A model generated the notes under the pieces. The model saw only the letters and a list, made by a program, of their open reading frames with translations. It searched no databases and was not told the DNA's origin. This document shows, piece after piece, positions 1 to 25,623 of a stretch of 25,623 nt of DNA. How positions within the stretch are numbered: position 1 is the stretch's first letter; each line of letters starts with the position of its first letter. The stretch covers positions 1 to 25,623 of the IMG/VR virus record IMGVR_UViG_3300033153_003488. One strand, given 5' to 3'. The position numbers and the translations under genes are program-made. The stretch is from a virus.

Positions 1-6
1 AATGAA

Positions 7-1038
7 ATGTTTAAGTATGACGAAGAGGAGGAGGAGTATGTTTTAGATCCTGATCGTAGAATAGATATCCGTGGTTTTGGATACGGTGGAATGGGTGGAG
101 CTGCGAAGAATCGTAGAATGCATGAGAATTGGGAAAATATTTCAATTTCATTCACAAAAGACGAGAATGGAAAGTTTACTGATTATTACGGCACTAGACT
201 AATTCCAGAGATTGCTTCAGTGGCAGCTACAACAGGTGCTTTCGCTGATGATATGCGAGGAGACGGGGATCCGAATAAGATTTGGGCTAGAAAAGATCGT
301 CCTGCAACTGGATATACAAGCAAGATAATAACTAACAATGCTAGATTGTTTACCGAGAGCTCATTCAGTTCAACGGGAAGAATCTTTAGAAACTTCATGA
401 TGAAAGAGGATATTGTTGACGCTATAGCTGAGTCAGCTATAGGAGTCCTTGTGGATAACATACGCCCTACAGTGAATCCATCTGTTGCTTCAAGTGTAAC
501 TAAGTACATACAGGCAGCGAACAACGTTTCTCAGAAAGATGGCAATAGAGTCCTTCAAGGGATGTACGGTCTTGACAGCTTCTTAAAGAATGACAGGACA
601 GACGTTTTTGGTCATCCTTACCCAGTAGAAAATGATGTTGACAGGTTTATTGTCGGGGTGAAAGAGAAAGATTCTGAGAAGTACGAAAAAACAGTTGGTC
701 TTTTGTATAAGTTTGACAAAGGGTTAGACGTTTCAAAATGGAACACTAAAGATTACGAATATGGCGGAACCTTTAAAATCAAAGGGTCTAGAGGTGAATT
801 TAGATCAAAAGACGAAAACATTGCGAGTGAAATATTAAAAATTCAAGAAGATAAGTTCCGTGAACTTGTAGAGTCAAGATATGAATCGTTAGATAAGATT
901 GAGGATCGTGACATATTGAATAAGGCGGTAAAGAAAATACAGACTGCCTCTAAGAATTACGCTGAAGGAGAGATGATAAAGAAGTACTTTGACAGGGATA
1001 ATCCATCGAAAGGAAAAATAGTTTTGGTTGGAAGCTAG
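7..1038 (+). CDS. C-terminal part of a large unrecognised phage protein (partial at window edge)
   Basis: The reading frame is open through the first base of the window, so the ATG at 7 may be an internal methionine of a longer protein. What is visible is a charged, mostly helical-looking protein of 343 residues. It has an acidic run near the start (residues 5-9 are all Glu), a Gly-rich turn around residues 24-31, and a Lys/Glu-rich helical C-terminus. I recognise no catalytic motif and no signal peptide. It is followed after 32 bases by the tail-appendage genes on the same strand. This position fits the end of an internal virion or tail-associated protein, which are often very long in Bacteroidota podoviruses. 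That role is inferred from position only. Confidence 0.6.
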   Translation: MFKYDEEEEEYVLDPDRRIDIRGFGYGGMGGAAKNRRMHENWENISISFTKDENGKFTDYYGTRLIPEIASVAATTGAFADDMRGDGDPNKIWARKDRPATGYTSKIITNNARLFTESSFSSTGRIFRNFMMKEDIVDAIAESAIGVLVDNIRPTVNPSVASSVTKYIQAANNVSQKDGNRVLQGMYGLDSFLKNDRTDVFGHPYPVENDVDRFIVGVKEKDSEKYEKTVGLLYKFDKGLDVSKWNTKDYEYGGTFKIKGSRGEFRSKDENIASEILKIQEDKFRELVESRYESLDKIEDRDILNKAVKKIQTASKNYAEGEMIKKYFDRDNPSKGKIVLVGS

Positions 1039-1070
1039 GAATTTAGAATAAAAAACATAAAATTTGTACT

Positions 1071-1613
1071 ATGGCTGATACAGTATTAAAGTTGAATGTA
1101 GAGGCAGGAAAAGACTTTTTCCATGTTTACGATAGAACAGGAAAATACGGCAAGAAGAACAAGTGTGGTTGGGGCTCTCCTAACAAGGAGCTATCAGAAG
1201 TAAAAGAAGCAAAAGTTAAAGTTTATCTTCCTGGAGCAGACACATCTATTGATGTGGACGTCTATCCTTATTTACCAAATGACAAGTGTGTAGGGTATGA
1301 AATACTACCTCAAGATCTAGGGCTCGATATTTTCGATCCTGGAGTTTATAAGTTTGAGTTGGAGCTGTTGCTTCACAACGGGCTTACTATGTGTGATACT
1401 TGTTATACTTTTTTTTATCAACCATTGGAGTGCTGTATTAGTAAAAAGAAGATGGGAACTGATCTTAATGATGCCTCATCTGATAAAGCACTAAAAGTTC
1501 TTGAGCTAGAAACTCTTTTAAACAACGCTAGATGGTGCGCTCGTGCAGGAAAGATGGATTGTGCCCAAGATATTTCGGATTATATTTGGACTAACTGTGG
1601 CTGTTGCTGCTAA
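1071..1613 (+). CDS. Cys-rich phage structural protein, appendage cassette
   Basis: This is a 180-residue protein of unknown function. The first ~115 residues look beta-rich and end in a TCYTFFYQPLECC segment. The last ~50 residues look helical (a stretch with KVLELETLLNNARWC) and end in a striking CGCCC tail. It begins the series of small appendage genes, 10 bases ahead of the collagen-like gene. Its arrangement of a beta domain followed by a helical, Cys-bearing tail recurs in small virion proteins of Bacteroidota phages, but I cannot attach a named family. The cysteines may form disulfides in the particle or bind metal; this is inference. The start is chosen because an ATG lies shortly after an in-frame gap, with an A/T-rich leader as usual here. 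Confidence 0.75.
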   Translation: MADTVLKLNVEAGKDFFHVYDRTGKYGKKNKCGWGSPNKELSEVKEAKVKVYLPGADTSIDVDVYPYLPNDKCVGYEILPQDLGLDIFDPGVYKFELELLLHNGLTMCDTCYTFFYQPLECCISKKKMGTDLNDASSDKALKVLELETLLNNARWCARAGKMDCAQDISDYIWTNCGCCC

Positions 1614-1623
1614 ATAGAATATT

Positions 1624-2334
1624 ATGAGTGATTGTAAAGGTTGTAATGATGGTTGTAATGATTGCAAGAAGTCTTGCAATAGAGTCGTTATTGATAAGCG
1701 TGGCTTAATAGGCCCTCAAGGTCCCCCTGGAATTCCGGGCGAAAGAGGCTATCCTGGAGCGAACGGGACGAACGGTCAGGACGGGGCTTCTTATGTAAAC
1801 AAGGTTAATTCTTATACTGAAAATGAAGAAGACATCGAGGTAAAAGATATGGCTTCTCCTGATGTTTACGGTTTTCCGGGAACAACTTACAATTTACTTA
1901 CTTACACGAATAATACAGGGGCCACAAAGCCTTTTATTGTTCATGTATCGTATGATAAGTTTCCAGAATTCACAAATGAGAATAAAGGTTTCAACTGGGT
2001 TGACGGAGCTATTATAACAAACAACGGAGGTGGAGATGTTGTTGTGAAAGAGAATACCGACAAAATGAATTTGACGGTTAATATTTTTGACGGCGTGAAT
2101 TCTATCGATGTTGTTGATATAGGAGTCTCTACCGAAAAGGTTCAGACTACTCCTGGAGGAAATAATGTAGAGGCTCGCTTCTTAGATGTGGATGTACCTA
2201 TGAATGTTTCTTTTTTCGCAAAAGTATTCTTGGATGATGGAGAGTCTGTTTCTCTAAAATTCAAGACAAAAGATAATGCTACTGACTCTAGATTGGTTAG
2301 AGCTCAGATGTTTGTTAACGAATTAGATCAATAA
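1624..2334 (+). CDS. Collagen-like tail fibre protein with Cys-rich N-terminus (236 aa)
   Basis: Residues 1-19 carry six cysteines in a pattern CxxCNDGCNDCxxxC. Residues ~28-58 form a short Gly-X-Y collagen-like stretch (GPQGPPGIPGERGYPGANG). About 180 residues of probable beta-sandwich follow. Collagen-like repeats in phage proteins form trimeric fibre shafts, so this is probably a fibre subunit with an N-terminal attachment knob, a short triple-helical stalk and a globular tip. The next gene, three bases downstream, encodes a protein with the same Cys-rich start and a longer collagen stretch. This suggests duplicated fibre architecture or two fibres sharing one attachment site. Function in adsorption is inferred from the architecture and the neighbours. 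Confidence 0.8.
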   Translation: MSDCKGCNDGCNDCKKSCNRVVIDKRGLIGPQGPPGIPGERGYPGANGTNGQDGASYVNKVNSYTENEEDIEVKDMASPDVYGFPGTTYNLLTYTNNTGATKPFIVHVSYDKFPEFTNENKGFNWVDGAIITNNGGGDVVVKENTDKMNLTVNIFDGVNSIDVVDIGVSTEKVQTTPGGNNVEARFLDVDVPMNVSFFAKVFLDDGESVSLKFKTKDNATDSRLVRAQMFVNELDQ

Positions 2335-2336
2335 TT

Positions 2337-3317
2337 ATGATTAATTGCACAGATTGTAATGATGGCTGTTCAGGTTGTTCGGATTGTTTCGATAATGTAA
2401 CTATCCCGGCAGGACCTAAAGGTGATCAGGGGCCACAAGGTCCAGTAGGGGCGCAAGGTCCGACAGGTCAGAATGGTTCTTCTGCTTATGAAATATGGCT
2501 CTCTCTAGGAAATTCTGGTACAGAGCAGGATTTTATAGATTCCTTGAATGGCGATCCGGGGGCTCAAGGTGATCCGGGGGCTCAAGGCGATCCGGGAGCT
2601 CAAGGTGATCCGGGAGGTCAGGGGCCTCAAGGTGATGTTGGAGCTACAGGTGCTCCGGGCGACACTGGTGACACTGGTGACGCTGGATCAAAGATATACT
2701 TTACTTCAGGACCTCCGGGTGGTGGTTTAGGTGAGGATGATGATGTTGCTTATGACACTACTACAGCCTATCCTCAGACTGATATTTATCAAAAAGTAGG
2801 AGGAACTTGGCAGAATCAAGGCCGTTTTGGGAACGTTGTAAATCCTGGAACTCCGACTCCTAGCCCTACGTCATTCTTATTCAAAGCGAATAAGACCTCA
2901 GATCAATTCTTGGATGCAGGAACTAATGAGATGGTAGTCTTCTTTGAAGATGATATTACAGCTCCTACATATTTCGATAATGGAAATGTATGGTCAAGCT
3001 ATAACTTTAGGTGTGACCAAACGGTTACAAACGTAGAGTTCACGATGGAAGGGCTGGATTTGGCTAACTCTACAGGTGGAGCTATAACTGTTGATGTTGA
3101 TATTCGTCATCAAAGACCTCCTGCAACGGAAACGGTAAAGGCTACAGTAGCAATTGTCGTTCCTGCAACAGGGAATATTATAACTGCATTGCTTAAGACT
3201 CCTGCTCTTAATTTAGATGAAGGGGATATTGTTCGTGTTGTAGCTACTCCTCAAACGGGGAATGCTGGAGACGTTAAGGCTACGGCGGGAGAATTTTACA
3301 ATAACACAACACCATAA
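2337..3317 (+). CDS. Collagen-like tail fibre protein with Cys-rich N-terminus (326 aa)
   Basis: The N-terminus (MINCTDCNDGCSGCSDC) closely resembles that of the preceding fibre. Two collagen-like blocks follow, residues ~27-47 and ~72-116. They are separated by the segment SAYEIWLSLGNSGTEQDF, a motif I know from many collagen-like phage tail fibre proteins. The second block contains four nearly identical GDPGAQ hexapeptides encoded by an 18-bp DNA repeat. Residues ~180-326 look like a beta jelly-roll tip. The stop overlaps the start of the next gene by one base (TAATG), so the two are probably translationally coupled. Likely a trimeric receptor-binding fibre. The tip sequence gives no clue to its receptor. 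Confidence 0.85.
   Translation: MINCTDCNDGCSGCSDCFDNVTIPAGPKGDQGPQGPVGAQGPTGQNGSSAYEIWLSLGNSGTEQDFIDSLNGDPGAQGDPGAQGDPGAQGDPGGQGPQGDVGATGAPGDTGDTGDAGSKIYFTSGPPGGGLGEDDDVAYDTTTAYPQTDIYQKVGGTWQNQGRFGNVVNPGTPTPSPTSFLFKANKTSDQFLDAGTNEMVVFFEDDITAPTYFDNGNVWSSYNFRCDQTVTNVEFTMEGLDLANSTGGAITVDVDIRHQRPPATETVKATVAIVVPATGNIITALLKTPALNLDEGDIVRVVATPQTGNAGDVKATAGEFYNNTTP
2550..2621 (+). repeat. Four tandem 18-bp repeats inside collagen-like fibre gene
   Basis: Four in-frame copies of an 18-bp unit (consensus GGTGATCCGGGGGCTCAA) start at 2550, 2568, 2586 and 2604. The first three encode GDPGAQ and the fourth GDPGGQ. The copies differ by only a few bases, mainly silent (GGC/GGT, GGG/GGA). This indicates recent or ongoing expansion by slippage or recombination. 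Because the unit is a multiple of three, copy changes would lengthen or shorten the fibre shaft without breaking the frame. Confidence 0.9.
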
Positions 3318-3685
3318 TGTCAAAGCCATCTAATATATATAAATTCTTGGCCTACGCAAAGATCTGTAGTTGCAGACTTGCGTGTAAGTACGTTTCCAAA
3401 GTGAACTATGGAGAATGCGGGGAGGATTTGATGAATGAAATTAGATTGCTTAATAGCTACATTGAGGAGATTGAAGGATACATATATGCTTGTTGTAAAG
3501 ATTTTTACCGCAAAGGCGTTAAGTATTTTCATGGTGCTAAGATCATAATGTCTAAAAATAATTCGCTATATTTGACTTCAGAAGACGAGAAGATTAAGAT
3601 TGAGTCGTCAAGCCTAAATTGTTTGACAGAAGAGGAAATATGCGAACTAGCATCAAGAATTAGAAGAATTTGCATAAACTGTTAA
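3317..3685 (+). CDS. Small Cys-containing phage protein (122 aa), unknown
   Basis: This 122-residue protein has about twelve cysteines (ICSCRLAC near residue 20, ACC near residue 58, and CINC at the C-terminus). It looks mainly helical in its first half, with a short beta hairpin region around residues 75-97 and a final helix with LTEEEICELASRIRRIC. Its start overlaps the stop of the collagen-like fibre gene, and it lies 10 bases before another Cys-rich gene. The pattern of a helical N-terminal half followed by a CLTEEE helix is one I associate with small unnamed virion proteins of Bacteroidota phages. No function can be assigned. A role as fibre connector or assembly factor is guessed only from position. 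Confidence 0.7.
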   Translation: MSKPSNIYKFLAYAKICSCRLACKYVSKVNYGECGEDLMNEIRLLNSYIEEIEGYIYACCKDFYRKGVKYFHGAKIIMSKNNSLYLTSEDEKIKIESSSLNCLTEEEICELASRIRRICINC

Positions 3686-3695
3686 AAGAAACAAA

Positions 3696-4364
3696 ATGCC
3701 AACAGAATACGATAATCAAACGAGTTACACGAAGTTTCAATCTGACTGTAATTGCGGAGCGGAATCATCAAGTGATTGCACTTGTGGTTGCTCTACTGAT
3801 GAATGTAGCTGTTGTCCGATAGGGACGGTAGCTGTTTACAACGAAGACGGAACACATAAAGGGTGTTTAAGTCCAAATGATGCTGAGATATTCGAGGTCG
3901 GGACTCACGTTCCTACTACAGGTTACGTAAAAGTAATTGATTCGAATGGTAAGTATTATGGGGATATGTCTCCTTCTCAAGCTATTGAGTATTTGAACTT
4001 CATTGAGAATGGGATTGTGAATGGATCTACTGCTGCTTCATTTAATGTTGTTAGCCCTGAGGTTGGCGTTAGCGGGTTCTACGAACTTAGTTATCAATTG
4101 GCTGATGGCATTACTGATACTATAGGTCTTCAGATTGATAGAGTTGGTATTACTGACGCTGTTACTGTTTCTATTCAGAATTCAGCTCAGAACATTGAGT
4201 TCGATCCAAGTGGAACTGTATCTGTTATTCCATTGAACTTGAGTAGTTCTGATGTTAAATTCAAATGGACAGGTATTGCCGCACCGGGAGTTTATACATT
4301 TGATTTGAGATTCTTCGCGGCAGGAGTTGAGCAAATAGTACCAACAAGATTAACACTTACATAA
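3696..4364 (+). CDS. Cys-rich phage adhesin/structural protein (222 aa)
   Basis: Residues ~18-42 contain about ten cysteines in a compact cluster (CNCGAESSSDCTCGCS, then CSCCPIG). This is followed by a conserved-looking module around CCPIGTVAVYNEDGTHKGCL and SPNDAE, and by a paralogous-looking segment, VKVIDSNGKYYGDMSPSQA. I have an impression of this module in other Bacteroidota phage tail-region proteins, where it has no named function. Residues ~110-222 look like an Ig-like or beta-sandwich domain. The dense cysteines suggest disulfide stabilisation or metal binding at a fibre attachment end. The gene is one base from the next gene and clearly belongs to the appendage operon. Confidence 0.75.
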   Translation: MPTEYDNQTSYTKFQSDCNCGAESSSDCTCGCSTDECSCCPIGTVAVYNEDGTHKGCLSPNDAEIFEVGTHVPTTGYVKVIDSNGKYYGDMSPSQAIEYLNFIENGIVNGSTAASFNVVSPEVGVSGFYELSYQLADGITDTIGLQIDRVGITDAVTVSIQNSAQNIEFDPSGTVSVIPLNLSSSDVKFKWTGIAAPGVYTFDLRFFAAGVEQIVPTRLTLT

Positions 4365-4365
4365 G

Positions 4366-5166
4366 ATGATTGAAGTACAACATTTACATAGAAACCAAGT
4401 AACCACTCCGGCTCCGGGGCAATATTCATTGTTTTATGATTTGGATAATGGAGGTGTGCTTACTGCAAAAGACAACAATTGTGACTTTTATTCTTTGGAT
4501 GAATTACCTGAGATTGACACTACGAAGTTAGATGATTGTATTTGTGAAGTTACAAAGCAGATTGTTGATGATGCTGGTTGCGCTTTAAAGAAAGCAACAA
4601 TGGATGCGACTCAATATGAGTCAATCATTAACAATATTAATCTTTTCAGTAACGTAACTGTAGATCCTTCAACTGGAGGATATTCGCATTCAATTACGAC
4701 ATCTCCTACATTATTTGTAGCGCTCACTGTAACTAATGTCCTTTGTAATGGAGGATCGACAGGAACAGGTTCAGCAACGGTAACAGGAGGAGTCGGTCCT
4801 TATGTTCAAGCGTGGACTGATATGGCAGATGCTCCAGTGAATAACGCTGCATTGCCAGCAGGATCATTTAAGCTTACAGTTACGGATGCAAACGGAACTG
4901 TAAAAGTAATTACATTTATTGTAACTGAGCCATCAGCATTAGTGTTGCCAGCTCCAGTTGTTCAAGGAGCTTCTCCTGCGGCAACCGCCACTGCATTACC
5001 TTCAGGGGGTACATCTCCTTATACTTATGTATGGAAGGATAACGGAGGCGTTCCAATTGGACAGACGACTCAAACAGCTACAGCTCTTTCTACCGGGACT
5101 TACCAAGTGGAAGTTACGGATGCGAATGGTTGTACAATCGAAGATACTAACGTTGTAATATCATAG
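4366..5166 (+). CDS. SprB-like repeat phage protein (266 aa)
   Basis: Residues 1-~110 form an N-terminal domain with four cysteines (NCD, CIC, GC) that probably docks the protein on the virion. Residues ~118-192 and ~193-266 are two beta-sandwich repeats. They end in FKLTVTDANGTVKVITF and YQVEVTDANGCTIEDTNV, and contain GGVGPYVQAW and GGTSPYTYVW. This pattern (GG..PY.Y.W, then G.Y.V.VTDANGC) is the hallmark of SprB-type repeats in Bacteroidota cell-surface adhesins, including the Flavobacterium gliding adhesin SprB. I therefore read it as a virion adhesin built from a host-type module. Whether it binds host surface polymers is inference. Confidence 0.8.
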   Translation: MIEVQHLHRNQVTTPAPGQYSLFYDLDNGGVLTAKDNNCDFYSLDELPEIDTTKLDDCICEVTKQIVDDAGCALKKATMDATQYESIINNINLFSNVTVDPSTGGYSHSITTSPTLFVALTVTNVLCNGGSTGTGSATVTGGVGPYVQAWTDMADAPVNNAALPAGSFKLTVTDANGTVKVITFIVTEPSALVLPAPVVQGASPAATATALPSGGTSPYTYVWKDNGGVPIGQTTQTATALSTGTYQVEVTDANGCTIEDTNVVIS

Positions 5167-5170
5167 AAAT

Positions 5171-5806
5171 ATGTCGCAATTAAAAAAGTGGGAAATTGAA
5201 CAGACTGCAAATGGATTTAGGGCTAGAATTCTGAATCCAGCGCAACAACAGCCTTGGGAGTATTTTTTATGCTCGGCTGTCAAATCTGTTATTGGGATTG
5301 ACATCCCTAATTTCGGTTTGCGTAAAGCAGACAACCAAAGAAAAAATACTACTCGATATCTTGATAAAAGAGAGATCATTATTAGTTTTCATGACGAAAA
5401 CAATTCTGCTCCTTTTAGATATAACATTGAAGATGTTGATAATCAGCCTGGATGGACAAATGATCCGGCTGGACTAGAACAAGCTTTAGCAGATGTTATA
5501 TCTTGGTGTGCAAGTTCTGGATCAGTTTTGTCAGGGATTATCTCTGGAAACTCTGAGACTCCTTCAACTGTTGAGAATGCAGTGGGAGGCGCAGCAGGAT
5601 CTACAGCTTCAGGAGTAAAAGGTTTCTCGATTCAATTTGAAGGGGCTGGAGGAACTTTAGGAGGTGTGCCTGTGGATTCAGGTTACTCAACAGGAAAAGC
5701 AGCTTCATTAGGTAACACATTGCTTTCACAGGCCTATGTTGTCCCTAATGTTGCGGATGTAGCTTTTCCTAATTCGCCAAGAGTATTAATTGAATATGTT
5801 ACGTAA
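5171..5806 (+). CDS. Phage tail-region structural protein (211 aa), unknown
   Basis: The first ~125 residues look like a mixed alpha/beta domain (WEYFLCSAVKSVIGIDIPNF, then REIIISFHDENNSAPFRYN). Residues ~140-175 are a low-complexity Gly/Ala/Ser linker (VGGAAGSTASGVKG), and the C-terminal ~50 residues are short and beta-like. It follows the SprB-like gene after four bases, and its stop overlaps the next start (TAATG). No family is recognised. The domain-linker-tail build and location make it likely to be a baseplate or fibre-associated protein. A chaperone or adaptor for the neighbouring fibres is also possible. Confidence 0.65.
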   Translation: MSQLKKWEIEQTANGFRARILNPAQQQPWEYFLCSAVKSVIGIDIPNFGLRKADNQRKNTTRYLDKREIIISFHDENNSAPFRYNIEDVDNQPGWTNDPAGLEQALADVISWCASSGSVLSGIISGNSETPSTVENAVGGAAGSTASGVKGFSIQFEGAGGTLGGVPVDSGYSTGKAASLGNTLLSQAYVVPNVADVAFPNSPRVLIEYVT

Positions 5807-7068
5807 TGACTTTAGTAGTTCAAGAAAATAATAAGCCTCAAGGAGGTGGAGGTGCAGATACTAACACTTGGAATGTTCCGGGTGTAGCTTTCGTTTCTGA
5901 TTCAGGTGATAACGGTACGGCTTCTGTTGGCGATGGTAACTTACCATACGCCACTGTTGCTGCGGCTCATGCTGCTAGTTCGTTGGTTTTCATTTTGCCG
6001 GGAACATACACTGAAGCTATCGCATTGAAATCTGGAATTACATATTACAGTTATCCGGGAGTGCTATTTACGAATGGTGGTATCACTATGGCTGAAACTT
6101 GTGTTGATACACATTGGTTAGGTCATGCTTCGTTTATTGGTGCGTTCTTCCCGTTGTTGTTATTGCAGGATTTCACAAACTTCATTTTCGAATGGGATGA
6201 GATAGATGCTACATCATGTGCTTTCCGACCTACAAATTCAGGAAATTCTACTTTCACATTAAAAGGTAGAAAGATGGAGCACTCAGCAACATTGGGAGCT
6301 GCCTTTTCTTTTGGGAATCAATTATCTGGAACTGTAACTATAGATGAACCAGTAAAAGCTCATTATGGAGTGTTTACGGCTGAAGCTACTTACACGTTGG
6401 ATGGGAATATAGAGTTCAATTGCGACATGGTTTGCGAGGATGGTGGAGTTGGAGGTAATAACGCTGCTCTCAAGCAGTGTTTCTTAGCTTACGGTATGAC
6501 TGCAACTTCTAAGGTTACTATCAATGGTGATCTTTATATGGATGAGATATCAGTTCCTTTAGCGAGTTTAACTGCTGCGATTTCCTTGAATTCTGGATGC
6601 TTAGGTAGTGTTGTTCATAACGGTAATGTTTATGGTGGAGAGCAGCGTCCCTTAAGAAATGATGGGGCTGGAACTGTAACCATGAACGGATCTTCAATTA
6701 CGGAGAACAGCATTTTTGATACTACAGACGGACAGCTTGTATTGAATCATGGTACTTTGGTCCAGGAGCAAGCTAATTCAATTACTGGTACGGCTAGTGT
6801 TTGGATTCAGCATTGTGAAATACATTCAAGCTCTACAGACAATGTTATTGATTATACTACGGCTACTGGTCAGCTTATCATAAATGACACGAATGCTGAA
6901 GGCAGTACTGGAGAGTTTGTGAACACTGGAGGAGCTGCGAATGCTGTAGGTATGAAGAATGTTTATTCGAATTTAGCGAATGATGGAGCTATGACTAATT
7001 TCTATGCGACTGCGCCTTTAGGGTTCACTCAGGAAGCGAATGTTAAGACTCCTAATTTTATATCATGA
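5806..7068 (+). CDS. Beta-helix tailspike-like protein (420 aa)
   Basis: A short disordered N-terminus includes a Gly run (PQGGGGAD). It is followed by a segment typical of the start of right-handed parallel beta-helix proteins: a DSGDNGTASVGDGNLPYATV segment, then FILPGTYTEAI. The rest (~70-400) is a long array of short beta strands with repeated Asn, Gly and Thr turns, as in pectin-lyase-fold phage tailspikes. Such proteins bind, and often cleave, surface polysaccharide. I cannot identify catalytic residues, so enzymatic activity is open. Starts and stops overlap both neighbours (TAATG upstream, ATGA downstream), and the SGNH hydrolase follows directly. This hints at joint action on host glycans. 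Confidence 0.75.
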   Translation: MTLVVQENNKPQGGGGADTNTWNVPGVAFVSDSGDNGTASVGDGNLPYATVAAAHAASSLVFILPGTYTEAIALKSGITYYSYPGVLFTNGGITMAETCVDTHWLGHASFIGAFFPLLLLQDFTNFIFEWDEIDATSCAFRPTNSGNSTFTLKGRKMEHSATLGAAFSFGNQLSGTVTIDEPVKAHYGVFTAEATYTLDGNIEFNCDMVCEDGGVGGNNAALKQCFLAYGMTATSKVTINGDLYMDEISVPLASLTAAISLNSGCLGSVVHNGNVYGGEQRPLRNDGAGTVTMNGSSITENSIFDTTDGQLVLNHGTLVQEQANSITGTASVWIQHCEIHSSSTDNVIDYTTATGQLIINDTNAEGSTGEFVNTGGAANAVGMKNVYSNLANDGAMTNFYATAPLGFTQEANVKTPNFIS

Positions 7069-7742
7069 AAAACTTAAAGCTTGCAATCATGTCTGTTGTA
7101 TTTATGCTTATGGGGATGCCGGGTTACGTTTCTTGCGTGAAGCAGGAGATAGTTGAGCCGGATAGAAAGATTGTGATCGTGGGTGACTCTATGGTTAAAA
7201 CTATTGATGGACAGTTATCAGGAGAACCTTCTACATGGGAGGCTGAACTTGGTATGTCAGATATTGATAATCAAGGGTACAATGGTATTGTCATACAGCA
7301 AGTGGCTCAGTACGGCCCTTTAACTTGGACTATTGCGGCTAATCCTGAGTTGGTGTATATCGCTGCTGGGATAAATGACGCTATACAAGGAGTGAGTGTT
7401 GCTACGAGTATTGCTCACATGACTACAATTTGTAATCAATTGACATCAAACGGAATTCCTTTTGTTATTACATTGCCTGCGCCTGTGGTGCATGACTATA
7501 CTTATAATAATGTTCCTGCTCCGGGGATACGTGATAACCGAGAAGCTTTAAATGCCGCCTTGGTTAATCTTTGCGTATCAAACGGATACCGATACATGGA
7601 TCTGGAGCCTTGGCTAGGAGAGAGACATTCTGATGGGCATGTATACTTAAAGGATGAATACACAGTTGATGGAGTTCATTTAAACAACGCTGGTTATAAG
7701 TGTTGGGCCATGTATATGTCTTATGACATAAATCAGCATTAG
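7065..7742 (+). CDS. SGNH/GDSL-family hydrolase with lipoprotein-type signal peptide
   Basis: All four SGNH blocks are visible: nucleophile Ser42 in IVGDSM, Gly71 in NQGYNG, Asn104 in AAGINDA, and the Asp202/His205 pair in DGVHLNNAGY. This family cleaves ester bonds, often acetyl groups on polysaccharides or lipids. The length (225 residues) fits a single catalytic domain. The first 24 residues are a basic start (MKNLK), a hydrophobic stretch and a cysteine in GYVSC, resembling a Bacteroidota lipoprotein signal. That would send the enzyme to the envelope rather than the virion. Its start overlaps the tailspike stop (ATGA), so the two are probably coupled. Likely substrates are acylated host surface glycans. 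The signal sequence could alternatively be a vestige of gene transfer. Confidence 0.85.
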   Translation: MKNLKLAIMSVVFMLMGMPGYVSCVKQEIVEPDRKIVIVGDSMVKTIDGQLSGEPSTWEAELGMSDIDNQGYNGIVIQQVAQYGPLTWTIAANPELVYIAAGINDAIQGVSVATSIAHMTTICNQLTSNGIPFVITLPAPVVHDYTYNNVPAPGIRDNREALNAALVNLCVSNGYRYMDLEPWLGERHSDGHVYLKDEYTVDGVHLNNAGYKCWAMYMSYDINQH

Positions 7743-7771
7743 TAGAAAAATGAATATTAAAGAGTTGCACA

Positions 7772-8086
7772 TTGAAAACAAAAACAGTAGGGCCGTTAGA
7801 CTTAAAGACTTCTCAGAAGTCTGATACTGTGCTTATTGATAGTACAGGACCTATTTCTATACAGCCTGTTGTTGAGAATCTTTGTGGATCTCCAGCATAT
7901 ACCTTAGAATCTTCCAATGACAAAGAGAACTTTGTTGCCTACGATCCTTTATCTACGGATGTATCTTTAGAAGACTCAATTCAAATTAATTACGAGAAAA
8001 TCCCATGGAAGTACATGCGTATTTCTGTTGCTTCTAGAACAGGAGATTCTGGATTGGCTAGTTTTATCTTCGTGTACAATGGGTAA
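7772..8086 (+). CDS. Small virion-type protein (104 aa); TTG start or frameshifted from ATG at 7750
   Basis: This frame encodes about 104 residues of probable beta-sandwich (SDTVLIDSTGPISIQPV, then WKYMRISVASRTG). The only start codon in frame after the last stop is TTG at 7772, with ATA also in frame at 7754, which is unusual here. In another frame, an ATG at 7750 with a normal-looking leader gives 24 residues before TGA at 7822. A +1 shift between about 7772 and 7820 would join it to this frame. The natural gene may therefore start at 7750 with a shift, either programmed or a sequence error. The C-terminus overlaps the next gene by eight bases. It is probably a small fibre or baseplate protein; no family is recognised. 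Confidence 0.6.
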   Translation: MKTKTVGPLDLKTSQKSDTVLIDSTGPISIQPVVENLCGSPAYTLESSNDKENFVAYDPLSTDVSLEDSIQINYEKIPWKYMRISVASRTGDSGLASFIFVYNG

Positions 8087-8762
8087 AGTAATTCAAATAC
8101 CGGGACCTGTACAGATTTTAACTGTAGCTGATCATAGTCAGTTGAATCTCGATGACGGAACTAATCCTCACGGCACTACAAAGGCTGATGTTGGTCTTGG
8201 GAATGTCGATAATACAAGTGACTTAAACAAGCCGATTTCTACAGCTACGCAAACAGCTTTAAATGGAAAAGAGAACGATCTTGGAAATCCTGCATCGAAT
8301 GGATATATTCTTTCGTCAACAATTGGTGGTGTTCGTTCATGGGTTGTTCCTCCGAGCGCATCATTTATTGATTATACATCTAGAGATACGACAACGATAT
8401 CAACGTTTTCTACAACTGGGGTTACTCATTCGAATTTCGTTCAGGCTGGACTAGATAATTCAAAAACATACATTGTGGATTGTTTCTTGATATGGTCGCA
8501 TGATGCTACTTCGAGTGATGCTTTCTTTGAGTTTAGAAACTTTGCGGTAAATATTTTGAGTGAAAGATTGCAGATAGAACCTAAAGACTCTTCTGGCGCT
8601 GGGCCTGGAGGCACTAATCAAAGGATCGATATGTTCCTAAGCGGGGAGACTACTCCTACGGCTGGACAGATTCAATTAGATCTTTTATTTGGAACTTCAA
8701 ATGCAGCTCAGGAAACTACTATTTATGAGGTGAGATTTTCTATTCGTGAAAAACAAGTATAA
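8079..8762 (+). CDS. Phage tail fibre protein with LGNVDNTSD-type motif (227 aa)
   Basis: I place the start at ATG 8079 (MGKVIQIPGP) rather than further upstream, because the upstream extension would lie inside the preceding gene in another frame. Residues ~38-65 contain a segment beginning KADVGLGNVDNTSDLNKP, followed by ISTATQTALNGKEND. This is a very common tail fibre motif in phages and prophages, usually just before the receptor-binding tip. Residues ~95-227 look like a beta jelly-roll (SFIDYTSRDTTTISTF to YEVRFSIREKQV). The gene overlaps its upstream neighbour by eight bases and its downstream neighbour by one. Role: host recognition, well supported by the motif. Confidence 0.85.
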   Translation: MGKVIQIPGPVQILTVADHSQLNLDDGTNPHGTTKADVGLGNVDNTSDLNKPISTATQTALNGKENDLGNPASNGYILSSTIGGVRSWVVPPSASFIDYTSRDTTTISTFSTTGVTHSNFVQAGLDNSKTYIVDCFLIWSHDATSSDAFFEFRNFAVNILSERLQIEPKDSSGAGPGGTNQRIDMFLSGETTPTAGQIQLDLLFGTSNAAQETTIYEVRFSIREKQV

Positions 8763-10204
8763 TGGCAACAGTAACTAAAAATATAGCGAGTATTAATTTT
8801 CGTAGATTCATCGAAGAGTTGAAGGCTAGTTCGTTTTCAGCTAAGTATGTCACTATTGAGAAGTATTTTTATGATGGGGCAGACGTTGGGGATATTATAA
8901 TAGAGTTAACATCTGCTTTAACGGGGCCTGAAGATGCTGATCTTGATGCTATTATATTGGCTCACGACCCCACTCCTGATCCTGCTATTCCAGATTATGC
9001 TGGATTAGAGAATAGGATTATTGTAAATCAAGAAAATGTAGCAACAACGTTGGGTGGTATTATCGATTCATCTAAAGAATACTTTTTAGACGGTGTTATA
9101 GATATGAGCGGCGTTACTGTTGAAGTTCCAGCGGGAGGAATCAATATAAAAGGCTTCGATTTTGATGTGTCTAAAATGATTTGTAGCGACCCGAATTACA
9201 CTATGTTTACTTCTGCTGTTGGCGGTAGTGGCAATGTTTTAGGTATTGATTACGCAATTGAAGTAACTGGCTCTAGCTCAAAGGTTTATGCGCTTGAATC
9301 CGCTACAGGTTTTGACGCTTTTGAGTTTTCGAGAATTAACTATAATAATTGCTCTTCTCTTGGTTATATTGACGGGTATAGACAAGGGCTAGAAAGCGGA
9401 ACGGGTCGCTTTGGAGGCTCCCCCTCTTTGGAATTCCGGGGAAGCTGGAACGGTTTTAGGGTTACAACTTCTATCGTTAGGGTGTTATCGGCCTCAATGA
9501 CTGAGCCACTATTTAAGGCGGGAGCCGGTTTTTTAATGTCTAATCGTTTTTTAACGGATATTAATTGCGACCTACCAACAAGCGCGGCTTTTTGCGATTT
9601 CTCAGCGGCTAATTTTTCTAATCCTTCAACGCTTCAAGTTCATGGCGCTATATTCACGCGCAACGGAACTTCTAATGCTGAGGATACTAATATATTTAGC
9701 AATATAGCTAAAAGTGAATTGCCAAGCGATTTTAAACGTAATCAAGGTGTTAGCAACACTTTTGTTGGGGGCGTTAATACTGTTACAGGAGAAATACAAA
9801 CAATAATATCAAGCTCCGGCACGTTTGAAACTATGGACGGAACATTTACACCGTCAGATATGGAACATTTTGACTCCCCTTCAAATGGTAAGTTGAGGCA
9901 TTTAGGGAACAATCCTCGTGAGTTTCGCGTTGTAGCTGATCTGACTGTCGATGGAAACCCTGACAGAGAGCTAACGGCTCGTGTAAAGAGGTGGGATGAT
10001 TCTTCAAGCTCTTTTATCACGGTTTTTGACCAGAGGCGACAAGTCAACTCTCTTGTTAGAGGGAGAGATGTTGCGTTTTTTAGTATCTACACTCATGTAA
10101 CACTTGATAAAAACGACTATGTTTTTTTAGAAGTAGCTAACAATACAGATTCAACAAATGTAACTTTAGAGGCTTCAAGTTTTTTGGATATAGAACAGCG
10201 TTAA
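8762..10204 (+). CDS. Large tail fibre/spike protein (480 aa)
   Basis: The N-terminal ~80 residues (INFRRFIEELKASSFSAKY) probably form a helical attachment region. After a proline-rich linker (HDPTPDPAIPDY), residues ~100-330 have the strand-turn rhythm of a parallel beta-helix (IDMSGVTVEVPAGGINIKGF). Residues ~345-480 look like a jelly-roll tip (REFRVVADLTVDGNPD, then VTLDKNDYVFLEVANNTD). This is the last gene of the appendage operon and the largest complete fibre in the window. The middle part uses AGC, GGC and GCG codons noticeably more than the rest, suggesting replacement of the central domain by recombination. A receptor-binding or glycan-binding role is inferred; no catalytic residues are evident. 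Confidence 0.75.
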   Translation: MATVTKNIASINFRRFIEELKASSFSAKYVTIEKYFYDGADVGDIIIELTSALTGPEDADLDAIILAHDPTPDPAIPDYAGLENRIIVNQENVATTLGGIIDSSKEYFLDGVIDMSGVTVEVPAGGINIKGFDFDVSKMICSDPNYTMFTSAVGGSGNVLGIDYAIEVTGSSSKVYALESATGFDAFEFSRINYNNCSSLGYIDGYRQGLESGTGRFGGSPSLEFRGSWNGFRVTTSIVRVLSASMTEPLFKAGAGFLMSNRFLTDINCDLPTSAAFCDFSAANFSNPSTLQVHGAIFTRNGTSNAEDTNIFSNIAKSELPSDFKRNQGVSNTFVGGVNTVTGEIQTIISSSGTFETMDGTFTPSDMEHFDSPSNGKLRHLGNNPREFRVVADLTVDGNPDRELTARVKRWDDSSSSFITVFDQRRQVNSLVRGRDVAFFSIYTHVTLDKNDYVFLEVANNTDSTNVTLEASSFLDIEQR

Positions 10205-10252
10205 CGTTGCTCTAGATTAAAGATGTTCATGTGGACGTTCTCTGTAAAAGAT

Positions 10253-10274
10253 AAAATACTAAGCTTAGTATTTT
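10253..10274. promoter_or_regulatory. Perfect 22-bp palindrome between fibre and lysis genes
   Basis: The 22 bases centred on an AAGCTT core read identically on both strands (each half is AAAATACTAAG). There is no loop and no T-run after it, so it resembles a dimeric protein-binding operator more than a terminator. It lies 48 bases after the last fibre stop and 38 bases before the first lysis-region ATG. The site could control transcription into the lysis cassette, which is inference. Confidence 0.6.
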
Positions 10275-10288
10275 AAGTATAAATACTT
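10275..10288. repeat. Short inverted repeat adjoining the palindrome
   Basis: The arms AAGTAT and ATACTT are separated by two bases, directly abutting the 22-bp palindrome. Together they make a 36-base AT-rich dyad region. It could be a second half-site for the same regulator or part of a promoter. Confidence 0.5.
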
Positions 10289-10295
10289 ATCTTAG
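10288..10295 (+). promoter_or_regulatory. Possible -7 promoter element before lysis-region genes
   Basis: TATCTTAG differs at one position from the Bacteroidota -7 consensus TAnnTTTG. It sits 17 bases ahead of the ATG at 10313 and right next to the inverted repeats. A -33 element is not clear, so this is tentative. Confidence 0.3.
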
Positions 10296-10312
10296 CAAAA
10301 AAAAATAGAGTG

Positions 10313-10528
10313 ATGAAGGAAACATTGGAATTAATACACAAGTACGGAGTCTCAGCTATATTGTTTATATGGTTAAGTGTACTTCAGGTTCAATTTAACA
10401 ATGCTCAAGATCGTTTATTTGATTGCTATGATGAAAGAATAGAAGAGTCTAAGTTTGCAGATGATCAGGCTGAATCTTTAAGGTGGTATGCGATACTTCC
10501 TAAGGAAACAAAAATTAAAAATTCATGA
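10313..10528 (+). CDS. Small membrane protein, holin-region (71 aa)
   Basis: A single hydrophobic segment lies near the N-terminus (VSAILFIWLSVLQVQF), followed by a charged soluble tail (NNAQDRLFDCYDERIEESKF). ATG at 10313 is preferred; a GTG three bases earlier is also possible. The gene overlaps the next small membrane gene (ATGA) and lies upstream of the endolysin. Small single- or double-pass proteins in this position are often holins or holin regulators. I recognise no named family, so the lysis role rests on topology and location. Confidence 0.65.
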   Translation: MKETLELIHKYGVSAILFIWLSVLQVQFNNAQDRLFDCYDERIEESKFADDQAESLRWYAILPKETKIKNS

Positions 10529-10713
10529 CTACTCCACCTTTAAAACCTAGTAAATTTAACATCTTACTTATTGCAATTAAGGCTATCTCTGGTATCGCCG
10601 GAGGCGCGATGATTCTTACGGAAAACCATCCGTATATCAGTTTAGCTATCCTAGCTCTTGGAGCTGCTGCAAACGAAGTTCAGGCTTACATCAAGACTTA
10701 CACTGGTAAGTGA
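10525..10713 (+). CDS. Small two-segment membrane protein, holin candidate (62 aa)
   Basis: There are two hydrophobic stretches (residues ~12-31, NILLIAIKAISGIAGGAM, and ~36-52, YISLAILALGAAANEV). They are separated by a short polar turn and followed by a short basic C-terminus (YIKTYTGK). Size and topology match small holins, which permeabilise the inner membrane to release endolysin. It is coupled to the preceding gene by an ATGA overlap, and the endolysin gene follows after 67 bases. It is the better holin candidate of the pair, but the assignment is by topology and context only. Confidence 0.65.
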   Translation: MTTPPLKPSKFNILLIAIKAISGIAGGAMILTENHPYISLAILALGAAANEVQAYIKTYTGK

Positions 10714-10750
10714 TGCTCTTCTGTCTTACAGGCTTTTAGATTAAAAACAC

Positions 10751-10758
10751 TATATTTG
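10751..10758 (+). promoter_or_regulatory. Promoter -7 element for endolysin gene
   Basis: TATATTTG exactly matches the Bacteroidota -7 consensus TAnnTTTG and lies 22 bases upstream of the endolysin ATG, in the only sizeable gap of the lysis cassette. The -33 region is not a clear match. It may allow endolysin expression independent of the long appendage transcript. Confidence 0.5.
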
Positions 10759-10780
10759 ATGTAGACAAAAACAGTAAAAG

Positions 10781-11632
10781 ATGGCGCAGAACAAGAGTAT
10801 TATAGTAAAAAGAGGAGATTACGGATCGCATATTATTGAGATCCAGAAAGGATTAAAGGCATCGGGTTTTTGGCCCTCTCTTGTTCCTTATTCAAAAAAT
10901 TTCGGCCCTACAACGGATAAGTGTGTTAGGTCGTATCAAAAAGCTAAAGGTCTTGTTGTTGACGGAAAGGTAGGCTCTGAGACACTTAAAGCATTAGGTG
11001 TGCATATTACTGTTCATACAGACTCATCTTTTGATGAGAAGTATAAAGGGGTAGTTATTCAAGGATCAGTTTTCCCGGATAAACCTATCAAGAACAATGT
11101 TAGAGTTCGATTGAACAAAGAGATTGTTAACGAGTATATTCCTGAAATGAAATCGGTAATGTCTGACAAACCTAGAGGTTTCCAATTGTTGATCACTATT
11201 ATGGCTTACAAGGAAGGCTTTCGTAATGGCACTCGTTCTTACAGAACAAACAATCCGGGAAACATCGGTAATACTGATTCAGGAGCTAACAAGCATAACG
11301 GGACGCTTAAGAGCGGAATTATGCTTCAAAGGGATTACATCACCAAAATAGCAAAAGGAAAGCACAGAGCGTACCCTATGGGTAAAACTAAGCTTATTAA
11401 GCCTTACTTCTCAAAAGAGATCGCAAAGCATTCTAAGCTTTACGGTATGAGTCCTTATGTGCCAGGGTACGAATTTGTATTTACAGGGCAATTGGATCAG
11501 TTCGTAAAGATTTATGCGACAGGTGCAAGAGCGGGGAATAGCTATTTATCTATGATCATCTCTTATTTTAAAGCAAATGGAATTGAAATAAACGCTCAGA
11601 GTAAGATTCAGGATATTATTAAAATGAGATAG
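10781..11632 (+). CDS. Endolysin: peptidoglycan-binding domain plus lysozyme-like catalytic domain
   Basis: Residues ~8-72 are a PG_binding_1-type domain (KRGDYGSHIIEIQKGL, AVRSYQ-like core CVRSYQKAKGLVVDGKVG). These domains grip peptidoglycan. After a linker, residues ~125-270 form the putative catalytic domain with FQLLITIMAYKEGFRNG, where Glu145 is a plausible catalytic acid, followed by RTNNPGNIGNTDSG. The latter motif resembles phage lysozyme/transglycosylase-like enzymes. There is no signal peptide, so export would depend on a holin, and two candidates lie directly upstream. The spanin-like gene follows after two bases. Muralytic function is well supported by architecture and context. 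The exact bond cleaved is not certain. Confidence 0.85.
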   Translation: MAQNKSIIVKRGDYGSHIIEIQKGLKASGFWPSLVPYSKNFGPTTDKCVRSYQKAKGLVVDGKVGSETLKALGVHITVHTDSSFDEKYKGVVIQGSVFPDKPIKNNVRVRLNKEIVNEYIPEMKSVMSDKPRGFQLLITIMAYKEGFRNGTRSYRTNNPGNIGNTDSGANKHNGTLKSGIMLQRDYITKIAKGKHRAYPMGKTKLIKPYFSKEIAKHSKLYGMSPYVPGYEFVFTGQLDQFVKIYATGARAGNSYLSMIISYFKANGIEINAQSKIQDIIKMR

Positions 11633-11634
11633 TT

Positions 11635-12063
11635 ATGAAGTACTTGTATTTAATCCTTTTGATATCATTAACAGCTTGTAGCCCTGTAAAGAGGCTTAAT
11701 AGGCTTATTGATAAGCATCCTGAATTAATTCGTACTGAAACGGTAACTATAAGGGATACTGTTGAAGTGGTTGTTCCAGAGGTGAAGCATGATACCATGT
11801 TCTTAGAGAAGAGCCTTCATGACACTGTATTCATTCAGAAGGATCGATTAAAGATTAAGATCTGGAAGGTTAGTGACACGATCCGTGTAGAAGGGGAGTG
11901 TGAAACCGATACTATAAGGTTGGTCCGGGAAATAGAAGTTCCTGTAAAGTATTACAAAGATGATTATAAATGGTGGCACAAGATCCCTTGGTGGGTTTAT
12001 TTCCTTATCTTCGGTACTGGAGGCTACTTTTTGTATGTCAAATTCAAACATTTAATAAAATAG
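11635..12063 (+). CDS. Probable unimolecular spanin (lipoprotein with C-terminal membrane anchor)
   Basis: Residues 1-15 are a lipoprotein signal with a lipobox (LTAC, lipidated Cys15), which should anchor the N-terminus in the outer membrane. Residues ~118-135 are a transmembrane segment (WWVYFLIFGTGGYFLYVK) with a basic end, for the inner membrane. The periplasmic part carries five DT(V/M/I) units (at Asp41, 53, 63, 81 and 92), suggesting extended beta structure. A single protein spanning both membranes is the layout of u-spanins such as T1 gp11, which fuse the membranes in the last step of lysis. It directly follows the endolysin gene. The role is inferred from topology and position, not sequence homology. 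Confidence 0.75.
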   Translation: MKYLYLILLISLTACSPVKRLNRLIDKHPELIRTETVTIRDTVEVVVPEVKHDTMFLEKSLHDTVFIQKDRLKIKIWKVSDTIRVEGECETDTIRLVREIEVPVKYYKDDYKWWHKIPWWVYFLIFGTGGYFLYVKFKHLIK

Positions 12064-12068
12064 AACTC

Positions 12069-12281
12069 ATGGCTGAACATTCAGATTACATAGGTCACGT
12101 AAATATTGATCCGGCGGAAAACGGATGGATAGTGAAATGGCTAGAAAAGGGAGAGTCTACTACAGAATCATTTTACGATCATTGTGAGCACGTTCAAAAG
12201 AAGAAAGTGTTTACATCAAAAGAAACTGATAAAGCATTTGATCACTTTAAGAAGCTTAAGCTCCAAGAGCTAGGTAAATAG
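12069..12281 (+). CDS. Small protein at end of late operon (70 aa), unknown
   Basis: ATG at 12069 is chosen. A longer reading would overlap the spanin gene by ~94 bases in another frame. The protein is polar, with a beta-like first half (HSDYIGHVNIDPAENGWIVK) and a Lys-rich helical second half (KAFDHFKKLKLQELGK). No signal peptide or membrane segment is seen. It is the last gene before the convergent terminator. I do not recognise it; a regulatory or accessory role is possible. Confidence 0.6.
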   Translation: MAEHSDYIGHVNIDPAENGWIVKWLEKGESTTESFYDHCEHVQKKKVFTSKETDKAFDHFKKLKLQELGK

Positions 12282-12304
12282 TTTTTATGGTTTGGTTAAA
12301 AACA

Positions 12305-12336
12305 AAGCCCGGTATCATTAATTTGATACCGGGCTT
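12305..12336. terminator. Bidirectional intrinsic terminator between converging operons
   Basis: A perfect 13-bp stem (arms AAGCCCGGTATCA and TGATACCGGGCTT) encloses a 6-base loop. On the - strand it is followed by TGTTTTT, giving a good U-tract. On the + strand it is followed by ACCCTTTTC, a weaker one. It lies between the stop of the last + gene and the stop of the last - gene, exactly where transcription converges. Confidence 0.9.
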
Positions 12337-12358
12337 ACCCTTTTCGATAATAATCTCT

Positions 12359-12772
12359 CTAGAATGGAGAGTCGTCGTCTTCTTCTTTTTCAGTATCATC
12401 CTCAACCTTTTGTTCGATTGATTCTTCTACCTCTTCAGTTGTTACACTCTTGAAGCCATCATCAACTGCTGTTGAATTAATGCTTTCTGGAGCTTCTACG
12501 ACTTTCTTTCCTGTGAGTGGTTTTTCTGGAACATGAATCTCAATGGTCTTATCTTCAAAGTTGAACTTTCCTTCAAGCTTATGCTTATTGAAGAACATGA
12601 ACATCTTTTCAATGTTTACATTTAACCCATTTCCTGTAGATCCAATATCGAAGTTTTTAATCTGAGCTTCGATATTCAGGTTCATCAGTTCACAAACGCG
12701 TGTAAAGACTTCTTTCCTAGCCTTTACATCGTTTGATTTGAACGTTAGAGTTTTCATTTTAACTTCTGACAT
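12359..12772 (-). CDS. Phage protein with SSB-type acidic C-terminal tip (137 aa)
   Basis: The first ~90 residues form a small folded domain (MKTLTFKSNDVKARKEVF, then KLEGKFNFEDKTIEIHVPEK) that I cannot assign. Residues ~100-137 are a long acidic disordered tail ending in DDDSPF. This is the form of the conserved tip of bacterial single-stranded DNA-binding proteins, which recruits replication and repair partners. It follows the OB-fold-like protein after nine bases on the same strand, and that protein also ends in such a tip. It is therefore probably a DNA-binding or replication-accessory partner. A second start six residues in (MKTLTF) is possible. It is the last gene of the early operon. 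Confidence 0.7.
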   Translation of the reverse strand: MSEVKMKTLTFKSNDVKARKEVFTRVCELMNLNIEAQIKNFDIGSTGNGLNVNIEKMFMFFNKHKLEGKFNFEDKTIEIHVPEKPLTGKKVVEAPESINSTAVDDGFKSVTTEEVEESIEQKVEDDTEKEEDDDSPF

Positions 12773-12781
12773 GGCCTAGTA

Positions 12782-13291
12782 TTAGAATGGCATATCATCG
12801 TTTTCATCCGCTTCAGTCTCAGGTGTAGCCGCTTCAGCAACAGTACTCTGTTCTACTAATGGGGTAGATGCTACGGATCCTGTACCTAAGGGTTCAACAT
12901 TTGAATTAACAAGAACATCCCATCCGTGATAATCTCTACCTCCAGATTTGTGTTTTTGAATTCCTTGCCATACAACTTTAATGTATTGACCTGGAACGAT
13001 CTTCTTTGCGATTAGGCTGTTAAGAACACCTGTACCCCATACGTTTACTTTTCCAGATGGATCAGCATCACCTACCAAGTGGGCTTGATTCCCAACTTTG
13101 TCCACCTTGATCTCATGGATAATTGAGTTGTTGTCTCCAACTCCAGTTTGACACCCTAAGTAGTATCCTACTATCCAAGAGTCATCTCCAGGCTGAAGAG
13201 CTTGAAGGTTATTAGTTTTTGAAGAACCAGTTTGTTTTGGTTCCCATGTTTGTCCTGAGCCTTTTACTGACTCGAATCCGTCATTTGACAT
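12782..13291 (-). CDS. Probable single-stranded DNA-binding protein (OB-fold-like, 169 aa)
   Basis: Residues ~30-130 have a strand pattern fitting an OB fold (WIVGYYLGCQTG, KVNVWGTGVLNSLI, YIKVVWQGIQKHKSGGRDYH). The G-x-x-Y-H ending is common in phage single-stranded DNA-binding proteins. A disordered Ala/Glu/Thr-rich tail ends in ENDDMPF, the classic SSB tip that binds partner proteins. Its neighbours are the replication genes upstream and a second acidic-tip protein downstream. The role would be to coat single-stranded DNA during replication and recombination. The tip is direct evidence. The fold is a reading of the sequence and has not been confirmed by structure prediction. Confidence 0.75.
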   Translation of the reverse strand: MSNDGFESVKGSGQTWEPKQTGSSKTNNLQALQPGDDSWIVGYYLGCQTGVGDNNSIIHEIKVDKVGNQAHLVGDADPSGKVNVWGTGVLNSLIAKKIVPGQYIKVVWQGIQKHKSGGRDYHGWDVLVNSNVEPLGTGSVASTPLVEQSTVAEAATPETEADENDDMPF

Positions 13292-13330
13292 AACTTATTT
13301 ATTTATTTGGTTAAAAAATACTATTTAAAA

Positions 13331-13376
13331 AGAAGAGGGATTAGATCGCCTTGGCAGGACCAACCGTCCCTCTTCT
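13331..13376 (-). terminator. Intrinsic terminator after phage lipoprotein gene
   Basis: Perfect 10-bp arms (AGAAGAGGGA and TCCCTCTTCT) enclose a 26-base loop that itself holds a short TTGG/CCAA stem. On the - strand it is followed by TTTTTAAATAG, giving a U-tract. It lies 26 bases after the lipoprotein stop and 39 bases before the SSB-like gene start. It should therefore reduce read-through into that gene unless another promoter exists between them. Confidence 0.75.
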
Positions 13377-13402
13377 AGGTGTAGCTATTGTTAGCTAGTT
13401 AT

Positions 13403-14167
13403 TTATTGAGGTATTGGACCTGTCAAGATACTACCAATCCCTCCGGCTCCTCCAGCGGCAGTTCCGCCAGTGTTGATTCCACCGCCACCAAGAGGTCGTT
13501 GCTTTTTCCTTTTGTGAAAACCACGTAGCTTATCAGCGTATTTACCTGAAATATCGTTATCATGTACATCATATCCTACCATACAGATAGTCGATGAATA
13601 TTCGTCAGGCATTGCGTTATAGAATTTAACTCCTAATGCTCCAGATTGATCTCTTAATTCATCAACAATGACATAGCCTGTAGCGTGTCCATTTGCCCAA
13701 TCAGGGAAGTTGTCCATAAATCTTACAATGTCAGGATTTACTGCTGTTTCTGTGGTTGCTACCGCACCGCTGGATGTGGATTTGTAAACAACTAAGTTCG
13801 ATATTGTAGTATCAACTATGGGACACAACACATGATAGCCATTGTTTTCTGAATCAATAGCATAGTAAATAGCCATACCAGTGCATTCTTCAGGAGAGAA
13901 TAATGTATCTAAGATTGCATCACTTACTTGAAATGAAGCAGGCCAGTTTGGATGATCTGCCTGAAAGTTTGCTGTAAGAGTATCGAACTCAGTGAAGGTA
14001 ATTTCATCACCTACATACTCATCAAAAGGACTAGAGCTTCTAGCGTTTGAAATGTCATTGATGGAATGGGTAGGTTTTGTGGATCCTAATTCCTTTTCAC
14101 ATGAAGTGAAAGTGATTGTCGCTATCATCGTTAGCAGCATAAATAGAAAATTGTAATTTTTCATCAT
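13403..14167 (-). CDS. Phage-encoded lipoprotein (254 aa), unknown role
   Basis: Residues 1-23 are a lipoprotein signal: basic start (MMKNYN), hydrophobic core, and TFTSC with the lipidation site at Cys23. The mature part has an acidic flexible region, a globular middle (residues ~50-220, with a NFPDWANGHATGYVIVD segment), a basic patch (FHKRKKQRP) and a Gly-rich tail (GGGGINTGGTAAGG). No known domain is recognised. It stands between early-gene unknowns and the SSB-like pair and has its own terminator. Lipoproteins in early phage regions sometimes block superinfection by altering the receptor or DNA entry. That is a plausible but unproven role. Its start could also be the second Met. Confidence 0.75.
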   Translation of the reverse strand: MMKNYNFLFMLLTMIATITFTSCEKELGSTKPTHSINDISNARSSSPFDEYVGDEITFTEFDTLTANFQADHPNWPASFQVSDAILDTLFSPEECTGMAIYYAIDSENNGYHVLCPIVDTTISNLVVYKSTSSGAVATTETAVNPDIVRFMDNFPDWANGHATGYVIVDELRDQSGALGVKFYNAMPDEYSSTICMVGYDVHDNDISGKYADKLRGFHKRKKQRPLGGGGINTGGTAAGGAGGIGSILTGPIPQ

Positions 14168-14223
14168 TATTTGTTTTTGTGTTTTATTTTCGCGGCACTC
14201 ACGCAGCCTACATCATCGTATTT

Positions 14224-14538
14224 TTATTCTCTTTTCTTAACGAACCTACCTGTAGCTTCTGATCGATTCACATCGATTCTTGGATCTACTTTTGATATAG
14301 CCAAGATAATATCTTCTTTAATTGGACCTTTAAATCTAGCTTCAAAGTCCTGCATCGTTCTCTTTGCTTTATTAAAAGCCTTTCTAGCTTCATCAAAAGA
14401 GTTCTTGCTGTTCTTATACTCTAGCGGAGCCATTTTCTTAGAACAAGCCACAAAAGCCATGATCACATCTTCTAAGCAGATTTCTTCTTCGTAAATATCC
14501 TTAAGTACATTTCTTATCTTCAGGCTATCTTTGTGCAT
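14224..14538 (-). CDS. Hypothetical helical phage protein (104 aa)
   Basis: A polar, mostly helical small protein (SLKIRNVLKDIYEEEICLED, KNSFDEARKAFNKAKRTMQD). It ends in a basic tail (GRFVKKRE) and has no membrane segment or catalytic motif. Its stop is 56 bases ahead of the lipoprotein gene start, and its own start is one base after the stop of the HTH-like gene. I do not recognise it. The long helices could form a coiled coil, and the basic tail may touch DNA, both guesses. Confidence 0.6.
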   Translation of the reverse strand: MHKDSLKIRNVLKDIYEEEICLEDVIMAFVACSKKMAPLEYKNSKNSFDEARKAFNKAKRTMQDFEARFKGPIKEDIILAISKVDPRIDVNRSEATGRFVKKRE

Positions 14539-14539
14539 A

Positions 14540-14890
14540 TCAATCTGTAATTAGGCCGTTCTCTTTTAGTTCTACGTAGACTTCATTGAAAGGTTTCATT
14601 TTTATTAAAACTTTTATTTCAAAGCCTACCATTTCAAGCATTTTAATGAATTTATCTTGAGGCAATCCCTTGGTACATACGGGTTCAGCCTTCATGATGT
14701 AATGCGAATTAAAAGTTGTTGGTTTTATCCCAGCTTTCATTGCGACCTTAATAGGGTCCAGTTTCAGCTCTTTACATCGTTCAAAAAACATTTTTCGGAT
14801 ATTCCCGGAGGAGACGATTACATCAATGTGTTTGTAGGTGTGTTCATTCCAGAAGGCTGCTCTTTCGAGGTTGTTGCCGTTCTTATTCAC
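14540..14890 (-). CDS. Possible HTH DNA-binding protein (116 aa)
   Basis: Residues ~33-60 (MFFERCKELKLDPIKVAMKA followed by GIKPTTFNSHYI) fit a helix-turn-helix of the XRE type: a helix, a turn at the conserved-type AG, and a recognition helix. Residues ~70-95 (GLPQDKFIKMLEMVGFEIKV) form a further helix and strand. Small DNA-binding regulators of this size are common in early phage operons. Its start overlaps the upstream gene by eight bases. The target is unknown. The 22-bp palindrome near 10253 is one conceivable operator, but nothing in the sequence links the two. Confidence 0.6.
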   Translation of the reverse strand: MNKNGNNLERAAFWNEHTYKHIDVIVSSGNIRKMFFERCKELKLDPIKVAMKAGIKPTTFNSHYIMKAEPVCTKGLPQDKFIKMLEMVGFEIKVLIKMKPFNEVYVELKENGLITD

Positions 14891-15242
14891 CTTCCAAAGG
14901 AATAGCAGGCATTCTTCTAGTAAATGATTCTGAAGACTCCTCGATAAGCATTGTAGGGTTCTTTTCTCCTAACTCTGGATTCTTTTTGAAATAGATCATT
15001 GTCATCTTCCCTTCGATGCTTAAGTTTTCTTTTGGAGATTTCCTCCAGTGCCTCCATGATTTAATCGTGGCGATCTCGATAGCTTCTTTAAGAGACTCTA
15101 GTTCTCCTTCTGATACTTCAGATCCAGCTTCAGGGTTAATGACTTTTGATCCGTCTTTGGATCTCTTCTTTTTCTCTACAACCTTTTTAACTTCTATAAA
15201 CAACATTCTTCTTCTCGTTTTAATCAATGTAAAGATAGTCAT
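14883..15242 (-). CDS. Hypothetical phage protein (119 aa; start uncertain)
   Basis: Basic N-terminus and polar, acidic middle (EAGSEVSEGELESLKEAIEI), then a short beta-like C-terminal part (KMTMIYFKKNPELGEKNP). The ATG at 15242 overlaps the upstream stop (ATGA), a coupling used by several genes in this operon. A second ATG at 15206 (MLFIEVKK) has a purine-rich leader and a TATCTTTA sequence 29 bases upstream that resembles a -7 promoter box, so the true protein may be 107 residues. No domain is recognised. Confidence 0.6.
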   Translation of the reverse strand: MTIFTLIKTRRRMLFIEVKKVVEKKKRSKDGSKVINPEAGSEVSEGELESLKEAIEIATIKSWRHWRKSPKENLSIEGKMTMIYFKKNPELGEKNPTMLIEESSESFTRRMPAIPLEGE

Positions 15243-15820
15243 TTTTTAAGAAACTCATTAATAGTTATTACGTTCTTGTATTTGATCTTTCGGGGCTTGT
15301 TGCTTTTGTTTGTGAATAGGTACTTCTTAGGAGTGAATGACTTATCGAAATGTTTCTCCGGGATTATGATGTTCACAAAGTCTCCATGCTTATCCCAAAC
15401 CCATTTAATGTTGATCTTGGCAAGCCTAGTCATATTGTTCTGATCGAATGAAGGTTTCACCTCAATGATTGAGTAAAATTCACCTGTAGTTTCGTCAAGC
15501 TGCGAAATGATAGTTTGAAATGATCGACTCTTCTTTTTTCGAACGTCAGACTTTAATCCGAGGGTAAACAAACCAATAGCTCTAGGATGCCAAATTACCT
15601 TAACGTCTGGAGTGTATATGTGTCCGGGAAGCATTTCTTCAGAAGCGACCTTCCCTCCAGCTTTCTTCTTGTAAGGCTCGAAGTATTCTGAATTTAGTTG
15701 ATCGGATAATTGGTAGGCTTTTGGCTGATGAGTTATCTCTTTGATGAATCCTAGTTCTTTAAGCTCTTGTAGCCACCAATCCATATACATCTCTTCGTTA
15801 CTGTCAAATTCTTGTTTCAT
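15239..15820 (-). CDS. PD-(D/E)XK nuclease, T7 endonuclease I-like (193 aa)
   Basis: ATG at 15820 is chosen because a longer reading would lie almost wholly inside the preceding gene. An acidic residue in FDSNEEMYMDWWLQELKEL (Glu9 or Glu10) is followed by Asp72 in IYTPDVKVIW and Glu120/Lys122 in FYSIIEVKPSFD. This gives the E...PD...ExK arrangement of T7-endonuclease-I-type Holliday-junction resolvases. Residues ~128-145 (NMTRLAKINIKWVWDKHG) are the helix expected after the active site. Such enzymes debranch DNA before packaging or degrade host DNA. The family assignment is by motif order and length (~150-190 residues). A related PD-(D/E)XK nuclease is the alternative. Confidence 0.75.
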   Translation of the reverse strand: MKQEFDSNEEMYMDWWLQELKELGFIKEITHQPKAYQLSDQLNSEYFEPYKKKAGGKVASEEMLPGHIYTPDVKVIWHPRAIGLFTLGLKSDVRKKKSRSFQTIISQLDETTGEFYSIIEVKPSFDQNNMTRLAKINIKWVWDKHGDFVNIIIPEKHFDKSFTPKKYLFTNKSNKPRKIKYKNVITINEFLKK

Positions 15821-16064
15821 GATTTTCTGTTTTTGGTAAGTACGCCCATCTAGTGACGATGAGAGGAAAGCATGTAAAATTCTTAGGGTATTCGAGTTTC
15901 TTTGACCTTCTAAAAGAAATAGCAAAGAAATCTTTTTCTGCTGGGTCATAAAACGCCTCTCTGACAAAACCTCCCTCATCATCTGCTAATACACGAACAT
16001 ACTTATTGTCGTACAGAGAATCACTTTTAGGGAGGGTGCTAGATGTGTTTTCGTGCCATTCCAT
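15804..16064 (-). CDS. Hypothetical small phage protein (86 aa)
   Basis: The ATG at 16064 (MEWHENTSS) is preferred over a TTG two codons earlier. The protein is polar, with mixed charge and no hydrophobic segment (YVRVLADDEGGFVREAFYDP, then FFAISFRRSKKLEYPKN). It overlaps the nuclease gene by 17 bases, so the two are probably translated together. I do not recognise it. It could be an accessory of the nuclease, suggested only by the coupling. Confidence 0.6.
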   Translation of the reverse strand: MEWHENTSSTLPKSDSLYDNKYVRVLADDEGGFVREAFYDPAEKDFFAISFRRSKKLEYPKNFTCFPLIVTRWAYLPKTENHETRI

Positions 16065-16098
16065 AATCAATGTTAATTTAAGTTCTTTTACTTGTACG

Positions 16099-16119
16099 GT
16101 AACAGTTTTAAAATGTTAC
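16099..16119. repeat. Short inverted repeat at end of primase gene
   Basis: Arms GTAACA and TGTTAC are separated by nine AT-rich bases, overlapping the stop of the primase gene and lying 35 bases before the next ATG. There is no convincing U-tract, so a weak terminator or an operator are both possible. Confidence 0.35.
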
Positions 16120-17033
16120 AATAAATCTTGTTGGTTATTGTTTTTACGTCTATTCACTGTTTTTGTTCCAAAGTTCTTGTAGCATCGTTTAAATGCACTT
16201 TCAACAGTAGTTCTTATTTCTTTGTACTTAAGCGATTGGTAACGTGAAGCAATTAAGGTTAACGACAGCTCAGGGTTTACTCCAAATTCACACATCAAGC
16301 ATGAGAGAGAAAATACATACTTGTTTCGATTCCCCTTGTGATAGGTCCCTGTAGCTGAAGCGTTAACCATTTTTATGCATGTCTCCATGATTACTGTAGA
16401 ATCTGTTTCTGGAGCACAGTTTGAATAATCATAATTACTCACCCTTCTGAATCCTGCATCAGGATCTTCTTGTTCTTCAATCTGAAGCTCCATTGGCTCT
16501 GGATTGATGTATAGATCTGGATCATAGGACACGAAGCACAACCTGGACAGATTTTTTCCTGTAGGATCGATCTCTATGCCGTACATCTCATCAAATAATG
16601 TCTCTATTTGCCAAAAGGTATGAGTGTTATGCCATTCAGGTCCAGCACTAACGAATATAAGTACTTTAATACCTTTTGTTGGACCGTTGAAGTAGGCGTA
16701 AACCATAGGATTGTTGACCAATTCCTTTTTAAGCCGTTTTAAGCGTGTTTTTGTGATGTTATCAATATCAACTACCATTAGCTTATTGTAAACAGCTAGG
16801 TTGTCATCTGCTCGGCTCTCAGTGAATACCCCGGACCATGCCACAGCGGGGAGGAGCTTCTTAGCTTCATCAACATCGTTCTTAGGAGCTTTGTTTTCTT
16901 TAAGCTCACGTATAGGCTCGACAATATCTTTCCATTTGCCGTTCTTGATAGCCTTAAGAACAGAAGTGATCTTTACTACATTTAAGCAGCTTGTACCTCT
17001 AGCGTTTTTGAATATGTTTACTTCATGATCCAT
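16116..17033 (-). CDS. Primase-like protein with BT4734/VirE-type N-terminal domain (305 aa)
   Basis: Residues ~55-180 match the BT4734-like (VirE N-terminal) domain of Bacteroidota mobile elements and phages: AVAWSGVFTESRADDNL, then LMVVDIDNI with the Asp89/Asp91 pair, then GPTKGIKVLIFV and DPTGKNLSRLCFVSYDPDLY. This domain is related to archaeo-eukaryotic primases, and the aspartates would hold catalytic metal. Residues ~215-290 are helical (GNRNKYVFSLSCLMCEF, ending RTTVESAFKRCYKNF) and resemble primase C-terminal domains. The start overlaps the clamp stop by one base. It probably makes primers for phage replication. The helicase activity is likely supplied elsewhere. Confidence 0.8.
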   Translation of the reverse strand: MDHEVNIFKNARGTSCLNVVKITSVLKAIKNGKWKDIVEPIRELKENKAPKNDVDEAKKLLPAVAWSGVFTESRADDNLAVYNKLMVVDIDNITKTRLKRLKKELVNNPMVYAYFNGPTKGIKVLIFVSAGPEWHNTHTFWQIETLFDEMYGIEIDPTGKNLSRLCFVSYDPDLYINPEPMELQIEEQEDPDAGFRRVSNYDYSNCAPETDSTVIMETCIKMVNASATGTYHKGNRNKYVFSLSCLMCEFGVNPELSLTLIASRYQSLKYKEIRTTVESAFKRCYKNFGTKTVNRRKNNNQQDLL

Positions 17034-18196
17034 TAACTTTGTTGATTTTCTCTATTTACTGCTAAAAGAACTGGAGCAATTAACCATAGTGTTTCAAATC
17101 CTTCTGACGAATCATCAGTAATGAATACAGGCTTTTTGAAATGCTGCTGTGAAAGATATAAATTTTCCCCTGTAGAAGAAACTATTGCAGGCTTAATTTG
17201 CTTGAATGCTACTCCAGATTGAAAATTCATTTCGTCAGATTTATGAGAAGGCTCTAATAGCTCCTCGGCATTCTTTCTCACATCTGGATTTTCAGCCTTA
17301 AGCATTAATCCTTCCCCTTGCATATCTAGGACTAAATGTGGATGCTTGAATGCTCCAAAGCTAATTAATCGATCAAGAGATAGTAATAAACTCTCTCTGT
17401 TGATCTTCATGCTGATAGCTGGGATAAACTGATCGTACAAAGGTTTCGTTGGCGGGAACTTAGAGTCAATTAATCGAATACATACTTCTGAAGATCCGTC
17501 TGAAGCTTTTAGATTTCTTTTTTCTTCATCGATTGAAATCTTAACGTTGGGAGATTTATCGTAGTTAGTAGCAACTTTTGATATTGCCCTTGGTATTAAT
17601 ACAGGATCCATATCAGGAGCTTCGACATCTTCAGGTTTGAATTTTGTATAGCATCCAGTAGCCATATCAGTTGATTCCATAATGAACATTCCTTCTTGAG
17701 CCTTGAAGTTTATCCCTGATATTGCTGTACGAAGATCATTAGGATTTACGATCATGGAAGTTTTCTTGATCATCTTTGAGAATATCTTACCGTTTATCGA
17801 GATTGGATCACTCCACCCGGCAGCTTTTATTCTAGGGAAAGACTCTGGATCGTAAATGATTGGAATATTGTACTTGTTCCGTGTTCTTGGCGTAGAGAAT
17901 GCAATATCCTTTCCATCGATGACTTCCAGGAACATGAATTCGCTTTTCTGAAGAGTAACAGGCTTGATGAGTGATTGAACATCACAAACGAAGTCTGATA
18001 CTTCTCCATGCTCTAATTCATACGGTAATCGAATGGTCATTGTTAGTCTACCATCTGAAGTAGTGATTGCAAGATTCTCTTCACTGAACTCAAAAAGGGC
18101 CTCTCTAAGAATTGGAGGTTGAGGATTACTAGCAATAACACTAACTGCTGTTACAAGTTGTTTCTCTAAAGTTTCTCGATTAAGTTTTATTTTCAT
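17033..18196 (-). CDS. dnaN: DNA polymerase sliding clamp (beta-clamp-like, 387 aa)
   Basis: The length (387 residues) and the three-domain rhythm match bacterial beta clamps (about 365-380 residues). Telling segments are PILREALFEFSEENLAITTS and DGRLTMTIRLPYE in domain 1, and RTAISGINFKAQEGMFIMES with TDMATGC in domain 2. VRIRLIDSKFPPTKPLYDQF-like sequence, LIDSKFPPTKPLYDQFIP, leads into domain 3. Two copies form a ring that tethers the polymerase to DNA. The C-terminal end (LIAPVLLAVNRENQQS) differs from the usual VMPM(R/K)L, so partner binding may have changed. It overlaps SNF2 and primase genes at both ends (ATGA and TAATG), consistent with one replication unit. Confidence 0.85.
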   Translation of the reverse strand: MKIKLNRETLEKQLVTAVSVIASNPQPPILREALFEFSEENLAITTSDGRLTMTIRLPYELEHGEVSDFVCDVQSLIKPVTLQKSEFMFLEVIDGKDIAFSTPRTRNKYNIPIIYDPESFPRIKAAGWSDPISINGKIFSKMIKKTSMIVNPNDLRTAISGINFKAQEGMFIMESTDMATGCYTKFKPEDVEAPDMDPVLIPRAISKVATNYDKSPNVKISIDEEKRNLKASDGSSEVCIRLIDSKFPPTKPLYDQFIPAISMKINRESLLLSLDRLISFGAFKHPHLVLDMQGEGLMLKAENPDVRKNAEELLEPSHKSDEMNFQSGVAFKQIKPAIVSSTGENLYLSQQHFKKPVFITDDSSEGFETLWLIAPVLLAVNRENQQS

Positions 18197-19866
18197 GATG
18201 CGTCTTTTAATAATAGTTTAAATAATTCTCCTGATACACTGTTGTAGTTGATTACCCCTTTGTGATCACCATCGATTAGCATGTTGATATCTTCTGCTTT
18301 GTCAGCTACAAGAGAGTAAATATGTTCATCAATTGTTTCTTTTGCGATTGTGTAGTACACATTCACTTTTCGTTTTTGCCCTGATCGGTGTAGTCTCTTT
18401 TGGGCCTGCTCAATCTGGTCCGGGGTAAAAGGAAAGTTCATGAGCACTACATGTCTTGAGTTTACTAGGTTAATTCCAATTCCTGCTGCTTGAGTATTCC
18501 CAAGAAATACAGTGCATTCTTCATCTTCTTTGAATCGATTGATTAGTTGAAGTCTTTTATGGGAATCAACACTACCGTCAATCTTTACGCATGAATCACC
18601 TAATATCTCTTCTAGCTGGTTCAGAGGGTCTTTGTACCCTGAGAAAACAACAACCTTCTCCCCTTGTTCAACAAGACTCTCGATTAGCTTGTTAATCTTT
18701 GGAACTTTTGATGTTGCTACCAGCCTATTAAGAGTATGAATGTTATTATTGATGCTGTGGTTCATCTTTTGCTTCTCAACACCGTGAAGTAAATCATATT
18801 TCTCTTTTTTCTCCCGGAGATTTTGGAGCTCTTCTTCATAATCCTTAGATATCTCATTGGCTTCAAAAAAGTAATTCTTGATAACCATGTCGGGGAGAGT
18901 TAAACAATCTTCTGATCGTAATCGAATCATAAGGTTTGATATCTTTCCTTTAAGATCAGGAATATCATTAGCTCCAATCACTCTGCCTCTGGATCCAGTT
19001 ATAGTGTACTTCTTTTTGAATGCTGTAAAGTTACTTCCTAAAGGATGCTTTGACATTTTTAGGTAGTTGAACATATCGTTGATACGATTTGTAACTGGAG
19101 TACCTGTGAGCATAGTAACTCTTGGTTCTCCTGCTTCTTTGATTAATTTGGCTACAGCCTTTGCTCTATTTGAGTTGTGATTCTTGAGGTAGTGAGCTTC
19201 ATCGATTATGATATGGTTAATTTCATCTGAAAGTAAATACTTCATGTGTTTAGAAACCTGTTCGAAGTTTAGAACAATAAATCTCTCTTTGAAAGCTTTA
19301 ATGGTCCTTGATCTCTTCGCGTCAAGAATAGTCCAGTACATCTGGTTGTATCCCCAGTAGCGAGTCATATCTTCAAACCAATTAAACTTCACAAGTGATG
19401 GGCAGATAATTACGGTTCTTCTACATCCTGTAATTTTTGATAAGGTTGCAGCGGTAAGAGTTTTACCTGTACCCATATCCAAGGCCCAAAGGTTGTACTT
19501 GCGATTTATTGATGTAGCAAGAACGTCCTTTTGGTGCTGGTACAGATCACGGCCTAAAGCTTCTTTGTATCCGGCCTTAGGGTAAAAGTGATTAATAAAG
19601 TGATCATACACCCCTTTGTACATCGATTTGAACTGCACGAATAAAGCCTTTCGCTGCGATAGAGTAGATGGTGACTTCATTAGGTAAGGGAATACCTTAT
19701 TGAGGTAGTGTAGGAAAGCTTTTTTAGACACTACTCTGACATCTACGACATGGTTATTATCGACTTCTTTGATGTCCAGGCAGGAAGCTAAGAGCCTCTC
19801 CTCACTACTCCACTCAGGCTTGCTACACTGAATTGTGTAGTTGTTTATGATTTTGATGTTGGTCAT
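18193..19866 (-). CDS. SNF2-family DNA helicase/translocase (557 aa)
   Basis: Both RecA-like lobes are intact. Lobe one has Walker A MGTGKT (131-136), CPSLVKFNW (motif Ia) and DEAH (222-225) followed by YLKN, a typical SNF2 motif II surrounding. TGTPVTN (254-260) is motif III. Lobe two has VVVFSGYKD (motif IV), TQAAGIGINL (motif V), and QAQKRLHRSGQ (489-497 region, motif VI). This family uses ATP to translocate on double-stranded DNA and often aids recombination or remodels protein-DNA complexes. Residues 1-~105 are a phage-specific N-terminal extension. It sits between the clamp gene (ATGA overlap) and an unknown gene (one base gap), so it probably works in phage replication or repair. Confidence 0.9.
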   Translation of the reverse strand: MTNIKIINNYTIQCSKPEWSSEERLLASCLDIKEVDNNHVVDVRVVSKKAFLHYLNKVFPYLMKSPSTLSQRKALFVQFKSMYKGVYDHFINHFYPKAGYKEALGRDLYQHQKDVLATSINRKYNLWALDMGTGKTLTAATLSKITGCRRTVIICPSLVKFNWFEDMTRYWGYNQMYWTILDAKRSRTIKAFKERFIVLNFEQVSKHMKYLLSDEINHIIIDEAHYLKNHNSNRAKAVAKLIKEAGEPRVTMLTGTPVTNRINDMFNYLKMSKHPLGSNFTAFKKKYTITGSRGRVIGANDIPDLKGKISNLMIRLRSEDCLTLPDMVIKNYFFEANEISKDYEEELQNLREKKEKYDLLHGVEKQKMNHSINNNIHTLNRLVATSKVPKINKLIESLVEQGEKVVVFSGYKDPLNQLEEILGDSCVKIDGSVDSHKRLQLINRFKEDEECTVFLGNTQAAGIGINLVNSRHVVLMNFPFTPDQIEQAQKRLHRSGQKRKVNVYYTIAKETIDEHIYSLVADKAEDINMLIDGDHKGVINYNSVSGELFKLLLKDAS

Positions 19867-19867
19867 G

Positions 19868-20545
19868 TTAGTGGCAGTCTTCTCGGTAATATTCTAAATC
19901 ACAATTATCAACTTCAATAGTAACTTGATTTGCGTAAAGACTAAACATAAATCTTTCAAAATCATTCATGTTGTTATCTTGAAAAGGGCTAGATACAGCA
20001 TTGTCAATATTGTAATGAAAGATCTTACCTTTATTTAGTGCTATTGCATGTTTGCACGCGTAGGACTCCTTGTCTGATTCATTGTCAAATCGAATCCAGC
20101 AGTAATCTCGATCTTCATTTACATGTAATGAAAGCTCTCCGTATTGATCTTCCATTTCTCCATCATAAGACTTGTCAATAGTGCTGATATATTTATTGAC
20201 AATTTCACTAAGCTTCCAATCTTTTTTATCTAAAACTCCAGTGATTGAATTTATTTTTTCAGTGATTGAATCTTTCAATTTATCAGTTACGTTAAGATTG
20301 AGTTGTTCTTCAACTATTGTTGTAGCAATAAGGTTGAATTGAGCAATATCAATTTTTCCTAAATCAAGATTAAACTTATCTTTAATTGCTTCATCAATAG
20401 CTTTTTTTGCTTCCCCGTTCCATTTAAACAAGTCTTTGATTGAGTCGTCAATTGCTGACATTACGTGTTTATCTACAATTTCTTTGAATTGTCCGTTTTC
20501 AACTTTATCCTTGACACTGTCTGTGATTTCTTTTAAAATATCCAT
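19868..20545 (-). CDS. Unknown phage protein with helical N-terminal half (225 aa)
   Basis: Residues 1-~130 are a succession of amphipathic helices rich in Lys, Asp and Ile (EITDSVKDKVENGQF, AIDEAIKDKFNLDLGKIDI). Residues ~130-225 look like a beta domain (GELSLHVNEDRDYCWIRFDN), ending in EYYREDCH. The helical IKDK signature resembles the 35-residue gene at the right edge of the window. The gene lies between the SbcC-like ATPase and the SNF2 helicase with gaps of one and two bases, so it is probably part of the replication machinery. I recognise no named family. Structural versus enzymatic role is open. Confidence 0.6.
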   Translation of the reverse strand: MDILKEITDSVKDKVENGQFKEIVDKHVMSAIDDSIKDLFKWNGEAKKAIDEAIKDKFNLDLGKIDIAQFNLIATTIVEEQLNLNVTDKLKDSITEKINSITGVLDKKDWKLSEIVNKYISTIDKSYDGEMEDQYGELSLHVNEDRDYCWIRFDNESDKESYACKHAIALNKGKIFHYNIDNAVSSPFQDNNMNDFERFMFSLYANQVTIEVDNCDLEYYREDCH

Positions 20546-20547
20546 AA

Positions 20548-21894
20548 CTATTTCCCTTCTTTTTCAATAAATTCAACTTCTAACTCTCCGCCTTCATGCT
20601 TCACTGTTTCAATGAGAAGCTGGTATCCTTTTTCCGAACATGTCTTAAGCACGTAGTTCATTGTCTTGTTGTCCAACAGTGATCCGTCCTTGATAACTAA
20701 AAGCTTAAGATTAGGATTAAGTGCCATACCGATCATTAAGCCGATCCCAATCAATTGAGATGAAGGGATGTTGCCTTCAGACAATGGAAGTCCTTTATAC
20801 GTCACCTTTTCTTCGTCAAACGCCAATCCTTTAACAGGCATCTTTGCGTTAGAAAACAGTTCTGATTCGTCTTCCTTGATTTTAGTAAGTCGAGTGCTTA
20901 TTTTCTCAGCTTCAGCAGTCTTGCTTGTGAGGTTTGTTTTTACTTGATGTAAAGCTTCAACCTTGTCGCAATTGGTGTTATGATCTGAAATAGTCTGCAA
21001 AGCATCCGTAAGCGCGGAGATATCTGACTTGTTAGGGTTCTTTTTCAGGAAAGTATCAACCTTAATCTTCTTAGCTTCAAGATCAACCTTCTCCTTTTCC
21101 TTCTCGGCAAGCATTTCTTTTAGTTTTTCGATGGATTCGTCCAGAGCGTTGACATTGCTACTGTAATCTAAGTTGAAAGCATTTGCGTCATCAATGAATC
21201 CGTTCAGATTCTTAGCTGCTTCAAGCTTTTTATTTTCTTCAGCAATACTCTTCTTTTTAGAATACAGTTCAATTTGCTCTTGAGAAAACTCTGAGTTGTC
21301 GATTTGACCTTGTAGTAGTTTTATCTCGCGATTGATGTCGGTGCGGGAATCATATTTCTCAGTGTACTCATTACGAAGCTTATAGATAGCTTTAAGTGTT
21401 TCACGATCCATAAGTCCTTCAAGGATCTTAATTTGTTCTCTTACTCCAGAGATGGAAACCTTACCTGTTTCAGTTTGGCCCATTCGAATAAAGGACATGA
21501 TATTAAATGAGATGTTTCCAATGATACCATCAAGGATACCTCGAACACCATCTTTGATTTGTGTTCCTTCCTTGTCGAATAATACAACTCGGCCACGCTT
21601 CTTAGCCTGGGAGAAATAGCACTCAACTTTATACTCAACAGCTTCACCTTCTAAGTGACCACCGATCTTTAGCTTTACATGCCCTTTTTCTTCGCCCTCC
21701 TTGATTGGCTCAATAGGAATGTATGAAGAGTCCATAGGTGACATTAAGGCTTGTATGAAGCTTGATTTGCCTTTCTGGTTTGATCCTGTAAGAATAACTG
21801 ACCTACCTCCAAAGTCTACTTCACGGTAATCGATATTCTTAAAGTTCTTGATTTCAGCTTTAAGGAGCTGTAGTCCGTTGTTTTCTTGTGACAT
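20548..21894 (-). CDS. SbcC/Rad50-like recombination ATPase (448 aa)
   Basis: Residues 1-~60 form the ATPase start: KAEIKNFKNIDYREVDFGG and the Walker A GSNQKGKSS (37-45). Coiled-coil sequence fills ~170-345 (KEMLAEKEKEKVDLEAKKIK). The C-terminal lobe holds LPLSEGNIPSSQLIGIGLMI in place of the usual LSGGE signature and KLLVIKDGSLLD (397-408) in place of hhhhDE Walker B. Such proteins pair with a nuclease to process DNA ends. It is much shorter than E. coli SbcC (1048 residues), as phage versions usually are. No Mre11/SbcD-type nuclease gene lies next to it, but a PD-(D/E)XK nuclease does, just upstream. Helicase and clamp genes follow downstream. Confidence 0.75.
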   Translation of the reverse strand: MSQENNGLQLLKAEIKNFKNIDYREVDFGGRSVILTGSNQKGKSSFIQALMSPMDSSYIPIEPIKEGEEKGHVKLKIGGHLEGEAVEYKVECYFSQAKKRGRVVLFDKEGTQIKDGVRGILDGIIGNISFNIMSFIRMGQTETGKVSISGVREQIKILEGLMDRETLKAIYKLRNEYTEKYDSRTDINREIKLLQGQIDNSEFSQEQIELYSKKKSIAEENKKLEAAKNLNGFIDDANAFNLDYSSNVNALDESIEKLKEMLAEKEKEKVDLEAKKIKVDTFLKKNPNKSDISALTDALQTISDHNTNCDKVEALHQVKTNLTSKTAEAEKISTRLTKIKEDESELFSNAKMPVKGLAFDEEKVTYKGLPLSEGNIPSSQLIGIGLMIGMALNPNLKLLVIKDGSLLDNKTMNYVLKTCSEKGYQLLIETVKHEGGELEVEFIEKEGK

Positions 21895-22052
21895 CTTATC
21901 GTCTATTAAATTGTTCCTAATTCTTAAATAACCCCCACCAATCGCACTTCGCGCTACGAGAGGAGCCTGACAACCTCACTCAACCTAACCTACTTATTAT
22001 GAAAGTGTACTTGAAAGAATACTATAGCTTTTAGTTGGCGGGGGGTGTGCTT
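21895..22052. other. 158-base structured gap inside the replication operon
   Basis: No credible gene is present. Near its two ends lie imperfect inverted arms (ACCCCCACCAA at 21931-21941 and TTGGCGGGGGGT at 22035-22046) that could pair across ~93 bases. Between them is a GC-rich patch (GCGCTACGAGAGGAGC) and three AACCT copies at 21972, 21982 and 21987. It is the longest non-coding stretch of the window and precedes the SbcC-like gene. It could be a leader, an origin or a regulator-binding region. Confidence 0.5.
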
Positions 22053-23066
22053 TTATTTCATCTGATCAGCGCTTTTAGTCGCTTCAGCTTTTTCCTTTGC
22101 GTATTGAGGGCATACGTGACTCATAGCACAGTACCCATTCTGACATCTGAATGATTCAGCTTTAACAGTCTCAATCCATAATCCTTTAGGATATTTGAAT
22201 TCATTCTCACTAACAAATTTCTCAGCCATAGCTATAGAGTCGTGATTCTTCAGTGATCGAACACCATCAGTCTTTTTGACCTTGTAAGTGTCTTTTTTCT
22301 TCCAGCGGTCCTTATCGGTACAAGGGATGTGCTCTCCGTTGTCAGCTCTTTTATGAAGCGCTATACGTTTCTTAACGTGATTAAGGACGGTTTCCTTTTC
22401 TATGAGCTTTATAGGCATCATCACTACTGGAGTGCGCGGATAATCCTTATTCTGCATGATCTTCATCTTGGACCAATCTTTTAGAATGGCTATAATTCTT
22501 GCTGACTTAACTTCGTATCCATTGTGCTCCATGAGCATTCTGTAGATGTTAAGCTGCTCATTGTACGATGATTTCGTTTCAGGGAACATCATTGAGTTGG
22601 CTGAAGTAGTTTTGTAGTCTTCAAGCATCCCTGTAGATAGAGTGTATCTATCGAAAGTCCCTGAGATCACTATACCATCAACCTCCATTGATAATGTCTG
22701 TTCCATTACGACATCCTTATTGATAGATTCTCCAAAATGCTTGTCAGCGGATTTAAGCAGCCATGCGGAAGCTTTATCATCTCCTAGACCTTTGAATATA
22801 CCAGCAGCCTCTTCAAGGACTCTAGCTCTATGGTTTGAGCTGAATGTCAATCTCTCCATAAAGTCATGGAATGCAGTACCGATCATCATACCAATCATAT
22901 CCATTACATCCATTTCGTAATCACATGTCTTGCGTAGCTGTCTGATCTGAGGAGCATCCATTAACTGAGTTACTGAGATATCGCCATTTACAACGTGATT
23001 ATCAGTAGTTAGTGCGTTCACGAATTCCTGAGGGAGATTGTGCTTATTTGTCCAAGTTACTGCCAT
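22053..23066 (-). CDS. PD-(D/E)XK exonuclease, RecB/Cas4-like (337 aa)
   Basis: The nuclease core is visible: an invariant His67 in GTAFHDFMERL, Asp139 in SGTFDRYT, Asp150-Tyr-Lys152 in LEDYKTTSAN, and the QxxxY motif in EQLNIYRM (Gln171, Tyr175). This order (H, D, DxK, QxxxY) defines RecB-type nucleases such as Cas4 and phage exonucleases. Near the end, Cys308, Cys313 and Cys319 (RCQNGYCAMSHVCPQ), with Cys249 earlier, could hold an iron-sulfur or zinc site as in Cas4/AddB relatives. The N-terminal ISVTQLMDAPQIRQLR segment is familiar from Bacteroidota phage nucleases. It probably trims DNA ends for recombination with the SbcC-like ATPase. A TAAATTTG promoter box lies 48 bases upstream. Confidence 0.85.
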   Translation of the reverse strand: MAVTWTNKHNLPQEFVNALTTDNHVVNGDISVTQLMDAPQIRQLRKTCDYEMDVMDMIGMMIGTAFHDFMERLTFSSNHRARVLEEAAGIFKGLGDDKASAWLLKSADKHFGESINKDVVMEQTLSMEVDGIVISGTFDRYTLSTGMLEDYKTTSANSMMFPETKSSYNEQLNIYRMLMEHNGYEVKSARIIAILKDWSKMKIMQNKDYPRTPVVMMPIKLIEKETVLNHVKKRIALHKRADNGEHIPCTDKDRWKKKDTYKVKKTDGVRSLKNHDSIAMAEKFVSENEFKYPKGLWIETVKAESFRCQNGYCAMSHVCPQYAKEKAEATKSADQMK

Positions 23067-23113
23067 TTAATTTCTGTTTTTATTGGTTGTACGTAAATGA
23101 AAAGGTAGGGTTA

Positions 23114-23121
23114 CAAATTTA
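23114..23121 (-). promoter_or_regulatory. Promoter -7 element upstream of the RecB/Cas4-like nuclease gene
   Basis: TAAATTTG on the - strand exactly matches the Bacteroidota TAnnTTTG consensus. It overlaps the stop of the preceding gene and lies 48 bases before the nuclease ATG, in one of the few sizeable gaps of this operon. A clear -33 element is not seen. Confidence 0.4.
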
Positions 23122-23619
23122 GTCATCTTTTTTCGAATTAACACTTTTAAACCCTTTGATCCCTGTCCTTAATTCGGCGAGGAAAGAAGAGCTATCCGGG
23201 ACCTTGTATCCTTTTTCAACTTCTAAGAACGTAATGCAGTCCGTAATGTATTTATGGAGTCGATCCTTATTCATTCTGGATTTATCTAAGAGGTATATCT
23301 CTTCCTCGCCAGTTTTGGCGTTATACATCATTCCTTTCCCGCATTCAGCCTTGAGGAGGTAGTCTGCCTTGACCTTATCGACTGACTCCCAGCCGTCATT
23401 AGTGAAGCACTTCATAGCTACGCCTAGAATAACTCTATGGTAGAAGTTATACATACGGGCCTTCTCAGGTATCTTAGTTGAAAGGTTCATCTCAATAGTA
23501 ACCTCCTTACCGAATGTCCCTTGCATGTATGTTTGAACATCCTTCTGTGAAGACAGATCCTCCATCATCTCTTTTGAGTTAAAGGATTCCTTGGGTGTAA
23601 ATGTGAATATTGCGTTCAT
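23119..23619 (-). CDS. Unknown phage protein, possibly NinB-like (166 aa)
   Basis: A helical/beta mixed protein with a central part (MYNFYHRVILGVAMKCFTND) and a helical C-terminal part (KDRLHKYITDCITFLEVEKG, then YKVPDS). This layout, a small Y-H-containing helix followed later by a helix and VPDS, recalls NinB-type recombination proteins of phages, which bind single-stranded DNA. The resemblance is weak and unverified. The location next to a RecB-type nuclease and an SbcC-like ATPase favours a recombination role. It is coupled to the next upstream gene by an ATGA overlap. It could also be an unrelated phage protein. Confidence 0.55.
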   Translation of the reverse strand: MNAIFTFTPKESFNSKEMMEDLSSQKDVQTYMQGTFGKEVTIEMNLSTKIPEKARMYNFYHRVILGVAMKCFTNDGWESVDKVKADYLLKAECGKGMMYNAKTGEEEIYLLDKSRMNKDRLHKYITDCITFLEVEKGYKVPDSSSFLAELRTGIKGFKSVNSKKDD

Positions 23620-23858
23620 CGTGTTTCAATTAAAGTTTTAGTATTAAAGAACTGGTTTAAAGATTCTACCTGACCTTTCCATGTTCCACGCTTCGTGTTT
23701 ATAACAGTCGCCTGCTGTGTTATGAAGCTGAATTTATCATCAGGCAACCTCTCCATTACGCAAAATGTAAAGAGCTCTCCTCTATGATCTGTTGATACAT
23801 CAGCCCCAACAGTGTACACGCCTTCAGGTTTTTTAACTAGGACAGGAAGTGACTTCAT
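23616..23858 (-). CDS. Hypothetical phage protein (80 aa)
   Basis: The segment YTVGADVSTDHRGELFTFCV (residues ~15-34) looks like a beta-strand pair with an acidic residue after it. The rest is polar, with a basic patch (NTKRGTWKG). It overlaps both neighbours by ATGA, so it belongs to the same translational chain as the genes around it. I do not recognise a family. The GADVSTD pattern recalls the first strand of RNase H-fold proteins, but 80 residues is too short for a complete domain. Confidence 0.55.
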   Translation of the reverse strand: MKSLPVLVKKPEGVYTVGADVSTDHRGELFTFCVMERLPDDKFSFITQQATVINTKRGTWKGQVESLNQFFNTKTLIETR

Positions 23859-24292
23859 AACTTAAATTCTAAATGTTCTTGATAAAGTCTTTCTATTCCA
23901 TGAGCTAGAAAGATAAGCTCTTTGCGTATTTGGTGTTCCGGGGAAATCATGCCTATCATTTTAGACATGTAGTTCTTACGTGCTACCTCAGAGTTCTGGA
24001 TGACAGATTCGGGGGAATGATCTCTATTGTCGTGGCCCCATTTAATGTAATCCTGGCATCTCTTACGTAACTCCTTGTATGATTGAACATCCTTACCTGG
24101 ATCCGAGAGTGTAACGTCGATCACTAGGAATTGTTCCACAAGCAATAGTGCAGCAGAAGCTTTGATATCATTAAACTTCTTAAGGAACACACCATCTGGA
24201 CCTGAATAGGTCTGAACAGTTAAGCGATCCTCAACGAATGAGTAAAAGTAGTGCGTATCATCTTCGCGCTTTATGTATCCTGCGTATGTCAT
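23855..24292 (-). CDS. Hypothetical phage protein (145 aa)
   Basis: A soluble protein with a beta-rich start (YAGYIKREDDTHYFYSFV, LTVQTYSGPDGVF) and a helical second half (YKELRKRCQDYIKWGHDNRD, then HQIRKELIFLAHGIERLYQE). There is no signal peptide or catalytic motif that I can name. It overlaps the downstream gene (ATGA) and abuts the upstream gene, sharing one base. It belongs to the leading part of the early operon, where many genes are unknown, and may be a host-takeover factor, which is conjecture. Confidence 0.6.
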   Translation of the reverse strand: MTYAGYIKREDDTHYFYSFVEDRLTVQTYSGPDGVFLKKFNDIKASAALLLVEQFLVIDVTLSDPGKDVQSYKELRKRCQDYIKWGHDNRDHSPESVIQNSEVARKNYMSKMIGMISPEHQIRKELIFLAHGIERLYQEHLEFKL

Positions 24293-24513
24293 TATTCAAC
24301 TGGTATTTTATTTGATTGAATGAGTGTTTTAGCGTTTCTAAGCCCTCTTTGAATTCCTGTTTTACGTTCGGATCTTTTATTCAATGAGAGATCGTTGAGT
24401 TCTTCGATTTGATCTTCAAGCTCATTTACAAGTGAACTTTTATAATCTTCCACTGCATCGCGTCTCATCTGGCGTAAAAACTCTTCCTCGGTTAATCCTT
24501 TGCGTGAAGTCAT
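24292..24513 (-). CDS. Hypothetical small helical protein (73 aa)
   Basis: A highly charged protein with long helix propensity (GLTEEEFLRQMRRDAVEDYK, then NELEDQIEELNDLSLNKR). It is likely a short coiled coil with a basic C-terminal part (SERKTGIQRGLRNAK). No membrane segment is present. It shares a base with the next gene and starts three bases after the CxxC membrane protein stop. No family is recognised. Confidence 0.6.
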   Translation of the reverse strand: MTSRKGLTEEEFLRQMRRDAVEDYKSSLVNELEDQIEELNDLSLNKRSERKTGIQRGLRNAKTLIQSNKIPVE

Positions 24514-24516
24514 AGT

Positions 24517-24978
24517 TTATCTTTGAATCTTTTGAATGTAGGCCCAAACAAGAGTGTTCATTGTAGCGACGATCAGCATCGCGGGGAGAACATCCCAAGC
24601 GTAAGAACCTGTTAAAAACGGATACCAAATTAACGTGTGTACTGATCCCATGCATGTAGAGCAAAGGATAAAAGGTTTTCCGAGGTATGCTATTACGTCA
24701 GCGTATTTAGGTTCTTTCTTAAGGTTCTTAGTGAGACTGTCAAGCATCTTAAGTTTGGTTTGTGCAGCGTCAACTACATTGTGTGCCTGATTATTCTCTG
24801 TAATGATTTTATGAAGTCTTTCAACTTCAACTTTTGAAACCTTCCATTGGCGATCTCTTTCTGCAAGATCATCAAAAGGCTTTCTTAAGAAGTAGAATAT
24901 CATTCCTTTGTCGGTAATAGCTCTGAAGCCTACTGCTGCGAGGGAGATAATGAAGGATGTTAAAAGTAATTGTTGCAT
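24517..24978 (-). CDS. Phage membrane protein with CxxC motif (153 aa)
   Basis: A hydrophobic N-terminal segment (residues ~1-20, LLLTSFIISLAAVGF) and one or two hydrophobic segments near the C-terminus (HTLIWYPFLTGSYAWDVLPA, then MLIVATMNTLVWAYI) flank a charged, coiled-coil-like middle (~30-85). The stretch KPFILCSTCMGSVHT (around residues 101-115) has a CxxC pair followed by M-x-S, a pattern I recall from membrane proteins of Bacteroidota phages with no known function. The cysteines might bind metal or form a redox pair. Its neighbour on the upstream side is also a membrane protein. Confidence 0.7.
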   Translation of the reverse strand: MQQLLLTSFIISLAAVGFRAITDKGMIFYFLRKPFDDLAERDRQWKVSKVEVERLHKIITENNQAHNVVDAAQTKLKMLDSLTKNLKKEPKYADVIAYLGKPFILCSTCMGSVHTLIWYPFLTGSYAWDVLPAMLIVATMNTLVWAYIQKIQR

Positions 24979-24999
24979 AGTGTTATTTATTTGAACGGT

Positions 25000-25359
25000 T
25001 TAGTGTACATAGGTTAATGATAGGTAGTTGATTGTGATATGTAGAATATTATCTACAATAATCAAAACCCATACTGATAAAAACGCAGGAGTTCCATCAG
25101 GAAAGCCACTTGGGGTAAAACACCAATTCTTTAGCTGAATAAGATACTTTGCTAATCTGAACTTATCAATCAACAGGTGAGTAATCCAAATAATAAAAAC
25201 AGCATTGATTGAGCCAATGAATAAAAATGGCAAACTATACAATGTTGCGTGAATAAATACTGCTAACCACCCCTTCAATGTGTGTTTAGTTTTGTTGACA
25301 GCCATCCAATCATTTTGTGTGATGTAGTCTCCCCATGCGTGAAATAATAATTGTATCAT
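25000..25359 (-). CDS. DUF3307-like membrane protein (119 aa)
   Basis: There are several hydrophobic segments (around residues 30-60, LAVFIHATLYSLPFLFIGS and INAVFIIWITHLLIDKF, and ~93-115, FLSVWVLIIVDNILHITINY). Conserved-type polar residues are spaced as in the DUF3307 family: HAWGDYITQNDWMA near the start, H in FIHATLY, THLLIDKF, and DNILH. This family is widespread in bacteria and phages, and its function is unknown. The acidic/His residues within or next to membrane segments suggest a catalytic or ion-binding site, but none has been shown to me. It sits next to another membrane protein at the start of the visible early operon. Confidence 0.7.
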   Translation of the reverse strand: MIQLLFHAWGDYITQNDWMAVNKTKHTLKGWLAVFIHATLYSLPFLFIGSINAVFIIWITHLLIDKFRLAKYLIQLKNWCFTPSGFPDGTPAFLSVWVLIIVDNILHITINYLSLTYVH

Positions 25360-25370
25360 ACTCTTTAGTT

Positions 25371-25493
25371 TTACTCGCCCGTAGACGAACGTTTCTTTGA
25401 TTTAATTCGTTTGCATTTGCATATCTCTTTTAGATAGAGGCAACCCGAACAATATCGGTAAGGAATAATTATAGGTCTGTTATCTACTGACAT
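25371..25493 (-). CDS. Small Cys-rich, basic protein (40 aa), zinc-ribbon-like
   Basis: Forty codons from ATG at 25493 to TAA at 25371. The protein has YCSGCLY and a later CKC (Cys15, 18, 25, 27), followed by a strongly basic tail (RIKSKKRS). The spacing CxxC-x6-CxC could bind one zinc ion, as in small nucleic-acid-binding or adaptor proteins. It fits between neighbouring genes on the same strand with gaps of 11 and 20 bases. That packing supports a real gene. Confidence 0.55.
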   Translation of the reverse strand: MSVDNRPIIIPYRYCSGCLYLKEICKCKRIKSKKRSSTGE

Positions 25494-25513
25494 ATACTAA
25501 CATTATTTTGAAC

Positions 25514-25621
25514 TCAGTCTAAGTTCATTCCGTTTACTACTTCGCTTGCAATTTTGTCTGCATAAGCGTCTAATTTATCTTTTATCTTATCGTCGATTAG
25601 GTTTTGAATTTTGTTTTTCAT
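25514..25621 (-). CDS. Short helical protein (35 aa), possibly truncated by window edge
   Basis: The frame reads ATG at 25621 to TGA at 25514: a 35-residue, charged helix with the IDDKIKDKL pattern. Only two bases remain before the window edge, so an upstream extension cannot be excluded. The IKDK pattern resembles the helical half of the protein at 19868-20545. It is on the same strand as the early operon and 20 bases before the Cys-rich small gene. Confidence 0.5.
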   Translation of the reverse strand: MKNKIQNLIDDKIKDKLDAYADKIASEVVNGMNLD

Positions 25622-25623
25622 TT

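Follow-up and report, generated by a model that had tools for sequence, protein, structure and literature searches.

Phage SGNH enzymes are known as parts of the virion, which strip acetyl groups during entry. SGNH folds also comprise lipases and thioesterases, which counts against reading the substrate of the hydrolase described below from its fold. The AT3 acyltransferases form a family that O-acylates glycans.

In a study on Klebsiella, esterase activity was found for two phage receptor-binding proteins that bear SGNH domains, and changes of acetylation are discussed with regard to competition between phages; its main text does not contain the term "signal peptide" (PMC13123978). A phage product of a different kind is Llp of T5, a superinfection-exclusion lipoprotein (PMC9586334).

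Here, we analysed an SGNH hydrolase encoded on a virus record of 25.6 kb (IMGVR_UViG_3300033153_003488), whose complete stretch of 25,623 nucleotides is named the window in the following. With the tail-fibre SGNH deacetylases (G7C gp63.1; Klebsiella prophage receptor-binding proteins, PMC13123978), the window enzyme has in common the SGNH chemistry and the link to receptor binding. However, those enzymes are domains of virion proteins, i.e. parts of large proteins having no signal, whereas the window SGNH is a standalone protein of 225 residues with an export signal and does not have this form. Secreted GDSL/SGNH esterases of Bacteroidota (e.g. Phocaeicola vulgatus sialate O-acetylesterase, 7pzg, 6njc; BF3764, 4ppy) possess the same fold and the same catalytic blocks; compared to these, the window SGNH is phage-encoded within a tail/lysis operon, the sequence identity is 18-23%, and the substrate is deduced from the fold. 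The likeness to T5 Llp (PMC9586334) concerns location and effect: Llp is a phage-encoded, periplasm-facing lipoprotein of the outer membrane, which is the location proposed for the window SGNH, and the effect proposed for the latter is that virions no longer adsorb to infected cells and debris. In contrast, Llp is a small protein which blocks FhuA by binding and is not an enzyme; no sequence relation between the two is claimed. Finally, the AT3 surface-acylation genes of phages (e.g. Vibrio phage ZF14_PE001) alter the acylation of host surface glycans, as is proposed for the window SGNH; an AT3 gene is present there, whereas none was found in the window.

Coding sequence, catalytic residues and fold

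Table 1. Features of the SGNH gene and of its surroundings in the window
Feature	Position	Strand	Basis
N-terminal signal MKNLKLAIMSVVFMLMGMPGYVSC, putative lipobox YVSC, C24 = +1	7065..7136	+	sequence; lipoprotein rule; pLDDT <50 for residues 1-23
In-frame GTG immediately 3' of the codon for the lipobox Cys; speculatively, an alternative start that would yield a protein without signal	7137..7139	+	
SGNH hydrolase, 225 aa, probably exported esterase	7065..7742	+	PF13472, PF00657, PHROG 14008/6102, AlphaFold model and PDB matches
SGNH block I, GDS, catalytic Ser42	7182..7190	+	alignments
SGNH block III, GIND, Asn104	7368..7379	+	alignments
SGNH block V, DGVH, Asp202 and His205	7668..7679	+	invariant in alignment
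Probable beta-helix tailspike; stop overlaps SGNH start (ATGA); homologue directly 5' of the SGNH in locus L103	5806..7068	+	
Small protein 3' of the SGNH gene, in the fibre region; no family matches	7772..8086	+	
Tail fibre protein with common phage fibre repeat GLGNVDNTSDLNKP	8028..8762	+	PHROG tail fibre families, best 3.8e-18
Probable receptor-binding protein; residues ~82-480 widespread among marine phages	8762..10204	+	PHROG 16509, E 1e-118
Lysis cassette: two small membrane proteins (holin candidates), endolysin 10781-11632, lipoprotein 11635-12063	10310..12063	+	

The product of 7065-7742 matched PF13472 with 63.6 bits (cut-off 32.9; residues 39-212) and PF00657 with 32.2 bits. Its PHROG matches were 14008 and 6102; the best one, 14008 (2.7e-10), is a family of unknown function (234 aa) with about 60 profile positions ahead of the SGNH core. 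An NCBIfam search gave no family match. In the alignment with relatives, GDS42, G71, G102-I-N104-D105, and D202-x-x-H205 are largely conserved, and the AlphaFold model, which was built from 19 sequences, has a pLDDT of 86.7. The residues of blocks I-III and V combined with the flavodoxin-like alpha/beta fold place the protein in the SGNH/GDSL superfamily. A first interpretation, made from the sequence alone and named the sequence-only reading below, had claimed an SGNH enzyme with all catalytic blocks; the ORF, the PF13472 match, and residues S42, G71, N104, D202, and H205 confirm this. The product is very probably an active esterase.

The top matches of the model among solved structures were SGNH/GDSL esterases, with Z values of 22-23 over ~175-181 residues and 18-23% identity: the Bacteroidota GDSL proteins BF3764, BACUNI_03406, BT0569, and BDI_0976, as well as the sialate O-acetylesterase of P. 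vulgatus. TesA and PAF-acetylhydrolase rank below these enzymes (Z ~18). Because the nearest structures are of this type, a carbohydrate O-acetyl esterase is the leading but unproven candidate activity, and the enzyme more likely than not acts on an O-acylated glycan.

The probable N-terminal export signal

The N-terminus of the window SGNH reads MKNLKLAIMSVVFMLMGMPGYVSC followed by VKQEIVEPDRKIVIVGDS, with the boundary after C24; n-, h-, and c-regions are all present, and a simple lipoprotein-signal rule is passed. This rule is loose and asks for Sec-type n- and h-regions, then a small residue and Cys. Because only 7 of 3381 internal Met positions (0.2%; ORFs of the Bacteroidota group) pass the same rule, the signal is not ascribed to chance, and export of the protein is considered probable. 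Lipidation on C24 is likely but not certain: Tyr at position -3 is not a usual lipobox residue and occurs in none of the 27 lipoprotein-like ORFs selected by the same rule. Due to this atypical residue, the protein may instead be cut by signal peptidase I or stay anchored uncleaved. The lipoprotein-type signal originally proposed thus stands with respect to the rule, whereas lipidation falls short of being established. The start context of GTG 7137 offered no supporting features.

In Capnocytophaga, the minimal motif for surface export, located directly behind the Cys, is either K-(D/E)2 or Q-A-(D/E)2, and surface export is poor if K is accompanied by one acid only (PMC5080379). The window sequence CVKQEI, with K at +3 and one acid at +5, lacks this motif, which makes surface exposure doubtful, although the signal of the window host may differ. 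If the host obeys the Capnocytophaga rule, a lipidated SGNH would probably face the periplasm rather than being displayed on the surface.

Two further window proteins pass the lipoprotein rule. These are 11635-12063 (LTAC), which has a C-terminal transmembrane segment and is u-spanin-like, and 13403-14167 on the minus strand (FTSC). The latter, a 254-aa protein with no family match located between the lysis and replication blocks, is a second candidate envelope protein.

Genomic context

The ATG of the SGNH gene overlaps the tailspike stop exactly (ATGA), which had been taken as translational coupling. The overlap is real, but the gene pairs 2337/3317 and 5171/5806 of this operon share such an overlap, so that coupling does not set the tailspike/SGNH pair apart. 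RNA folding at the tailspike/SGNH junction showed nothing notable (z -0.06). The structure model of 5806-7068 consists of beta-strand repeats (pLDDT 69), and the fold search gave weak beta-helix matches, none of them significant; its assignment as a tailspike is likely but not proven. A domain search detected no SGNH domain in this protein. Neither an acyltransferase (AT3 included) nor a capsule gene nor a known receptor was found in the window, and a scan of window genes revealed no integrase. A BT4734-like primase domain and an SprB repeat were found; the known distributions of these two families point to a Bacteroidota host. Lysis genes comparable to the window cassette are present in the loci L097-L102.

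Several observations concern neighbouring genes. For the C-terminal part of 8762-10204 (residues ~82-480), counterparts at 47-70% exist in 56 viral loci and in Pseudoalteromonas phages; since no other window protein matched those 56 loci, this part seems to be a strongly exchanged module. Several consecutive tail-region proteins in 1071-4364 have Cys-rich stretches near one end (CKGCNDGCNDCKKSC, CTDCNDGCSGCSDC, CNCGAESSSDCTCGCSTDECSCC, CGCCC), which may be a motif common to these proteins, for attachment or metal binding. The adjacent minus-strand proteins 12359-12772 and 12782-13291 carry the acidic C-terminal tails DDDSPF and DDMPF; such tails resemble those of single-strand DNA-binding proteins.

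Close relatives and the fate of the signal

Single-query scans of viral contigs with the window SGNH or the tailspike, and of genome contigs with the SGNH, gave no relatives, and the window gene at 1071 as query gave nothing. The tailspike had no match among phage records; it also had none in 395 Bacteroidota-group genomes, a search without positive control which is not informative.

The only other tailspike-SGNH pair found is that of L103, where a tailspike homologue (39-48%) is directly followed by an SGNH gene (34% identity). This SGNH has no signal in any frame; its N-terminus is MVNKELIGIFNPPSFNAKEGLNMPNRKIVILGDS, and MPNRKIVILGDS aligns with EPDRKIVIVGDS of the window protein, i.e. its start corresponds to residue ~31 of the latter. 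According to the sequence-only reading, homologues without the signal and starting near residue 30 would refute an envelope-anchored enzyme, and L103 contains precisely such a protein. A frameshift interrupts the tailspike gene of L103, which is why this contig may contain errors. A 15-bp hairpin (1556-1605, z -3.9) lies over the inner ATG of the L103 SGNH and possibly controls translation; further perfect inverted repeats (arms of at least 13, short loop) were not found at this locus.

On the question whether relatives keep the signal, which had been raised together with the original proposal, the answer is divided: L066 and L067 (contigs of 169 and 313 kb) retain the signal MKHITVIIFVIMSLFSCQKQNIQ with the lipobox LFSC and then KQxI, as in the window, whereas L103 is without it. 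Block III of the L066 protein (4016-4729) is GMYD and not GxND, so that this relative with a signal may have lost its oxyanion Asn. A further close relative (L068/L100; 40% over the C-terminal half) has its N-terminus beyond the contig edge; its gene is followed by those of a membrane protein, a spanin-like lipoprotein, and an endolysin. In the tree, the proteins of the window, L103, and L068 are grouped (100/95), L066 lies outside (100/96), and all are apart from cellular enzymes. Most of the nearest cellular relatives from the Bacteroidota group are exported. As this is the case, loss of the signal in L103 would be the simplest account, although the sequences number only four.

The endolysin was used as a synteny anchor to find six related loci. 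Only one of them (L100) has an SGNH; L097 and L099 carry the same genes, and several loci are incomplete. The SGNH gene is patchy among the endolysin-matched relatives.

Standalone SGNH proteins of other phages

Viral standalone SGNHs were gathered by homology regardless of position and characterized by their maximal 14-residue hydropathy (KD14). Most of them possess a signal, a lipobox, or a membrane anchor; KD14 is between 1.9 and 3.15 in 14 cases, the exceptions being L103 (0.27) and two cyanophage proteins (1.2 and 1.7). For SGNH domains inside larger proteins (348-1305 aa), KD14 is at most 1.17 (eight rows, L064 and L080 being one and the same protein).

The exported SGNH adjoins fibre/spike or other tail genes in L069, L071, L072, L073, L075, and L076, and is within one gene of such genes in L081. 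L073 is an E. coli P22-like prophage copy (683R2), which was counted with caution, as the phage record and RefSeq place the start downstream of the signal-like segment; the copy occurs in 31 of 5426 complete genomes. In L072 (2266-4501), a fibre-like protein whose C-terminus carries an SGNH domain (PF13472, 66.7 bits) is directly followed by an exported or membrane-anchored SGNH, 27% identical to it. The gene order in L076 is fibre, exported SGNH (LAGC), small membrane proteins, endolysin; here, the fibre gave a sub-threshold SGNH match (23.3 bits). In L060 and L070, the exported SGNH lies beside AT3 acyltransferases. The pattern is not followed by L066, L079, the copy in Vibrio phage PE002A, and Acinetobacter phage 5W, whose SGNH gene adjoins the tape-measure gene. 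The placement of exported SGNHs beside fibre genes in unrelated phages is a lead and not a statistic, since the base rate is assumed: a rough binomial (7/13, p ~1e-4) was set aside, as it presumed a base rate of 10% and "beside" was judged by eye.

Interpretation

The tentative explanation that we favour is an exported, probably lipid-anchored glycan O-acetylesterase, which would modify the surface polysaccharide of the host late in infection. The enzyme would be made in a Bacteroidota host together with the tail and lysis proteins; the Sec signal would take it out of the cytoplasm, and it would probably be lipidated on C24, anchored in the outer membrane, and face mainly the periplasm. There, it would strip O-acyl (probably O-acetyl) groups off the envelope polysaccharide matching the receptor of the neighbouring spike. 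Infected cells and debris would then bind progeny or rival virions less well, which would be a function like that of T5 Llp, exerted by an enzyme.

Export is supported by the signal being above background, by the lipobox kept in L066/L067, and by the split between standalone proteins and SGNH domains; to this extent the envelope-anchored enzyme of the sequence-only reading is backed, whereas its exposure at the surface is made doubtful by CVKQEI. The link to receptor binding gains support from the recurrence of exported SGNHs beside fibre/spike genes and from the L072 pair. This agrees with the earlier notion of a matched pair of binder and receptor modifier, although the L103 pair, having no signal, disagrees; a role of the window SGNH in receptor modification is possible but somewhat less likely than not. 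The AT3 pairing in L060/L070, the structural proximity to secreted Bacteroides GDSL esterases, the export of most of the nearest cellular relatives, and the two other lipoprotein-like proteins of the phage also favour our explanation. It is weakened by the signal-less pair of L103, by the atypical Tyr at -3 and the weak surface-export motif, and by the presence of an SGNH in only one of six endolysin-matched loci. The same is true for the missing acyltransferase, capsule gene, and known receptor in the window, and for the tailspike having no SGNH domain.

The main rival, which we regard as rather unlikely, is a virion-borne SGNH, i.e. a tail component that de-O-acetylates the host glycan together with the tailspike during adsorption. 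The N-terminal segment would then be a hydrophobic adaptor or a relic, or it would be bypassed by an internal start such as GTG 7137. The L103 pair, which is kept without a signal and starts where the core of the window SGNH starts, fits this arrangement, as do the location of the gene between spike and fibre genes and the frequency of SGNH domains in virion and receptor-binding proteins (PMC13123978). However, a product with a good signal would enter the Sec pathway instead, L066 has kept both lipobox and signal, the 225 residues comprise no virion-attachment domain, and GTG 7137 has no start-context support.

Less probable is a helper in lysis: a periplasmic lipase/lysophospholipase or peptidoglycan O-acetylesterase would dismantle the envelope together with endolysin and spanin. 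The SGNH gene and the lysis cassette, which follows 2.6 kb downstream, belong to one co-directed block, L076 has a comparable order of genes, the fold is common to TesA and PatB, and a periplasmic facing would fit; but most endolysin-matched relatives have no SGNH gene, those of L103 and L066 are not beside lysis genes in the stretches seen, and TesA-like structures rank under the Bacteroides GDSL enzymes and the sialate O-acetylesterase.

Still lower we place a general moron, i.e. a host-derived exported esterase with some other benefit (host nutrition, glycan scavenging), for which the side of the tailspike would be an ordinary insertion site. The recurrence of exported SGNHs next to fibre/spike genes of unrelated phages and retention of the same tailspike-SGNH pair in L103 at 34% SGNH identity argue against it, whereas the exported enzymes among most close cellular relatives, the patchy occurrence of the gene, and the copies of L066 and Vibrio phage PE002A away from fibre genes are in its favour. 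A nonfunctional signal or a misplaced start, leaving a cytoplasmic SGNH without a dedicated envelope role, agrees with the atypical lipobox and the signal-less L103 protein but is very improbable, as the ATG overlaps the upstream stop exactly and n-, h-, and c-regions are all present at a background rate of 0.2%.

Implications

Returning to the exported envelope esterase, the locus hints at a virus that chemically alters the surface of its host, but the nearest relative with the same gene pair is without the export signal, which weakens this reading. A wider claim, to which we give a low probability, is that unrelated phages repeatedly put an exported standalone SGNH beside a receptor-binding gene, in some cases beside a fibre with an SGNH domain of its own, so as to modify the receptor glycan on infected cells. 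By analogy, and no less speculatively, such exported SGNHs might be an enzymatic counterpart of T5 Llp, like a viral receptor-destroying enzyme acting from inside the envelope.

If true, SGNH chemistry would be put to a different use by a class of exported enzymes that are encoded next to the spike and produced in the course of infection: the host surface would be changed from within, freeing progeny or shutting out rivals. The signal-less L103 pair offers a natural comparison for the exported window SGNH. A testable prediction would follow for a set of unrelated phages, the E. coli prophage copy included, and some of the "lipase" genes now filed as morons might be explained.
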